From the NCBI GenBank assembly GCA_937929945.1, contig CALFUK010000049.1:1-64000 (forward strand): DNA of 64,000 nt, read 5' to 3'. The stretch comes from an uncultured Saprospiraceae bacterium (lineage in GTDB: Bacteria; Bacteroidota; Bacteroidia; Chitinophagales; Saprospiraceae). A program made the translations under genes and the position numbers. Below the pieces are notes generated by a model. That model was not told the DNA's origin. It made no database searches and saw only the letters and a list, made by a program, of their open reading frames with translations. Positions within the stretch are counted from its first letter, which is position 1. Every line of letters begins with the position of its first letter. Positions 1-64,000 of the stretch are shown in pieces.

Positions 1-9
1 ATAATATCA

Positions 10-708
10 ATGAAAGTAGCATATATCACAGGAGGGACGAAAGGCATCGGTCTCGGCGTAGCCCAAGCTCTATTAGCGAAAGATTATCATGTCGCTATCA
101 GTGGGAGGAGTGAGTCTTCGCTTGCAGAAGCTAAAAGTAAGTTGGGCTCAGAGAAAGTCCTCTACCTACAGTCAGATGTCACCAGACAGAATGATGAGCA
201 GCAAGCTGTCGCGCAGATCATTGCTCAGTGGGGTCAGTTAGATGTTTGCATTGCGAATGCAGGGGTCGGCCATTTTCAGCCCATTGATGAGCTGTCCTAT
301 GAAGACTGGTCAGCCACCATCGATACGAACCTGACAGGCGTATTTCACACAGTGAAAGCTTCTATCCCAAGTCTAAAAAAGTCTGAGGGCTATATCATAA
401 CCATTGCCAGCTTAGCAGGGACTAATTTCTTCGCTAGAGGAGCTGCTTATAATGCCAGTAAATTTGGATTGGTGGGTTTTTCGCAGGCCATTATGCTGGA
501 CCTGCGTCAGTATGGGATCAAAGTATCTACGATCATGCCAGGCTCAGTAGCGACACACTTCAATGATCACATACCTACTGAAGCTGATGCCTGGAAGATT
601 CAGCCAGAAGACATCGGTCAGATGGTCGTGGACCTGCTCCAGATGAATCCCAGGTCTCTACCGAGTAAGATAGAGGTCAGGCCATCTAAGCCGCCATCGA
701 AGTCATAA
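10..708 (+). CDS. SDR family NAD(P)-dependent oxidoreductase
   Basis: A 232-residue classical short-chain dehydrogenase/reductase, a soluble Rossmann-fold enzyme that oxidises or reduces an alcohol/carbonyl with NAD(P)H. The N-terminal dinucleotide site TGGTKGIG is at residues 7-14, the NAG motif at 83-85, the catalytic serine at 134, and the YxxxK pair at Tyr147/Lys151. Length is normal for the family, and SGR after the second strand would fit NADP preference. The substrate cannot be read from sequence. ATG at base 10 is the natural start, although the upstream region is cut by the window edge. It ends head-on against the next gene with no bases between the two stop codons. Confidence 0.93.
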   Translation: MKVAYITGGTKGIGLGVAQALLAKDYHVAISGRSESSLAEAKSKLGSEKVLYLQSDVTRQNDEQQAVAQIIAQWGQLDVCIANAGVGHFQPIDELSYEDWSATIDTNLTGVFHTVKASIPSLKKSEGYIITIASLAGTNFFARGAAYNASKFGLVGFSQAIMLDLRQYGIKVSTIMPGSVATHFNDHIPTEADAWKIQPEDIGQMVVDLLQMNPRSLPSKIEVRPSKPPSKS

Positions 709-993
709 TTAGTTTGGATTGTAGTAGGTCTCTACCAGCTGCTCAGTCGTCTGATTTTCTAAGCTGACGCTTTTATTTAGTTCTAATATATCGATCAGCC
801 TGGTCATCAGAGTGTCGTAGTGAGCTGGTGATACTTCAGGATTTTCTACTGACAGCTTGAGGAAAGCTCTTTCGATGTGTTCTACAGAGTTGGGTGTTTT
901 TTTTGCCCACAGCTTATAGATGATGGGCTTAGCTCGCAGGTAGAATAGGTCCCATGCATTGTAGCCACCAGAAAAATTTGCAGTGTATCTCAT
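709..993 (-). CDS. small hypothetical protein (94 aa)
   Basis: I do not recognise this family. It encodes 94 residues, mostly predicted helical and mildly charged, with no signal peptide, membrane segment or metal-binding motif. An aromatic-rich N-terminus (YNAWDLFYLRAK) leads into amphipathic helices. It converges directly on the SDR gene: its stop codon begins at the base after the SDR stop. It has its own ATG and a 153-base upstream gap before the epimerase gene on the same strand. Coding status rests on an intact reading frame filling the interval and protein-like composition, so it is moderately sure. Confidence 0.6.
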   Translation of the reverse strand: MRYTANFSGGYNAWDLFYLRAKPIIYKLWAKKTPNSVEHIERAFLKLSVENPEVSPAHYDTLMTRLIDILELNKSVSLENQTTEQLVETYYNPN

Positions 994-1146
994 AGTCTCA
1001 GATTGAATTTCTAAGTGTATTACAACTATTGGTCCAAGCTTCTGAGGCAGTCTGATGAGGCATGTAGATAGTCTTCTATAATCTAAGACATGAAGACTGT
1101 CAAGGAAATAGATTAGTAACTTATTGGCTGACCGATCAGGTCTAGA

Positions 1147-2268
1147 TTAACTGGCTGCTATGCTGATCTGATCGAAGCGATTTAAAAATGCTTCATCAAA
1201 TGACGCTCCTATACCCACTGACTCATCCAGTGTCACCTCCCAGTCTGGCTGATAGCTGATGCCACCTATGACGGGATCATCTACCTGCATGAGTGGGGAG
1301 TCTAGATCATGGTAGATGATGTGGTCCCAAGCTTTGGCAAAGTGGGTGAGCGCAGTGATGGCCAGTCTCGACTCGGAGAAGCATCCCACCTGACAGTCTA
1401 CGCCAGCTGCTTCTGCGACGGAGGCGATCTTCATAGCATGATTGATGCCACCAGATTTACCCAGCTTAATGTTAATCAGATTGACACAGTCATGTGCAAG
1501 CATCCGATAAGCATCCTGATGGCTGAATATGGATTCGTCACCCATGATGGGTATGGGGCTTTCTTGGTTTAGCTTTTTGAGATCGATGAAGTTAGTGCCG
1601 CTCACTGGAGCTTCGCAGTGTTCTATGTCGAGATGCGCCATTTGGTGCAGCGCGCTGCTTGCTTCTAGATAGTTCCAGCCCTGATTCGCATCAATGCGCA
1701 GGGGGAGCTCGCTGCCTACAGCCTCTCTGATGGCCGTCATCCGGTCTACATCCAGACGGGAGGGACGATCGCCCAGTTTTACCTTTAGTGCGGGAAATCC
1801 TTGACCTTGGTACTGCAGCGCTTTTTCTACCATAGCCTCTTTAGACAGGAGGCTGATCGTCATGTCTGTATGAATGGTTTTCGTCCCATCTCCTTGAAGA
1901 TATCGATACAGGGGTAGTTCGCAGAGCTGAGCATTCAGATCATACAGAGCCATGTCAAATGCACACTTGATCGAGGCATTGCCGACGAAGTGTTGGTCCA
2001 TCAGGCGGACACACTTTCTGATTTCTCTGGCATCTTTTCCGAGGAGTAGGGCCGCTATTTTTTGAGCGGCTGCAATGCTGCCCTCCTGCGTCTCGGCGTG
2101 GATGCTGCGGTAGGAGCAGCACTCTCCAGTACCCGACAGGCCTTCACCGATGGTTATCCTGATGACAGTGTTTTTAGCCACGGAGAGTGCCCCTTTGGAT
2201 ATGACAAAGGGTTCATGGAGCGGTATTTCGATCGGAGTAATCTCTATTTTGGTAATTTGTGTTTTCAC
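1147..2268 (-). CDS. L-Ala-D/L-Glu (dipeptide) epimerase, enolase superfamily
   Basis: A 373-residue muconate-lactonizing/enolase-superfamily enzyme. The family epimerises L-Ala-D-Glu from murein peptide to L-Ala-L-Glu, allowing recycling or catabolism of peptidoglycan. The catalytic set is complete: KVK with Lys162 and Lys164, metal ligands Asp193, Glu219 and Asp244 (motifs RIDANQGW, CEAP, GDES), and Lys268 in IKLGKSGG. These positions nearly coincide with those of the characterised Bacillus enzyme. It starts with GTG (no in-frame ATG nearby). It stands alone on the minus strand. Other dipeptide specificities occur in this family, so the exact substrate is inferred. Confidence 0.88.
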   Translation of the reverse strand: MKTQITKIEITPIEIPLHEPFVISKGALSVAKNTVIRITIGEGLSGTGECCSYRSIHAETQEGSIAAAQKIAALLLGKDAREIRKCVRLMDQHFVGNASIKCAFDMALYDLNAQLCELPLYRYLQGDGTKTIHTDMTISLLSKEAMVEKALQYQGQGFPALKVKLGDRPSRLDVDRMTAIREAVGSELPLRIDANQGWNYLEASSALHQMAHLDIEHCEAPVSGTNFIDLKKLNQESPIPIMGDESIFSHQDAYRMLAHDCVNLINIKLGKSGGINHAMKIASVAEAAGVDCQVGCFSESRLAITALTHFAKAWDHIIYHDLDSPLMQVDDPVIGGISYQPDWEVTLDESVGIGASFDEAFLNRFDQISIAAS

Positions 2269-2506
2269 TTGATTGAATTTTTTAACTGACTCATAGTCAG
2301 TGTATTAGTATTTTATAACCAGCCTTTTTGTGGCTATGATAATCTAGGCTACATGCCGTTCATTAGTTTGTTTTTGTGCTTCACTATGTATGAACTATAA
2401 AAGCGAATCTTCCTCAGCCTGGTGATCCAATCGTTCAGACGTATCATGTCTTCGATTTAATTTGTAATATAGCTTCATTATTTCACGAACAAAAAAATGT
2501 TATACC

Positions 2507-2956
2507 ATGGGATTATTTTCATTTATTAAGGGCGCTGGCCAAAAGCTATTTGGAAAGAAGAAGGAGGAGGTCGCTCCAGTAGAACTCACGAAGATAGATG
2601 CGCTTAAGGCTGAAGTACAGAGACTGGGGATTCCGGTGCAGAATCTTGGATTGGAGCTGGCTGAGCAGGTCATCGTCTCAGGATCTACGCAGACGAATGC
2701 TGATCGGGAGAAAGTCATCCTGGCACTTGGGAATGTAGAGGGCATCGCCTGTGTATCTGATCACATCGAGGTGACTAATCCAGAACCAGAATCAATCTTT
2801 CATGAGGTCAAAAGCGGTGACACACTATCTAAAATATCAAAAGAGGTATATGGAGATCCGATGAAGTACAATGCGATCTTCGAAGCGAATAAGCCCATGT
2901 TAGAACACCCCGATAAAATCTATCCTGGACAGATTTTAAGAATACCCGCGCAATAG
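2507..2956 (+). CDS. kbp: BON-LysM protein, Kbp/YgaU-like
   Basis: 149 residues, the same length as E. coli Kbp (YgaU), a cytoplasmic potassium-binding protein. The N-terminus MGLFSFIKGAGQKLFG is followed by a BON domain (about residues 25-90) and a C-terminal LysM domain (about 97-147, starting HEVKSGDTLSKISKEVYGD and ending PGQILRIP). There is no signal peptide, in agreement with a cytoplasmic role despite the LysM fold. The BON plus LysM order and size are diagnostic; the K+ function is inherited from the family. It is a single-gene unit; the hairpin just downstream carries its U-tract for the opposite strand. Confidence 0.9.
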   Translation: MGLFSFIKGAGQKLFGKKKEEVAPVELTKIDALKAEVQRLGIPVQNLGLELAEQVIVSGSTQTNADREKVILALGNVEGIACVSDHIEVTNPEPESIFHEVKSGDTLSKISKEVYGDPMKYNAIFEANKPMLEHPDKIYPGQILRIPAQ

Positions 2957-2980
2957 GTATCTATACTATAGGTAAAAAAG

Positions 2981-3010
2981 AAAGGAGCTTGGGTCAATCC
3001 AAGCTCCTTT
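2981..3010 (-). terminator. Rho-independent terminator of the porin gene
   Basis: Perfect 12-bp inverted repeat (2981-2992 with 2999-3010) around a 6-base loop. Read on the minus strand, the stem is followed by CTTTTTTACC, a good U-tract, so it ends the glnK-amtB-porin transcript. On the plus strand no U-tract follows, but the stem could still protect or partly terminate the kbp message. Confidence 0.8.
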
Positions 3011-3072
3011 AATACACTAATTAATAACTGCACATTTTGATAAGAGACGTAAGTCCCTTGACTTTGTTCTTT

Positions 3073-4143
3073 TTAGAATCCATACACGGCTGCGAGCACG
3101 AAAGACGACAATGAGCTACTCTGCTCGGTGCCATCAGCGAATACATCCTCTGATGCCGCGTCTAATCTTAGTTCTGGAATGATGGTCAGATTCCCCACTG
3201 AATAGTTAGCCGAAAGGGTGAAGTCTAACACGCTTCCACCTCCAAGATCAGCTGGTATGCCCAGGATACCTCCCGTGACATCATCGAAGTATTCGACTCT
3301 GGCGCCAATCTTCAAATTGTCAGAGCTTGCGAATTGTAGATATGCAGCAGCTCCATTGAAAGAGTCAGATGCAGTCGTCGCATTGACACCCACGTAGATG
3401 GCTTCTGTCAGGTCGATACCCGCAGTGAGGTCTATCTGTGTGAAGTCATTAGCACCGTCATAGATGAAATTTAACCAAGCGCCACCGCCATCAAATTCAT
3501 AGCCCAGCTGTGATCCAAAGACATAGTCATTTGTTAAGTTAAACTCAGTCATGTCCGTCGGATTAAAGACGCCGACCATCAGGCTGAGTCCTCCACCTAA
3601 GGCAGCATCCATCTTAAGGCCGGTATGAGAGAAAGGGCCATAGCTGAACATGTATGTGGTGCTGTAATTAAAGTTGGCTGTGGGTGAGATCACTTCATAG
3701 CCTAAGAAAGTATTGAAATTTCCTAAAGTAAAGGTGACAGCTTCAGAGACATTATAATAAGCATAAAGTTGATTGATGATTTGCGAGCTTCCACCTGGTG
3801 CATCTTTAGTCAGCTGATACAGGGGGGAGCCGAATACCGCATCTTCGCCACGTGGACCAAAGACTAGGTCAGCTGTGAATCCCACTTTGTCACCTTCATG
3901 GGCTGCGACAAGATTGACCATGCCGAGGGAGAATCCTGGCAGATTAGCGAATGATGATGCCGGAGCAGCACCCGAATCGCCGCCGAGATTAGCCCTGAAA
4001 TAGGCATCCACGGAGCCAGAAAAGCTAAAGGTGCTTTCTTCCATGACCTCTTCTTCTACGACCGATTCTTGGGCCTGAAGATTGAAGAATAGGGTAGTGG
4101 ATAGTGTAAATACGAGTGTCAGTTTAGTGAATAATTTTGCCAT
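3073..4143 (-). CDS. outer-membrane beta-barrel porin linked to AmtB
   Basis: About 356 residues from the preferred ATG at 4143. An in-frame ATG 51 bases upstream would add 17 residues ahead of a clean signal peptide (MAKLFTKLTLVFTLSTTLFFNLQAQ region), so I chose the inner start. The mature protein is Gly/Ser/aromatic-rich with alternating strands and ends in a terminal aromatic (VYGF), as expected of an outer-membrane barrel. It resembles the beta-barrel porin-2 (OmpL-like) family. It is the third gene of a same-strand P-II/AmtB/porin set, which suggests it admits ammonium or other small nitrogen sources through the outer membrane; that role is inference. It ends in a strong terminator. Confidence 0.82.
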   Translation of the reverse strand: MAKLFTKLTLVFTLSTTLFFNLQAQESVVEEEVMEESTFSFSGSVDAYFRANLGGDSGAAPASSFANLPGFSLGMVNLVAAHEGDKVGFTADLVFGPRGEDAVFGSPLYQLTKDAPGGSSQIINQLYAYYNVSEAVTFTLGNFNTFLGYEVISPTANFNYSTTYMFSYGPFSHTGLKMDAALGGGLSLMVGVFNPTDMTEFNLTNDYVFGSQLGYEFDGGGAWLNFIYDGANDFTQIDLTAGIDLTEAIYVGVNATTASDSFNGAAAYLQFASSDNLKIGARVEYFDDVTGGILGIPADLGGGSVLDFTLSANYSVGNLTIIPELRLDAASEDVFADGTEQSSSLSSFVLAAVYGF

Positions 4144-4265
4144 GATTTTTTTGTTTAATAGGTTAGTATTAGCATAGAAATCGAGTATTGACAAAAATTA
4201 TCCTATATTGAGTGGAAGATTTTTAGTCACATGAAAATCAAACTCGATTCTAAAAAATTGAGATT

Positions 4266-4303
4266 AAGCAGCTCCTAAAGGTCGCACCCTGAAGGAACTG
4301 CTT
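4266..4303 (-). terminator. stem-loop between amtB and porin gene
   Basis: An 11-bp stem with one mismatch (4266-4276 with 4293-4303) around a 16-base loop. On the minus strand it follows amtB, and a T-run arrives only about 8 bases after the stem; on the plus strand a T-run follows at once, although no plus-strand gene enters it. It may be a partial terminator or processing site that sets the porin level relative to amtB. Confidence 0.4.
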
Positions 4304-4327
4304 TTTTATTTCCGTTAGTTGTCTTAG

Positions 4328-5602
4328 CTATCCATAGGCTGCTAATTCGTGCTCGCCTATATCCAGTCCTATTTCTTCTTCTTCCTCTGAGACACGTACG
4401 CCTAGAGTTACCTTGATGATTAAGAATAAGATGAAGGCAAAGGCGAATGTAAATGCACCAATCGCTGCTATACCCGTCAGCTGAGCTACCAGGGAACCGC
4501 AGCCATCACAATCTCCAAAGATCGCTACCGCCAGTGTCCCCCAAATACCACATACTAAATGCACAGAAGTAGCACCTACAGGATCATCCAGCTTAAGCTT
4601 GTCAAACATGGTGACGGATAAGGGAATGATCAACCCAGCGATGAAACCTATGATCAGTGCATCCGTGATCGACATGATGTCTGCACCTGCAGTGATACCG
4701 ACTAAGCCTCCTAAAATACCATTGAGCACCATGGATAAGTCATAGGATCTAAACATGCCATAACTCATGACGAAGGCACCTACAGCACCTGCTGCTGCAG
4801 CGATGGAAGTAGTCGTAAATACGAGTGATGTCAGGGCTGGATCGGCACTTAGCACTGAGCCACCATTGAATCCAAACCAGCCAAACCAGAGTAAGAATAC
4901 CCCGATAGCTGCCAGTGGCATACTGTGTCCAGGTATGGCTCTGATGCCTTTAGAGGTATACTTGCCCGTCCTGGGGCCTAGTAGTATGATACAGGCTAAT
5001 GCTGCCCATCCACCCACAGAGTGGACCAGAGTAGATCCAGCGAAATCATAGAATCCTAATTGGTCTAACCAGCCACCGCCCCACTTCCATGACCCAGTGA
5101 TGGGATATGAGATGGCGACAAATAAAGTGGCGAATATTAAAAAGGGTACCAGTTTAATTCTTTCTGCTACCGCACCTGAGACGATCGTGGCTCCTGTAGC
5201 GGCGAACATGGCTTGGAAGATAAAGTCTGACCAATAGGTATAGTCTGCATAGGCGGAAGTCATGCCACCCTCTGGCACTGTCAGTCCAAATCCTGCAAAG
5301 GCGAAGAAGCCTGAGCTATCCTCAGCAAAACCCGGATACATCAGATTGAACCCACACAGACAATAAGTCAGTAAGCCGATGGCGATGATCATTGAGTTTT
5401 TGAATAAGATGTTGACTACATTTTTACGTTGGACGAATCCAGACTCTAAGGCTGCGAATCCGAGGTGCATGATGAATACCATGGCTGCTGCCACCAGTAT
5501 CCATAAATTGTTGACTGTAAATTGGCTTAGTTCAGCAGCTTCTTGAGCTTTGGCAGCAGCGGCGATAGCCTCCTCTGCTTTTGCCATTATGTTATTTTGC
5601 AT
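4328..5602 (-). CDS. amtB: ammonium transporter
   Basis: 424-residue Amt/Mep/Rh-family channel that moves ammonium across the inner membrane. About 11 hydrophobic segments follow an alanine/glutamate-rich cytoplasm-like N-terminus (residues 1-28) with no evident signal peptide. The twin-histidine pore pair is present at His194 (STLVHSVGGW) and His348 (ATSVHLVCG). Other family landmarks include LGFAALESGFV, FNGGS and the region around GHSMP. The C-terminal tail is acidic (EEEEEIGLDIGEHE), and P-II proteins dock on this side in the family. The P-II gene lies 27 bases upstream on the same strand, so the two are almost certainly cotranscribed. Confidence 0.97.
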   Translation of the reverse strand: MQNNIMAKAEEAIAAAAKAQEAAELSQFTVNNLWILVAAAMVFIMHLGFAALESGFVQRKNVVNILFKNSMIIAIGLLTYCLCGFNLMYPGFAEDSSGFFAFAGFGLTVPEGGMTSAYADYTYWSDFIFQAMFAATGATIVSGAVAERIKLVPFLIFATLFVAISYPITGSWKWGGGWLDQLGFYDFAGSTLVHSVGGWAALACIILLGPRTGKYTSKGIRAIPGHSMPLAAIGVFLLWFGWFGFNGGSVLSADPALTSLVFTTTSIAAAAGAVGAFVMSYGMFRSYDLSMVLNGILGGLVGITAGADIMSITDALIIGFIAGLIIPLSVTMFDKLKLDDPVGATSVHLVCGIWGTLAVAIFGDCDGCGSLVAQLTGIAAIGAFTFAFAFILFLIIKVTLGVRVSEEEEEIGLDIGEHELAAYG

Positions 5603-5629
5603 TTTCTTCTTTTTGTGTTTGTCAATAAA

Positions 5630-5968
5630 TTAAAGTGCGTCGTGTCCACTTTCACCAGTCCTGATCCTCATGAATCCTTGTACGTCAGTGATGATGACCT
5701 TACCATCACCAATCCTACCTGTACGGGCTGTGTCCATAATCACTTTCACTGCGGCGTCTAAGGTGGTGTCATCTACGACGAGCTCTAATTTTGTCCTGGG
5801 GATGTATCCTGAGTCGTAGGGGACTCCGCGATATGTTATTTCGGAGGGCTTTTCCATGCCGTGACCTTTCACTTCGAAAAAAGTAAAAAATTTGACGCCG
5901 ATGTTGCCTAAGCCTTCTGAAACATCCTCCAGTTTTGATGATCTGATGATTGCTTCGATTTTTTTCAT
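5630..5968 (-). CDS. glnK: nitrogen regulatory protein P-II
   Basis: 112-residue P-II signal protein, a trimer that senses 2-oxoglutarate/ATP/ADP and plugs AmtB when nitrogen is plentiful. The T-loop reads TYRGVPYDSGY, keeping Tyr51, the uridylylation site of enterobacterial P-II, although the preceding Glu50 is Pro here and the later Lys58 is Arg. The B-loop RTGRIGDGK (about 82-90) and C-terminal RIRTGE are intact. It is first in a P-II, AmtB, porin operon, which favours the GlnK type over GlnB. No GlnD is in view, so whether Tyr51 is modified is unknown. I found no clear sigma-54 site upstream. Confidence 0.95.
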   Translation of the reverse strand: MKKIEAIIRSSKLEDVSEGLGNIGVKFFTFFEVKGHGMEKPSEITYRGVPYDSGYIPRTKLELVVDDTTLDAAVKVIMDTARTGRIGDGKVIITDVQGFMRIRTGESGHDAL

Positions 5969-6054
5969 TTTGCTTATGCTTTTGTGTTTCTGATTACAAT
6001 ATTCTACAAGTCTACACGCTACGACTCCGCTCTGAGAATGGAAAAATCTTCTTA

Positions 6055-6084
6055 TTGTGATTTACAATTGAATTTATATCTTTG
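6055..6084 (+). promoter_or_regulatory. Bacteroidota-type promoter for the 6126 gene
   Basis: TTG at 6055-6057, a 19-base spacer, and TATCTTTG at 6077-6084, matching the Bacteroidota primary-sigma pattern (-33 TTG, -7 TAnnTTTG). The predicted start is about 35 bases before the ATG at 6126. Confidence 0.7.
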
Positions 6085-6125
6085 CAACGCACTGATCTCC
6101 AGTAATTTGTATTTCTAATTTTGTT

Positions 6126-7667
6126 ATGCCTATATCACAAACGGACCAACTATTTCGCCTGATAAAATCGCTCTCAAAAGCAGAGAAGCGAAATTTTACG
6201 ATCTATGCGAAGAGAATACAAAATGCAGAATCACTCAAGTTTGTCCAGTTATTTGATTTCTTAGAGAAACAAAAGATGGCTACTGACGACATCATCTTGG
6301 ATGGAATCGAAGAGCTGCAGAAGTCCCAATTACCCAATCTCAAAAGGCACTTATACAGGCAAATTCTGATCAGTCTGCGCATGATTCACATCCAGCGAAA
6401 GGCCTCTATAGAGATACGTGAGTTCTTTGATTATGCTGAGATACTATATGGTAAAGGGCTATACCTGCAGAGCCTTAAGATTCTGCGTAAAGCGCAACAT
6501 CAGGCACGGAAGAATGGCTTTGATATCGTACTACTCGAAATCAATGAATTTAAAAAAGTCATCGAATCTAGACACATCACACGGACTGGAGCACTGAAGA
6601 ATAAGGAGCTGGCCAGAGAGGCGCACACCAAGATCGATGAGGTGTCCATGATGATCAAGCTCTCTAACCTGAGACTGCTCATCCACGGCGAGTACATCAG
6701 AAATGGACACATCAGGAATAAGCATGATTATGATCGTATCAAAAAGTACTTTCATTCATTTATGCCAGAATTCAAGCTTAGTGATCTTGGATTCACGGCT
6801 AAAATATACCTGTACCAATCATACGTCTGGTATTATTACATCCTTCTCGATTTCAAAAAGTGTTATAAGTATGCAGTAAAATGGGTAGACACCTGCAAAG
6901 CTTTTCCCTTGGTCATCAGCAGAGATCCTGACTTATTCTTACGAGGCTATCACTATCTGCTGACCTCCGCTTATAACAATGGAGACTACGATAATTACAA
7001 GACATACCTGCCTGAGGTAGAGCACTTTAGACAGCAGAATTATACGAAGTTCAACATGAATTCGAAGATCATCTCCTTCATGTATGTCCATCATGGACGA
7101 ATCAACAGTTACTTTCTTTCAGGTCAGTTCAGCGATGGAGTCGATATCCTGCCACGGACCCTCAAGCGGATCAATCGGTATCGGAATAACTTAGATGAGC
7201 ATCGGATTTTAGTTTTTTATTTTAAAATAGCCTGGATGTATTTTGGCAATCAGCAGCCAGACATCACCATCAACTATCTGAATCGGATCACGAATCGGCA
7301 TATCGCTAATCTAAGAGCAGATATCCAAGGCTACAGCCGCTTGTTATTCCTGATGGCCCATTACGATCTGGAAAATTATGATGTTCTGGAGTACGTGTTC
7401 AAAGGGGTGAAGCGATTTTTTGATAGCTACAGCCAAAAGAATAAGGTACAAGAAGTGATCCTTGACTTTTTTAAAGTCATCATGAATTTACCTCAAGCCG
7501 AACATCAAGAGCATTTTGAAAAATTGGATCGCGATTTGAGAAAACTAGAACAAAATATTTACGAGAAGCGTCCATTCCTATACCTCAATGTGCCAGCATG
7601 GGTGAAAAGTAAACTGCTGCGAACGCCAATGGCAAATATTATTCAAGAGACAGTCACCAGCTATTGA
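6126..7667 (+). CDS. conserved hypothetical helical-repeat protein
   Basis: 513 residues, almost entirely predicted helix, rich in Tyr, Arg and Lys, with no signal peptide or membrane span. The N-terminus (LFRLIKSLSKAEKRNFTIYAKR) resembles a motif seen at the start of uncharacterised Bacteroidota proteins that I remember as TPR-like. Degenerate helix-turn-helix pairs recur through the middle (for example ILRKAQHQARKNGF and RLLFLMAHYDLENYDV), compatible with a TPR-type solenoid, but no canonical TPR is obvious. A strong promoter lies directly upstream. It precedes lpxH by 43 bases on the same strand and may be cotranscribed with it. No function can be assigned; a scaffold role is only a guess. 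Confidence 0.8.
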   Translation: MPISQTDQLFRLIKSLSKAEKRNFTIYAKRIQNAESLKFVQLFDFLEKQKMATDDIILDGIEELQKSQLPNLKRHLYRQILISLRMIHIQRKASIEIREFFDYAEILYGKGLYLQSLKILRKAQHQARKNGFDIVLLEINEFKKVIESRHITRTGALKNKELAREAHTKIDEVSMMIKLSNLRLLIHGEYIRNGHIRNKHDYDRIKKYFHSFMPEFKLSDLGFTAKIYLYQSYVWYYYILLDFKKCYKYAVKWVDTCKAFPLVISRDPDLFLRGYHYLLTSAYNNGDYDNYKTYLPEVEHFRQQNYTKFNMNSKIISFMYVHHGRINSYFLSGQFSDGVDILPRTLKRINRYRNNLDEHRILVFYFKIAWMYFGNQQPDITINYLNRITNRHIANLRADIQGYSRLLFLMAHYDLENYDVLEYVFKGVKRFFDSYSQKNKVQEVILDFFKVIMNLPQAEHQEHFEKLDRDLRKLEQNIYEKRPFLYLNVPAWVKSKLLRTPMANIIQETVTSY

Positions 7668-7710
7668 TGCTCGAGTCCACATTCGTCTCACCATATTATA
7701 ATTTTTAAGC

Positions 7711-8493
7711 TTGATAGCCACAAGACGACAGACATATTTTCTATCAGACATTCATCTTGGATTGGACTACGAAGGCGAGACATCTGCTGAGCGCGAGAGA
7801 CTGCTGGTGGACTGGCTTATGTCGATTGAAGATACAGCAGCTCAGGTCTACTTCTTAGGGGATATTTTTGATTATTGGTTTGAGTATGGGGAGGGACGAC
7901 AGCCTGACTATCCGCTCTTCTTTCAGCAGCTCAGGACGATGGTGGGTCTGGGTATAGATATACGCTTCTTTACGGGTAATCATGATCTCTGGATGAACGA
8001 TTATTTCCCCAAAGAATATAATATAACGATCCACAGGACTCCTCTAATCATGCGCTTAGGAGAGAAGACCTTCTTCTTGGCACACGGAGATGGTCTTGGA
8101 AAAGGAGACATCATCTACAAAGCGCTAAAGAGAGTCATGACTCATCCGCTGGCACAATGGCTGTACGGACTCCTACCTGCTCAGCTGGGGCTATCTCTGA
8201 TGCGATCAGTCAGCCAGAAGAGCAGACAGGGGCATGAGCTGGAATCTTTCAGGTCTCTTGAAGAGGAAAGAATGGTGGACTATTGTGAGCGACATCCTGA
8301 TAAAGATAGTATTGACTTCTTTATACTGGGGCATCGGCATCTGCCCATACGGTATCAATTGCAGCAGTCGTCAGCAGAGTACATCAACTTAGGAGACTGG
8401 ATTAAGTATAAATCATTCGCCTCATTTGATGGAGAACAGCTTCGCTATGATTTTCTACAGGGAAATCACAGCGAAGATCTTATCACCAATTAG
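7711..8493 (+). CDS. lpxH: UDP-2,3-diacylglucosamine diphosphatase
   Basis: 260-residue calcineurin-like metallophosphoesterase. LpxH cleaves UDP-2,3-diacylglucosamine to lipid X on the inner face of the cytoplasmic membrane, the fourth step of lipid A synthesis. The binuclear metal motifs are all present: SDIHLG (Asp13, His15), LGDIFDYW (Asp51), GNHD (Asn90-Asp92), AHGDG (His125) and GHRH near residue 228. The start is TTG at 7711; no in-frame ATG lies between it and the first metal motif, so the start is forced. Size and the basic patch after AHGDG suit LpxH rather than a general phosphodiesterase. Confidence 0.88.
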   Translation: MIATRRQTYFLSDIHLGLDYEGETSAERERLLVDWLMSIEDTAAQVYFLGDIFDYWFEYGEGRQPDYPLFFQQLRTMVGLGIDIRFFTGNHDLWMNDYFPKEYNITIHRTPLIMRLGEKTFFLAHGDGLGKGDIIYKALKRVMTHPLAQWLYGLLPAQLGLSLMRSVSQKSRQGHELESFRSLEEERMVDYCERHPDKDSIDFFILGHRHLPIRYQLQQSSAEYINLGDWIKYKSFASFDGEQLRYDFLQGNHSEDLITN

Positions 8494-8621
8494 GTTTTAG
8501 CTGCTTGTTCCCGGCTGACAAGGCAGCAAAAAAGGATCAGCTCAGATTTAATTGAGGCCTATTTTTAGAAATAGTGAGTGTGCCTTTTTACATCGTACTT
8601 GATGCATTTGTCAGCATTCAC

Positions 8622-9506
8622 TTATTTACCCCACTCATTGATGGCTGTTTCTATTTTATTTTCCCATTCTGGATTCGAGAATCCTTTCCACAGAGTTTCC
8701 TTAGCTGTGACGGCGCTTTGCTGTGCTTCTTGTTTTTTGCCCATGGCGTATAGGATTTCGCCTTTCAGATAGTGAGTGTAAAAAGCGGAATTGCCAGAAT
8801 CAATGGCTTTTTGAATATACTCTAAGGCCTTCTCATGGTTCTTATCCTCTATAAACAAGTATTCACTCACTAAGTAGTATTTGTAGCCCACTGCTCTTTC
8901 ATTCAGCCCTAAAGCTGCTGTATACTGGGTTTCAATTTCTTTGCGGTGCTTATCGCTGATGGTGATTGGAATCTTGACTCTTGCATTTTCCCATTGCACG
9001 TATAGGTCCCCTTTGTTTAGAGAGGCATTCATAAATCCGATGGTAAATGTTTCTGTAAATTCTGGCGAAGCCTCTACTGGAAAATTGAACTCATATACAT
9101 TATTTTCGGGCTTGTAGGTGTACTGTCCCCAGCCGGCTGTATCGCTATTGAAGAATACAGTCCACTCATTTTGATTTGGAATGGCATAGAGAGCATACTG
9201 ACCCTTAGGTATGGTATCCCCTTTGATGACATATTCATTTTGCAGGTCGATGACGGTCTGATAATCAGCACCTAATCGCCAGATTTTGCCATACTCCAGT
9301 AACCCGCCGAAGATTTTTCTGTCTTTTACATTAGGTCTGCCGTAATTAATTTTTAAAAAGCTCAGACCTATCTTTTGTGAGACTTCAGCTCTCTGGCTTG
9401 TGGTCGGTCGGTTAAATCTGCTTAGATCCTCTTTGACAGGATCAGTTTGGGATTGAGCAATAAAATAGAGGGCAACTAAAATAGTTGAGAGTATTATTTT
9501 TTTCAT
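8622..9506 (-). CDS. secreted DUF2911 protein with TPR-like C-terminus
   Basis: 294 residues. The Sec signal peptide is MKKIILSTILVALYFIAQSQ. A DUF2911 domain follows (about residues 40-180), with the typical stretch IKINYGRPNVKDRKIFG, GKIWRLGADYQT and the WTVFFNSDTAGWG region. The C-terminal 100 residues contain helical repeats (ALEYIQKAIDSGN, YLKGEILYAMGKKQEAQ) that read as TPR. DUF2911 is common in Bacteroidota, and its function is not known to me. The protein is probably periplasmic. It sits 32 bases downstream of frr on the same strand and may be read through from it. Confidence 0.85.
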   Translation of the reverse strand: MKKIILSTILVALYFIAQSQTDPVKEDLSRFNRPTTSQRAEVSQKIGLSFLKINYGRPNVKDRKIFGGLLEYGKIWRLGADYQTVIDLQNEYVIKGDTIPKGQYALYAIPNQNEWTVFFNSDTAGWGQYTYKPENNVYEFNFPVEASPEFTETFTIGFMNASLNKGDLYVQWENARVKIPITISDKHRKEIETQYTAALGLNERAVGYKYYLVSEYLFIEDKNHEKALEYIQKAIDSGNSAFYTHYLKGEILYAMGKKQEAQQSAVTAKETLWKGFSNPEWENKIETAINEWGK

Positions 9507-9538
9507 TTGGGTTACACTTGATAATGGTATGTGTAGAG

Positions 9539-10102
9539 TTACACCGTTAGTATATCCTTTTCCTTGGCTGCGAGAATGGTTTCTATTTTAGCAGTGAAGT
9601 CTTTTAGTAGGCCTTCTACTTCTGTTTCTTTTCTCTTGCCAGCGTCTTCTGGATATCCGTCTTTGACTTCGGATTTGATGACTTCCATCATTTTCTGTCG
9701 GGCATTACGGAGCCCTATTTTGGATTCTTCACCAGCAGCTTTGCACTGTTTCACTAGCTCCTTTCTTCTTTCCTCTGTGAGTGGCGGTATGCTAATCCTG
9801 ACGAATTCGCCATCATTCATTGGTGTCAGACCCATATTAGCAGCGAATATAGCTTGCTCTATATCAGCGAGTAGTGGTTTTTCCCAGGGCTGGATTGATA
9901 TCGTCTTAGAGTCAGGTGCAGACACATTAGCGATCTGGGTTAAGGCCGTAGGGGTGCCATAGTAGTCTACCATAATACCACTGAGCATAGCTGGATTGGC
10001 TTTGCCTGCTCGTATTTTTTTTAGCTCATCCTGCAGGTGGTCTACTGATTTTTCCATGAGTTGTTTGCCTGCTGTTGCTATGTTGTCTATCGTAATTTCC
10101 AT
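9539..10102 (-). CDS. frr: ribosome recycling factor
   Basis: 187-residue RRF, which with EF-G splits post-termination ribosomes. The full family length is present, with the hallmarks LQDELKKIRAGKANPAML near the N-terminus, VDYYGTPTALTQIANV, and the C-terminal coiled arm ending FTAKIETILAAKEKDIL. In many bacteria frr follows pyrH; here the upstream neighbour is instead a YugP-type protease gene, separated by a terminator, so frr must have its own promoter, which I could not locate convincingly. Confidence 0.97.
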   Translation of the reverse strand: MEITIDNIATAGKQLMEKSVDHLQDELKKIRAGKANPAMLSGIMVDYYGTPTALTQIANVSAPDSKTISIQPWEKPLLADIEQAIFAANMGLTPMNDGEFVRISIPPLTEERRKELVKQCKAAGEESKIGLRNARQKMMEVIKSEVKDGYPEDAGKRKETEVEGLLKDFTAKIETILAAKEKDILTV

Positions 10103-10159
10103 AGTTATGTGCTCTGATGGTTTGTATTGTAATATTAGTATAAAATTCCTAAATCAAAA

Positions 10160-10187
10160 AGGACTTTGCCATAAGCAGCAAAGTCCT
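10160..10187 (-). terminator. Rho-independent terminator after the YugP-like gene
   Basis: Perfect 10-bp stem (10160-10169 with 10178-10187) and an 8-base loop. On the minus strand the stem runs into TTTTTGATTT. It separates the serS/YugP-like transcript from frr. Confidence 0.8.
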
Positions 10188-10216
10188 CTGTATGATCTTA
10201 ATTCTTATAGCGCAGC

Positions 10217-10915
10217 TTAGTCTTGTGATCCCATAAATCTGAGTAAGAAATATAAGAACATCACTAAAGCTCCTAATGCTGAGGCGACATAAGTCATCGC
10301 TGCCCACCAGAGAGCGTCTTTAGCTCCGTCGTATTCTGCTCCGTGGGTATTACCCGTCTCATCCAGCCAGTTCAGGGCTCGTCGACTGGCGTCAAATTCT
10401 ACTGGAAGTGTCACTAAGCTAAATAAGGCTGTAGCTCCAAATGTCAGGACTAATGCGAGCATCAGCATATTACCAAGCATGCCTCCACCGGCAAACATGC
10501 CAAACATCATCCCGTAAAATAGGAACTGCTGCGCTTTAGTAGAGAATTGTACGACAGGTACAAGGGCTGAGCGCGTCTTCAACATGGCATATGCCTCAGC
10601 ATGCTGCACGGCGTGCCCACACTCGTGAGATGCTACTGCAGCAGCTGCTACGTGCCGTCCTTGGAAGACTTCTGGTGATAGCGCTATGGTTTTTGATCTT
10701 GGATTATAATGATCCGTCAGTGATCCTTGGCCCTGGACGATCTTCACATCGTGAATGCCGTAGTGCTCCAGCATATCTCTAGCGATCTCTGCGCCAGATT
10801 TACCGCTGGATACGCGCATCTGGCTGTACTGTCTGAATTTTGATTTTAGTCTGCTACTGATGAGCCAACCGACGAGTGTCACTGCACCTACGATCAGCAT
10901 ATATCCCATGTACAT
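10217..10915 (-). CDS. zinc metallopeptidase, YugP family
   Basis: 232-residue membrane protease of the YugP/Zn_peptidase_2 family. The zinc motif HECGH (His97-Glu98-His101) follows the family stretch around NPRSKTIALSPEV, and three to four hydrophobic segments lie at about residues 3-20, 125-170 and 205-228. The FDASRRALNWL stretch after the third hydrophobic segment is also typical. Substrates are unknown for the family; it resembles HtpX-like integral membrane proteases. It follows serS by 20 bases and ends in a strong terminator, so serS and this gene form a two-gene operon. Confidence 0.9.
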   Translation of the reverse strand: MYMGYMLIVGAVTLVGWLISSRLKSKFRQYSQMRVSSGKSGAEIARDMLEHYGIHDVKIVQGQGSLTDHYNPRSKTIALSPEVFQGRHVAAAAVASHECGHAVQHAEAYAMLKTRSALVPVVQFSTKAQQFLFYGMMFGMFAGGGMLGNMLMLALVLTFGATALFSLVTLPVEFDASRRALNWLDETGNTHGAEYDGAKDALWWAAMTYVASALGALVMFLYFLLRFMGSQD

Positions 10916-10935
10916 ATTTCTTAGTATTTTATTAG

Positions 10936-12216
10936 TTAATCAATGATGTCAAATCCTGTGTACCCTCTTAAGACGTCAGGAATATGGATTCCGTTACTAG
11001 TTTGGTTATTTTCTAATACGGCGGCCATGATTCTGGCTAGACCAAATGCACTGCCATTCAGAGAATGAGCCAGCTGGGTCTTACCATCTTTATCCTTAAA
11101 TCGACACTTTAGCCGATTGGTCTGGAAGGTTTCAAAGTTAGAAACAGAGCTGACTTCGAGCCATTTTTTCTGAGCTAAGGAATACACCTCAAAATCATAA
11201 GTCAAGGCCGAAGTAAAGCCGATGTCTCCACCACATAAACGCAATATTCGATATGGTAGTTCCAATTTATCCAAGAGTTGGCCGACAAGGGTGACCATAT
11301 CCATCAGGGTGTCGTAGGATCGGTCTGGATGAGTGATCTGTACGATCTCCACCTTATCAAACTGGTGGACACGATTCAGCCCTTTCACATCGGCTCCGTA
11401 TGATCCAGCCTCTCTTCTGAAGCAGGGGGTGTAGCCAGTCATCTTGATCGGAAAGTCACCTTCTTTAAGGATCACATCTCTATATAAGTTAGTGATGGGT
11501 ACCTCGGCTGTAGGGATCAGGTATAGGTCATCAGCTGTGGCATGATACATCTGCCCCTCTTTATCAGGGAGCTGTCCTGTAGCTCTGGCAGAGTCTTCGT
11601 TGACTAATAGTGGAGGGATGATCTCCAAATATCCAGCATCAGTGACCTCATTTAGCAGAAAACTGATGAAGGAGCGCTGCAGCCGAGCCCCTTTACCTTT
11701 GAAGACGGGGAAGCCAGAACCTGTGATCTTAGCTCCTGCTGCCATATCCAGTATGTCATATTTCGTCGCTAACTCCCAGTGTGGTAAGGCATCCTCACCG
11801 AGTTGCTGGAGCTCTGTCTCACAAGCTTGAAACAGCTCATTATCACTCTCTTCTCTACCTGCAGGCACTGACTGGTGAGTGATGTTAGGGATCTGCAGGA
11901 GTAGCTCTGTGATGGATTCTTTGGCCTGACTGAGTGTCTCTTGCAGCTGCTGGGTCTTTTCTTTGATAGCCGGTATCTCTTGCTTGAGCTTGTCAGCCTC
12001 TTCTCTTTGTCCTGATTTGAATAATTCTCCTATCTGCTTAGAGGACTGATTCAGCTGTGACAGGAGGCTATCCAGCTCTGTCTGAGTGTCTTTACGCTTA
12101 TCATCTGCAGAGATGACTTGGTCTAATATGGTGATCTTTTCCTCTGTCCAGTTCCTGATTTTAAGAGACCTGACCACTTCATCTCTGTGATCTCTTATAA
12201 ATTGGGTTTTTAACAT
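10936..12216 (-). CDS. serS: seryl-tRNA synthetase
   Basis: 426-residue class II aminoacyl-tRNA synthetase that charges tRNA-Ser (and tRNA-Sec where present). An N-terminal coiled-coil arm (about residues 28-105) that contacts the tRNA long variable arm is followed by the catalytic domain: motif 2 around CFRREAGSYG and motif 3 around NGSAFGLARIMAAVLENNQ. Length is normal. It is divergent from rho across a 168-base spacer and leads a two-gene transcript with the YugP-type protease. Confidence 0.98.
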   Translation of the reverse strand: MLKTQFIRDHRDEVVRSLKIRNWTEEKITILDQVISADDKRKDTQTELDSLLSQLNQSSKQIGELFKSGQREEADKLKQEIPAIKEKTQQLQETLSQAKESITELLLQIPNITHQSVPAGREESDNELFQACETELQQLGEDALPHWELATKYDILDMAAGAKITGSGFPVFKGKGARLQRSFISFLLNEVTDAGYLEIIPPLLVNEDSARATGQLPDKEGQMYHATADDLYLIPTAEVPITNLYRDVILKEGDFPIKMTGYTPCFRREAGSYGADVKGLNRVHQFDKVEIVQITHPDRSYDTLMDMVTLVGQLLDKLELPYRILRLCGGDIGFTSALTYDFEVYSLAQKKWLEVSSVSNFETFQTNRLKCRFKDKDGKTQLAHSLNGSAFGLARIMAAVLENNQTSNGIHIPDVLRGYTGFDIID

Positions 12217-12229
12217 TAACTTTTTTTTA

Positions 12230-12237
12230 CAAAAATA
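12230..12237 (-). promoter_or_regulatory. candidate -7 box for serS
   Basis: The minus strand reads TATTTTTG (TAnnTTTG) 14 bases before the serS ATG; no TTG stands at the expected -33 distance. This would give a very short leader. Confidence 0.4.
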
Positions 12238-12263
12238 TGCTTTTAATATTCAAAATAATATCC

Positions 12264-12271
12264 TAATTTTG
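12264..12271 (+). promoter_or_regulatory. candidate -7 box for rho
   Basis: TAATTTTG matches TAnnTTTG but lacks a clear -33 TTG. If used, it leaves a leader of about 110 bases before rho, room for autoregulation of the kind known for rho elsewhere. Confidence 0.35.
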
Positions 12272-12384
12272 CGACATCAAAGCACATCACGAGCTGTGTT
12301 CAATAGCTTGTTTCCATTTGTTTTTTTATAAATCCTTATTTTAACTAACATTTCTATTTAATACCTCTACTCCAAACTTTATTC

Positions 12385-14076
12385 ATGTACGATATACTAC
12401 AACTTAATGATATGCTTGTTCCCGAACTCAGGGACATAGCAGATCAGCTGGAACTTAAGTCCTACAAAAAGCTCAGCAAACAAGAACTCATTTACAAAAT
12501 ATTGGATGAACAAGCCATCGGGTCTAAGGACCTAAAGCCAACTGAAAGCAAAGCCAAATCTTCTGGCGACAAAAAAGCATCAGATAATGGTAAAGATAAG
12601 CCAGCAGCTAAGCGCTCCAGAGCACGTAAGCCTAAGAAAGAAGAAGAAGGGGACGAAAAGCCAATAAAGAAAGAAAAAGTCAAAGAAGAAGTATCAGCCG
12701 CAAAGACAGATACCAGCGACAAGAAAGAAGAAGGAGAAACGGCTCCAGTCGAGGCTAAAGAAGATAAGAAAAGGGATGACAAAAGCTGGGATGATAACAA
12801 GCGCGACGACAAGCGTAAAGACGACAATCGAAACGATAACAGACGTGACGACAATCGCAATGAGAATCGACGAGATGATAATCGCAATGATAACAGGCGC
12901 GATGATAACCGAAACGATAACCGAAGAGAGAAAAAAAGCAATTTTAACGTTGATTTAGACGGAATCATAGAGGGTGAGGGCGTATTAGAGATGATGCCTG
13001 ACGGCTTTGGCTTTTTGAGATCATCAGATTATAACTATCTGACATCACCTGATGATATATATGTATCACCTTCACAGATCAAACTATTTGGCCTGAAGAC
13101 AGGAGATACCGTGAAAGGTGCAATCAGACCTCCTAAGGATGGAGAAAAGTATTTCGCTCTGCTGCGGGTGTCCATGATCAATGGTCTGGACCCAGTAACA
13201 ATCAGAAGTAGAGTGCCATTCAAATATCTGGAGCCTGTATTCCCAAATGAAAAATTCACACTTAATTCAAGTCCGACCGGTAAGGATTTAGGCATCAGAA
13301 TGATTGACCTATTTGCTCCTATCGGAAAGGGACAGAGAGGCCTGATCGTAGCACAGCCTAAGACAGGTAAGACTTTCTTACTGAAAGATGTGGCTAATGC
13401 CATTGCTGCCAATCATCCTGAGACATATTTATTGGTTCTATTGATCGATGAGCGTCCGGAAGAAGTGACAGATATGAAGCGCTCCGTCAAAGCTGAGGTC
13501 ATTGCTTCTACTTTTGATGAGCCAGCTGACAATCATGTCCGGGTAGCTAATATTGTCATAGAAAAAGCGAAAAGACTTGTCGAATGTGGCCATGATGTCT
13601 GTATACTCTTGGACTCTATCACCAGACTGGCCAGAGCCTATAATACGGTAGCACCTTCCAGTGGTAAGGTCTTATCTGGAGGTGTAGAAGCAAATGCCCT
13701 GCAGAAGCCGAAAAAATTCTTTGGTGCAGCCAGAAACATAGAGGATGGAGGATCACTCACGATTCTTGCTACGGCGCTGACGGAGACAGGATCCAAAATG
13801 GATGATGTCATCTTCGAAGAGTTCAAAGGAACTGGTAACATGGAGCTGCAACTGGATAGATCATTAGCCAATAAGCGTGTCTACCCAGCAATTGATCTGA
13901 CGAAGTCCAGTACCAGAAGAGAAGAATTACTCTTGGGTGACGCGATTCTATCCAGAATGTATGTCCTTAGAAAGCACTTAGCTGATATGAAACCACATGA
14001 GGCGATGGACTTTTTGAAGAAACAGATGGCTGGAACCTCCAACAATGAGGAATTCTTAGTCACAATGAATAGCTAA
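12385..14076 (+). CDS. rho: transcription termination factor Rho
   Basis: 563-residue hexameric RNA helicase that terminates transcription. The order is: Rho-N helical domain (residues 1-45), a long charged insertion (about 46-190) rich in Lys/Glu and then Arg/Asn/Asp, the RNA-binding cold-shock-like domain (about 195-270, [13 protein letters not shown]), and the RecA-type motor with Walker A QPKTGKT (Lys329), the [13 protein letters not shown] strand and the Q/R-loop region. The core is standard; the insertion makes it about 140 residues longer than E. coli Rho. Such Arg/Asn-rich inserts occur in Rho of Bacteroidota and Actinobacteria and are thought to bind RNA. The insert holds a 4 x 27-bp tandem repeat. 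Confidence 0.98.
12820..12927 (+). repeat. 4 x 27-bp in-frame tandem repeat in rho
   Basis: Four tandem units of 27 bases encode the nonapeptide DDNRNDNRR (one copy has E for the second D of NDN), residues 146-181 of Rho. Codons differ between copies (GAC/GAT, CGA/CGC, AAC/AAT), so the peptide is conserved more than the DNA. A degenerate half unit ([10 protein letters not shown]) precedes it. Confidence 0.9.
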
Positions 14077-14081
14077 TAGAA

Positions 14082-14112
14082 TTGGATATAAGGGGGCGAA
14101 GTACTATTTTTG
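14082..14112 (+). promoter_or_regulatory. Bacteroidota-type promoter for rpmH-rnpA
   Basis: TTG at 14082-14084, a 20-base spacer and TATTTTTG at 14105-14112. It starts just after the rho stop codon and would give a leader of about 115 bases before rpmH. Confidence 0.6.
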
Positions 14113-14233
14113 CGCCTCTTAAGAAAGATTTTTATAATAATAGACTGATAGAGCGTCTATTTCTTTATGGCTTAGATGTAGTTGATCTCTTCTGAGTTGT
14201 GCTCGATACACATTCTATCTCAAAATTTAAACA

Positions 14234-14389
14234 ATGAAACGTACATTTCAACCTTCAAGAAGAAAAAGGTCTAACAAGCACGGCTTCAGATCAAGGATGG
14301 CTACTAAGAATGGTAGGAAAGTACTTGCGAGAAGAAGAGCTAAAGGTAGAGCTAAGCTATCTGTTTCTGACGAGAGAGGAGCTAAGTAA
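14234..14389 (+). CDS. rpmH: 50S ribosomal protein L34
   Basis: 51 residues starting [20 protein letters not shown] and ending SDERGAK: the unmistakable L34 sequence, including the [19 protein letters not shown] core. It is a very basic large-subunit ribosomal protein. It lies 44 bases ahead of rnpA, the classical rpmH-rnpA pair. In many bacteria this pair lies near dnaA/oriC, but here the flanks are rho and a YgjP-like gene, so it is not evidence for an origin. Confidence 0.98.
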
Positions 14390-14432
14390 GCTGCGATCAC
14401 GAGAACTTATTGTACAGCCATAGATGTATCCT

Positions 14433-14804
14433 ATGGCAAAATATTCCTTACATAAGAGAGATAGACTAACGAGTAAGAAGCATATTGATTTGCTTTTTAC
14501 TGATGGACAGTCAGTCTATAAATACCCCATTAAATGCATGTATCTCAGTGAGCAAGAGATAGACGTGCCAGTGAATGCAGCAGTGACTGTCCCCAAGAGA
14601 GTCTTCAAAAGAGCTGTAGATCGTAATCTCCTCAAGCGTCGACTAAGAGAATCATACCGCAAAAACAAACATCTCCTTACTCAAAAAATTGGTGCTGATA
14701 CAGAAGCATCTGGCTTGATTCTGATGCTGATCTATGTGTCCAAAGACATCGAAGAATCAGCCGTGATAGAGAAAGCTGTTGTTCATATTCTACAGCAGTT
14801 ATGA
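14433..14804 (+). CDS. rnpA: ribonuclease P protein component
   Basis: About 123 residues, the protein subunit that helps the RNase P RNA mature tRNA 5' ends. The start MAKYSLHKRDRLTSKKHIDLLF aligns with the family; an alternative ATG nine bases upstream (14424) would add three residues. The RNR signature reads KRAVDRNLLKRRLRESYR near residues 65-82. It is probably cotranscribed with rpmH from the promoter after rho. The yidD/yidC genes often following are absent. Confidence 0.95.
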   Translation: MAKYSLHKRDRLTSKKHIDLLFTDGQSVYKYPIKCMYLSEQEIDVPVNAAVTVPKRVFKRAVDRNLLKRRLRESYRKNKHLLTQKIGADTEASGLILMLIYVSKDIEESAVIEKAVVHILQQL

Positions 14805-14868
14805 TATTCGTATAGTTCGCATTGGTGATCTATCATCGATGTAGCAACGTGTGTTGTTCCAATATTCC

Positions 14869-15606
14869 TCACAATCGACATGTATGGCCATGCAGGCTTA
14901 GCCATTTTTCCTTTTCTTCATAATCTGGCATGATATCATGGACGATCTTCCAGAATTTAGGGGAGTGATTCATCTCTTCCAGGTGAGCTAGCTCGTGGAT
15001 GAAGACATAGTCCTGCACATCTCGAGGTGCCAGAAGGAGTCTTGTGGATATATTGATGTTGGAGCTGGAGGAACAGCTGCCCCAGTTGCTGGTGTTATAC
15101 TTCAGCTTGACATCTTTGATGTCTTTTTGGAAGTGTGCTGCATTGAGCTCTAGTATTCTTTTAGTCACGTCAGCTGTGCGATCTACAGCCACTAGTCTTC
15201 TGACTAATTTGGATATGACGGTTTGCGCTTGGTCTTTAGTTAAATTGCGACTTAGACGAAGAAGCATCACGGTACCTGCCACTCTGCCACTGTTAGTTTT
15301 TCTGGATTCGTAGACGATGGCTATCCGATAGCTTTTGTCAGTAATGTGTATAAAGTCCCCATGTTCGTAATTTATCTGAATGAACCTATCCAGAATGGTG
15401 GGCTTCTTTTGCAGCTGCTTTTCGATCCAGTTTTTCGCCCAGTCAATGTGCTGCGGCAGCATAGCATCAGTCACCATACTGGGCACCCTAAGTATCAGGC
15501 TTTTCTTACCAATGGATATTCTGATGGAGGCTCTGCGCTCCCTGTGTATATCCAGTGGTACCTTTCGATCACCGACATCCAGCTTGTAAGTGCCTATTTT
15601 AGCCAT
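14869..15606 (-). CDS. YgjP-like (DUF45) metallopeptidase
   Basis: 245 residues of the YgjP/WLM-type zinc protease family. The HExxH motif is His204-Glu205-Leu-Ala-His208 followed by His214 (EEMNHSPKFW), the typical third ligand, and the upstream strand NTSNWGSCSS is also diagnostic. There is no signal peptide, so it is cytoplasmic. The family is poorly characterised; an association with type I restriction loci exists in some genomes but not here. Its start overlaps the serC stop by 8 bases, so the two are translationally coupled. Confidence 0.9.
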   Translation of the reverse strand: MAKIGTYKLDVGDRKVPLDIHRERRASIRISIGKKSLILRVPSMVTDAMLPQHIDWAKNWIEKQLQKKPTILDRFIQINYEHGDFIHITDKSYRIAIVYESRKTNSGRVAGTVMLLRLSRNLTKDQAQTVISKLVRRLVAVDRTADVTKRILELNAAHFQKDIKDVKLKYNTSNWGSCSSSSNINISTRLLLAPRDVQDYVFIHELAHLEEMNHSPKFWKIVHDIMPDYEEKEKWLSLHGHTCRL

Positions 15607-16669
15607 GCTTCTCTTCGAATGACTTCATGACATCTACGAGTACCTGTACGCCTTCTTGTGGCATGGCATTATAGATCGATGCACGGAAGCCCCCGACTGA
15701 TCTGTGTCCTTTGATGCCGACACATCCAGCAGCAGCGCTCTGCGCTAAGAATTCATCTACCAGAGCATCATTATTCAGCAGAAAACACACATTCATGAGT
15801 GATCTATCCTCTTTTTGAGCTGTGCCCACGAACAGGGTATTTCGGTCTATTTCGTCATAAAGTAGCTTAGCCTTAGCTTCGTTTTTCTGCGCGAGACCTT
15901 CGACACCACCGTGTTTTTTCAGCCATCGCATGGTGAGCATGCTGACATAGATGGAGAATACAGGTGGCGTATTGAATGATGAATCTTTGGCGATGTGAGT
16001 GTTGTAGTCTAACATCGTGGGGACTTCTCTGGAAGTTCTCGCTAAAAACTCCTTATCAAGGATGACGAGGGTCGCACCAGCGGGACCTAAATTTTTCTGA
16101 GCACCAGCATAGATCATCCCGAATTTGGACGTGTCTATCGGCTTGCTGAAAATGTCTGATGACATATCGCAAATGTACTTGACATCTGAATCAGGAAAGC
16201 CCTGGTACTGAGTACCAAAAATGGTATTGTTACTCGTGAGATGCAGGTATTTCAGGTCTTTATCAATCTGATAAGCCTTAGGTATGTAATTATAATTTTT
16301 ATCCTTAGAAGAGGCTGTCAGTTCGGCCTGACCGAATTTCTTCGCTTCTTTTAGCGCCTTTGTCGACCAGCTACCTGTATCTATGTAACCCGCTCTTTCG
16401 GATTCGCCGAGAAAGTTCATCGCAGACATGAAGAACTGACTGCTGGCTCCACCCTGTAAAAAGACGACTTCGTAATTATCATTTAGATGCAGTAGCTCGT
16501 AGACTGATGTCTTAGCTTCTTCCATGATGTCGGCTACCTCTTTTGACCGGTGCGACACTTCCAGTAGTGATAGTCCAGTATCACCGATCTCTAAGGCAGA
16601 CTTAGCAGATTGCTCGATCACTTCTTGTGGCAGGATAGCTGGACCGGCATAAAAATTATACTTTTTCAT
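15599..16669 (-). CDS. serC: phosphoserine aminotransferase
   Basis: 356-residue PLP-dependent class V aminotransferase converting 3-phosphohydroxypyruvate to phosphoserine (serine synthesis) and acting in pyridoxine synthesis where that route exists. The start KKYNFYAGPAILP is the family hallmark. The PLP lysine is Lys192 in IYAGAQKNLGPAG, and GHRSVGGFRASIYNA near the C-terminus binds the phosphate. Length is standard. It is followed by the overlapping YgjP-type gene; no serA is in view. Confidence 0.97.
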   Translation of the reverse strand: MKKYNFYAGPAILPQEVIEQSAKSALEIGDTGLSLLEVSHRSKEVADIMEEAKTSVYELLHLNDNYEVVFLQGGASSQFFMSAMNFLGESERAGYIDTGSWSTKALKEAKKFGQAELTASSKDKNYNYIPKAYQIDKDLKYLHLTSNNTIFGTQYQGFPDSDVKYICDMSSDIFSKPIDTSKFGMIYAGAQKNLGPAGATLVILDKEFLARTSREVPTMLDYNTHIAKDSSFNTPPVFSIYVSMLTMRWLKKHGGVEGLAQKNEAKAKLLYDEIDRNTLFVGTAQKEDRSLMNVCFLLNNDALVDEFLAQSAAAGCVGIKGHRSVGGFRASIYNAMPQEGVQVLVDVMKSFEEKHG

Positions 16670-16893
16670 CTTTTTTAAAATTTTGTAACTCGATGTCTAT
16701 CTGCCGATAACTAAGATTTACACTCCACTTGGAGACCTTAATTATCCACGTGATAGACGTATCGGATTTTTATATTTATAACTCAATGACAATCAGCAAT
16801 TAACTTAAGCTAATCATCCACTTAGTAAGCTCTGTAAGTGAGCTGTAAAAGTATATTTATGCGCTGACAAATGCATTTCAGAGCACTACTATT

Positions 16894-18426
16894 TTAGTGT
16901 TTTTTAGAAATTAAATTTTTGCCAGTCATCTCTTCCGGTGCGGAGATTCCCAGTATACCCAAGAGGGTGGGGGCTATATCCGCCAGTCTGCCAGAGCTGA
17001 TAAGCTCATCAGGTGATCCACCGACATGGATGATGGGCACAAGATTCGTGGTGTGGGCTGTGTGCGCCGATCCATCTTCATTCTTCATGATGTCAGAATT
17101 ACCATGATCTGCGATGATGATCATCTCATATCCGTGTTCCAGGCAGCTCACCGTCAGCTTCTTTAAGCATGTATCTACAGTCTGGGCTGCTTTCATAGCT
17201 GCCTCGAAGTCACCAGTATGTCCCACCATATCCGTATTCGCATAGTTCAGGCAGATGAAGTCTGGATGCTTAAGCTGGATGCAGGATACGATTTGGTTAG
17301 TCACTTCTGAGGCACTCATCTCTGGCTGTAGGTCATAAGTGGCCACCTTAGGCGAAGGGACTAAGATGCGATCCTCACCGCTGAAAGTATCCTCTCTGCC
17401 TCCTGAGAAGAAGAAGGTGACGTGTGGGTATTTCTCCGTCTCGGCGATTCTGACCTGCGTCTTTCCGGCATCAGCCAGGACCTCACCAATTGTATTTTTG
17501 AGGTTGTCTTTGGTGAAGAGCACTTTCACTCCTTGGTATGCTTCATCATAAGTCGTCATGGTGCCGTAGTCGATATCGAGTTTTTTCATGAGCTGGTCAG
17601 GCATGTCTACCTGAGTCAAGACTTGTGTGATTTGACGCGGTCTATCTGTTCGGTAGTTGAAGCAGATCACGGTATCTCCCTCTTCTATTGGGTGAGTCGA
17701 TTGATTATCACCTGACGTGACGAGTATCGCATGCATGAATTCATCAGTGATGCCCTCATCATAAGCCTGCTGGACGACCTGTAGTGGATCATCAGTGAGA
17801 TGATCGGCCTGAGCATTGACTAAGAGATCGTAGGCTTTTTTAGTACGCTCCCATCTGGTATCACGATCCATAGCGTAGTACCTACCGATGATGGAAGAAA
17901 GGTTTACATTGAGCTTGTCAATATGAGTGAGTAGCTCTTCCAGATAGGCCTTGCCTCCATGTGGCGATGTATCTCTACCATCTAAGAAGGCGTGGATATG
18001 AGTCTCCGTAATCCCGTACTCATGACAAGCGTCACTTAAGGACTTCAGATGATCTATATGTGAGTGAACACCCCCATCAGAGAGGAGACCTATGAGATGG
18101 ACTTTTTTTCCCTTGGCCTTCGCTGCGCTGAGCAGTTCTTGTAAGACGGGATTTTGTTTGAATTCGCCATCCTTGATGGACTTATTGATTCTTGTGAAAT
18201 CTTGATAGACCACTCTGCCAGCACCGATATTCAGGTGGCCTACTTCAGAGTTACCCATCTGGCCCTCTGGTAGGCCGACATCTTCTCCATAGGTGACAAT
18301 GGTGGAGTGGGGGTATTCTTTGAGTAGTGAATCATAAAAAGGTGTCTCAGCCTGTGCTAAGGCATCCACCTCTGGATTTTGCCCCAGGCCCCATCCGTCT
18401 AGGATGACCAGTATTGCTTTGCTCAT
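16894..18426 (-). CDS. gpmI: 2,3-bisphosphoglycerate-independent phosphoglycerate mutase
   Basis: 510-residue Mn-dependent glycolytic enzyme of the alkaline phosphatase superfamily, interconverting 3- and 2-phosphoglycerate. The catalytic serine is Ser60 in GQMGNSEVGHLNIGAGR, with Asp10 in LDGWG. Later metal sites are in NYANTDMVGHTG and IIADHGNSD. The central domain carries the phosphoglycerate-handling HAFLDGRDT and RYYAMDRD motifs. It stands alone, with a 224-base gap to serC downstream in which I see no clear terminator. Confidence 0.98.
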   Translation of the reverse strand: MSKAILVILDGWGLGQNPEVDALAQAETPFYDSLLKEYPHSTIVTYGEDVGLPEGQMGNSEVGHLNIGAGRVVYQDFTRINKSIKDGEFKQNPVLQELLSAAKAKGKKVHLIGLLSDGGVHSHIDHLKSLSDACHEYGITETHIHAFLDGRDTSPHGGKAYLEELLTHIDKLNVNLSSIIGRYYAMDRDTRWERTKKAYDLLVNAQADHLTDDPLQVVQQAYDEGITDEFMHAILVTSGDNQSTHPIEEGDTVICFNYRTDRPRQITQVLTQVDMPDQLMKKLDIDYGTMTTYDEAYQGVKVLFTKDNLKNTIGEVLADAGKTQVRIAETEKYPHVTFFFSGGREDTFSGEDRILVPSPKVATYDLQPEMSASEVTNQIVSCIQLKHPDFICLNYANTDMVGHTGDFEAAMKAAQTVDTCLKKLTVSCLEHGYEMIIIADHGNSDIMKNEDGSAHTAHTTNLVPIIHVGGSPDELISSGRLADIAPTLLGILGISAPEEMTGKNLISKKH

Positions 18427-18513
18427 ATGTTATGCATTGTGATTTTAGCTTAAGCATAAAGTTGCTGAAAATTCTTCCAATAAGTGTAATATTGCCTAAC
18501 TAAGCCTGTCAGC

Positions 18514-18909
18514 ATGACCAAGAAGATAGACCTAAGACTTTTCTTTGTGAGTCTCTTTATATTTTTGAGTGTGGGTGTCTCGTCTGCACAAAAGACTGAT
18601 CCAGGGATAGACGCGCTCATCAATCAAAATGCCGACTATCTAATCCAGCGCGCTGACAATAGCATACATCTGACGATCGGCCAAACCAATAGAACCGCTG
18701 ATAAGAAGCTAGTGATTCAGTCAGCCATTGATTTTGTGCGGGAGCAGTCATTCTCTCGCTATACCATTAGGCATCGAGGGACCTCTGCCGATGGCGCACA
18801 GCGCTATATTATTGCCAATCTATCTTCTTCACAGGGTACATACCGATTGTTTATGCATTATTCCATTGAAACAAAACGCCTCAAAGAGATACGGATGATT
18901 CAGACCTGA
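18514..18909 (+). CDS. secreted DUF4783-type protein
   Basis: 131 residues. A clear Sec signal peptide (about residues 1-25, ending SSAQ) precedes a compact NTF2-like domain with the flow HLTIGQTNRTADKKLVIQSAIDFV and a C-terminal pair of strands (RLFMHYSIETKRLKEIRMIQ). This matches what I recall of DUF4783, a small exported Bacteroidota family of unknown function. It is divergent from gpmI and convergent with the TIGR02757 gene. The gene is solid; the family name is a recollection. Confidence 0.75.
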   Translation: MTKKIDLRLFFVSLFIFLSVGVSSAQKTDPGIDALINQNADYLIQRADNSIHLTIGQTNRTADKKLVIQSAIDFVREQSFSRYTIRHRGTSADGAQRYIIANLSSSQGTYRLFMHYSIETKRLKEIRMIQT

Positions 18910-18967
18910 GTTCTACCTTTGCATGGTCTACTATGAAAAATGATTGGTTACTTATTCTTGTGCTCTA

Positions 18968-19750
18968 TCATACCTTATGCTTCTCCATCACTCCCACACC
19001 AAATAGAGCGTAGTCATATTTGACAGGGTCTGAAGCATCAAAAGTCTTGAGTTTCTCTGTCAGCTCTACCACACTCTGCCAGTCAGTCTGTTTTCGTTTC
19101 AGTAGGCCCAGGGAAGAGGCTACATTGTACACATGTACATCCAGCGGTATCATCAGCTCTGCTGGTGAAATACGACGCCATAAGCCGAAGTCGACTCCTT
19201 TATTATCTTGTCTGACCATCCATCGGAGGAACATGTTGATCCGTTTGGCTGTTGATTTCTTTGCTGGGTTAGCCACATGCTTACGAGTGCGCTGCGGCGC
19301 GTCGGGCAGCGAGAAAAATGTATGGTGAAAATGGCTGATGGAGAGTTCGCTCTTATTGGCTGTATGGTCATCCACTGGAGAGAGAAAGGCTTCTTCCAAA
19401 CTCGTATGCGAGCTGTAATACTGTTGAAAAAACTCAAGAAAATAGAATGTGTCTATATCATTGAAGGTGCGATGCTTAAAGGACAGAAAGCGCTTGCGAT
19501 CTGACTCTTCGTGATTCGTGATAAAGTCATAAGGCGCGTGATCCATCAGTTCTAAGAGTTCGTTGCCTTTATTGATGATGGTCTTGCGGAGTCCCCAAGA
19601 CAGCATGGCGACCCAGAATCCTATGATCTCTATGTCTTGTAACTTGGAGAACTGATGAGGCAGTGATATGGGGTCATGCTCAATAAAATCAGGATGATTA
19701 TACAGCTCCGCTTTCTCATCGAGATAAGCCTTCAGGTCCTGATGCTTCAT
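18968..19750 (-). CDS. TIGR02757 (DUF2400) family protein
   Basis: 260 residues. Characteristic stretches are FIEHDPISLPHQF, DIEIIGFWVAMLSWGLRKTIINKG, FKHRTFNDIDTFYFL, RINMFLRWMVRQD.KGVDFGLW and PLDVHVYNVASSLGLL, which define TIGR02757. The fold has helix-hairpin-helix DNA-glycosylase character in my recollection, and a nucleic-acid role is plausible but unproven. It follows infB by 11 bases on the same strand and is the last gene of the rimP operon, ending without an obvious hairpin. Confidence 0.87.
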   Translation of the reverse strand: MKHQDLKAYLDEKAELYNHPDFIEHDPISLPHQFSKLQDIEIIGFWVAMLSWGLRKTIINKGNELLELMDHAPYDFITNHEESDRKRFLSFKHRTFNDIDTFYFLEFFQQYYSSHTSLEEAFLSPVDDHTANKSELSISHFHHTFFSLPDAPQRTRKHVANPAKKSTAKRINMFLRWMVRQDNKGVDFGLWRRISPAELMIPLDVHVYNVASSLGLLKRKQTDWQSVVELTEKLKTFDASDPVKYDYALFGVGVMEKHKV

Positions 19751-19761
19751 GATATGACCGC

Positions 19762-22488
19762 CTATGAGTCGAGCGTCTGTGCTATTTCGACTATCTCAAA
19801 TCCTTCGATGACATCGCCTTCTCTGACATCATTGTAGTTTTTGATACTGATACCACACTCCAGTCCAGTCTTGACTTCCTTCACATCATCCTTAAATCGC
19901 TTCAGTGATGCCAGCTCGCCTTTCTGCCCTTCCTTATTCGGGAAGACGACGATGCCATCTCTGATGATTCGGATGTATGAGTTTCTAGTGATGACACCCT
20001 CCTGAACATAACACCCAGCAATGGTGCCAATCTTACTGATCTTATAGACTTCTCTGACATCGACTTGAGCAGTGATTTTTTCTTCCTTAATCGATTCGAG
20101 CATGCCCTCCATCGCAGATCTGATCTCGTCGATGGCTTGGTATATGATGGAGTAGGTCTTGATTTCTACTCCCTCTCTTTCAGCCAATGCTCTTGCACCT
20201 CCTGAAGGACGTACTTGGAAACCTATGACGATGGCATCAGAAGCTGATGCTAATAGTACATCAGATTCTGCAATCTGTCCGACGGCTTTATGTATGACAT
20301 TCACCTGAATCGTCTCTACGGATAGCTTGATGAGTGAATCTGCCAATGCCTCGACTGATCCATCCACATCACCTTTCACGATGAGATTAAGCTCTTTGAA
20401 TGTGCCCAGGGCCAGACGACGACCGATCTCATCGAGACTGATACGTTTGTTGGCTCTGTTACTCTGTTCTCTATTGATTTGCTGACGCTTACCAGCTAGT
20501 GCTTTGGCCTCTTGCTCAGATTCTACGACCTTAAATCGCTCACCAGCTTGTGGTGCACCATCTAGGCCTAACATGAGTACTGGAGCTGCCGGCCCTGCTT
20601 TTTTGACCTTCTTTCCAGAATCATTAAACATGGCTTTGACCTTACCGTGGTGACTTCCCGTCACAACTACATCTCCAATTTTCAAGGTTCCATTTTGAAC
20701 TAAGAGCTTGGTGACGTAGCCTCTTCCTTTGTCCAGTGACGCCTCTACGACAGCACCGAGGGCATCTCTATTAGGATTGGCTTTGAGCTCTAATAGCTCT
20801 GCTTCCAATAGGATTTTTTCAAGTAACAGATCAATGTTTTGACCCGTCTTAGCTGATATGTCTTGCGACTGGTACTTACCACCCCATTCTTCTACTAAGA
20901 AGTTCATGGCGGAGAGTGCCTCTTTTATTCTATCAGGATTAGATCCTGGCTTATCGATCTTGTTGATGGCGAATACGATAGGTACACCAGCGGCCGTAGC
21001 GTGACTGATGGCTTCCTTCGTCTGTGGCATGATATCATCATCAGCTGCGACGATGATCACGACGACATCTGTGACTTTGGCTCCTCTGGCTCTCATGGCT
21101 GTAAAGGCCTCGTGACCTGGAGTATCCAAGAAGGTTATCTTCTTACCATTCGTCACGACTTCATAAGCGCCTATGTGCTGTGTGATACCACCGGCCTCAC
21201 CACTGACGACACTTTCGCTTCTGATGTAATCCAAAAGTGATGTCTTACCATGATCTACGTGACCCATGACAGTGACAATCGGTGCTCTTGGCTCTAAGTC
21301 TGCAGGATCGTCGATGATCTCATCTTCTTCGTCTTCTTGATCTTCTGCATTGATGAATTCGGTCTCGAATCCGTATTCGCTGGCTACGAGCTCTATGATC
21401 TCTGCATCCAGCCGTTGATTAATCGAGACGATGACACCCAGATTAAAGCAGGTGGTGATCACTGCTGTCGCACTGATATCCATGAGATTCGCAAATTCAG
21501 ATACTGATATGAATTCAGTGAGCTGTAATTTGCCTGACTCAGTCACCTGCTCTCTTGCCTCTTGCTTCTCTCTCTTATTCTCTCTACTGTCTCTACGTAT
21601 TTTTTGCCTTTTACTCTTATTACCCCCTGAGATTCTGGCCATTGTAGCCTTGATCTTTTCTTCTATCTCTTTTTTAGAGACTTCTTTTACTTCATCGGGT
21701 CCGCCTCTCTTGCCACCACGGTTTGATTGGCCTTTCTGGTCTTTGACAAACCTTTCTGTCGTGACTTTTTTACGCTTGCGCTTACGCTTACGCTGGGAGT
21801 CTGCTGACTCGCCTGGCTTTGCTTTATCCTTTTTCTTTGGCTGCTCTAATTTAGAAGCGTCTATTTTCCCTTTAATGGTCAGTCCTTGGAGCTGAGGTGT
21901 CTTTGCTCTAAGGAGTTCCTCAACGGGAGCCGCTGTCTTTTTCGCTTGGCCAGCAGCTGCTTGGGGGGCGACTTCCTTTTTAGCTGGAGGTGCCGCTTCT
22001 ACCTTTTTAGCTGGAGGCTTAGGAGCTGGTGCGGGCTTATCTTTTTCCAGATCTATTTTGCCGACGACTGTTATTTCAGGCTTAGTCGGCTCTGGTCTGG
22101 TGACTTCCTCTTTTGCTGGAGAGTCCTCCGCTGCTGGGGCTTTCACTTCAGGTCCTGGAGTGACGACTTCAGGCTCTGGCTCTGGTACTGGCTCCGGCTC
22201 TGGAGCAGGGGGCGCTACTGGTTCTGGCGCACGGACTACAGGCGGTGGTGGGGGCACCACTTTGACCTCATCAGCTGCTCCACGAGAGTTGCCGATGACG
22301 ACTTGATTCGCCTTTTCTTTTTCAGCCATAGAGTTGCTGAACTCCTTGAGCAGCTCACTGTACATCTCGTCTGAGATCTTGGCAGTAGGCTTATTCTCGA
22401 GTTCAAAGCCATGATTGCTGAGATACTCTACGATGGTAGAGGTCCCGACATTCAGCTCTTTGGCAATTTTTACCAGTCGTTTAGACAT
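19762..22488 (-). CDS. infB: translation initiation factor IF-2
   Basis: 908-residue GTPase that positions initiator tRNA on the ribosome. A small N-terminal helical domain (residues 1-50, [22 protein letters not shown]) is followed by a long low-complexity linker rich in Pro/Glu and then Lys/Arg (about 65-320). After a second N-domain (about 325-375) comes the G domain, with G1 GHVDHGKT near 405, G3 DTPGHEAF and G4 NKID, and then the C1/C2 domains. It is third in rimP-nusA-infB, the universal order. The proline-glutamate run near residues 80-115 is extreme but in line with IF-2 linkers. Confidence 0.98.
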
Positions 22489-22514
22489 ATATATATTTAA
22501 ATCACTATTTCTTC

Positions 22515-23744
22515 TTATTCGAATTCTGCCTTGAGGATATTCAGTAGTTCATCTACTGTCTCTTCCTCTAAGTCAGATCGTCTGAGTAGCTCCTGCTTAC
22601 TCAGCTCTAATACACTTCTTGCTGTATCACATCCGATATTCTTAAGTGAATCAATGATCCACTCTTCGATTTCATCTGCGAATTCGTCAAGATCGACATC
22701 ATCTATCTCTTCGTCAGTGTCTCTGTATACATCGATCTCATAGCCAGTCAGCTTACTTGCCAGCTTAATGTTAGATCCACCCTTACCGATCGCGAGCGAT
22801 ACTTGGTCAGGCTTTAAGAATACGGAGGCAGTCATATTATCGTCATCCAGCTTGATGCTTGTGACTCTTGCTGGAGTCAATGATCGCTGTATGAAGAGGA
22901 CATTATTATTCGTGAAGTTGACGATGTCAATGTTTTCATTCTTCAGCTCTCTGACGATACCGTGTATCCGTGATCCCTTCATACCCACACAGGCACCTAC
23001 GGGGTCGATCCGATCATCGTAGGATTCTACAGCTACTTTGGCTCGTTCGCCAGGGATCCTGACAATCTTCTTCACAGTGATCAGGCCGTCCTCTATCTCA
23101 GGTACTTCTTGCTCCATGAGTTTTTCTAAAAACTCAGGTGCAGTCCTTGATACGATGACTACCGGATTATTATTCTTCAGATCTACTTTTCTGATAACAC
23201 CTCTGACCATGTCTCCTTTTTTGAAGAAGTCGCCTTTGATCATCTCATTACGGGGGATGACTAGCTCGATACCTGTCGTATCATCTATGATCAGGATCTC
23301 TCGCTTCAGGATTTGATGGACTTCACCTAAGATGATGTCACCGATTCTTGCAGTGTAGTTTTTATATACTTCGTCTTTCTCGAGCTCGCTGATTCTGGAT
23401 ATGAGTGTCTGCCGCGCTGCCATGACAGCTCTTCTGCCAAACTCTGCTAAATCCAATTCCTCGTAGCACTCTTCTCCTACTTCGTAATCTTCGTCAATGC
23501 TGATGGCTTCAGAGACAGAGACTTGCGCACGGTCATCAGTTACCTCACCATCTGGTACAATCTCGCGGACTCTCCAAATTTCAAGGTCACCATTTGTGGT
23601 ATTCACAATGACATCAAAATTATCATCAGTCCCATATTTCTTCCTGATTAATGTACGAAATACATCTTCCAGTACACGGACCATGGTAGGTCTGTCTATG
23701 TTCTTGCCTTGATTGAATTCAGCAAATGTTTCTACTAAGTTCAT
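22515..23744 (-). CDS. nusA: transcription elongation/termination factor NusA
   Basis: 409 residues: N-terminal RNA-polymerase-binding domain (1-125), S1 domain (about 130-200, [19 protein letters not shown]), KH1 and KH2 (about 225-345, with GMKGSRI and [11 protein letters not shown]), and a shorter C-terminal acidic helical part. NusA enhances pausing, intrinsic termination and antitermination. It lies between rimP (11 bases) and infB (26 bases). It lacks the duplicated acidic repeats of enterobacterial NusA, which is normal outside Proteobacteria. Confidence 0.97.
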
Positions 23745-23755
23745 TATGGTTTAAA

Positions 23756-24232
23756 TTAAAAACTAACTTTAATTTTTGCTTCTTTTATATCTGACAGCTG
23801 AATGAGGTAGACCTCTGGTTCTGGCTGATTCTTTTTCTTCTTTCGGCTCTTGATCTGTTCTGTCACTTCTATTTGTCCTTCTTCGACTTTGGTCAATTCT
23901 CCTTTGTATCTGTCACCTGCTATGGTCTTAATCTCGATGGTGCGTCCTACGTTTTTCACATATTGACGATGATGGACCAGTGGATTGCCTACACCAGGAG
24001 AGGATACATCTAAGGTGTAATCCTCAGATAGCCAGCCATTTTCTTCGATGTGCTGCTCCAGGTACCTGGAAATCACTCGGCATCTAAATAGGTCAAGCGT
24101 GGTATCACTATCCACGAAGACTTCTATTTTTTTACCTTCTTGAGATTCTTTAATCCCAATGAAGAAACAATCTTTTAGATCGTCTTCCGTAAATCGTTTG
24201 TCCAATAAGGACGATAGTTTGTCTGCAATCAA
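23756..24232 (-). CDS. rimP: ribosome maturation factor RimP
   Basis: 158-residue RimP, needed for 30S subunit maturation. The N-terminal domain has DCFFIGIKESQEGKKIEVFVDSD and LDVSSPGVGNPL, the latter the family's conserved motif. The C-terminal SH3-like part (about 100-155) carries a basic loop SRKKKKNQPEPEVYLI. The start is TTG at 24232; no ATG is available in frame upstream of the conserved domain. It is the first gene of rimP-nusA-infB-TIGR02757, downstream of a TAnnTTTG box and a terminator-like hairpin. Confidence 0.94.
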   Translation of the reverse strand: MIADKLSSLLDKRFTEDDLKDCFFIGIKESQEGKKIEVFVDSDTTLDLFRCRVISRYLEQHIEENGWLSEDYTLDVSSPGVGNPLVHHRQYVKNVGRTIEIKTIAGDRYKGELTKVEEGQIEVTEQIKSRKKKKNQPEPEVYLIQLSDIKEAKIKVSF

Positions 24233-24251
24233 ATCTCTACAAATTAAAAAA

Positions 24252-24267
24252 GGGAACTTATGTCCCC
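24252..24267 (-). promoter_or_regulatory. terminator-like hairpin in the rimP-nusA-infB leader
   Basis: On the minus strand, GGGGAC and GTTCCC pair (one G-U) around a 4-base loop and run directly into TTTTTTAATTT. It lies between the -7 box (24288-24295) and the rimP start, so it would be transcribed early in every operon message, a layout suited to attenuation. Confidence 0.4.
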
Positions 24268-24287
24268 TCCTAATCTCTATTTATTCG

Positions 24288-24295
24288 CAAATATA
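24288..24295 (-). promoter_or_regulatory. -7 box upstream of rimP-nusA-infB
   Basis: The minus strand reads TATATTTG, a full match to TAnnTTTG, 56 bases before the rimP start. The -33 TTG is not evident. Confidence 0.5.
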
Positions 24296-24408
24296 CAGAT
24301 AAAAGGCACATTATATGGCTATCGAACTTAATTTAGCCCATAGATTCTCAGTGATACAGAAGAAACTTCTACATATCGCCATTATATAACATGTATTAAG
24401 CGCTCATT

Positions 24409-25233
24409 ATGAATGTATTCGACCAAGTCCAAGCTGCCGCCAACTATGTCCAAGAGCATATCGAATTGGCTCCTAAGACAGGCATCATCCTCGGTACAGG
24501 GCTATCTGCGGTGATTGATCTCATGCAAGATGTCACGCGTATCCCCTATGCTTCGATTCCTCACTTTCCGGTGAGTACGGTGCAAGGCCACGAAGGTTAT
24601 CTGGTGTCAGGAACTTATAATGGTGTCTCTGTGCTGGCTATGCAAGGTCGATTTCATTATTATGAAGGCTATTCGATGCAAGAAGTTACACTACCCGTAC
24701 GGGTATTTAAGGCTTTGGGCGTAGAGAAGCTGGTGATCACTAATGTCTCTGGAGGGCTAAACAGCGACTACCAAGCAGGTGATATTGTCCTGGTGAAAGA
24801 TCACATCAATCTTCATGCGGGCAATCCGCTTCGAGGTCTATCGGATGAAAGATTAGGTCCGCGATTTCCTGATATGATCGATGCTTATGATCCTGCACTG
24901 CGTCAGACCTGTCTGTCGGCGGCGGCATCAATCTCCCTGCCGCTGCATCAAGGCGTGTACGTCGGGCTCCAGGGTCCTAACTTAGAGACAGCTGCAGAAT
25001 ACAGATTCATGAAGCTCATCGGCGGTGATATCGTCGGCATGTCTACCGTGCCAGAGGTCATCGTGGCCCGTCAGATAGGACTGGATGTGTGTGTCCTTTC
25101 TTGCGTATCCAATGTGGCCAGTGACCCAGATCACATCGAAAAGACGAATATCGAAGAGGTGATTGCGGTAGCAGAAGTAGCGGGTAAGAAGCTGGAGAAG
25201 CTGCTGTATGAGTTGATTCCAGCTATGAATTGA
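24409..25233 (+). CDS. purine nucleoside phosphorylase (inosine/guanosine type)
   Basis: 274-residue trimeric-type PNP that phosphorolyses inosine/guanosine to base plus ribose-1-phosphate in purine salvage. Landmarks: GIILGTGLSA (phosphate loop) near residue 25, PVSTVQGHEG, MQGRFHYYEGY, LVITNVSGGLN, the GLQGPNLETAAEYRF stretch, the specificity region MSTVPEVIVARQIGLDV, and CVSN with the base-contacting Asn. It is divergent from the rimP operon. Length fits PunA/XapA types; Asn rather than Asp in VSN suggests 6-oxopurine preference. Confidence 0.95.
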   Translation: MNVFDQVQAAANYVQEHIELAPKTGIILGTGLSAVIDLMQDVTRIPYASIPHFPVSTVQGHEGYLVSGTYNGVSVLAMQGRFHYYEGYSMQEVTLPVRVFKALGVEKLVITNVSGGLNSDYQAGDIVLVKDHINLHAGNPLRGLSDERLGPRFPDMIDAYDPALRQTCLSAAASISLPLHQGVYVGLQGPNLETAAEYRFMKLIGGDIVGMSTVPEVIVARQIGLDVCVLSCVSNVASDPDHIEKTNIEEVIAVAEVAGKKLEKLLYELIPAMN

Positions 25234-25426
25234 TTCCGGCAAGTGGCATGTTCATTTTCTTATGACAGATACCAGAATCGCTTCATGAAAGAAGTCTCTA
25301 TGGCTAATTCTAAAATAACACATGTAGCTTCATATTTAAAAAGATATGGTTTTTGGCCGCCATTTGTTCATCAAGATGCCTTTAGCTGTCGTATTAGACT
25401 AAAATCTATTTTTACGATCTCCCTTC

Positions 25427-26749
25427 ATGAGAATTAATCAATTATTCAATGTCCTGGCGCCACAAAGAGTCCCTTTCTTCTATGGATGGGTGATTCTGAT
25501 TGTCGGTACGATAGGCTTATTGATGAGTGCTCCTGGGCAGACGATTGGGGTCTCTGCTTTTACTGACAGTCTCTTAGCTGCGCTTGATATCAGTCGGGAT
25601 CAGATCAGTGTAGCGTATATGATCGGGACGATGCTCAGTGCTTTTTTTTTGACTAAGGCAGGTCGATTCTTTGATCGCTTTGGGGCAGCTCTGACCGCAT
25701 TCGTTGCGTCTGTAGGCTTAGCGATAGCCATAATTTACCTTAGCTATATTGATCGGATTTCCATCGTATTTGGTGGGTCGGCAGTGGCTAAAGTATTGTT
25801 GATTTTGATTGGATTCATCTTCATCCGATTCTTTGCACAGGGCGTACTGACGCTGGCTAGCAGGACGATGGTCGTGAAGTGGTTTGATGCCCGCAGGGGC
25901 TTGGCAGTCGGCGTCATGAGTGTTTTTGCAGCTTATGGTTTTGCCATGGCTCCAGTTCTTTTTGACAGTATGATTAGCGCCTACGATTGGTCTGGGGCTT
26001 GGCGAATGATCGCATTTTGCAGCGGCATACTTTTTCCGATCGTCATCATTTTATTCTTTAAGAATGAGCCAGAGAGCTATGGCCTGAAAGCTGATGGGGG
26101 TGCTCGGCATCATGAGAGAGAGCAGCGGAAGAGCCGATTTCCAGTGTACCGCGACTTCACGCTGGGTGAGGCGCGCAGGACTCTAAGCCTGTGGGTCTTT
26201 GCTGGCTATCCCGCTTTGTTTGGCTTGGTTACTACGGGTTTTACCTTTCATGTCGTTTCGGTGTTTGCAGAGTATGGCTTTAGCCGAGCGCAGGCGATCA
26301 GTGTCTTTCAGCCAGTCGCCATTGTCTCGGTGATCTCTTCGCTGACTTGCAGCTGGCTGACTGATTATATCAAGTTGAAGTATTTGGCTTTTCTATTCGG
26401 TATAGCTGCACTATTCGCGATGTATGGGGTGATACACCTCAGTGTGGAGGGGCCCGATTACTGGATTATGATCATCGGCTATGGTATATGTTCAGGTGTC
26501 CATTCGCTTTTGATTTCTCTATTTTTACCAAGATTTTATGGGAAAACACATCTGGGTGCGATCACTGGTCAGGCGATGACATTGGTCGTATTTGCCAGTG
26601 CGTTGGGTCCGATTTTGTTTAGCCAGTCATTGTCACTGACGGGGCATTATAGTGCTGCGGCTTATATCGTAGGTGCCGGATTTGTCTTACTGATCCTATT
26701 GACCTTCGTGACGTCTAATCCTCAAGAGGGCTTATCAGACCATCATTAA
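25427..26749 (+). CDS. MFS transporter
   Basis: 440 residues with about 12 hydrophobic segments split by a central cytoplasmic loop near residues 220-245 (HHEREQRKSRFP). The loop-2 motif of the major facilitator superfamily reads GRFFDRFG near residue 80. The start FFYGWVILIVGTIGLLMSAPGQTIGVSAF resembles monocarboxylate/oxalate-formate-type MFS carriers, so an organic-anion substrate is possible but not shown. It lies about 190 bases after the PNP gene on the same strand. The ATG at 25427 precedes MRINQLFNVLAPQRVPF. Confidence 0.92.
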   Translation: MRINQLFNVLAPQRVPFFYGWVILIVGTIGLLMSAPGQTIGVSAFTDSLLAALDISRDQISVAYMIGTMLSAFFLTKAGRFFDRFGAALTAFVASVGLAIAIIYLSYIDRISIVFGGSAVAKVLLILIGFIFIRFFAQGVLTLASRTMVVKWFDARRGLAVGVMSVFAAYGFAMAPVLFDSMISAYDWSGAWRMIAFCSGILFPIVIILFFKNEPESYGLKADGGARHHEREQRKSRFPVYRDFTLGEARRTLSLWVFAGYPALFGLVTTGFTFHVVSVFAEYGFSRAQAISVFQPVAIVSVISSLTCSWLTDYIKLKYLAFLFGIAALFAMYGVIHLSVEGPDYWIMIIGYGICSGVHSLLISLFLPRFYGKTHLGAITGQAMTLVVFASALGPILFSQSLSLTGHYSAAAYIVGAGFVLLILLTFVTSNPQEGLSDHH

Positions 26750-26972
26750 AGTTATGGCTTTATGATGATGTAATAGTTCATGATTATTATAAAGTTGATT
26801 TGGTAATAGTTTGGCAAACAAAAATAGAAGTTTACCTCTACTTCTCAGGAGTATAAATTCAATTCTTAACCTCGAAAAGTAAATGCAGCACATCTGAGAC
26901 GATGTGACGAAATGACATCCTCATTTGCCAAGGACACTGCATACAAGATAATTTCATAAATTGGGTAATCTA

Positions 26973-27884
26973 ATGAATTGGCAATACTACATAGACTTAC
27001 TCGCTCAGGATCAAATACAAATCATTGCTCTGCCTATCTTCCTATTGGCGATCATCGTAGAGTGGCGCATCGATGAATGGAGGCAGCTAGATCTATATAA
27101 GCGTGTTGATTCTTGGGTTTCTTTATCCATGTTGATTTTTACGGGGATAGTGGAGTTTCTACCTAAGCTTATAGCCTTTGTGATCTTCGTGAATCTTCAT
27201 GAGATCAGCCCTCTGGCGAATGTGATACAGAGGCAATGGTGGGCGTGGGTATTGTTATTTTTTCTTGATGATTTTTCTTATTACTGGTTTCATAGGCTGA
27301 ATCATGAAGTCAGGTTGTTCTGGGCGGGACATGTGCCTCACCATTCTTCGGTCAAGCTTAACTTTGCCACGGCACTCAGACAAGGAGTAGGAGAGCGAGT
27401 GCATAAGTATTTCTTTTGGTTGTGGCTGCCTTTGTTGGGCTTTGATGCCTTGATGATCTTCACGGTACTTTCAATAAATTTGATCTACCAGTTCTGGGTC
27501 CATACCGAACTCGTGCAGCGGACACCCGCTTGGTTCGAGTATATCTTTAATACGCCCTCGCATCATCGAGTGCATCATGCTTCTAATATCAGGTACCTGG
27601 ACTGTAATCATGGTGGTGTGCTGATCATCTGGGATCGGCTATTTGGTACTTTTTCTAAAGAGCTTCCAGAAGAAAAACCGGTTTATGGCCTGACTCAAAA
27701 TATTGATTCGTACAATCCAGTCTACGTCGCTTCACATGAATACCTTTCTATTTGGAAGGATGTGATGCGCTCCGATAAGTGGATTAATCGACTGAAGTAT
27801 ATATTTCTCGCACCAGGCTGGTCGCACGATGGAGAAGACCTTAGGGCTCGTACACTGAGGGCTAAGTTAGATCCACAGGAATGA
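26973..27884 (+). CDS. sterol desaturase / fatty acid hydroxylase family protein
   Basis: 303-residue membrane di-iron enzyme. The eight-histidine pattern is visible as HRLNHE, HVPHHSS and HRVHHASN, placed after hydrophobic segments as in the family (PF04116). Four or so membrane spans lie before and between the motifs. Members hydroxylate or desaturate sterols, carotenoids, fatty acids or alkylglycerols; the substrate here is unknown. I start at the ATG at 26973 (MNWQYYIDLLAQDQ); a TTG four codons upstream is possible but weaker. It converges on the next gene with only 12 bases between. Confidence 0.9.
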   Translation: MNWQYYIDLLAQDQIQIIALPIFLLAIIVEWRIDEWRQLDLYKRVDSWVSLSMLIFTGIVEFLPKLIAFVIFVNLHEISPLANVIQRQWWAWVLLFFLDDFSYYWFHRLNHEVRLFWAGHVPHHSSVKLNFATALRQGVGERVHKYFFWLWLPLLGFDALMIFTVLSINLIYQFWVHTELVQRTPAWFEYIFNTPSHHRVHHASNIRYLDCNHGGVLIIWDRLFGTFSKELPEEKPVYGLTQNIDSYNPVYVASHEYLSIWKDVMRSDKWINRLKYIFLAPGWSHDGEDLRARTLRAKLDPQE

Positions 27885-27896
27885 ACTCAATCATTT

Positions 27897-28616
27897 CTAA
27901 GATCGATATATTTCGATTTTGTCTTTAATTTCTTGCTCTAAGTAGCTCGCCTCTTCTAAGCTTAGGAATGTCCAAGGTATTAGTTTTATGTTCTCTATGC
28001 CCGTATTCTTATTTAGTTTCAGCAGTACTTGATAATACTCCTTATTTGAGCCATAGGGATCTCCAGTCTTTTGAATGTATACTTCCTGGATGGTGTCAAT
28101 GGCGATTACTTTTTTTAGGGTGAAGAACCAAGGATCGTACTCCATTGTCAAGTCATCACGATCAATCTCAAGATTGATTTTCTGTGTCTGGTCTCGATAG
28201 ATATAAAAGTACCACAAGGTGAATGACCAAGCTGAAATCATTAAAGTCATTGTCATCTCATTTATGCCGTTGTAGTAGAGCAGGAGTGAGGCTGATATAC
28301 TGACAAAAGCGAGGAGGTACATAAATCCTTTGATCCCCTTTTTATCTCGGAGTTGGATGTGTGTGGTATCCTGGACATCAGATATGCTTATGCTCTGTGG
28401 GATGACCAGAGTATTATTATTTCTTTTGATCTTTTCTGTCTGTACGGGAAATAATGAATTACAAGAGACACATTTTGCTATTTTGTCGTTGATGTTGATG
28501 TCTGTAGCAGGGATCAAAGATTCACAAGATGGGCAGTGTACCTTAAAGGCATTCAATTCTTCGTCTTGAATCTCAGTTAGCTTAAGTTTGTGAATGTCCT
28601 TATACGATCCCTTCAT
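27897..28616 (-). CDS. zinc-ribbon two-helix membrane protein (hypothetical)
   Basis: 239 residues. A treble/zinc-ribbon is formed by CPSC (residues 34-37) and CVSC about 16 residues later. It is followed by two hydrophobic segments (about 105-125 and 128-145) and a C-terminal domain of about 90 residues with beta character (MEYDPWFFTLKKVIAIDTIQEVYIQ) that looks PH-like. I do not recognise the family. The predicted topology places the ribbon and the C-terminal domain in the cytoplasm. It converges on the hydroxylase gene, with a stem-loop just upstream. Confidence 0.75.
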   Translation of the reverse strand: MKGSYKDIHKLKLTEIQDEELNAFKVHCPSCESLIPATDININDKIAKCVSCNSLFPVQTEKIKRNNNTLVIPQSISISDVQDTTHIQLRDKKGIKGFMYLLAFVSISASLLLYYNGINEMTMTLMISAWSFTLWYFYIYRDQTQKINLEIDRDDLTMEYDPWFFTLKKVIAIDTIQEVYIQKTGDPYGSNKEYYQVLLKLNKNTGIENIKLIPWTFLSLEEASYLEQEIKDKIEIYRS

Positions 28617-28664
28617 TTGTCGAAGTAATTAGTTTTAATAAATTGGCCCCTACACAGGACTTTT

Positions 28665-28688
28665 TGCCGTGCATTATTTCGCACGGCA
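28665..28688. other. perfect 8-bp stem-loop downstream of the Gfo/Idh gene
   Basis: TGCCGTGC and GCACGGCA pair around an 8-base loop. Neither strand has a U-tract after the stem, so it is not a standard intrinsic terminator; it may stabilise the 3' end of the minus-strand Gfo/Idh message or mark a protein-binding site. Confidence 0.5.
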
Positions 28689-28754
28689 CACTAAGAAATA
28701 CCACCCGAACATTGATGCTTATTTTGCACCAATCGCTGTTCATAATTCTATAAC

Positions 28755-29870
28755 TTAAGTCAAGCTAACATCCACAGACCTGCCAGTCGCTGCAGACTTA
28801 AATATACCTTCGATGATCTCGATGTCTCTCATCCCCATTTCTCCAGGACACCTGACAGGCGTCTGGTTCATGATCGCCAGTGCGTCATTATCCATTTGTA
28901 GGCACTGCTGGCAGTAGATGGCTGCATCGAGTCTATGGCCATCACTCCGCTCTCCTGAGACACCGTAGTAAGATTGCATTGGTGATACATTGTACCATCC
29001 TGATTCGCAGTCTACTTGGAGGATGTTATTTCTCTTTCCGACGCTGGCGAGACCGGTGGCTTTTATTCCATTTGACATGAGCAGCTCGTATTCTGTCGTC
29101 TCGTCTACCTCTGCGAATAGTTCTGGCCGATCAATAATATGTCTTGCTGATAGGACTTCTACAGGTTCTAAACCGGTAGCGTATCTGATGCCATTCACTG
29201 TATAGACACCCATGTCATACATGGCTCCGCCACCCATGGATTTGATGGCTCTCCAGGACCTGGGTCCGCCGCCGCTATAGCATGCCTCGGCATTGACGCT
29301 CTTGATCTCGCCGAATGGCTTGGTGTCTCTGTATGAGATCAGCTCTATGGTATTCGTCTCGTGCATCATCCGGTATCCGATGGATAGTGTCACCCCATTC
29401 TTGCGGCAGGCATCGATCACGGATTGACAGTCTTTAGCAGTCATGGCCATTGGTTTTTCACACCATACATGCTTACCAGCTTCAGCGGCTTTAATGGCAT
29501 ACTCTGCGTGCAGCGCTGTCGGCAAGACGATATAGATTACATCGATGTCATCATTATCGGCAATCTTACCCATGTTGTCGTAATTATAGACATTAGCATC
29601 CTTAATGCTATATTTCTGCTGCCACTCAGGAATTTTATCAGGACTACCAGTGACAATACCAGCTAAGTGACACCGCTCAGTCCGCTGCAGTGCAGGCGCT
29701 AATTGATCTTTGCTGTAGTCTCCCAGGCCGACCAAGGCGATTCCTAAATTGGTCTTAGGAGAGGACTTTACGGATGATATGACCTTATTTTTATTTTGCG
29801 AAGCACAGGCACTTAGCGCGAGTGCTGGACCAAGCAAGGACACGTCTTTTATAAAGCTTCTTCGTTTCAT
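28755..29870 (-). CDS. Gfo/Idh/MocA oxidoreductase, GFOR-like, exported
   Basis: 371 residues. The N-terminus MKRRSFIKDV has a twin-arginine motif, and LSAC (residues 18-21) reads as a lipobox, so it is probably a Tat-exported, lipid-anchored periplasmic enzyme, as known for glucose-fructose oxidoreductase relatives that carry their cofactor across. The Rossmann start is IALVGLGDYSKDQL, and the catalytic-region motif CEKPMA is intact, followed by SIGYRMMHE. The closest pattern I recognise is Zymomonas GFOR and its Bacteroidota relatives; the sugar substrate is inferred. The fructokinase-like ROK gene is 41 bases upstream. Confidence 0.9.
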   Translation of the reverse strand: MKRRSFIKDVSLLGPALALSACASQNKNKVISSVKSSPKTNLGIALVGLGDYSKDQLAPALQRTERCHLAGIVTGSPDKIPEWQQKYSIKDANVYNYDNMGKIADNDDIDVIYIVLPTALHAEYAIKAAEAGKHVWCEKPMAMTAKDCQSVIDACRKNGVTLSIGYRMMHETNTIELISYRDTKPFGEIKSVNAEACYSGGGPRSWRAIKSMGGGAMYDMGVYTVNGIRYATGLEPVEVLSARHIIDRPELFAEVDETTEYELLMSNGIKATGLASVGKRNNILQVDCESGWYNVSPMQSYYGVSGERSDGHRLDAAIYCQQCLQMDNDALAIMNQTPVRCPGEMGMRDIEIIEGIFKSAATGRSVDVSLT

Positions 29871-29911
29871 TGATTTATCGGTTTAACAATTCTGAAATTA
29901 ACTAAACGATG

Positions 29912-30832
29912 TTAATCTGAGAAGACCAGCCCCGCTCCAAACACCCCTGCACTATCGCCCAGTTTAGGTTTTAGGAATGGCGTATTCACCACCCCTTTAT
30001 TAAATATATGCTTTTTCACTTCTTCGACTCCATGTGTGTACAGCTCATCAATATTGCCCAGTCCTCCACCAAGGACAATGGCATCAGGATCTAAGATGTT
30101 AATGATGACCGAGATAGCTTTTCCAAACATGGAGAATAGACGATGCAGCGTGGCCGTCGCATGGACATCTTCTCCTGTTCGATAGAGCATCGTGATTTCT
30201 TGCATGGTCCTCTCTTTTCCAGAAAGCTGATGATAGTAGCGTTGCAGGGCGGGGCCAGAGATGATGGTCTCATTGCAGCCATGAGAGCCGCAGTAGCAGT
30301 CTTCTCCTGACTCATCCAGGAAGTTGTGCCCCCACTCACCACCGATGCCGTGCAGTCCTGTGATGGACTTGCCCTCTATGATCACTCCTCCGCCACAGCC
30401 ACTACCCATGATCACGCCGAATACCACTTGGGCATCAGGCGTCTTGTCTCTTACGATTCCTAATCTTGCCTCGGCCAGGGCAAAACAGTTAGCATCGTTC
30501 GTGAGGCTGATAGGTACGCCAAGGCCTTGCTCCAGATCTGCTTTCATGGCTTGCCCATTCATGCAGGTGGTATTGCAGTTTTTCATTAGGCCAGTGGAAG
30601 GTTCCACAGTACCTGGAGTGGAGAAGCCGATATGAGCTGGGATGAGTTGGGTCTCGTCTCTGACTTGCTGGATCAGAGAGATGACTTGCTGGCAGATGTG
30701 GTCGTAGCCCTTCACAGATTCTGTAGGTAAGCGTTTTCGACAGATCACCTTTACCTCGGTACCGCTCATTTCATACACGGCAGCTTCTATTTTAGTGCCT
30801 CCCAAGTCGACACCCCATTTTATCTGATTCAT
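29912..30832 (-). CDS. ROK family sugar kinase, fructokinase (Mak)-like
   Basis: 306-residue ROK kinase. The ATP motif DLGGTKIEAAV is at residues 10-20, the catalytic Asp is in TNDANCFALAEA, GSGCGGGV follows, and the zinc signature CYCGSHGC plus ETIISGPAL is complete. The NCNTTCMNGQ and LDPDAIVLGGGLGN stretches are closer to E. coli Mak (manno(fructo)kinase) than to glucokinase or NagC, with no HTH domain. It is cytoplasmic and phosphorylates fructose or a related hexose. It heads a two-gene unit with the GFOR-like gene and is divergent from the AraC-type regulator. Confidence 0.88.
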   Translation of the reverse strand: MNQIKWGVDLGGTKIEAAVYEMSGTEVKVICRKRLPTESVKGYDHICQQVISLIQQVRDETQLIPAHIGFSTPGTVEPSTGLMKNCNTTCMNGQAMKADLEQGLGVPISLTNDANCFALAEARLGIVRDKTPDAQVVFGVIMGSGCGGGVIIEGKSITGLHGIGGEWGHNFLDESGEDCYCGSHGCNETIISGPALQRYYHQLSGKERTMQEITMLYRTGEDVHATATLHRLFSMFGKAISVIINILDPDAIVLGGGLGNIDELYTHGVEEVKKHIFNKGVVNTPFLKPKLGDSAGVFGAGLVFSD

Positions 30833-30920
30833 TATGGTTGATTGATTGTGTTCCTAAATTTACTAACTCTATTCAGATACTGAGCGCTTGTCAAAGTTTA
30901 AAAAATCTTACTACTTTGTT

Positions 30921-32093
30921 ATGATGACTGAATTAGACATGGTGATCAGATCAATACCCATCAGGCATGACATATTTTCATATGTGATGTTCTCGGGTGT
31001 AATACTGGGGGCTGTGTTAGTCCTGTCGATCCTCAGTCGCTGGAAGTCTACCACGCACTCCACCAAGATTCTTTGTGCGGTCGTACTATGCATGATCTTG
31101 GTCTTAGCAGATTTGGGCTTGAGCTACACAGGACATTTGAAGTATTATCCGCACCTGATCGATACAACCGAATTTTTGGTCATTTTGGTTATTCCCCTTG
31201 TCTATTTCTTGGTCCAGAGCATCAATACACGTCGACCATTTTTATGGCGAAAAGATTGGATTCATCTGATTTTGCCTATACTCTATCTACTAAGTGAATG
31301 TTTCTTTTTTGTTCAGCCAGCTGAAATCAAGATCAATGCACTCATTGACGCCTTTCATCCAGAGTTACAGCGTATTGATTTTGATCCCACCATTCCAGTG
31401 GACCCGACTGGTCTGAGAGGTCTGCACCGAGAGCTTATTTTTATCTCAGCGTTGAGCTACGTTATACTTATTTTTTGTGTAAATTTTAAAACAGTAAAGT
31501 TCCGTGAGATAAAATCAGTGTTTCATCTGAAATCGAGGAAATTAATATTTGTTAGAAATACCCTGATTTTGACGATCGGGTTTTTTCTCTTTGTGCTGTA
31601 TATTTTTTCTTCATATGATCATGATTTAGGTGATCACCTTATCGGCATTTTTATCAGCTATTTGATTTTTGCGGCAGCCTATTTTGTGATCAATGAGTCA
31701 AGGCTATTCGAAGCATCTTGGATCGCGGATAAATATGAGACCTCAGGCCTGGGCGAAGATCATAGCGAACTCTTAGGTCAGGTGAGAGCTTATATGGATA
31801 CACATCGTCCCTACTTAGATGCTGGATTTAATCTGAAGCATCTGGCAGCTGAGATGCAGGTGAGCGCGAATTATATTTCTCAAAGTGTGAATACCTCTTT
31901 AAGTATCAATTTTAGTGAGTTCGTGAACCAATACCGGATCTCTGAAAGTCAGCTGAGACTTAAGGATGAGTCATATGCTCACCTCAGTATTGAAGGGATC
32001 GGTCAAAGTGTGGGATTTCGGTCCAAGTCGTCATTCTATACATCATTCAAGAAGCAGAAGGGTATGACTCCGAAAGCTTTCCAAACTAGCTAA
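30921..32093 (+). CDS. membrane-anchored AraC-type transcriptional regulator
   Basis: About 390 residues. Seven hydrophobic segments fill residues 20-260, followed by a cytoplasmic linker and a C-terminal AraC/XylS double helix-turn-helix domain (about the last 100 residues: LKHLAAEMQVSANYISQSVN and IEGIGQSVGFRSKSSFYTSFKKQKGMTPKAF). I place the start at ATG 30921 (an ATG also at 30924); a TTG 33 bases upstream only adds a polar stretch. This architecture, a membrane sensor directly fused to an AraC output, is common in Bacteroidota. Its divergence from the kinase/oxidoreductase pair makes these candidates for control. Confidence 0.9.
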   Translation: MMTELDMVIRSIPIRHDIFSYVMFSGVILGAVLVLSILSRWKSTTHSTKILCAVVLCMILVLADLGLSYTGHLKYYPHLIDTTEFLVILVIPLVYFLVQSINTRRPFLWRKDWIHLILPILYLLSECFFFVQPAEIKINALIDAFHPELQRIDFDPTIPVDPTGLRGLHRELIFISALSYVILIFCVNFKTVKFREIKSVFHLKSRKLIFVRNTLILTIGFFLFVLYIFSSYDHDLGDHLIGIFISYLIFAAAYFVINESRLFEASWIADKYETSGLGEDHSELLGQVRAYMDTHRPYLDAGFNLKHLAAEMQVSANYISQSVNTSLSINFSEFVNQYRISESQLRLKDESYAHLSIEGIGQSVGFRSKSSFYTSFKKQKGMTPKAFQTS

Positions 32094-32244
32094 GACTGTT
32101 TATTTCTTCACTGATCACCTATGTAATGGTTTATGTCTGATATGATTAGTACGAAATTACAATATGCTACTTCTGAACCCTGCAAATATTGGCTTTTAGC
32201 TTAAAATGAGATGACATTTGATCTGAGATAATTAACTCAGAGAT

Positions 32245-33363
32245 ATGGGAAAAATAAGAAGATATGATCTGGATTGGCTACGTGTTTTGGTATTTGCATT
32301 ATTAATATTCTACCACGTCGGTATGTTCTTCGTACCCTGGGATTGGCATCTGAAGAACCATATAATCTACGATTGGATGACCTGGCCCATGCTGTTTATC
32401 AATCAGTGGAGACTACCCATACTATTTGTGATTTCTGGCATGGGGACCAGTTTTGCTTTGGCTTATAGGTCTGGGAGAACTTTCGCTTGGGAGCGTTTAA
32501 AGCGATTGGGATTACCCTTGATCTTTGGTATGTTGATGATCATACCTCCTCAGGTATATGTTGAACGACTCCATGCAGAGGTATTCAGCGGGACTTACAT
32601 CGATTTTTTGTTGGGGGCGGCGTATCAAGGTATTTATCCAGTCGGTAATATCAGTTGGCATCATCTATGGTTTTTGCCATACCTTTTGATATTCTCCTTG
32701 GTTTTGATACCACTCTTCACTTACCTGAGAGATCACCCACAATCAGGATTTCTGACTTGGTTTGCTCGTGTGATCGAGCGGCCCTTTGGATTATACATTG
32801 TCGCGATTCCGCTTTACGTAGTTGAAATTTTTGTAGAACCGTTTTTTGATGAAACGCATGCCTTGGTGGGTGATTGGTTTGCTTTGTCTTATTTTTGTTT
32901 ATTCTTTCTTATCGGTTTTCTCATAATGAGATGTCAGGTAGCATTTTGGGGAGCAGTCAATCGCATAAAATTTGCTGCACTGATTCTTGGTCTACTTTGT
33001 TTTTTAGCACAGGTTTTTATTTGGGTATTTTTGGAGGATGGCTTAGCCATTCATGTAGCTGAAGGCTTGCTCAAAATAGTCAATACTTGGTCATGGATAT
33101 TTGTATTGTTTGGCTACGCTGCCAAATATTTGAATCGGAAGAGCTCTTTATTGAGTTATTGTAATACAGCTGTTTACCCATTCTACATTTTGCATCAGAC
33201 TGTGCAAGTCATTCTTTGTTATTTCATCATGAATGTAGATTTGAGCCTGGGTGTTAAGTTTTTTCTGTTGGCTTTGGGTACTTTTTTCATCAGCTGGTTA
33301 TTATATGAGTTCGTGATTCGCAGAGTGGGCTTACTAAGACCTTTATTCGGATTAAAAGCTTGA
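32245..33363 (+). CDS. acyltransferase-3 family membrane protein
   Basis: 372 residues with about 10 membrane spans. The N-terminus YDLDWLRVLVFALLIFYH carries the family's conserved DWLR and the His of helix 1, and RLPILFVISGMGTSFAL follows. Family members transfer acyl or succinyl groups onto sugars, glucans or lipids (OpgC/OafA-like). Its substrate is unknown. A 6-bp palindrome (TCTGAG/CTCAGA at 32222-32241) sits directly before the ATG and could be a small operator or translational hairpin. It follows the AraC-type gene by 151 bases. Confidence 0.9.
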   Translation: MGKIRRYDLDWLRVLVFALLIFYHVGMFFVPWDWHLKNHIIYDWMTWPMLFINQWRLPILFVISGMGTSFALAYRSGRTFAWERLKRLGLPLIFGMLMIIPPQVYVERLHAEVFSGTYIDFLLGAAYQGIYPVGNISWHHLWFLPYLLIFSLVLIPLFTYLRDHPQSGFLTWFARVIERPFGLYIVAIPLYVVEIFVEPFFDETHALVGDWFALSYFCLFFLIGFLIMRCQVAFWGAVNRIKFAALILGLLCFLAQVFIWVFLEDGLAIHVAEGLLKIVNTWSWIFVLFGYAAKYLNRKSSLLSYCNTAVYPFYILHQTVQVILCYFIMNVDLSLGVKFFLLALGTFFISWLLYEFVIRRVGLLRPLFGLKA

Positions 33364-33398
33364 TTCGCTTTAAATTAATTTGGCTTCTGGGGCCAGCG

Positions 33399-33989
33399 CT
33401 AATTCAAAAAATTCTGCTCATCCACCACTAAGGTCCAGCCTGTTGCCTTGAGTCCCAGCTGCAGCAGCTCTAAAAAGTCTTGTTTTTGCTGTTCTGATTC
33501 TGAGAATAGATCACTATGCTCTACCTTATCGACGATGAAATTCTTTGCCCGCTTATTGATATTGGTGAGGTCCTCAGGGGAAAAGCGATTGAAGAGCCCC
33601 TCTTGTAGATCGTAGTATTCCAGATCATGGTCCAAGGATAGTAATTCTGGTTCTGGCAGCTGACTGATCCTGACCGTCATTGTGGTTTCGTCAATATCCA
33701 TTTGCAGTGATTCCAGGTCGTAGCCGACCAAGGCTTTAGCTTTCACTTTGACTAAGGCTTTCTTCTCGAATGGCCAGTTGGCATAGGATTGGCGATAATC
33801 AAATATCTCAGCGAAGTGACCTTCTACCGTGGCTAATTTAGCAACCTTCTCGATGCGCTCTAGGATGACTTCTGCCGACTCTCGCTCCACTGATTTGAAA
33901 ATGGAACTCTGATACCCAGCGAACCATGTGCCTGCGAGCAGTATGGCCAGTATGATAAATCCTATAATGTACTTCGTGACTCGCGCCAT
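33399..33989 (-). CDS. DUF4230 family membrane-anchored protein
   Basis: 196 residues. One N-terminal transmembrane helix (about 7-27) anchors a periplasmic domain. The features ATVEGHFAEIFDYRQSY, ALVKVKAKALVGYDLESL and ITV-like strands with ISQLPEPELLSLDHDLEYYDLQEGLFN match DUF4230, a widespread family of unknown function. It lies 76 bases after pccB on the same strand, so it may be read from the propionate operon, although nothing in the family suggests a metabolic link. Confidence 0.88.
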   Translation of the reverse strand: MARVTKYIIGFIILAILLAGTWFAGYQSSIFKSVERESAEVILERIEKVAKLATVEGHFAEIFDYRQSYANWPFEKKALVKVKAKALVGYDLESLQMDIDETTMTVRISQLPEPELLSLDHDLEYYDLQEGLFNRFSPEDLTNINKRAKNFIVDKVEHSDLFSESEQQKQDFLELLQLGLKATGWTLVVDEQNFLN

Positions 33990-34065
33990 ATCTAATAAAG
34001 AGTATCTACATAGATAACCATTATTGCCAAAGCCTTATTATCTATTGGTCATCATGAGCCGCTGA

Positions 34066-35607
34066 CTAAAGCGGAATATTTCCGTGCTTTTTCTTGGGCA
34101 GGCTTACCACTTTATTCTCCAACATGGCGAAGGCCTTGATCAATTTTCTTCTGGTCTCGCGCGGATAGATGACCTCATCGATGAAGCCACGTTCTGCCGC
34201 ACTGTAGGGATTAGCAAAGAGGGTGGCGTATTCATTTTCTTTTTCAGCCAGCTTCGCTTGTGGATCTGCTGCAGCCTTGATCTCTTTCTTGAAGATAATC
34301 TCACTGGCTCCCTTAGCTCCCATCACGGCTATCTCTGCGGATGGCCAGGCGAAATTCATATCAGCCCCAATGTGCTTAGAGTTCATCACATCATAGGCTC
34401 CGCCGTAGGCTTTTCTGGTGATCACTGATATCCGTGGGACGGTCGCTTCACTCAGCGCGTAGAGGAGCTTGGCTCCATTCGTGATGATCCCATTCCACTC
34501 TTGATCCGTGCCGGGTAGAAAGCCAGGCACATCCACCAGGACCAGTAGGGGGATATTGAAGCAATCACAGAATCGGGTAAATCGGGCGGCTTTCTTGGAG
34601 CTTTCTACATCCAGTACTCCAGCGAGGCTCATAGGCTGATTCGCCACGATGCCGATGCTTCTGCCTGCGAGTCGCGCAAAGCCAACCACAATATTATCAG
34701 CATAGTTCTCGTGAATTTCGAAAAAAGATGCTTCATCACAAGTGCCATGGATCACGTCTCTAATGTCATAAGGCTGACTGGCACTTTCTGGGATAACCTC
34801 TTCCAGCTGGTCTCTGTATTCTTCTTTCACTTCGTAATCTAGCTTGGCTGGCTTCTCTTCACAGTTTTGCGGGATATAGCTCAGCAGCGTTTTAATTTTT
34901 TCGATGCAGATGATGTCATTTGTGGCTGTCAGGTGGGTGACACCTGACTTAGTAGAGTGGGCACTGGCTCCGCCAAGATCTTCTGAAGAGACTTCTTCAT
35001 TAGTCACAGTCTTCACCACGTTTGGCCCAGTGACGAACATGTAGCTGGTGCCTTCCACCATGATGGTGAAATCTGTCATAGCGGGAGAGTATACAGCTCC
35101 GCCAGCGCAGGGGCCCATGATCGCTGATATCTGTGGGATGACGCCTGAGGATTGCACATTGCGATAGAATATATCCGCGTAGCCACCAAGTGACCTGACG
35201 CCTTCTTGGATTCTAGCGCCGCCACTGTCATTCAGGCCGATCACCGGGGCACCGTTCTGCATAGCCAGGTCCATGATCTTACAGATCTTTTCGGCGTGGG
35301 TTTCTGAGAGAGCTCCGCCGAAGACAGTGAAGTCCTGTGCGAAGACATACACCAGTCTACCTTTCACCGTGCCGTAGCCCGTGACCACACCGTCACCATA
35401 GAATTGCTGGTCCTCCATACCGAAGTCTTTCGTCCGATGAGTGACCAGTGCGCCGATCTCTTCGAATGATCCCTCATCCATTAAGAAGTGGACGCGCTCT
35501 CTGGCAGTCAGCTTTCCTTTTTGGTGCTGCTTATCGATTCTGGCTTGGCCACCGCCGAGGGCAGAAGCATCAAGTTTCTCCTGTAGGTCTTGGTATTTAT
35601 TCTTCAT
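34066..35607 (-). CDS. pccB: propionyl-CoA carboxylase, carboxyltransferase (beta) subunit
   Basis: 513-residue acyl-CoA carboxylase beta subunit that transfers carboxyl from biotin to propionyl-CoA (or acetyl-CoA), giving methylmalonyl-CoA. Family landmarks: [50 protein letters not shown], the oxyanion segment [17 protein letters not shown] near 225, and [26 protein letters not shown] in the C-terminal half. Its start overlaps the stop of the large mutase gene by 11 bases. With the separate biotin carboxylase and carrier genes in the same operon it completes a three-part carboxylase. Confidence 0.95.
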
Positions 35608-37732
35608 ATTCCTTAATCAACAATTGTAAAATTTCACTTGCGGCCTCAGCGATGACGGTCCCAGGACCGAACACACCGATGACACCTGATTCATATAAGA
35701 AGTCATAATCTTGTGGAGGGATGACACCTCCCGCGATGACCTTAATGTCGCCTCTGCCAACTGAGGCCAGCGCCTCAATGCTACGGGGTACTAGTGTCTT
35801 ATGTCCTCCCGCTAAGGATGAGATGCCGAGGACGTGCACATCATTCTCTGCCGCCTGTATCGCTGCTTCTTTAGGCGTCTGGAATAGGGGCCCGATATCC
35901 ACATCGAATCCGATATCAGCAAAGCTCGTAGCGATGACCTTAGCGCCTCTGTCATGTCCGTCTTGGCCCAGTTTGGCGATCATGATGCGTGGCCGTCTGC
36001 CGTCTAATTCAGCGAATTGATCAGACAGTGCCTGTGCTTTTTGGAATGCTTCGTTTGATGCTATTTCTTTCAAGTATACGCCTTGTATGGTTTGGTGTTT
36101 CGCTGTGTAGCGACCGAACTCTTCCTCCATGGTAGCGGATATTTCGCCGAGGGTGGCTCTGTGTCTCGCCGCTTCTACAGCAAAAGATAAGAGATTTCCT
36201 TCACCTCTATGAGCGCAGAGTCTGAGTTGGGTGAGTGCTGCCTCTACTTTTGCATTGTCTCTGCTGGCTTTGATGTCTTTGATTCTTTTGATCTGAGATT
36301 CTCTGACGGCGGTATTGTCCACTTGGAGTACATCCAGCACAGGGCTATCCTTTACGGTAAATACATTGACACCTACGATTTGATCTTGACCTGCATCTAT
36401 TCTGGCCTGCTTTCTGGCCGCTGCTTCTTCGATACGCATTTTGGGCACTCCTTTTTCTATCGCACTGGCCATGCCTCCCAGACTCTCCACTTCATTGATC
36501 AGTGCCCAGGCTTCTTTCATGATTTCCTGAGTCAAATACTCTACGTAATAAGAGCCTCCCCAAGGGTCTACAGCTTTGGTGATGCCAGTCTCTGTCTGCA
36601 GGTATTTCTGTGTGTCTCTGGCTATTTTGGCGGAGTAGTCCGTGGGCAGTGCCAAGGCTTCATCCAGCGAATTCGTATGCAGCGACTGAGTGCCACCGAA
36701 AATGGCTGCCATAGCTTCGACACAGGTTCTGCCGATGTTATTGTACGGATCTTGGGCGGTAAGACTCCAGCCAGAGGTCTGGCAGTGGGTACGGAGGGCC
36801 ATGGATTTTGGATTCTTAGGATCGAACCGCTGGACGATTTCTGCCCAGATCACACGGGCCGCTCGCATCTTAGCGATCTCCATGAAGAAGTTCATGCCGA
36901 TGCCCCAAAAGAACGAGATGCGCGGGGCAAAATCATCGATCTCTAAGCCCGTACTCATACCAGCCTTTAGGTATTCTAATCCATCAGCTAGCGTATAGGC
37001 CAGCTCCAAATGGGCGGGCGCACCAGCCTCATGCATGTGATAGCCGGATACACTGATGGAATTGAACTTGGGCATGTGCTGCGAGCTATACTCGAATATA
37101 TCAGCAATGATGCGCATGGATGGCTTAGGCGGATAGATGTAGGTATTGCGCACCATGAATTCCTTCAGGATATCATTTTGGATAGTCCCACTGAGTAGGT
37201 GCTGTGCTATGCCCTGCTCTTCCGCTGCTACGATGTAGAATGCCATGATCGGGATCACGGCACCATTCATGGTCATGGAGACTGACATCTGATCCAGAGG
37301 TATCTGATCGAAGAGAATCTTCATATCCTCTACGGAGTCAATGGCGACTCCTGCCATGCCCACATCACCAGGTACTCGCTCGTGATCAGAGTCATAGCCA
37401 CGGTGTGTAGCCAGATCAAAAGCCACGGACAGTCCTTTCTGACCCTGCTCCAGGTTTCGCCTATAGAAGGCATTACTTTTTTCTGCTGTGGAGAATCCTG
37501 CATACTGCCTGATGGTCCATGGCCTGACGGCATACATGGAGCTGTATGGTCCCCTCAGGTATGGTGCTATACCTGACACATAGCCCAGGTGCTCGCACTC
37601 AGATATGTCATCGGGTCCGTAGACCGACTTGATGTTGATGCCTTCGGGAGTCTTGTGCGTCTCTTTTAGCTCCACACTGGACAGGGGCTTAGTCCTCTTG
37701 AATGATATGTTCGAAAAATCAACTGCTTTCAC
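35597..37732 (-). CDS. methylmalonyl-CoA mutase, large (catalytic) subunit
   Basis: 711-residue adenosylcobalamin-dependent mutase interconverting (R)-methylmalonyl-CoA and succinyl-CoA. The TIM-barrel part carries [40 protein letters not shown] and the [23 protein letters not shown] active-site region. The C-terminal cobalamin domain (about residues 580-711) has DGHDRGAKV, the DxHxxG lower-axial-ligand motif, followed by [10 protein letters not shown] and SSLAGGH. Length is typical. It lies between the biotin carboxylase (5 bases) and pccB (overlap), so mutase and carboxylase genes are interleaved. Confidence 0.97.
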
Positions 37733-37737
37733 GGTTA

Positions 37738-39210
37738 TTAATTTGAGCTACGTTTAGCATGCCATTCTGGTTTCTCTTGATCGGCTACCGCTATTTTTTC
37801 TTTATCCTGCAGGTGAAATTTTAGTGCGGCTAAGGCAGCTATTTTTTCTACGGGATCCGATTGTACTTCTTCAGGATTGAAATAGTCCTTGACAAAATGA
37901 GTGTCAAAATGGCCTGATACGAATGCCTCATGCGAACAGGTGAATGCTCCAAAGGGCAGGGTGGTCGCGATGCCTTCTATATGGTAATGATTGATGGCTT
38001 CCTTCATTTTATCTATGGCTTCTTTGCGCGTGTCAGCATAGACAATCAGCTTAGCGATCATGGGATCATAGTAGATGGGTATCTCCATGCCCTCCTCATA
38101 GCCATCATCCACTCTAGCCAGCTCTGGGCCAGGCTTCTGGTATTTTTCTAAAGTGCCTACACTTGGTAGAAATTGATTGTATGGGTCCTCTGCATAGACC
38201 CGTAGCTCTAGAGCATGCCCTTTGATGCGGAGGTCTTCCTGAGTGAAGGATAGAGCCTCACCTCTGGCTATTTTAATCTGCTCCTCTACGAGATCCACGC
38301 CAGTGATCAGCTCTGTGACGGGATGCTCCACTTGCAGCCTGGTATTCATTTCTAAAAAGTAAAAATTCAACTGATCATCCAGCAAGAACTCCACTGTGCC
38401 TGCCCCCAGATACTGGCAGGATTGGGCGACTCTCACTGCGGCGGCTCCCATCTCTTCGCGCAGGGCTGGAGTGAGTACGGCTGAGGGTGCTTCTTCCACT
38501 ACTTTCTGATGTCTGCGCTGTACGCTGCACTCTCGTTCAAACAGGTGTACGGTGTTGCCATGACTATCAGCGAGCACTTGTATCTCTATGTGTCGGGGTG
38601 ATTTCACGTATTTCTCAATGAAGACTGCGCCATCGCCAAAGGCTGACATGGCCTCGCTGACGGCTCGGTCCATCTGGGACTCAAAGTCAGACTCTTGCTC
38701 TACGATTCTCATACCCTTACCTCCACCACCGGCAGAGGCTTTAATCAGGATGGGGTAGCCTATGGTCTTGGCAATGGTCTTTGCCTCTCCGATATCGGTG
38801 ATGGCTTCATCCACACCAGGTACCATTGGTATGTCGTAGGCTTTGACGGTATCCTTAGCAGCCAGCTTGCTGCCCATCACCTCTATGGCATGCGCATTAG
38901 GCCCGATGAAGGTGATGCCTGCGTCTGAGACTTGCTTGGCAAAGCCTGCATTTTCACTCAGAAATCCGTAGCCAGGATGAATGCCATCAACGCCCAGCTG
39001 CTTTGAGAACTCTATGATTTTATCTCCGAGTAGATAGGACTGATTGCTGGGAGCTGGTCCCAGCAGGACGGCCTCATCAGCGTAGCGCACATGCGGCGCG
39101 TGGCGGTCAGCTTCTGAGTAGACAGCTACGGTAGCGATACCCATTTTCTTGGCTGTCCTCATGATGCGTAGTGCTATCTCTCCTCTATTGGCGATAAGTA
39201 TTTTCTTCAT
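37738..39210 (-). CDS. acyl-CoA carboxylase, biotin carboxylase subunit
   Basis: 490-residue ATP-grasp enzyme that carboxylates biotin on the carrier protein. Motifs: [24 protein letters not shown] at the start, the glycine-rich loop [12 protein letters not shown] near residue 165, [15 protein letters not shown], and [14 protein letters not shown] near 295. It stops after the C-terminal domain without a fused biotin-carrier domain; the carrier is encoded separately two genes upstream. Its ATG overlaps the small mutase stop (TGATG). It probably serves propionyl-CoA carboxylase; sharing with acetyl-CoA carboxylase is possible. Confidence 0.95.
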
Positions 39211-40262
39211 CAGGCTTGCTTGTGTTTTTGTTGGAAAATGCTCCAGGACTGAGTGGCGATTTTATCAGTCAGTGTCTCGATGTAGTAACTTCCCGCTGCA
39301 GGATCGATGACTCGATCCATGAAAGATTCTAACTCCAGCAGGTGATTGATGTTTCGTGATATTCTATGATTGAAAGATGCTTGCTCTGATGCCGTGGTGG
39401 AGGGTGGTAGGAATAATTCGTCCACGCCGCCGATGAGCGCAGATAGCGCGTGGGGCATCATTTTTATTTTGTTGTAGTCGGCATCTTCTGTCATTGCCTC
39501 TTTGGCTATGGTCGCTCGTAGCTGTGGCATATCCACTTGGATCCCGTAGGCGTCCTGGATTTGGGCCAGGATGAGTTTGAGGGCTCTGATCTTTGAGACA
39601 TTTACTAAGAACAGGTCAGTCATGCTGATTTGTATCGTCAGCGCATTCAATACCTCTATGTCCTCCTCTTCTATTTGCTCGATCATGGTGGTGTAGGCCA
39701 GTGCAAGCGCAGCAATTTCTTCAGCCACATCCTGATGGCCTTCAGTCTGAATGATCTGAAATCGACCCAGCGGCAGTTCTTTGTAATAGCTTGCGATTTT
39801 ATTGACGGGTGTATTGTAGAATCCGCACTGGATCAGAGATAAATCTTGTTTTTTTTCTTGCTTGGCAATCTGGACGAAATCCGCTACCAGATCTTGCTCC
39901 CCGTGAAAGGAAGTGCTGATCCACTCCAAGTTGATGCCTTGCAGCAGTTGGCTGAGATCCAGCGTCGGTCCGTGATGAAATGCCAGCGCTGTAGCGCCTC
40001 CTTCCAGAGCGGCGATTGCCATTTCATTGGCTATTTTTTCACCTTTATCTAAGGGGATGAGCTCACCGATTTTCCACTGATTGTCTGACTTGGCACCGAT
40101 GAGAGGCTCTAATGCAGCATGACTGAGATCATCCTGATGAGTCAGTGCTGCCTGCCTGATGCTGTCAGTGATGACGAAGTCCAAGTCAGAGAGTGGTCTG
40201 CCTTTCAGGTCAGCTTCAGTCTTACTGAGCCAGGTATCTTTTGATGTTGGTTTAAAGGGCAT
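39210..40262 (-). CDS. methylmalonyl-CoA mutase, small subunit (short form)
   Basis: 350 residues related to the non-catalytic subunit of heterodimeric methylmalonyl-CoA mutase. The start WLSKTEADLKGRPLSDLDF, the ALEGGATALAFHH strand, MTDLFLVNVSKIRALKLILAQI and the ending RNINHLLELESFMDRVIDPAAGSYYIETLTDKIA are characteristic. It ends after the TIM-barrel part; a cobalamin-type C-terminal domain, present but degenerate in longer small subunits, is absent. It is coupled to the carrier (TAATG) and biotin carboxylase (TGATG) genes. It is probably a partner of the 711-residue subunit. Confidence 0.88.
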   Translation of the reverse strand: MPFKPTSKDTWLSKTEADLKGRPLSDLDFVITDSIRQAALTHQDDLSHAALEPLIGAKSDNQWKIGELIPLDKGEKIANEMAIAALEGGATALAFHHGPTLDLSQLLQGINLEWISTSFHGEQDLVADFVQIAKQEKKQDLSLIQCGFYNTPVNKIASYYKELPLGRFQIIQTEGHQDVAEEIAALALAYTTMIEQIEEEDIEVLNALTIQISMTDLFLVNVSKIRALKLILAQIQDAYGIQVDMPQLRATIAKEAMTEDADYNKIKMMPHALSALIGGVDELFLPPSTTASEQASFNHRISRNINHLLELESFMDRVIDPAAGSYYIETLTDKIATQSWSIFQQKHKQA

Positions 40263-40735
40263 TATTCCATTTCGATTAGTATTTGGCCTTTCTCCACAGG
40301 GGTAGCCTTTGAGACCAGAATTTGTTTTACCACGCCTACACCTTGAGCTTTGATGACATTTTCCATTTTCATGGCTTCCAGGATCAGAAGTGGTGATCCT
40401 GTCTCTACCTCATCACCAGGCTGCACCAGTAGCTCTAAGAGCAGTCCTGGCATGGGCGCTTTCACATCTTTGATGATCTTTATTTCTTCTCTGGAGAAGC
40501 CCAGCTGGTCAATCAGTTGGTCATACTCATCTTCAATAGCCACATCGATCCGTTGACCATCTATCTCGACTTGATAGGTCTTAGTATCCAAGTCTCTGGC
40601 GATGCACTTTACCGTGTATGATTTATGGCCCTGTATGATACTGAGTTCATCGGTACCAGAGGATATGAGATCGGCAGCTTGGATATCATCTTCTGAGAGA
40701 TCGTAGTCTTGGCTTCCTATTTTGAGTTTATACAT
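40262..40735 (-). CDS. biotin carboxyl carrier protein of acyl-CoA carboxylase
   Basis: 157 residues ending in a biotinyl/lipoyl domain (about 90-157). The biotin attachment site is Lys123 in LEAMKMENVIKA, preceded by VKAPMPGLLLELLVQPGDEV. The N-terminal half (residues 1-75) is a small beta domain that probably docks on the carboxylase subunits. It lies 16 bases after the crotonase gene and overlaps the small mutase gene by one base (TAATG). Confidence 0.93.
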   Translation of the reverse strand: MYKLKIGSQDYDLSEDDIQAADLISSGTDELSIIQGHKSYTVKCIARDLDTKTYQVEIDGQRIDVAIEDEYDQLIDQLGFSREEIKIIKDVKAPMPGLLLELLVQPGDEVETGSPLLILEAMKMENVIKAQGVGVVKQILVSKATPVEKGQILIEME

Positions 40736-40751
40736 AGCGACGAGTTGTAGA

Positions 40752-41537
40752 TTATACTCCTTTGAAATTGGCTTTTCTTTTTTCTATGAATGCAGCAGCC
40801 CCTTCTTGAAAATCCGCTGAGGCAGTGAGCATACCAAAGGCTTCGCATTCTGTATCATAACCGTTAGCACCCTCGGTCTCGCAGGCATTGATGGCTTTGA
40901 TTGATTCTGCTATGGCGAGTGGTGCTTTCTTAATGATTTTGGTGGCGATTTCTCTAGCCTTGGCCACTTCTTCACCGGGCTCTGTGACCTGGTTAGCCAG
41001 ACCTATTCTGTAAGCTTCAGCTGCATCGATCATATCACCTGTCAGGATGAGCTCCATGGCCCTGCCCCGACCTACCAGCTTAGTCAGTCTCTGTGTGCCC
41101 CCATAGCCTGGTAGGATACCCAGATTGACTTCTGGCTGGCCAAACTTAGCTTTGGATGATGCCACTCTGATGTGGCAGGCCATGGCCAGCTCGCAGCCGC
41201 CACCCAAGGCATAGCCATTCACGGCTGCTATGACAGGCTTGGGAAAGTTCTCGATGGCAAAAAAGATGTCATGGCCCCGCTTAGCGAATTGGCCGCCTTC
41301 ACCTGCTGGGATATGTAAGAATTCTTTGATGTCCGCACCAGCCACGAATGACTTATCCCCCGCACCCGTGATGATCACGGCTTTCACCTGCTCATCATTT
41401 TTCAGGTCTTCACTGAAGGCTTGGTCCAGCTCTTTGAGTGTGAGGCCGTTCAGCGCATTCAGTGCTTTGGGCCTGTTGATGGTCAATAGGACAATGCCCT
41501 CTTGATTATCTATACTTAGGTTTTCGTAGTTGCTCAT
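40752..41537 (-). CDS. enoyl-CoA hydratase / crotonase family protein
   Basis: 261-residue crotonase-fold enzyme. The CoA/oxyanion motifs SFVAGADIKEFL and VNGYALGGGCELAMACHIRVAS are present, with EVNLGILPGYGGTQRLTKLVGRGRAMELILTG supplying the second catalytic glutamate. Both Glu residues expected of a true hydratase are there, so 2-enoyl-CoA hydration is the likely reaction. It sits 2 bases after the thiolase gene in the operon. No 3-hydroxyacyl-CoA dehydrogenase accompanies it. Confidence 0.93.
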   Translation of the reverse strand: MSNYENLSIDNQEGIVLLTINRPKALNALNGLTLKELDQAFSEDLKNDEQVKAVIITGAGDKSFVAGADIKEFLHIPAGEGGQFAKRGHDIFFAIENFPKPVIAAVNGYALGGGCELAMACHIRVASSKAKFGQPEVNLGILPGYGGTQRLTKLVGRGRAMELILTGDMIDAAEAYRIGLANQVTEPGEEVAKAREIATKIIKKAPLAIAESIKAINACETEGANGYDTECEAFGMLTASADFQEGAAAFIEKRKANFKGV

Positions 41538-41539
41538 AC

Positions 41540-42718
41540 TTATACTTTTTCGATGATGAGAGCTGATGCACCACCACCGCCATTGCAGATGGCAGCCAGC
41601 CCCTTAGAGGCTCCGTGCTGGTGTAATACATTGCAGAGAGTCGTCACGATCCTTGCGCCTGAAGCGCCGAGAGGATGCCCTACAGATACGGCTCCACCGA
41701 ATACATTGACCTTAGCAGGATCCACATCCAGTAGTTTGTTGTAGACTAATGGTACCACGCTGAATGCTTCATTCACTTCGAAGTAGTCAATGTCTCTGAT
41801 GCTCATGCCTGCTCTTTCTAAGGCGACTGGAGTGGCCTTAGCAGGTGCTGTGGTGAACCATTCAGGCTCATGAGCGGCATCGGCAAAGCTGACGATTCTA
41901 GCTATTGGTGTCAGGCCCAGTTCTTTTACTTTGCGCTCGCTGGCTAAGACCAAGGCCGCTGCACCATCATTGATGGTAGAGGCATTGGCAGCTGTCACCG
42001 TACCATCCTTGCTGAAGGCAGCCCTGAGCTTAGGTATTTTATCAAAATTGACCTTTTTAGGCTCTTCGTCTTCCGTCATGACGACTGGATCTCCCTTTCT
42101 CTGGGGGATGGAGTAGGGTGCTATTTCAGCACTGAGCTGCCCGCTTTCCGTTGCTTTGACAGAGTTTTGATATGATCTGATGGCATACGCATCTTGATCT
42201 TCTCTTGTGATGTCGTATTTGGCAGCTGTAGCATCGCCAAATGCACCCATGACACCTTGATCAAAGGCATCCATGAGACCATCTTTAGCCAGTCCATCGA
42301 CCAGTGTACTGTCTCCATATTTATATCCAAATCTTGCTTTTGGTACGTAGTAGGGGACAGCAGACATATTCTCCATGCCTCCTGCTACGACGATGTCATT
42401 GTGCCCTAGCATGATGCTCTGAGCACCGATCATGATGGCTTTCGCTCCTGAAGAGCAGACCTTATTCACCGTGGTACAGGGTACCGTATTAGGAATACCA
42501 GCATATATAGCAGCTTGTCTTGCAGGTGCTTGACCAAGATTAGCGGAACAGACATTACCAAAAAATACTTCATCTACCATGGCAGCATTGACGCCGGCAT
42601 GTCCTAAGGCTGCTTCTATGCTGTGAGCTCCCAATCTAGTAGCGGGTATTGACGATAGCATGCCTCCGAAGCTACCGAGTGGGGTACGTTTAGCAGCGCA
42701 AATAAAAACTGTCTCCAT
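41540..42718 (-). CDS. acetyl-CoA C-acyltransferase (thiolase)
   Basis: 392-residue thiolase; first gene of the seven-gene operon. The nucleophile is Cys88 in TVNKVCSSGAKA; VFGGAVSVGHPLGASGAR carries the active-site His, and AICNGGGGASALI the second Cys. Length and the 'FFGNVCSANLGQAPARQAA' type start are those of acetyl-CoA acetyltransferases/beta-ketothiolases. Upstream of a carboxylase/mutase set it could release propionyl-CoA from 3-ketovaleryl-CoA or 2-methylacetoacetyl-CoA, as in odd-chain or isoleucine breakdown; that is inference. Confidence 0.95.
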   Translation of the reverse strand: METVFICAAKRTPLGSFGGMLSSIPATRLGAHSIEAALGHAGVNAAMVDEVFFGNVCSANLGQAPARQAAIYAGIPNTVPCTTVNKVCSSGAKAIMIGAQSIMLGHNDIVVAGGMENMSAVPYYVPKARFGYKYGDSTLVDGLAKDGLMDAFDQGVMGAFGDATAAKYDITREDQDAYAIRSYQNSVKATESGQLSAEIAPYSIPQRKGDPVVMTEDEEPKKVNFDKIPKLRAAFSKDGTVTAANASTINDGAAALVLASERKVKELGLTPIARIVSFADAAHEPEWFTTAPAKATPVALERAGMSIRDIDYFEVNEAFSVVPLVYNKLLDVDPAKVNVFGGAVSVGHPLGASGARIVTTLCNVLHQHGASKGLAAICNGGGGASALIIEKV

Positions 42719-42750
42719 TTGTTAATTAAATTAATTGTTAACTAAGTGTA

Positions 42751-42758
42751 CAAATATA
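42751..42758 (-). promoter_or_regulatory. -7 box for the thiolase-to-pccB operon
   Basis: The minus strand reads TATATTTG, matching TAnnTTTG, 32 bases before the thiolase ATG; the -33 TTG is missing, which may mean activator dependence or simple divergence. Confidence 0.5.
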
Positions 42759-42946
42759 ATGTAAAAATGACCTGATAGTTTGTTTTGCAGGCCAATACTT
42801 AATGAGTACATTTTAAAATTTCGAAGTTAATAACGAAACCACAATGGGTGGTCCTATATTAGATTTAATATCTCAGTAATTAAATTTTATGCTGATGCAA
42901 CCTATCTGTTTAATCTGAGTCTTTTGCTTTAGAAACTATCTTATAC

Positions 42947-43483
42947 TTGGAAAAACTTGACTATCAACGAGATTTGATCGAGCTGTGTAAAGCTGGGGAC
43001 AGAGATGCCCAGTTTAGACTGTACAGGAAGTATTCTGATGCTATGTATAACATATGCCTGAGGATGCTGAAGCATGAGATGGATGCTGAGGATGTGCTGC
43101 AGATGTCATTTGTGAAGATATTCAAAAGTCTAAATCAATACGAGTACAAGTCGACACCAGGTGCGTGGATCAAGCGGATCATTGTGAACAATTGCATTGA
43201 TCATTTAAAAAAACGCAAAATGTACTTTGAAGAGATCACAGATCGGATAGAGATAGTGGAAGACATCAATGAAGAGCCTGACTACAATGTGGATATTGTC
43301 AAAGAGGCTGTCAAAGAGCTTGCGGATGGGTACCGGGCTGTTTTCACCATGTACGCTTTTGAGGGCTATGATCATAATGAGATAGCAGAAATCTTAGGCA
43401 CCTCTCAGGCTAATAGTAAGTCTCAATACAGCCGAGCAAAGCAACATGTCAAGAGAATCATAGCTGAAAAATACAATCGATAA
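42947..43483 (+). CDS. ECF-type RNA polymerase sigma factor
   Basis: 178-residue sigma-70 family factor with only regions 2 and 4. Region 2 includes MYNICLRMLKHEMDAEDVLQMSFVKIFKSL and the DNA-melting part YKSTPGAWIKRIIVNNCIDHLKKRK; region 4 is LADGYRAVFTMYAFEGYDHNEIAEILGTSQANSKSQYSRAKQ. It starts with TTG at 42947, forced because in-frame ATGs occur only within region 2. It is divergent from the propionate operon and is followed by a membrane protein and a DUF4097 protein, a layout usual for cell-envelope sigma factors with their regulators and targets. Confidence 0.94.
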   Translation: MEKLDYQRDLIELCKAGDRDAQFRLYRKYSDAMYNICLRMLKHEMDAEDVLQMSFVKIFKSLNQYEYKSTPGAWIKRIIVNNCIDHLKKRKMYFEEITDRIEIVEDINEEPDYNVDIVKEAVKELADGYRAVFTMYAFEGYDHNEIAEILGTSQANSKSQYSRAKQHVKRIIAEKYNR

Positions 43484-43492
43484 TAAAGTAAA

Positions 43493-44032
43493 ATGCAGAA
43501 AGATAAATTAGAGGCATACATAGAATCTAAGCAAAGGGAGTTTAATAATGAGAAGGCACCTGCATTAGTGTGGACGGCGATCGAGAAGGAGCTGGATAAG
43601 AAGCCAGAGAAGCCAGTCTTCAGACTCGGGTTTTTCCTCTCTATTGCGGCAGCCGCGGCAGTCCTGATCTGTGCAGGCGTGGCCATGGGTATACAGTATG
43701 CGAAGCCTTCCTTAGAGAGTAAGCTATTAGCCACACACCCGGATTATCTCGAAGCAGAGAAGCACTACCAGCAGATGGTCAATTATAAAATAGATAAGGT
43801 CCAAGCATTGGGCCAGCAAGAGATCGTGCAGCAGGACTTGAAGCAGCTGGATGCAGTCTACCAAGAACTTAAAAGCGAGCTATTATCAGAAGGCGTCGGC
43901 GACGAAGAGATGATCGTCGAAGCGATGATAGAGCACTATAAATCAAAACTCGAATTACTATCTATCGTATTAGATAAATTACAAAGTCAGGACAAATTAA
44001 ACCTCAATCAAGATGAGAAAGTCAATATGTAA
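43493..44032 (+). CDS. single-pass membrane protein, candidate anti-sigma factor
   Basis: 179 residues: an acidic/basic cytoplasmic N-terminus (1-45), one transmembrane helix (about 48-68, FFLSIAAAAAVLICAGVAMGIQ), and a helical periplasmic part (about 70-165) with coiled-coil character. It lacks the zinc-finger HxxxCxxC motif of ZAS anti-sigma factors. Position between an ECF sigma gene (9 bases upstream) and an exported protein (20-base overlap downstream) makes it a candidate regulator of the sigma factor. The family is not recognised, and the function is inference from context. Confidence 0.75.
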   Translation: MQKDKLEAYIESKQREFNNEKAPALVWTAIEKELDKKPEKPVFRLGFFLSIAAAAAVLICAGVAMGIQYAKPSLESKLLATHPDYLEAEKHYQQMVNYKIDKVQALGQQEIVQQDLKQLDAVYQELKSELLSEGVGDEEMIVEAMIEHYKSKLELLSIVLDKLQSQDKLNLNQDEKVNM

Positions 44033-45128
44033 ATTCCTCATTCTGCTGGTCGGACTTGTGCCAATGAGCACGCTCCAATCCAGAGAGTACCAAAAGGAAA
44101 TCAATAAAGAATTCAGCATCAGCAGCGATGCCATCATCGATATAGAATCCAGACATGGTAATATCAATTTTGTCTTGGGTGATCAAGATAAGGTCAGCTT
44201 TGATATTCTGATCACGGTGGATGCCAGCAGTGAAAAGAAAGCTCAGGCCATCCTGGATGGGATAACTGTGGATTTTGATGCATCGACCAGAAGAGTATCA
44301 GCTACGACTGAGCTGGATGTCGATTCAGGTGGGAGCTCATGGAAAGGTTGGTTCGGCGGAAACTGGAATAATGACATCAGCTTTGATATAGACTATACCG
44401 TCACCCTGCCTGCGACAGCTCAGATTGTGATTGATCACGCCTTTGGTGATGTAATTATACCGAGTATGGATAGTGATTTAGACATAGACATCAAGCACGG
44501 TAATGGCAGAATAGGTGATATCACTGGCAATGCTGACATCGAGCTAAAGCATGGTAAAATCGATATGGGTGACGCCGCGGATCTTGATTTGGAGTTTCAT
44601 CATTCGTCACTGACCGTGGATCGGGCTCAAATGGTGGAGGTGGATATGTCACACTCAGACTTCGAGCTGAAAGAAGCTGTAGAAGTAGATATCGAATCCC
44701 GACACAGCGACATCACCATCGGCACTGTCCAACGACTCACGAATGATGGAAAATTTGATGATTTTGATATTGAGTGGGTTTCAGTGGTGGAGCTTGACGG
44801 AGGCTTTAGTGATATCAACATTGATTGGCTGGATAAAGAGGGCAGCTTCTACCTACAGCACGGAGAATTAGAAATAGAAGATGTAGCTAAGCAGGCTGCA
44901 TCGATTGATATCGACAGTCAGCATACCGGAGTGATGCTGGACCTGCAGCACGGCTTCAGCTTTGATTTTGACGGAGAGCACGTGAAGCCTAAATTTAGAA
45001 ATAAGCCTGACTACACTCATGTGGATGATGAGTCACACAGCTATGAGTACAGAGGGAGCTATGGGTCTGATCCTGTATTGAAATTGCTGGTGGAGATGCA
45101 GCATGGGTCATTTAGGGTGGGGAATTAG
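44013..45128 (+). CDS. secreted DUF4097-like beta-repeat protein with histidine ladder
   Basis: 371 residues. The signal peptide is about residues 1-23 (MRKSICKFLILLVGLVPMST). The rest is a beta-strand repeat of the DUF4097 adhesin/auto-transporter-like type, normally written as short strands ending in a Gly-Asp turn. Here successive turns carry histidine: His142, 162, 180, 197, 214 and 231, spaced 17-20 residues, then 283, 304, 313 and 364, in motifs such as KHG, HHS, SHSD, RHSD, LQHG. Asp is also very frequent. It overlaps the candidate anti-sigma gene by 20 bases, so it is made with it. It is probably a periplasmic or surface solenoid; metal binding is possible. Confidence 0.85.
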   Translation: MRKSICKFLILLVGLVPMSTLQSREYQKEINKEFSISSDAIIDIESRHGNINFVLGDQDKVSFDILITVDASSEKKAQAILDGITVDFDASTRRVSATTELDVDSGGSSWKGWFGGNWNNDISFDIDYTVTLPATAQIVIDHAFGDVIIPSMDSDLDIDIKHGNGRIGDITGNADIELKHGKIDMGDAADLDLEFHHSSLTVDRAQMVEVDMSHSDFELKEAVEVDIESRHSDITIGTVQRLTNDGKFDDFDIEWVSVVELDGGFSDINIDWLDKEGSFYLQHGELEIEDVAKQAASIDIDSQHTGVMLDLQHGFSFDFDGEHVKPKFRNKPDYTHVDDESHSYEYRGSYGSDPVLKLLVEMQHGSFRVGN

Positions 45129-45156
45129 GAAAGTAGATTAGGCAAAGCTTCATTAT

Positions 45157-45187
45157 AATGGCTATCGATTAATAATTGATGGCCATT
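45157..45187 (+). terminator. hairpin after the DUF4097 gene
   Basis: A 14-bp stem with two G-U pairs (45157-45170 with 45174-45187) and a 3-base loop, followed by TGTTATTGTG. It lies 29 bases after the stop codon, in the right place to end the sigma-factor operon. Confidence 0.55.
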
Positions 45188-45357
45188 TGTTATTGTGTTA
45201 TCTCAGGAAATCAAAAGGCCGATACCCGCCAAGAATTTTGCTGAAGTGAAATGTCGTAAAGCAAGAGAATGAAAGAAATCCTGTCTCGTGAGAAAGAAGA
45301 AATCAATCTATAGCCTTTGTGCAGCAGATACTTGATATAAGCTCTACTACAATAAAA

Positions 45358-45387
45358 ATAGGATGTCATTACTAAATGACACCCTAT
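45358..45387 (-). terminator. terminator of the M43 protease gene
   Basis: Stem of 5 + 6 bp with one mismatch (45358-45369 with 45376-45387), loop of 6. On the minus strand TTTTTATTG follows directly. Confidence 0.7.
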
Positions 45388-45409
45388 GTATTTATGTTTA
45401 TAAAGCTGA

Positions 45410-48193
45410 TTATGACTGAGTAGTCATCTGGTCTGTTTGTTTGATACTAACTAAACTAAATATCATCAGTATGATTCCTAAGCATATCAGACCCCATTCT
45501 CCCATAGTAGGTATCAGCTTCGGCGACCCACAGAATCCAAAGTTATCAATTCCAATGCCCCAAGCCCAATCATTATTATCATCATAGGTGAGTGTCACAC
45601 TAATGTTAGATAAATCTAAACTTAATGGGATCAACTCATTAAATGTTCCTTCCTCATCTTCAGTCAGCCAGATTGATGGTGCGTCTACCCAATCGGATCC
45701 GTCAAAATAATAAGTCTGAACACCATCTGTAATGGATAAAATAGCATCTCCTGATCCAGCAAAATCTTGGAAAGTAAAATCAAATTTTAGAATTATATTT
45801 TCTAATCCCTGTATGTCATAGGATGGAGTCGTCGCTGTCGCAACATTATTTTCACCATTTGGTCCCGCTGCATCATCATTATAATAAAGCCAATTCCCTT
45901 CTCCTGGATTTGTAAAAGCAATATCTCCAAAAAGTGTGATGCCAATCCCTGAATCATCATTTGTCCACGTAGGACCAGAAGCTCCAGTTACATTAGTGGA
46001 CCAGCCTGGAGGTATTCCAGATTCGAAATCTTCAAGTACTACACATGTTGGACAAATATCTAGTAAGTTAGCTCCACCACCAGTACACTGAAAAGTAGGC
46101 GCGCCATTATCAATTGCTATTTCTGGTCCACCACAATCGTCAGCATTGGTAATTAGGATTGCAATGGAACCACTTACTGTTGAGATGAACGTAATCGAAC
46201 AACCTGGTGTAGTCTCTATTAAATTTGAATTCAAATCAGTGACTGTGATGTTAGCTGACCACACGCTTGGATCGTAACCGGTACAAAACTCAAAGGTATA
46301 TTCAGCTCCCGCAGTAATACCATCTATTACATATACTTCATTAGCCCAAACTTCAAAATTTACGGTCAATGGTGTCTGACATTCTGGGAAACAATCAACT
46401 TCATTAAAATCAAAATAGGGTCCACCCATGAACTCAAAACAGGGTGATTTGTCTCCGGTCGTGTAAGGTCTTCCACTTGACCAAGGACCGACGCCGCATA
46501 AGCTGACTCCTCTTACTCTCCAATAATATGTAGTTGTGGCTGATAAGGAGTTGGCAGTATAGCTTGGTTCTTCTAAGCCACTATTCATTTCAACAATTGT
46601 AGTGAAATTCGGGTCTGTTGCGATTTGGATGTCATATCCAGTTGCATTAGAGGTAGCCAACCACTCAAATAGAGTGGATACAAAAGCGTCAGTGGCTCCA
46701 ATAGTCGGTACGGTCAAGGTAGGAGTGGCTGAAACAGTACCCTCGATGACAAGGCTCATTGGTATTTCTTGTTGAGGATTGACTCCGTCGGCAGCATTGA
46801 TTGTGAATGGATAAGTTCCGGGTGCTGTAGTGCTTAGATTTGTGAGAGTCAGTGTCTGAGGTCCAGATGAATTGACAACATCATTAGAAAAAGTAGGAGT
46901 AATGTTAGCCGGAAGACCGGACACAGACAGAGTTGCATCTCCAGAAGCACCACCCACATAAGTGACAGAAAAATTTGCTATTGCATCAGATGAAAAACAA
47001 ACCGTGAGTTCAGGTTCATCGGTTACCAGAACAATACCATCGGTGGTGCCTATGGGTGACTGAGATAAAGAAGCTCTTCTTGGAGAACCTGCATTGCCGC
47101 ATCCCATCACAATTCTCATACGATCCGTCTGACACGTTGTGAATATATTCATACAGGCATCATCACTATAGTCCATGTAATTTTCTACTTGATCATTTCC
47201 AGGATCTGCAGGGCATGTATCCTTTATTGGACATCCAGATGTGGAGCTTCCAGCATTTGGTGTGTCACTGCAAAAATCATCAGCGCTACAATCACCATCA
47301 CCCCATATGTGCCTTAATCCAAAGAAGTGTCCTGCTTCATGGGTCCAAGTTCGTCCTGCATTGAATGGTGCAGCACCTGGAAATGGGACATTTATACTGC
47401 CTACTGAACTAAAAAGTACGACTATTCCATCCGTGGACTCCATTCCGTTTCCTGTCCCAATACCAGCTAAACTTGGTGCTTCTGGAAACTGAGCATAACC
47501 TAATAGACCGCCAGTTAATTCTACAGTCCATGTATTAAAATACAAATCTGGGTTCCAAATTGTGGGTGCTTTAAGATCATCTTCGACAACGCCATCTGAA
47601 TATGGGCCAAAGCCAACCATTCCAGAGACATCTACTCGGTTTATGCCTGGTTCAGTCATGATATTCCCTTGAGGGTCGACTGTAGCAGGAATAAACTGGA
47701 TCCTGGTATCTACTCCAGCTCCATCACCACTTGTTCCAGCTATTTTTCTAAAATCAATATTTGCTTGTTTGATCTGTTCTTCGACAAATATTGCATCAAT
47801 ATTCTCACCAGTACCAATGGGGTCTCCGTCGTGCAATATGTGGAATACGACAGGTACAGTTAGAACATCTGTAGCAGATGCGCATGTGCCAGATGAACTC
47901 TTAATAAATGCTTCAAACCTGTTTCTCATATCGTCCATACGATCTTCAAACATTCTTTCTTGCATTTGAACAGTGGCACATCTAACTATTCCATTTTCAT
48001 CCCTATGGTCTTTATGTTTGTCATATTGAAATTGCTCTGCGGTCAGTCTCTTGCTGCGATCTATATCTTCTTGTTCTATTTCTTTTTGTCCATAGGACGA
48101 AGAAAGGAAGAAAATAAAGATGAATAAAAAGATAAATGAAGTAATAGGAGGTCTAGTATGAGACCAGCAGGTAAACTGATAAAATTTGTGCAT
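45410..48193 (-). CDS. secreted M43-type (pappalysin-like) metalloprotease with IPTL-CTERM-like tail
   Basis: 927 residues. A long signal peptide (about 1-35, hydrophobic core TSFIFLFIFIFFL) is followed by a propeptide-like stretch and the metzincin domain (about 110-365): zinc site HEAGHFFGLRH at 285-295 and the Met-turn region NYMDYSDDACMNIF. Then come a beta region near 400-490, a fibronectin III-like domain (about 500-580, TTYYWRVRGVSLCGVGPWSSG), a Cys-rich segment, and a MAM/jelly-roll-like domain (about 735-890, FESGIPPGWSTNVTG). The last 34 residues are a motif-helix-charged tail. It is extracellular or surface-bound, and a protein-degrading role is likely. It lacks a type IX secretion CTD. 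Confidence 0.92.
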   Translation of the reverse strand: MHKFYQFTCWSHTRPPITSFIFLFIFIFFLSSSYGQKEIEQEDIDRSKRLTAEQFQYDKHKDHRDENGIVRCATVQMQERMFEDRMDDMRNRFEAFIKSSSGTCASATDVLTVPVVFHILHDGDPIGTGENIDAIFVEEQIKQANIDFRKIAGTSGDGAGVDTRIQFIPATVDPQGNIMTEPGINRVDVSGMVGFGPYSDGVVEDDLKAPTIWNPDLYFNTWTVELTGGLLGYAQFPEAPSLAGIGTGNGMESTDGIVVLFSSVGSINVPFPGAAPFNAGRTWTHEAGHFFGLRHIWGDGDCSADDFCSDTPNAGSSTSGCPIKDTCPADPGNDQVENYMDYSDDACMNIFTTCQTDRMRIVMGCGNAGSPRRASLSQSPIGTTDGIVLVTDEPELTVCFSSDAIANFSVTYVGGASGDATLSVSGLPANITPTFSNDVVNSSGPQTLTLTNLSTTAPGTYPFTINAADGVNPQQEIPMSLVIEGTVSATPTLTVPTIGATDAFVSTLFEWLATSNATGYDIQIATDPNFTTIVEMNSGLEEPSYTANSLSATTTYYWRVRGVSLCGVGPWSSGRPYTTGDKSPCFEFMGGPYFDFNEVDCFPECQTPLTVNFEVWANEVYVIDGITAGAEYTFEFCTGYDPSVWSANITVTDLNSNLIETTPGCSITFISTVSGSIAILITNADDCGGPEIAIDNGAPTFQCTGGGANLLDICPTCVVLEDFESGIPPGWSTNVTGASGPTWTNDDSGIGITLFGDIAFTNPGEGNWLYYNDDAAGPNGENNVATATTPSYDIQGLENIILKFDFTFQDFAGSGDAILSITDGVQTYYFDGSDWVDAPSIWLTEDEEGTFNELIPLSLDLSNISVTLTYDDNNDWAWGIGIDNFGFCGSPKLIPTMGEWGLICLGIILMIFSLVSIKQTDQMTTQS
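45413..45514 (-). other. IPTL-CTERM-like C-terminal sorting signal
   Basis: Encodes the last 34 residues of the M43 protease: the motif IPTMGEWG, a hydrophobic helix (about 16 residues) and a short tail with Lys and polar residues. The order motif, helix, charged tail is that of protein-sorting signals such as IPTL-CTERM. Confidence 0.8.
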
Positions 48194-48370
48194 TCTCAGG
48201 CGCTTAAAGGTTTAAAAATTTTTGTAACGGGAATTGTTTATTCAATATACAAATAGTTGTTATATCAATACGTATTAGCCTAAGAAAAGCACCATTTTTT
48301 TTTAAAATTTGCATTTTTCTCATCTAAAATCGAATAAGCTTATATTCGGCCTTCAAATAATCTTAAGTCT

Positions 48371-49792
48371 ATGAAAATCAAATTCTGCGGAGCAGCAAGA
48401 GAAGTCACAGGTAGCGCACACCTCATCACATTAGATGACGGATTTCAGATCCTGCTGGACTGTGGCCTGTGCCAAGGCGGTAAAGATACCTGGGAGAAGA
48501 ATAATCAGTGGTATTTTAAACCAGAAGAGGTGGACTGTCTGGTCCTATCACATGCCCACATCGATCACTGTGGCCGGATACCTAAGGTGGTAAAAGACGG
48601 ATTCAAAGGACCGATCTATTCGACGCATGCGACCCGGAGTCTCTGTGCGATCATGCTGCTGGATAGTGCTAAGATCCAAGAGCGGGATGTAGAATACTAC
48701 AACCAGAAGATCATCAAGAAAAAGAAGAAGAAAAATAAATCCAAGAAGTATACGCTGAGAGAGCCGCTCTATGAGAGCACCATCATACCCGAGGTGATGT
48801 CTAGATACATTGGGCATAACTATGACATCTGGTTCAACATACACAAGGATGTACAGGTGTGTTACAAAGATTCTGGTCATATCCTTGGTAGTGCTTCGGT
48901 GACCTTGAAGATCACGGAGGGAGATAAGGTCACGACCATCGGCTTCACGGGCGACATCGGCAGAGAGGACAGGCCCATACTCAGAGACCCGCAGCTGATG
49001 CCAAAAGCTGACTACTTGATCTGTGAATCTACCTATGGTGATAAGGAGCACGAACTACCGCCGCAGCAAAGTGATAAGTTTCTCGAAGTGCTGCATCAGA
49101 CCTGTGTCGAGAATCAGGGTAAGCTGATCATACCTGCATTTAGCGTGGGCAGAACGCAGGAGATCGTCTACATGATGGATCAGCTGTACAATGCGGGCAA
49201 GCTACCCAAGATACCCGTATACGTAGATAGCCCACTGGCGGTGAATGCCACGCAGGTATTCGGTGCGCATCCAGAATGCTATGACGAAAATCTAAGTGAA
49301 TACCTGCTGGTGGATAAGGATCCCTTTGGTTTTAACTCCTTGACCTATATCAGGTCAGTGGACGAATCCAAGGCTCTGAATCACTCTAATAAGCCAGCGG
49401 TCATCATTAGTGCTTCTGGTATGATGAATGCTGGCCGCATCAGGCACCACATGTACAACGGATTAGAGAATGAGAAAAACACCTTCCTTATCGTAGGATA
49501 CTGCGCGCCTAATACGGCTGGCGGAATTCTCAGAGCTGGCGTGAAAGAGCTCAAGATGTTTGGCGAGATACTCCAGGTGAAGGCCAACATTGAAATCATG
49601 GAGTCATTCTCTGCACATGCCGATCGGCTGGAGATGCTGAATTTCATCAAAAATCATCGCTTAGGATTGAAAAAACTTTTCTTGGTACATGGCGATTATG
49701 ACACGCAGCAGAAGTTTAAGCCCTATCTGCATGATGCAGGATTTGAGGATGTGGAGATACCTGCTATGGGACAAGAATACCAGATAAGCTGA
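48371..49792 (+). CDS. beta-CASP metallo-beta-lactamase-fold RNase-like hydrolase
   Basis: 473 residues. The metallo-beta-lactamase motif HAHIDHCGR (His61, His63, Asp65, His66) is followed by GHILGSASV, the FTGDIGRED metal strand, and beta-CASP elements (ESTYGD, AFSVGRTQEIVYMM, SASGMMNAGRI...HH), ending with the zinc-dependent RNA-specificity domain containing SFSAHADR and LVHGD. This is the CPSF/YSH1-like family, usually RNA endonucleases or exonucleases. A Lys-rich loop (about residues 115-127) is inserted before the second half and could bind RNA. It is cytoplasmic and forms a single-gene unit. Confidence 0.92.
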   Translation: MKIKFCGAAREVTGSAHLITLDDGFQILLDCGLCQGGKDTWEKNNQWYFKPEEVDCLVLSHAHIDHCGRIPKVVKDGFKGPIYSTHATRSLCAIMLLDSAKIQERDVEYYNQKIIKKKKKKNKSKKYTLREPLYESTIIPEVMSRYIGHNYDIWFNIHKDVQVCYKDSGHILGSASVTLKITEGDKVTTIGFTGDIGREDRPILRDPQLMPKADYLICESTYGDKEHELPPQQSDKFLEVLHQTCVENQGKLIIPAFSVGRTQEIVYMMDQLYNAGKLPKIPVYVDSPLAVNATQVFGAHPECYDENLSEYLLVDKDPFGFNSLTYIRSVDESKALNHSNKPAVIISASGMMNAGRIRHHMYNGLENEKNTFLIVGYCAPNTAGGILRAGVKELKMFGEILQVKANIEIMESFSAHADRLEMLNFIKNHRLGLKKLFLVHGDYDTQQKFKPYLHDAGFEDVEIPAMGQEYQIS

Positions 49793-49927
49793 GTTAATTT
49801 GGAATAAGTGTATGACTTAGCCCAATTCCTGCGTCTATAAGATGTGAGCTTTTTACTCTCGTACTCACTGAACTTTATTAGCATTGGGCTTGGTGGGTGC
49901 TACTATCGTGTAGATCAGATTATCAAT

Positions 49928-51439
49928 ATGGCTAAGTTTTACTTTACAGGGATCATCGTCATGACACTGCTCAGCTGTGGAGACCTTCTGAATATAGACG
50001 AGGCTGAGACTGCTTCTTTCTCTGCAGACTATGCCATACCGATCATTGACTCTCAGGTATCAATGAAGGAGATCCTGGAGAATACTGATGACAGGGCTAG
50101 ATTCAGTGTTGGCACGGACGGGGAGCTCTCCGTAATCTATGACAGCGAGGCGCTCAGTATCTCTGCATCAGAGTTATTACTTCCCATTCCCGTATTATTC
50201 GATGTGCCCCTGCTGGATTCTGTGCATCAATTATCACTTGACTTTGTGCAGGGTGTTGATGTCAGTAAGGCTGTATTCAAAAATAACTCGATCCAATTCA
50301 AAGCGAGAGTGTTAGATTCTGATGCCTACGAGATAAAGATCAGTATACCATCACTCATTAAGGATGGGCAGGAGTTCGAAGTGCAGTTGGACATTCCTTC
50401 CAGTTCAGCGGGAGTGGAGATTAGATCACCCTTTGTGTCATTGACAGGGTGGGAGCTGAGTGAAGGCTTGAGTAATCTTACGGTGCGGTATGATGCGCGC
50501 AACTCCTCAGGAGAAAGAGTCATCATATCTGATGTCAGGACCAGAATTGATTTTCTCATTTTCTCATATGTAGAAGGACAGCTCTCGACTCAGGTGTTTG
50601 ACATTCCCGCTGGGTCCATTCCCTTAGACGCATTTAGAAACTACATCAGCGGCAGTGTCGAATTCCAAGATCCATTTTTGCGTCTGATCGTGGACAATTC
50701 TTTTGGTCTACCAGTAGAGCCACTAATCAATGAGCTAAATATCATGACTGCTGATGGAGAAGTCCTTCCTTTTGCGAGTCCACTATTTGAGAGAGGGGGC
50801 ATCCAGTTTGACTTTCCAGGGCTGGAGGAAGTGGGCCAATCTAAGCGGACCGTCATCACCCTCAATAAGGAGAATTCTAATATTCTGGAGCTGATCGATG
50901 AGCGCTCAGAATCCGTCACATTTGATATTGATGCCATTATATTTCCCCGAGGCAGCGCCGTGGAGGATGGCTTCATCAGAGACGATGGTGCTTTGAACAT
51001 CATCACAGAGTTAGTATTACCGCTGAGTGGCCGAGTAGAGGATTACTTTCTATTTGATAGCTATCCTATAGACACGCTGGAACTGCAAGAAGCAGAGGCG
51101 CTATCATTTAATCTTGGTGTGAAGAATGGGCTTCCGATTGGCGTGAGTCTTCAGTTAGACTTTTTGAATGATGCAGGTGAGCAACTGGCCCAACTATTCT
51201 CAGAGCCGATAGAAATAGGCTCAGCTCGGATCGATAGCCAAGGCCAAGTTACTGCTGGTGATCAAGAAGTTTTCAGTGAGGATTTTGATCGTCAGAAGAT
51301 AGAGCAGATCACGTTAGCAACAGCTGTGCGAGCGGTGATCGGACTGAGGCAGCCGCCTGGGCAAGAAGATTTCATTAGCATATTAGATAGCTACATGGTG
51401 GATATTCAGCTGGGGCTACAAGTAAAACTAGAAAGATAA
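49928..51439 (+). CDS. hypothetical lipoprotein
   Basis: 503 residues from ATG 49928; a GTG 84 bases upstream would add 28 residues before an otherwise perfect lipoprotein signal (hydrophobic stretch, then LLSC at residues 14-17), so the inner start is preferred. The mature part is mostly predicted beta strand, acidic, with repeated hydrophobic strands (LSLDFVQGVDVSKAVFKNNSIQFKAR, ISDVRTRIDFLIFS). I do not recognise the family. It is coupled to the next gene by a TAATG overlap, suggesting a lipoprotein that works with an outer-membrane protein. Confidence 0.82.
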   Translation: MAKFYFTGIIVMTLLSCGDLLNIDEAETASFSADYAIPIIDSQVSMKEILENTDDRARFSVGTDGELSVIYDSEALSISASELLLPIPVLFDVPLLDSVHQLSLDFVQGVDVSKAVFKNNSIQFKARVLDSDAYEIKISIPSLIKDGQEFEVQLDIPSSSAGVEIRSPFVSLTGWELSEGLSNLTVRYDARNSSGERVIISDVRTRIDFLIFSYVEGQLSTQVFDIPAGSIPLDAFRNYISGSVEFQDPFLRLIVDNSFGLPVEPLINELNIMTADGEVLPFASPLFERGGIQFDFPGLEEVGQSKRTVITLNKENSNILELIDERSESVTFDIDAIIFPRGSAVEDGFIRDDGALNIITELVLPLSGRVEDYFLFDSYPIDTLELQEAEALSFNLGVKNGLPIGVSLQLDFLNDAGEQLAQLFSEPIEIGSARIDSQGQVTAGDQEVFSEDFDRQKIEQITLATAVRAVIGLRQPPGQEDFISILDSYMVDIQLGLQVKLER

Positions 51440-52743
51440 TGCGACGGATATTTGTCATGCTGATTAGTGTAAGCTTTGCATTAGGTGGATGGGCTCAGTC
51501 ATTTGATAAGTCGCTGCTGTATGCTGATGATCGGGCTGTGGATGTTCTTCACGCGAATCATTTTCGTGACAGCAGCCAATGGCTGATCTACCTGCCCTCC
51601 TTCAGCTATCACGCCTCACAGAAGGGGCCAAAAGTGACGGATTATCTATATCGAGATGATCAGAATCGTTTGTTGATTGATCCGAGTCGTGCGCTGGATA
51701 ATGCTGAAGAGGAGAATGTATTCCAATCAGGAGGACGAGTAAATGTGCTCTCAGCCGCCTGGCGAAAAAATGATCTGATCATCTCAGCGGGCTATGGCCT
51801 GCGCTATCTGTCAGAGCTAGACTACCCGCTGCAGACGCTGAGTCTCTACTCTGCGGGGAATGCGCTGATCTTTGGAGAGCAGCTTGACCTCAGCTTTGAC
51901 GCTCAGCTGCAGGCTATGCACAGCTACCATCTGGGGGCTAACTATAAGCTGGGCCGATTGACCATCGGTGCTCAGCTGGCCTATCTATCTGGTATCAGTG
52001 ATCTTTCTGTCGCTAAGAATCGACTGAATATCGAAGTGGCACCCTTGTTTTATGGGATCAGCATTGACAATGACTTTCAGCTGAATACCACCCACCTCCT
52101 AGACTATCAGGACATCGATGAAATTCTGGTAGATTATTCCGGTGACTTCGGTCAAAGCTTCTTCAGCACTAACCGTGGCCTAGCCTTGAGCTTAGCACTG
52201 CGATATGATATAGACAGCCGCTCTCATCTGGAAGCTAAGATCAGTGATATTGGTTCGATTCAGTGGTCAGAGGCGCCTCAGAATTACTCATCTGAAGGAG
52301 AATCCAGTTTCGGAGGGGTGAATCTCTTAGACCTGATCAATCCAGATAATCGAGTGTCCTACCAGGATTCGCTGGAGGCACTCATCGATGTGCGCGAGTC
52401 GTCCGATAGCTACACTACGAAGCTACCCATCAGTGTAGCTGCAGCTTACAGCCGCCAGATGACGAGTAAGATAGACCTGACTCTGTCTGGTGCCATGGTC
52501 AATCGCTTTGGGAAGACTAATTATGCGGTTGGTCTGGCAGGTCGGTATCAGCTACATCAGCTGGCTTCAGTGAGTGCCTCTGTTACTCACTCTGCCTTTC
52601 AGCACATTTCTGCAGGCATCGGTGTGAGGCTGAGTGTAGGGCCTATAGATATATTTGCTTCCACTCAAAATGTCGCCGCACTCTTCAATCAGCTGGATGC
52701 CCACTTCAACTATTCCAGCATTGGCGCTAATTTATCATTCTGA
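51439..52743 (+). CDS. outer-membrane beta-barrel protein, DUF5723-like
   Basis: 434 residues. The signal peptide MRRIFVMLISVSFALGGWAQ is followed by an all-beta barrel with repeated aromatic/glycine strands (ISAGYGLRYLSEL, LTIGAQLAYLSGI, LALSLALRYDIDS) and a final strand ending in SF. The pattern matches DUF5723/PorV-fold-like outer-membrane proteins that I recall from Bacteroidota. Its ATG overlaps the stop of the lipoprotein gene. The function is unknown; a lipoprotein-barrel pair at the outer membrane is the likely working unit. Confidence 0.83.
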   Translation: MRRIFVMLISVSFALGGWAQSFDKSLLYADDRAVDVLHANHFRDSSQWLIYLPSFSYHASQKGPKVTDYLYRDDQNRLLIDPSRALDNAEEENVFQSGGRVNVLSAAWRKNDLIISAGYGLRYLSELDYPLQTLSLYSAGNALIFGEQLDLSFDAQLQAMHSYHLGANYKLGRLTIGAQLAYLSGISDLSVAKNRLNIEVAPLFYGISIDNDFQLNTTHLLDYQDIDEILVDYSGDFGQSFFSTNRGLALSLALRYDIDSRSHLEAKISDIGSIQWSEAPQNYSSEGESSFGGVNLLDLINPDNRVSYQDSLEALIDVRESSDSYTTKLPISVAAAYSRQMTSKIDLTLSGAMVNRFGKTNYAVGLAGRYQLHQLASVSASVTHSAFQHISAGIGVRLSVGPIDIFASTQNVAALFNQLDAHFNYSSIGANLSF

Positions 52744-52907
52744 TACCAGAGAAGGATCACGCTTCAGATTACAGTCTACCAGCATCTTTCAGTCTACTTT
52801 ACCACAGTATCAGACAGACTGGATCATCTATCAAGTAGTGATACAGCACGTTCGTCGAAGAATTATTAGTGTTCATATAGAACTTTGGGGGTATAAGGTA
52901 CTTTGTA

Positions 52908-52938
52908 TTGCATAGTACTGTTATTGCTCCTATATTTG
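52908..52938 (+). promoter_or_regulatory. Bacteroidota-type promoter for padR-pspC
   Basis: TTG at 52908-52910, a 20-base spacer and TATATTTG at 52931-52938, only 19 bases before the PadR ATG. The short leader leaves the region around the start free for PadR self-repression. Confidence 0.75.
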
Positions 52939-52957
52939 AAGTGTTAAATACGACGAT

Positions 52958-53302
52958 ATGAATTTAGAAAATACAAAAGCGCAGATGAGAAAAGGGGTAT
53001 TAGAGCTGTGTGTCCTCTCGATCATCGAGGAGAAGGAAGCTTACCCCTCTGACATCATCGGCAGGCTGAAGCAAGCAGAGCTGATCGTGGTAGAGGGGAC
53101 ACTGTATCCCTTACTCTCCAGGCTTAAGAACGCTGACCTGCTCACTTATACTTGGAAAGAATCCAAGACTGGACCCCCACGTAAATACTATCACCTCACA
53201 GATGCAGGCGCAGAATTTTTAGAAAGCCTCAAGGGTACCTGGAAAAATCTGACAAAAGCGGTCAATCATTCATTTAAAAAAACCAAGGCGCAAGCCAAAT
53301 AA
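52958..53302 (+). CDS. PadR family transcriptional regulator
   Basis: 114-residue winged-helix repressor. The family pattern is complete: RKGVLELCVLSIIEEKEAYPSDIIGRLK, VEGTLYPLLSRLKNADLLTYTWKESKTGPPRKYYHLTDAG, then a short C-terminal helix for dimerisation. It lies 22 bases before a PspC-domain gene on the same strand; this PadR plus PspC pairing is seen repeatedly in Bacteroidota and suggests membrane-stress control. It is probably autoregulated through its own short-leader promoter. Confidence 0.95.
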   Translation: MNLENTKAQMRKGVLELCVLSIIEEKEAYPSDIIGRLKQAELIVVEGTLYPLLSRLKNADLLTYTWKESKTGPPRKYYHLTDAGAEFLESLKGTWKNLTKAVNHSFKKTKAQAK

Positions 53303-53324
53303 TGCTGTTCATAAACTAGAAAAA

Positions 53325-54101
53325 ATGAAGAAAACAATAAATATAAACTTAGGAGGATACCCCTTTACCATCGATGAGGATGTGTATCATGATCTGCATA
53401 AATACCTTAATACCATTAAAAGACATTTCTCCAAAAGTGAAGGTGTCGATGAGATCATGACAGATATAGAAGCGCGAATGGCAGAGCTATTTACTGAGTC
53501 CAAAGGAGAGCGCCACATCGTAGAACATAAAGACCTGGATAAGGTCGTCAGCATCATGGGTACTCCAGAACAGTTTGGGGCTGATGCCATCCACGAAGAA
53601 GATGAATCAGAATTTGAATCTCACCGGGCTTATGGAGAGATCAAGATGGGTAGACGCTTCTTCAGAGACCCAGATCATAAAATAATTGGTGGGGTATGCA
53701 GTGGCATATCAGCATATTGGGGGATAGAAGATCCCATCTGGGTGAGGCTGGTCTTTGGACTGTTACTTCTGTCAGGTATAGGACTGTTGCCTTACATTAT
53801 CCTGTGGATCATCGTGCCATCAGCTAAGACAGCCGGAGACCGGCTGGCTATGAGAGGCGAGCGCGCTAATGTGGAGAACATTGGGCGCATCATCGAAGAT
53901 GAGATCCACGAGATGAGTGACCGCATCCACGAAATCAAAAATGACTATTTCTCAAAAAAAAAAGATGAGGCCGTAAGAGTCTCCTTCATTAAAAAAATGA
54001 ATGACTTGTTGGGCTTTCTGCTTAAAGTGCTTATCGGAGTGATCACCAGCACCATCAATGTGACTCTGCAGATATTTGGCTACCGAAAAACACAAATGTA
54101 A
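53325..54101 (+). CDS. PspC domain membrane protein
   Basis: 258 residues. An N-terminal cytoplasmic domain (1-90: INLGGYPFTIDEDVYHDLHKYLNTIKRHF, DIEARMAELF) precedes the PspC domain (about 105-165), with RDPDHKIIGGVCSGISAYWGIEDPIWVRLVF and two close membrane spans. A helical linker and a further hydrophobic stretch (about 225-250) follow. PspC proteins respond to membrane damage in the phage-shock system; here no PspA is in view. It is cotranscribed with padR and converges on the antiporter gene with 5 bases between stops. Confidence 0.92.
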   Translation: MKKTININLGGYPFTIDEDVYHDLHKYLNTIKRHFSKSEGVDEIMTDIEARMAELFTESKGERHIVEHKDLDKVVSIMGTPEQFGADAIHEEDESEFESHRAYGEIKMGRRFFRDPDHKIIGGVCSGISAYWGIEDPIWVRLVFGLLLLSGIGLLPYIILWIIVPSAKTAGDRLAMRGERANVENIGRIIEDEIHEMSDRIHEIKNDYFSKKKDEAVRVSFIKKMNDLLGFLLKVLIGVITSTINVTLQIFGYRKTQM

Positions 54102-54106
54102 TGACT

Positions 54107-55966
54107 CTACTCCTCCTCTGCCTTATCCGCCACTTCAGCTTGACTTGGAGGCAAAACCTCCCCCATGTAGACAAGAGTTGATGGTTCTTTGATCTCCAAG
54201 GCAGTGATGTCAGATGGGATAACCACGAAGTTAGCTCCCGTCTTAAGAAACAGAGGAATCGCATTATCGATGGTATGAATGCTCTCGATAGCTTCTTTAA
54301 ATTCATCTGTATTATTCACTTCCAGCTCTTGGATATCTGATGCTTGCCTGGAGATTCTGTCCAGGCTGTAGTAATCGTCGACATGGCTGAATAGAGCATC
54401 TGGAGGACAATCCACCTTACTGGCGATTTCGGAAGAAGAAGGTAACCTGAAAGCCCCATTTTCACCAAACTTCTTGGAAAATTTATTGATGGCAAAATTA
54501 TTGACATCGACATTACTCGTCATCGCTAAGAGATTACCTACGTCTCCCAGTTCTATATTGTCTTTCAGATCATCTGAGTAGATGTTGGTATTGATCGCGA
54601 GGAGTCCTGACTTCTTAGCATAGTTGACATTGCTGGGGTTAGTATCTACGAGGACCACATTGACACCCTGGCCAGTCAGGTATTTACCGATCAGTCTCGA
54701 TGCTTTGGACGCTCCGATGATTAAGAAGCCATTGCTTTTAGAAGATAACACGCCGAGCATCTTAGCGACCAGTCCCGCCGTCGTCGCATTAAGTAGGACA
54801 GTGCCGAGTACGACCATAAAGACCAGTGGGGTGATCCATCCTGCACCATCTATGCCCTTGTGGACGAGCTTCAGGCCTAAGTATGAGGCGATTCCAGCGG
54901 CTACGATTCCTCTGGGTCCTACCCAGCTGACAAAGAGTTTTTCATTAGTCGATAGATTAGACTTATAGGTACTAGCGAAGACGCTGAGAGGCCTCACGAC
55001 TAGGATGATCAGCCCTAAGAGCAACAGAGGCTTCCAGTGCATCAGCTGTTGTAGCTCGCTGACATTGATGTTAGCTGCCAGCAGGATGAATAGAACTGAG
55101 ATCAATAATATACTCAAGGACTCTTTAAAATACTCTATTTCTTTGAAGTGTGGCACCTCGATATTGCCGAGTACCATACCTGCTACGACGACTGTCAGTA
55201 GGCCAGAATCCTTCTGGATCAGATCTGATCCTACAAATATGAGGAGTACAAAAGCCAGAGTAAAAATGGTGATCAGGTAGTGTGGAATCCACTCCCGCTT
55301 CAAAAACTCCCTCAGCAAGCCTGCTGACATAAAACCGATGCTGGTACCGATCAGGCAGATCTTAATAAAATGAATGAGGGCAAATGAGGTAAAATTGCCA
55401 TCCCCTTCGATGTGGGCTGAGATGATGAACTCATACATCAGTACGGCGACTAATGCACCAATGGGGTCGATCAGTATCCCTTCCCACTTCAAGATGTTAG
55501 CTACCTTTTTATCTAAAGAAAGATTCCTCAATATGGGGGCTATCACGGTTGGGCCTGTTACGATGATCAGACCTGAGAATAGAAATGATAGAGGTAATGA
55601 TAGTCCAATGATAAAATAGGTCAAAAGACCTGCAGAGACAAAGGTGACTGCTGAACCAAGCGTAATCAGCTTCATAATGCTGGATCCCACGCCTTTAAAT
55701 TCGTCTTTTTTCAGTGTCATGCCACCCTCAAAGAGGATGATACCGATGGCTAATTCTACAAAATGAATCAGGTGATCTCCAGGGAACAGGCCGTGATGAC
55801 CATCCCATGTCGGATTGATGAGTTTCACACCATCGCCCCAAAAGGTAGCTAATGGTCCTACTAACAAGCCAATAATGATCAACGGAAGAATAGCGGGAAT
55901 TTTCAATCGCCAAGCGATCCATTGCGCTAATATGCCTAAGATGATGATACTACCTATTTCAACCAT
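54107..55966 (-). CDS. CPA-type cation:proton antiporter with TrkA-N-like domain
   Basis: 619 residues. About 12 membrane spans (residues 1-405) hold the antiporter core, with LFEGGMTLKKDEFK, ILKWEGILIDPIGALVAVLMYEF and WVGPRGIVAAGIASYLGL, which are typical of NhaP/CPA1 carriers. A cytoplasmic Rossmann (TrkA-N-like) domain follows (about 410-520: FLIIGASKASRLIGKYLTGQGVNVVLVDTN), then a regulatory C-terminus. It exports Na+ or K+ in exchange for protons. The nucleotide domain suggests gating by NAD(H) or similar. It has its own strong promoter. Confidence 0.93.
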   Translation of the reverse strand: MVEIGSIIILGILAQWIAWRLKIPAILPLIIIGLLVGPLATFWGDGVKLINPTWDGHHGLFPGDHLIHFVELAIGIILFEGGMTLKKDEFKGVGSSIMKLITLGSAVTFVSAGLLTYFIIGLSLPLSFLFSGLIIVTGPTVIAPILRNLSLDKKVANILKWEGILIDPIGALVAVLMYEFIISAHIEGDGNFTSFALIHFIKICLIGTSIGFMSAGLLREFLKREWIPHYLITIFTLAFVLLIFVGSDLIQKDSGLLTVVVAGMVLGNIEVPHFKEIEYFKESLSILLISVLFILLAANINVSELQQLMHWKPLLLLGLIILVVRPLSVFASTYKSNLSTNEKLFVSWVGPRGIVAAGIASYLGLKLVHKGIDGAGWITPLVFMVVLGTVLLNATTAGLVAKMLGVLSSKSNGFLIIGASKASRLIGKYLTGQGVNVVLVDTNPSNVNYAKKSGLLAINTNIYSDDLKDNIELGDVGNLLAMTSNVDVNNFAINKFSKKFGENGAFRLPSSSEIASKVDCPPDALFSHVDDYYSLDRISRQASDIQELEVNNTDEFKEAIESIHTIDNAIPLFLKTGANFVVIPSDITALEIKEPSTLVYMGEVLPPSQAEVADKAEEE

Positions 55967-55989
55967 AATAATTGATAAATCTCGATGAC

Positions 55990-56019
55990 CAAAGATATGA
56001 ACAGATTAGATACACACAA
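55990..56019 (-). promoter_or_regulatory. Bacteroidota-type promoter for the antiporter gene
   Basis: Read on the minus strand: TTG at 56019-56017, a 19-base spacer and TATCTTTG at 55997-55990, 23 bases before the ATG. Confidence 0.75.
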
Positions 56020-56161
56020 ATTTAGTATTTAGGTATCTGAGCCCTCTATTATTTGACGAGTAGATCGAGCTATGGTTACATGTGTGGTAGAATATGGTGA
56101 ATCCCCGCTGTCTGATCTCGCAAGAGAGCTAGCACATCTGATAGATAGCCAGCACCTGTTT

Positions 56162-56191
56162 TTGGTATACCTGCTTTTAACAGTACCTTTG
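56162..56191 (+). promoter_or_regulatory. Bacteroidota-type promoter for prfC
   Basis: TTG at 56162-56164, a 19-base spacer and TACCTTTG at 56184-56191, 16 bases before the ATG; the leader would be about 10 bases. Confidence 0.75.
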
Positions 56192-56207
56192 TGCTCTTTT
56201 TAATGAT

Positions 56208-57806
56208 ATGGGATTTAAAGAAGAAATTAATAAGCGCAGGACATTTGGCATCGTATCACACCCGGATGCAGGTAAGACGACTCTTACGGAGAAGCTGTTG
56301 TTATTTGGAGGTGCGATACAGATAGCTGGAGCTGTGAAGTCCAATAAGATCAAGCGAGGTGCCACCTCTGACTTCATGGAGATCGAGCGGCAGAGAGGTA
56401 TTTCCGTAGCCACTTCTGTGATGGCATTTGAGTATGGTGGCAAGAAGATCAATATCTTGGATACACCAGGTCACAAAGATTTTGCAGAGGATACTTATCG
56501 GACGCTGACGGCGGTAGATAGTGTGATCGTCGTGATCGATGTGGCTAAAGGGGTAGAGGAGCAGACCGAGAAGCTCGTGAAAGTCTGTAAAATGCGCAAG
56601 ACACCCATCATCGTATTTATCAATAAGCTGGATAGAGAGGGAAAAGATGGCTTTGATCTCTTAGATGAGATCGAGACGAAGCTCGGCCTGAGTGTCTGTC
56701 CCCTCAGCTGGCCGATCGGTATGGGTCAGCGCTTCCAAGGCGTCTACAACATGTTCGAGAAGCATCTTAACCTGTTCAGTCCCCACGGAAAGCAGAGCAC
56801 CGAGGACCTGACGAGGATAGAGGACCTGAGTGATCCCATGCTGGATGAGAAGGTGGGCGCTGCTGCGGCTAAAGAACTCCGCGAAGAGACGACCATGATC
56901 AAGGAGATTTATCCAGAATTTGATCGAGAGTACTACTTAGAAGGAATGATTTCACCCGTCTTCTTCGGTAGTGCAATCAATAATTTTGGTGTCAAAGAAT
57001 TATTGGACTGCTTCGTCAAGATAGCACCATCTCCACTACCACGAGAGACCGATGAGCGAATCGTGCATCCGGATGAGCCAGACTTTTCTGGATTCGTCTT
57101 TAAAATTCATGCGAACATCGACCCTAAGCATCGAGACAGGATCGCCTTTCTCAGGATCTGCTCCGGTACATTTGAGCGCAATACGAACTACCAGCACATT
57201 AGACTGGGTAGAAAGCTCAAATTTTCAAATCCGACATCATTCATGGCCGCTCGCAAGGAGGTGATCGATGAAGCTTATCCAGGGGACATCGTAGGGCTCT
57301 ATGATACGGGGAATTTTAAGATTGGAGACACACTGACCGAAGGCGAAATCCTGGAATTTAAGGGTATCCCTAGCTTTTCTCCTGAGCAGTTCAGATTTGT
57401 CAATAATGCTGATCCGATGAAGTCTAAGCAACTGGAGAAGGGCATCAAGCAGCTGATGGACGAGGGAGTGGCCCAGCTCTTCATCAAAGAAGACAATGGT
57501 CGTAAGATCATCGGTACAGTAGGGGCGCTGCAGTTCGAAGTAATCCAATATCGGCTCAAGCATGAGTACGGTGCCAGCTGTTCTTACGAACCAGTGAGGC
57601 TACATAAAGCATGCTGGGTCGGCTTCGACAGCGATCAGGCTCGCAAAGAGTTCGTCAGCCGCAGGAAAAAGGATCTGGCACTCGACAAAGATGGGCAGCT
57701 GGTCTACTTAGCCGAGACAGCCTGGGGACTGAAGACGGTGCAAGAAAGTCATGAAGGGGTGCAATTCTTTTATACGAGTGAGAAGAAACGTCCCGAAGCA
57801 CTGTAG
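56208..57806 (+). CDS. prfC: peptide chain release factor 3
   Basis: 532-residue translational GTPase that removes RF1/RF2 after peptide release. G1 is [15 protein letters not shown] (Lys24 region), the switch region is [15 protein letters not shown]3 is [17 protein letters not shown] and G4 is INKLDREG; domains 2 and 3 follow ([41 protein letters not shown]). These features separate it from EF-G. Its promoter overlaps no other gene, and it is transcribed alone, divergent from the antiporter gene. Confidence 0.97.
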
Positions 57807-57982
57807 TCTTACTAAAAGCAATGCCTTAGGGAAATAAATGCTATAAGCTGAAAAGTCCTGATACAGACTAATTGAGAAGATCAGTATGTGATTTGTAGCA
57901 ATTACATGTGGCATTTGGATGTAATTTCGTCTTTAAGTAGCGAGTAATGCCTTATTGCTCATTTCTCATTTAGTTCGGTATT

Positions 57983-60900
57983 ATGTCAGTGAAATTAGTC
58001 TCAGTCCTTTGTTTTTTGTTTCCACTCTGGGTTAATGCCCAGCTTCACATCAATGAAGTCATGACATCTAATGATGCCACAATCGTGGACAATGTAGGTG
58101 AGTATGATGATTGGATCGAAATATACAACAATACAAATGCGCCCATTGACCTCTCAGACTACTACATCTCAGATGACCCGACTAACCTGATCAAGTGGCA
58201 AATATTAGATACAGACCCCTCTATTACGACCATTGCGCCTCAGTCCTACCTTATTTTGTGGGCTGATTCTGATGTAGGCCAAGGCGAGAATCACATTGAT
58301 TTTAAGCTATCCAGCGGAGGAGAGACTATTTTGTTGACTTCACCTAATGGGACGACCATCATTGATAGTCTGAGTGTACCATCCCTTGGTACAGATAAGT
58401 CTTATGGTAGTCTGACTGATGGTCAATCCGTGTATGATATCATCACTCCATCGACACCCGCAGCATCTAATAATGGGGCAATGCCTACTGCAGAGCCAGT
58501 AGTCATGATGCCTGACGGGGGCTTATACAGCTCTGGACAGAGTGTGACGCTGAGTTCTGCCACACCTGGGGTTACCATCTATTATACATTAGATGGGAGT
58601 GTGCCGACGACAGCTTCTTCCGTGTATTCATCGCCCGTCACAGTGAGTTCTACTTCGAGTATCAGAGCCATAGCCGTAAAAGCTGGACACATTCAGAGTA
58701 TAGAGCAGACAGAATCATTCATTATCAATTTTTCTTCCACGCTCCCTATCATGTACGTCACCACAGATCCCGATAATCTTTGGGATGATAATCAAGGTAT
58801 CTACACCATTGGGACAAACGGAATAGCTAGCTATTGCGGGCAGACTGCCAATTATAATCAGGACTGGGAAGTCAGCACACACGTTGACTTATATATGCCT
58901 GATGGTACACAGCCAATAGATCATAATTCAGGAATGAAGATCAGTGGAAACTGCATGAGAAGAGTGCCGCAGAAACCATTGAATTTTTTATTCAGGAATG
59001 AATATGAGCCAGAAGGGAAAAATGAAGTGAATTATAAACTCTTCAATGAGAAAAAAATCGATAAATTCAAAAGGCTCTACCTGCGTAAGGGTAACTCTAC
59101 AGGACTTCCCACTTATAGCGTGCAGTATTCTGATCCTCTGGCAAATTTATTGGTGGAAGGGGAGTTTGACATTGAGACATCAGGTGTAAGGATCGTCGAA
59201 GTATTCTTAAATGATGAGTATTGGGGAGTCTATGACTTGAGAGAAAAATTTGATCAGCATAGGATGGTGCGAGAGTATAAGTGGGCTTCTGAAACCGATA
59301 GCATAGATATCGTAAGAAATCCAGGTAGAGATTTTCCAACAAGAAACTTTTGGGCTTTTGAAAGAGCTACAAATGGAACTCTTACAGATTACCATGTTTT
59401 TGAGCAGGAGTTCATGTCTAAAGACTTGACGATTCAGTCTAATTATGAAGATATCGTATCACAGATGGATGAAGATGAGATGATGAATTGGCTGATTTCA
59501 GGCGTCTATCTGGGGAATGATGATTGGATCTCTAACAACGTGAAAATATGGAAGCATGGCAAAGAAGGAATATGGAGATGGTCTTTTGTTGATTTTGATC
59601 GTTCTATGCAGTTGGCCGCTGTCAGTATAGACGTGCTGACATCCAGAGTGTATAAAGTATGGGCTAATGGAAATCAAAGGGTCAACCCACTTTATCAAAA
59701 ATTACTGGCTAACCAGGGATTTCAAGATGAGTTCATTCAGCGCACGGCTACCTTCATGAATACCACATTTGATGCAGCAAGAGTATTTCCGATAGCCGAC
59801 TCTCTCAAGAATGTCTACAAGGTACACAATGGTAGAGCCTACAATAGATGGAATGGTGATAACTCCAACTCTTACATGAATAGCTTCCCAGAGACCAATG
59901 CAGGGATAGATGGTGTTTTTCAAAATTTTGATGATTTTTTTAAGCAGAGACCAGCTCACATTATCAATCACTTCACGAACAGGTGGGGACTAACAGGGAT
60001 GTTCACACTCACAGTGAATACTAATGCAAGCACAAACGGCCACGTAGCTGTGAATAACATCTACAAGAAGTTGCCCCATAATTTTTCAGGACAATACTTC
60101 AGAGATAGGCCATTCAAGATTGTGGCTGTGCCTGATCCTGGGTACAGATTCTCTCACTGGCTGGAGACAGGAGTGACTGATGCAGTCCTTTTTAATGCGT
60201 ATAATTCTAATACGACGCTGACGCCAGTCTTTGAGTCGGCAGTAGATCTTGTGATTAATGAGATTCATTATAATCCAGTCCCATCAGACAGCTTAGAATT
60301 TATAGAGATACATAATCCAGATACTAAGAGCAAGAATTTAGAAGGGTACCAGTTTGAAGATGGTATCTGTATGACCTTTCCTGAAGGAGCTATGATAGGC
60401 CCAGGAGAGTACATCATTGTCGCTAAGGATGCTGCTGCTTATGCTAATAATGGATATCAAGTGTTTGAGTGGGAGTTTGGCTCCCTAAATGATGATGGAG
60501 AGCATATTTCACTAGTCAATTCTGTCTTTACTGTCATAGACTCTCTGACCTATAATGACGCTGGAGCTTGGACTGGTACGCCTGACAAAGGTTACTTTAG
60601 TCTCGCTCTATTAGATCCAGCATTAGACAATGCCTTAGCGCAAAGCTGGAATATACAGTCTGTACTGATCACGCCAGGTGAAGCGAATGATTTTGGAGTA
60701 TTCGGTGTGCAAGGTCCACCGACACTGGTCATTAATGAGATACACTACCGACCAGCGGATAGCGTTAGCACCGCAGATGGCAAATTCATTTCTGGTCAGA
60801 AATTTGAATTTGTAGAAGTGAAGAATGTGACCTCTGGGGATCTTGACCTGACAGGCTACTTCTTTTCTAAAGGTATAACTTATGAGTTTCCAGCAGGCAC

Positions 60901-62428
60901 CATGTTAGCCAGTGGAGATTTTATCGTGCTAGCTGAGGATAAGTCTTCCTTTGAAGATAGATATGGATTCCCTCCATTTGATAAATATGGTGGTAAGCTA
61001 TCCGATAATGGTGAGCTGCTCTGGATTACTGATTCTGCTACTGGAGCTCTTATTGACGCAGTAGACTACTCAGTGTCGTACCCTTGGAATAGTCAAGCAA
61101 ATGGGACGTCTGATGGATTTGATCAGAGCCTTGCGTTGATCGATGGTACGGTGGACAATGCCTCTCGACTGAATTGGTCTATACAGTGTCCTCCCACACT
61201 CTACACACCTAATCAGGAGAATGATTATGGATGCTTTAACGGTTATTCTTATGATGGATTATTGATTAATGAGATTCATTACAATCCAAATGGAGGGACT
61301 CCTGTGGAGTTCATCGAGATCGTAAATACGAGCCCGAACAATTTCTATGATCTTCAGGATGTGTCAGTTGCTGGAGGTATATTTTTTAAATTCGAAGATC
61401 AATTTAATATTTTACCTGCATCTACATACCCACAAAATTATATCGTCATTGCTAATGATTCTGCGGCTTTTCACAATGCCTATGGATTTGCACCATACGG
61501 TGTTTACCAAGGTTCACTTAGTAATACAGGAGAACAGATAGTCTTGCAAGATTTATTTCAAAATGAAATTGATCAAGTGACTTATTCCTCTTCTGCTCCA
61601 TGGGATACAGATGCTGCTGGTGGTGCTTACAGCCTTGGATTAATAGATCAAGGACTGGATAATGCGAATCCAATAAACTGGTCTAATCAGAACGTATCTG
61701 TCACGCCGAAGACCGTCAATACTTTTAGCAGCAGTGCATACCCGGACTACTCTGGGATAGTGATCAATGAGATATATTACAAACCACCAGGGGGCGCGGC
61801 GGAAGAATTCATTGAGATCGTAAACACCAACCCGAATACGCCAATAAATTTAGAAGGGTTATACTTTTCTGATGGCATCACTTATGAATTTGAAAATACC
61901 ACAGTACTACCAGGAGCTAATAGTTATCCAAATAACTACTTGGTGTTAGCCCGTAGCAAAGGTAGATTTAATACCATCTATGGATTTCAGCCTTATGATA
62001 ATTATTTAGGCTCACTGCACAATGATGGCGAGCTGATCAAATTAGTGGACTTTTTTGGCAGGACAGTAGACAGCGTACAATACGATGATACCCAGCCTTG
62101 GGATAGTAAGGCTGACCAAGGGCAGCATAGCTTAGCTCTGATTGATACACCACTGGATAATGCGCAGCCGCAATCTTGGGCTACGCAGGATGTGGCCGCT
62201 ACGCCTGGCTTTATCAATACATTTGATCTCTGCCAAGACGTGATTGTCGAGAGTAATTATCCCGATATCTCAACTGACAAATCTGCCAATTTGAGACTCT
62301 CCTCCAATGGTAAGATTTCAGCAGGTAACACAGCAGTCTATCAGGCTGGCCAATGTGTATTACTCATGCCAGAATTCGAGGTCAAATTGGGAGCCACATA
62401 CACCGCAATGATCGGACCCTGCCTGTAA
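57983..62428 (+). CDS. large secreted CotH / lamin-tail surface protein
   Basis: 1481 residues. The signal peptide is about 1-20 (ending VNAQ). Domain order: lamin-tail (LTD) 1 (about 20-165), chitobiase/hexosaminidase C-terminal-like domain (about 175-245, VTIYYTLDGSVPTTAS), CotH kinase-like domain (about 252-665, with MRRVPQKPLNFLFRNEY and WRWSFVDFDRSM), a beta region with GYRFSHW, and four more LTDs starting near 756, 915, 1093 and 1259, each opening with INEIHY or INEIYY and FIEI. The C-terminal 60 residues (AVYQAGQCVLLMPEFEVKLGATY...IGPC) match the Bacteroidota '3-coathanger/GCX' type end. It is probably displayed on the surface; CotH activity would be protein phosphorylation. Confidence 0.9.
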   Translation: MSVKLVSVLCFLFPLWVNAQLHINEVMTSNDATIVDNVGEYDDWIEIYNNTNAPIDLSDYYISDDPTNLIKWQILDTDPSITTIAPQSYLILWADSDVGQGENHIDFKLSSGGETILLTSPNGTTIIDSLSVPSLGTDKSYGSLTDGQSVYDIITPSTPAASNNGAMPTAEPVVMMPDGGLYSSGQSVTLSSATPGVTIYYTLDGSVPTTASSVYSSPVTVSSTSSIRAIAVKAGHIQSIEQTESFIINFSSTLPIMYVTTDPDNLWDDNQGIYTIGTNGIASYCGQTANYNQDWEVSTHVDLYMPDGTQPIDHNSGMKISGNCMRRVPQKPLNFLFRNEYEPEGKNEVNYKLFNEKKIDKFKRLYLRKGNSTGLPTYSVQYSDPLANLLVEGEFDIETSGVRIVEVFLNDEYWGVYDLREKFDQHRMVREYKWASETDSIDIVRNPGRDFPTRNFWAFERATNGTLTDYHVFEQEFMSKDLTIQSNYEDIVSQMDEDEMMNWLISGVYLGNDDWISNNVKIWKHGKEGIWRWSFVDFDRSMQLAAVSIDVLTSRVYKVWANGNQRVNPLYQKLLANQGFQDEFIQRTATFMNTTFDAARVFPIADSLKNVYKVHNGRAYNRWNGDNSNSYMNSFPETNAGIDGVFQNFDDFFKQRPAHIINHFTNRWGLTGMFTLTVNTNASTNGHVAVNNIYKKLPHNFSGQYFRDRPFKIVAVPDPGYRFSHWLETGVTDAVLFNAYNSNTTLTPVFESAVDLVINEIHYNPVPSDSLEFIEIHNPDTKSKNLEGYQFEDGICMTFPEGAMIGPGEYIIVAKDAAAYANNGYQVFEWEFGSLNDDGEHISLVNSVFTVIDSLTYNDAGAWTGTPDKGYFSLALLDPALDNALAQSWNIQSVLITPGEANDFGVFGVQGPPTLVINEIHYRPADSVSTADGKFISGQKFEFVEVKNVTSGDLDLTGYFFSKGITYEFPAGTMLASGDFIVLAEDKSSFEDRYGFPPFDKYGGKLSDNGELLWITDSATGALIDAVDYSVSYPWNSQANGTSDGFDQSLALIDGTVDNASRLNWSIQCPPTLYTPNQENDYGCFNGYSYDGLLINEIHYNPNGGTPVEFIEIVNTSPNNFYDLQDVSVAGGIFFKFEDQFNILPASTYPQNYIVIANDSAAFHNAYGFAPYGVYQGSLSNTGEQIVLQDLFQNEIDQVTYSSSAPWDTDAAGGAYSLGLIDQGLDNANPINWSNQNVSVTPKTVNTFSSSAYPDYSGIVINEIYYKPPGGAAEEFIEIVNTNPNTPINLEGLYFSDGITYEFENTTVLPGANSYPNNYLVLARSKGRFNTIYGFQPYDNYLGSLHNDGELIKLVDFFGRTVDSVQYDDTQPWDSKADQGQHSLALIDTPLDNAQPQSWATQDVAATPGFINTFDLCQDVIVESNYPDISTDKSANLRLSSNGKISAGNTAVYQAGQCVLLMPEFEVKLGATYTAMIGPCL

Positions 62429-63361
62429 GATGATCCTTCGCTGAGTCTATCAGAATATGATCAGTGATACCATCTACGTGGTTACATAATTGACGGGCCA
62501 TAAGTTTTGATATAGCTGTAAGTATCTATTCAATAGTGTACGCTGGTTAATCGGACGGTGGACCTACTTTCTCGTATACTATTGTGCTTTTTGGTCTTGA
62601 CTAGTGCTTGTCGATTGATAGTGGGTTTTGCATTTATGCATCTGGTATGTATTACTATGCTGCTTTGTATATCGTACTTATTACCTCTATTTATGCACTT
62701 CCAGCGAAAACACGCTTCCCACAGCGGATCCAAATAACGAGCATAATTGCATTCACTAGAATAGCTCTGTAGGAGTCGATGCGGTTATTAGATTAAACTC
62801 AAATATCTTCATCCGACTGCATCAATCCTTAGTCCCGGCTCCTGTTTTTGATACTGTCAGTACCAGTCTGAAAAAGTGATTCGGTATATATAGATGTGTC
62901 TATGTCTTGTATGATGTTTGTAGTCTAATCTGTGGGGTTAGCGTTTGGGGGCTTTTCAATAATTTTATGTCGAAAGTAATTATTGTTCATTAAAATACTA
63001 AATACATGCCCGGAATCAATTCTGTGGAAACTGGATCGTCCATAGTCGATACCATCCAGTTATTAATCATCTTCTTGATGAGTGCATTCTTTGCTGTGTC
63101 TGGCACATTCGGATAGCAAGGATTTCCACTACAGTGTTCCAAAATGAGAAAAAATACCACATTAAATCGAAAAAAATATTGTGGGTGTCTGAGCAGCTTC
63201 CTTTCATTTTGGTATCTACTAATTCCCCTTAATTTTTAATAGACTCCTGAAGGCAAGACTCATAGTCGGTCGCCTTTTGATATGTTGTCATTAAGATAGT
63301 ATATAGCCTTAGGGACGGCCCGTTTTCTTAATGACAACTTTCTAACATTCGGTTTTAAGCA
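62429..63361. other. 933-base stretch without a recognisable gene
   Basis: The longest gene-free interval in the window. Only very short open frames occur: on the plus strand a 36-codon frame at 63006-63116 (MPGINSVETG..., then one hydrophobic helix) and a 33-codon hydrophobic frame near 62640; on the minus strand a 67-codon frame at 62530-62733 with no family resemblance. No tRNA, RNase P, tmRNA or SRP RNA signature was seen. A 13-bp inverted repeat lies near its right end. Confidence 0.6.
63284..63338. repeat. 13-bp perfect inverted repeat near the clpB 3' end
   Basis: GTTGTCATTAAGA (63284-63296) and its exact complement (63326-63338) flank 29 bases that contain a smaller GGG/CCC hairpin. 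It lies 24 bases beyond the clpB stop. No U-tract follows on either strand. It could be a 3'-end structure of clpB mRNA or the ends of a very small mobile-element remnant. Confidence 0.7.
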
Positions 63362-64000
63362 TCATTCGCTTTTCTTCCCATTATCTTTCTTTCCATTTTT
63401 GCCATCATCTTTCTTGAGGTCCTTCACCGCATCCTTCACATCTTTGGTCGCCTTCTTTAATTTAGCGATATCCTTTTCTTTCTTTTGGGCGGCTTTTTCC
63501 TTTTTGATGTTGGGCTTATCACTGGTCGTAGAGGCTGAATCACTAAAGGTGAAGCCTTTCTTATCCGTTCCGATGTAGATGGTGTCACCCGCTTCGATGT
63601 CTCCCGAGAGGACCTGTTTCGACAGCTCGTTGATGATTTCTTTCTGGATCACTCGCTTTAATGGTCGTGCACCGAATTGAGGATCGTAGCCAAGATCTGC
63701 CAGTAAGTCCATGGCTGATTCTGTGAATTCTATACTGATGTCCTGTTTAGCAAGATTCTTATAGATTTTCTTTAATAGTATTTTAGCGATGAGCTTGATC
63801 TCGGCTTTGGTCAGCGGCAAGAACATGATTTTCTCATCGATCCGATTGAGGAATTCTGGACGTAGATTCTCCTTTAGCATATCGAAGACTTCCATTCTGG
63901 TCGTGTCGATGATTTCACCTCTGTGATCATCTCCGACTGCTTCTAAGTCCTCAAAGTTCTCCAGGATGACCTCGGCACCCATGTTAGAGGTCATGATGAT
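63362..64000 (-). CDS. clpB: ATP-dependent chaperone ClpB, C-terminal part (cut by window edge)
   Basis: The last 212 codons of ClpB, open to the right edge; the gene's start is outside the window. Visible are the second AAA module's sensor region (IIMTSNMGAE, LRPEFLNRIDEKIMFLPL) and the D2 small domain with the sensor-2 arginine in GYDPQFGARPLKRVIQKEI. ClpB is the Hsp100 disaggregase working with DnaK. Beyond the usual end (near VLSGDIEAGDTIYIG) it continues for about 65 residues rich in Lys and Asp (KEKAAQKKEKDIAKLKKATKD...), an unusual extension. ClpC/ClpA are less likely given the small-domain sequence. Confidence 0.92.
   Translation of the reverse strand: MIMTSNMGAEVILENFEDLEAVGDDHRGEIIDTTRMEVFDMLKENLRPEFLNRIDEKIMFLPLTKAEIKLIAKILLKKIYKNLAKQDISIEFTESAMDLLADLGYDPQFGARPLKRVIQKEIINELSKQVLSGDIEAGDTIYIGTDKKGFTFSDSASTTSDKPNIKKEKAAQKKEKDIAKLKKATKDVKDAVKDLKKDDGKNGKKDNGKKSE

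Follow-up and report, generated by a model that had tools for sequence, protein, structure and literature searches.

A protein of 371 amino acids encoded in the genome of an uncultured Saprospiraceae bacterium raises the question of why histidine residues should recur at nearly regular intervals along a single polypeptide chain. The protein was noticed in a window of 64,000 nucleotides (GenBank assembly GCA_937929945.1, contig CALFUK010000049.1, positions 1 to 64,000), to which all coordinates given here refer. A preliminary description based on the letters alone took it for a secreted DUF4097-type protein whose stacked histidines, together with acidic neighbours, could bind metal or sense pH at the cell envelope. 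The open reading frame (44013-45128, + strand), its coordinates and the histidine spacings listed at that stage were all found to be correct in the ORF list and the translation, and the acidity of the protein was equally evident (72 Asp and Glu residues against 31 Lys and Arg).

The gene is the third of an operon. The first gene (42947..43483, + strand; listed with a TTG start, the true start being uncertain) encodes an ECF-type sigma-70 factor, which was matched by the Pfam models Sigma70_r2 (4.5e-15) and Sigma70_r4_2 (1e-13) and by the NCBIfam model TIGR02937 (4e-26). It is followed by the gene for a protein of 179 amino acids (43493..44032, + strand) with a single transmembrane segment, seen as a hydrophobic stretch in the called ORF, for which searches of Pfam and NCBIfam gave no match above cut-off. 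A sigma gene adjoining a membrane-protein gene is the arrangement of an ECF sigma operon, and position and topology make the second product a candidate membrane anchor or anti-sigma factor. The third gene (44013..45128, + strand) overlaps the second by 20 nt. Its first residues, read by eye from the translation, have the look of a signal peptide (about residues 1-23, 44013..44081, + strand; AF2 pLDDT below 50 at residues 1-20), and the protein is probably secreted. No PspC, LiaI-LiaF-TM or PspA was found among the ORFs listed beside this gene. Further downstream, an ORF at 45410-48193 (- strand) encodes a metalloprotease of the M43 type, which has an fn3 domain and whose C-terminal tail bears a weak resemblance, below cut-off, to IPTL-CTERM, and an ORF at 48371-49792 (+ strand) encodes a beta-CASP protein of the metallo-beta-lactamase fold. 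The best NCBIfam score of the latter was obtained with the type VII CRISPR Cas14 model (395.6 against a cut-off of 800), which is so far below the cut-off that the product is more likely an ordinary RNase relative.

The fold had to be assigned by structure prediction. At E<=1 the window protein matched no family in Pfam or NCBIfam, DUF4097 (PF13349) included, and PF13349 was matched by one of 30 aligned family members (1.5e-8). Against the sequences of solved structures the protein itself retrieved no chain, and a 30-row profile retrieved one chain only, a designed protein (E 0.25). The AF2 model calculated from 35 aligned sequences is a beta-solenoid with a mean pLDDT of 88.1 and a pTM of 0.83; a relative discussed below, which carries tyrosines instead of histidines, gave comparable values (pLDDT 89.8, pTM 0.84). 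In comparison with solved structures, the model matched a set of Bacteroidota proteins annotated as 'putative adhesins' (3lyc, 3jx8, 3ljy, 4opw, 3pet and 4ygu) with Z scores of 12.3-17.7, at 9-17% identity or less. These are of the Toastrack type, a class that unifies Pfam DUF4097, DUF2154 and DUF2807, according to the available part of its description (PMC11237479), which names PDB 4QRK and 4OPW and predicts a right-handed beta-helix. Both named structures matched the predicted model (4QRK, Z 12.4 over 155 aligned residues; 4OPW, Z 16.6 over 215). As the adhesin matches cover about residues 24-272 of the model, the C-terminal coils of the window protein are extra. Foldseek TM-scores were low (TMq 0.20-0.37 at ranks 1-16). 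Other beta-helix chains, including lyases, tailspikes and autotransporters, scored Z 7-14, and the highest score of all belonged to a chain of the Legionella Dot/Icm complex (7muc_AM, Z 18.4); these matches are taken as shared architecture. Overconfidence of AF2 for solenoids with perfect repeats has been reported in the accessible part of one study (PMC11795689), a caveat that stands for the predicted ladder proteins even though their repeats are imperfect and solved folds match. The name DUF4097 is thus supported by the predicted fold, while the protein itself lacks a profile match. Model, alignment and spacing agree with the initial proposal of a DUF4097/DUF2807 (Toastrack)-type beta-solenoid with a repeating residue placed once per coil at a constant position.

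Relatives were collected to determine which residues belong to the repeat. Within the GTDB family to which the bacterium belongs, 298 genomes were searched and 214 contained matches, and an order-level search gave a match in 51 of 198 genomes, 26 of the 51 lying within the family. A total of 149 loci was assembled (30 given, 80 hand-picked, 38 from named records, and L149), from which four partial sequences (L062, L065, L066 and L067) and 16 with at least 95% identity were dropped, leaving 129. The window protein was the query by which most relatives were found, and they represent the better-scoring part of the family. Their alignment defines a ladder of 13 rungs. In the window protein (all on the + strand) these are His48 in the N-terminal region (CAT, 44154..44156), Phe144 (TTT, 44442..44444), His162 (CAC, 44496..44498), His180 (CAT, 44550..44552), His197 (CAT, 44601..44603), His214 (CAC, 44652..44654), His231 (CAC, 44703..44705), Phe248 (TTT, 44754..44756; His in the two other members of the genus), Phe265 (TTT, 44805..44807; Phe in all three members of the genus), His283 (CAC, 44859..44861), His304 (CAT, 44922..44924), His323 (CAC, 44979..44981) and, as the last rung, His364 (CAT, 45102..45104). 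Ten of the 15 histidines of the protein fall on the 13 sites that the relatives mark with Tyr (hypergeometric P = 7e-14), so the histidine repeat is not a product of chance. The register given in the preliminary description needed amendment at its beginning, since its first rung, His142, precedes the true one, Phe144, by two residues. Its list also lacked His48 and His323, and its later LQHG, DSQH and MQHG copies do correspond to rungs His283, His304 and His364. The histidine run is broken at Phe248 and Phe265.

The ladder is a family trait in which Tyr is the usual residue. Among the 1677 rung cells (13 rungs in 129 relatives), 1262 hold Tyr, 289 His, 73 Phe, 31 Asn and 22 other residues, so that Tyr, His or Phe fill 96.8% of the cells; Leu occurs twice and Ala once. 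All 13 rungs are Tyr in 48 of the 129 relatives, 63 lack His on the ladder entirely and four carry His on all 13 rungs. An alignment of homologues had been suggested as a check on the histidine ladder, and it reveals that the histidines are not randomly replaced but that Tyr, and in some cases Phe, stands in their place. When L149 is set aside, 14 of the remaining 128 proteins have at least ten His rungs, ten have four to nine and 41 have one to three, and the existence of such mixed ladders indicates that the residues are not always exchanged en bloc. A histidine ladder found in a single genome does not have to imply metal; it is the relatives that reveal both the conserved site and its usual residue.

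The direction of the rung side chain was judged from the way in which core and polar positions alternate. Rungs 2-10 are spaced by 17-18 residues, and spacings of 19-22 and about 41 occur towards the C terminus. Among the residues that follow the rung, Gly, Ser, Asp and Thr predominate. Core positions -6, -4 and -2 are in register with the rung, and positions -5, -3 and -1 are polar; at position -2 the frequency of charged residues is 0.00 to two decimals (1176 Tyr cells). Sharing its phase with core positions, the ring probably lies at a corner, facing inwards or along the edge. In the window model the strand is interrupted, according to DSSP, at rungs 214 (214-215), 231 (231-232), 248 (248-249) and 265. 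Strands continue through several rungs in the model of the Tyr-ladder relative, and a corner break at the rungs is therefore not a general mark of the ladder. The position directly before the rung behaves as a further column and varies along with the ladder, Lys or Arg being common there with Tyr and rarer with His or Phe.

A maximum-likelihood tree (a quick tree with a midpoint root) was built without the ladder columns from 128 sequences, the 129 without L149; ten order-level loci were left out. On this tree the His ladders fall into three separate clades, namely the genus of the window (three of three genomes), a group of seven with His on 12 of 13 rungs and a group of four with His on all 13. 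The starred branches force three changes, a count that under the midpoint root does not by itself separate gain from loss. Parsimony assigned 10, 12 and 13 gains of His to the three single stem branches, compared with the 0.3-0.6 gains per stem predicted by the background rate, a rough figure; the parsimony and Poisson estimates ignore rate differences between branches. Rung pairs gaining His on one and the same branch numbered 237, against 39.6 +/- 7.1 (maximum 75) in 5000 simulations that distributed gains over the whole tree in proportion to branch length. Inside the His clades no change from His to another residue was counted where about 4.5 were expected (P about 0.01, likewise rough). 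Adjacent rungs changed together 6 times, with 7.4 expected (p 0.81), and this lack of a neighbour excess gives no support to a stepwise spreading along the stack. As read from the aligned sequences, the ladder was exchanged nearly as a block on three separate branches, and the column is therefore likely to function as a single face.

The operon was followed through the same relatives by comparing their neighbouring genes with the sigma factor and the transmembrane protein of the window. Among the 124 relatives with enough upstream DNA, a sigma homologue is found upstream in 120 and a homologue of the transmembrane protein in 119. The order sigma, transmembrane protein, solenoid is kept in 119 of the 123 loci of the main family for which the upstream sequence reaches at least 1300 nt. 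The four loci without the sigma and transmembrane genes are exactly the four all-13-His proteins (L075, L088, L102 and L136); these are stand-alone copies whose sigma and transmembrane genes were lost or never present.

A sister subfamily, here called B (L149 and L158-L186), consists of proteins of about 450 amino acids found in 39 of the 298 genomes at E<=1e-12. In the three loci whose surroundings were viewed (L194, L196 and L197), it has an ECF sigma gene of its own upstream. In this subfamily Lys-Tyr rungs alternate with Tyr-Asp rungs, and the Lys-Tyr ladder is all Tyr on eight rungs in 24 of 30 sequences. In L149, which comes from the genus of the window (G050:C48), the Lys-Tyr ladder consists of seven His and one Asn, and L159 has His on all four Lys-Tyr rungs covered; an AU test does not reject the two as one clade (p 0.48), and their His change may have been one event. 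The Tyr-Asp ladder consists entirely of Phe in L158 and L162 and largely of Phe in L160, L169, L166 and L159; in L173 five of its six rungs are His. Each of the two ladders of subfamily B thus changes separately from the other. Two proteins of the main family, L121 (from genome G082) and L122 (from G172), have the ladder FHFHFHFHFHFFH, in which Phe and His alternate over ten rungs, and the idea of interleaved ladders would explain this alternation.

The register, the restriction to Tyr, His and Phe, the operon and the near-block exchange are established at the level of sequence comparison, and the explanation that best accommodates them is, with a probability of roughly 0.6 for the combined statement, a Toastrack-type solenoid in which a stacked column of rings is selected as a unit and which serves as an arm of a sigma circuit. 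The protein would probably be a secreted right-handed beta-solenoid in which most coils put a single flat-ringed residue at an equivalent corner, and the rings could then stack as a column along the solenoid. In the genus of the window His has replaced Tyr on nearly the whole column. The column would be selected as one unit, since it may be structural spine and extended docking face at once. The docking face would meet another solenoid, an envelope polymer of repeating structure or the membrane partner, and the solenoid would form the extracytoplasmic arm of the sigma-factor circuit. A more specific version can be proposed only tentatively: the block-exchanged column would be a recognition face that reads a repeating ligand or partner solenoid and senses for the ECF sigma factor, the His version being pH- or metal-responsive. 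The exchanges would then be those from Tyr to His and from Tyr to Phe, and subfamily B would carry two separately changing faces.

Alternatively, the ladder could be a zipper for self-assembly that pairs two solenoids lengthwise, as has been suggested for the Tyr ladder of ice nucleation proteins, an exchange of the ladder changing the partner. The exchange of whole ladders would fit such pairing, and the interleaved ladders and the Phe/His alternation would suit an interdigitating partner. Three of the genomes with stand-alone all-13-His proteins (G014, G244 and G023) each possess an operon copy with a mostly-Tyr ladder besides the separate all-His copy, and Tyr-ladder dimers have been modelled for ice nucleation proteins in the available portion of PMC10727499. 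On the other hand, a rung in phase with the core would hide much of the ring, and the idea overlaps with the column selected as a unit; as a separate explanation we regard it as unlikely.

As the function of the family, the originally proposed array that binds metal or responds to pH at the envelope can be rejected, since most relatives have Tyr at these positions (1262 of the 1677 cells) and the acidic neighbours differ among the His clades. The latter had been suggested as companions of the column. Asp or Glu at position -3, however, has a frequency of 0.93 in the genus of the window, 0.70 in the second His clade and 0.23 in the all-His clade, compared with 0.38 in Tyr types, and is thus not a common trait of His ladders; the mean net charge of the three clades is -47, -22 and -3, against -9 in Tyr types. 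The array could still be restricted to the genus of the window, with the Tyr relatives doing otherwise. His is kept without reversal inside the three His clades, Lys or Arg at position -1 is rarer in them (0.24, 0.23 and 0.15 against 0.59 in Tyr types), which could mean partly charged histidines, and in the viral LRR protein Crov588 a polyoxotungstate cluster is bound by the His patches of a His/Tyr ladder, according to the accessible part of PMC9525666. Basic residues are, however, also rare before Phe rungs (0.14 to 0.32), so that the drop is no proof of a charged His and charge repulsion is not needed to account for it. Together with the common Tyr rung, the variable acidic neighbours, the core phase of the rung and two Phe rungs that are fixed in all three members of the genus (rung 8 being excepted), this makes the restricted array quite improbable.

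Neutral drift, under which Tyr and His would be equivalent at these sites and chance or mutation bias would account for the three His clades, is already disfavoured and has a low probability. The codons of Tyr and His are one transition apart (TAY to CAY) and mixed ladders do exist, but gains clustered on single branches to an extent beyond any of the 5000 simulations (237 pairs against at most 75). Base composition was considered as the cause and rejected. The GC content of His genes (0.405) resembles that of the others (0.415), and outside the ladder His makes up 0.30, 1.59 and 2.04% of residues in the His clades against 1.31%, and Tyr 2.0-2.4% against 2.6%; without a matching shift elsewhere in the protein, the change is confined to the ladder. 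In the three genomes that contain both kinds of ladder, neither habitat nor genome composition can be the cause. Least probable is a homogenisation of repeats, by which recombination between coils of the repetitive solenoid would have spread a His coil through the gene, and it is disfavoured by the coils of the 14 His proteins being no more alike in nucleotide identity outside the rung than those of the other 114 (0.393 against 0.382).

Should selection act on the column as a whole, the family provides a set of natural replicates, comprising the three His clades, the Phe and mixed ladders and the genomes with both kinds, for examining how such columns of stacked residues are put together and act, and would offer a handle on Toastrack-type proteins. 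A search of the literature, largely outside subscription journals, yielded no published description of this ladder for the family and none of such a ladder being exchanged as a block. The 2026 'Knotted Solenoid' paper (PMC13123833) was considered as a precedent and set aside, as its Brevundimonas proteins are nearest to pentapeptide repeats and DUF4097, Tyr and His do not appear in the part of its main text available. The fold and a Tyr/His ladder in solenoids are both already known. With Toastrack proteins the window protein has in common the fold matches to 4QRK and 4OPW and the sigma-factor neighbourhood. In the parts of PMC11237479 at hand, Toastrack neighbourhoods with sigma factors are reported and the beta-sheets are proposed as protein-docking surfaces. 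Toastrack is argued there to be intracellular, whereas the window protein begins, as judged by eye, like a signal peptide, and the residue ladder of the window protein has no counterpart mentioned in that text. Ice nucleation proteins resemble the window family in having one stacked Tyr per beta-solenoid coil, thought to form one face, as described in the accessible text of PMC10727499. They are built of 16-residue coils with water-organising TxT motifs (PMC9418140 and PMC10727499, as far as available), in contrast to the imperfect repeats and 17-18-residue coils of the window family, in which a TxT motif was not noticed, the combination of 16-residue repeats with TxT is not found and homology to ice nucleation proteins was not found. 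In Crov588, as in the window family, a repeat position preferring His or Tyr forms a ladder; there, according to the same portion of PMC9525666, the solenoid is of the LRR type, the ladder lies on its concave surface, and His and Tyr are mixed in one protein.
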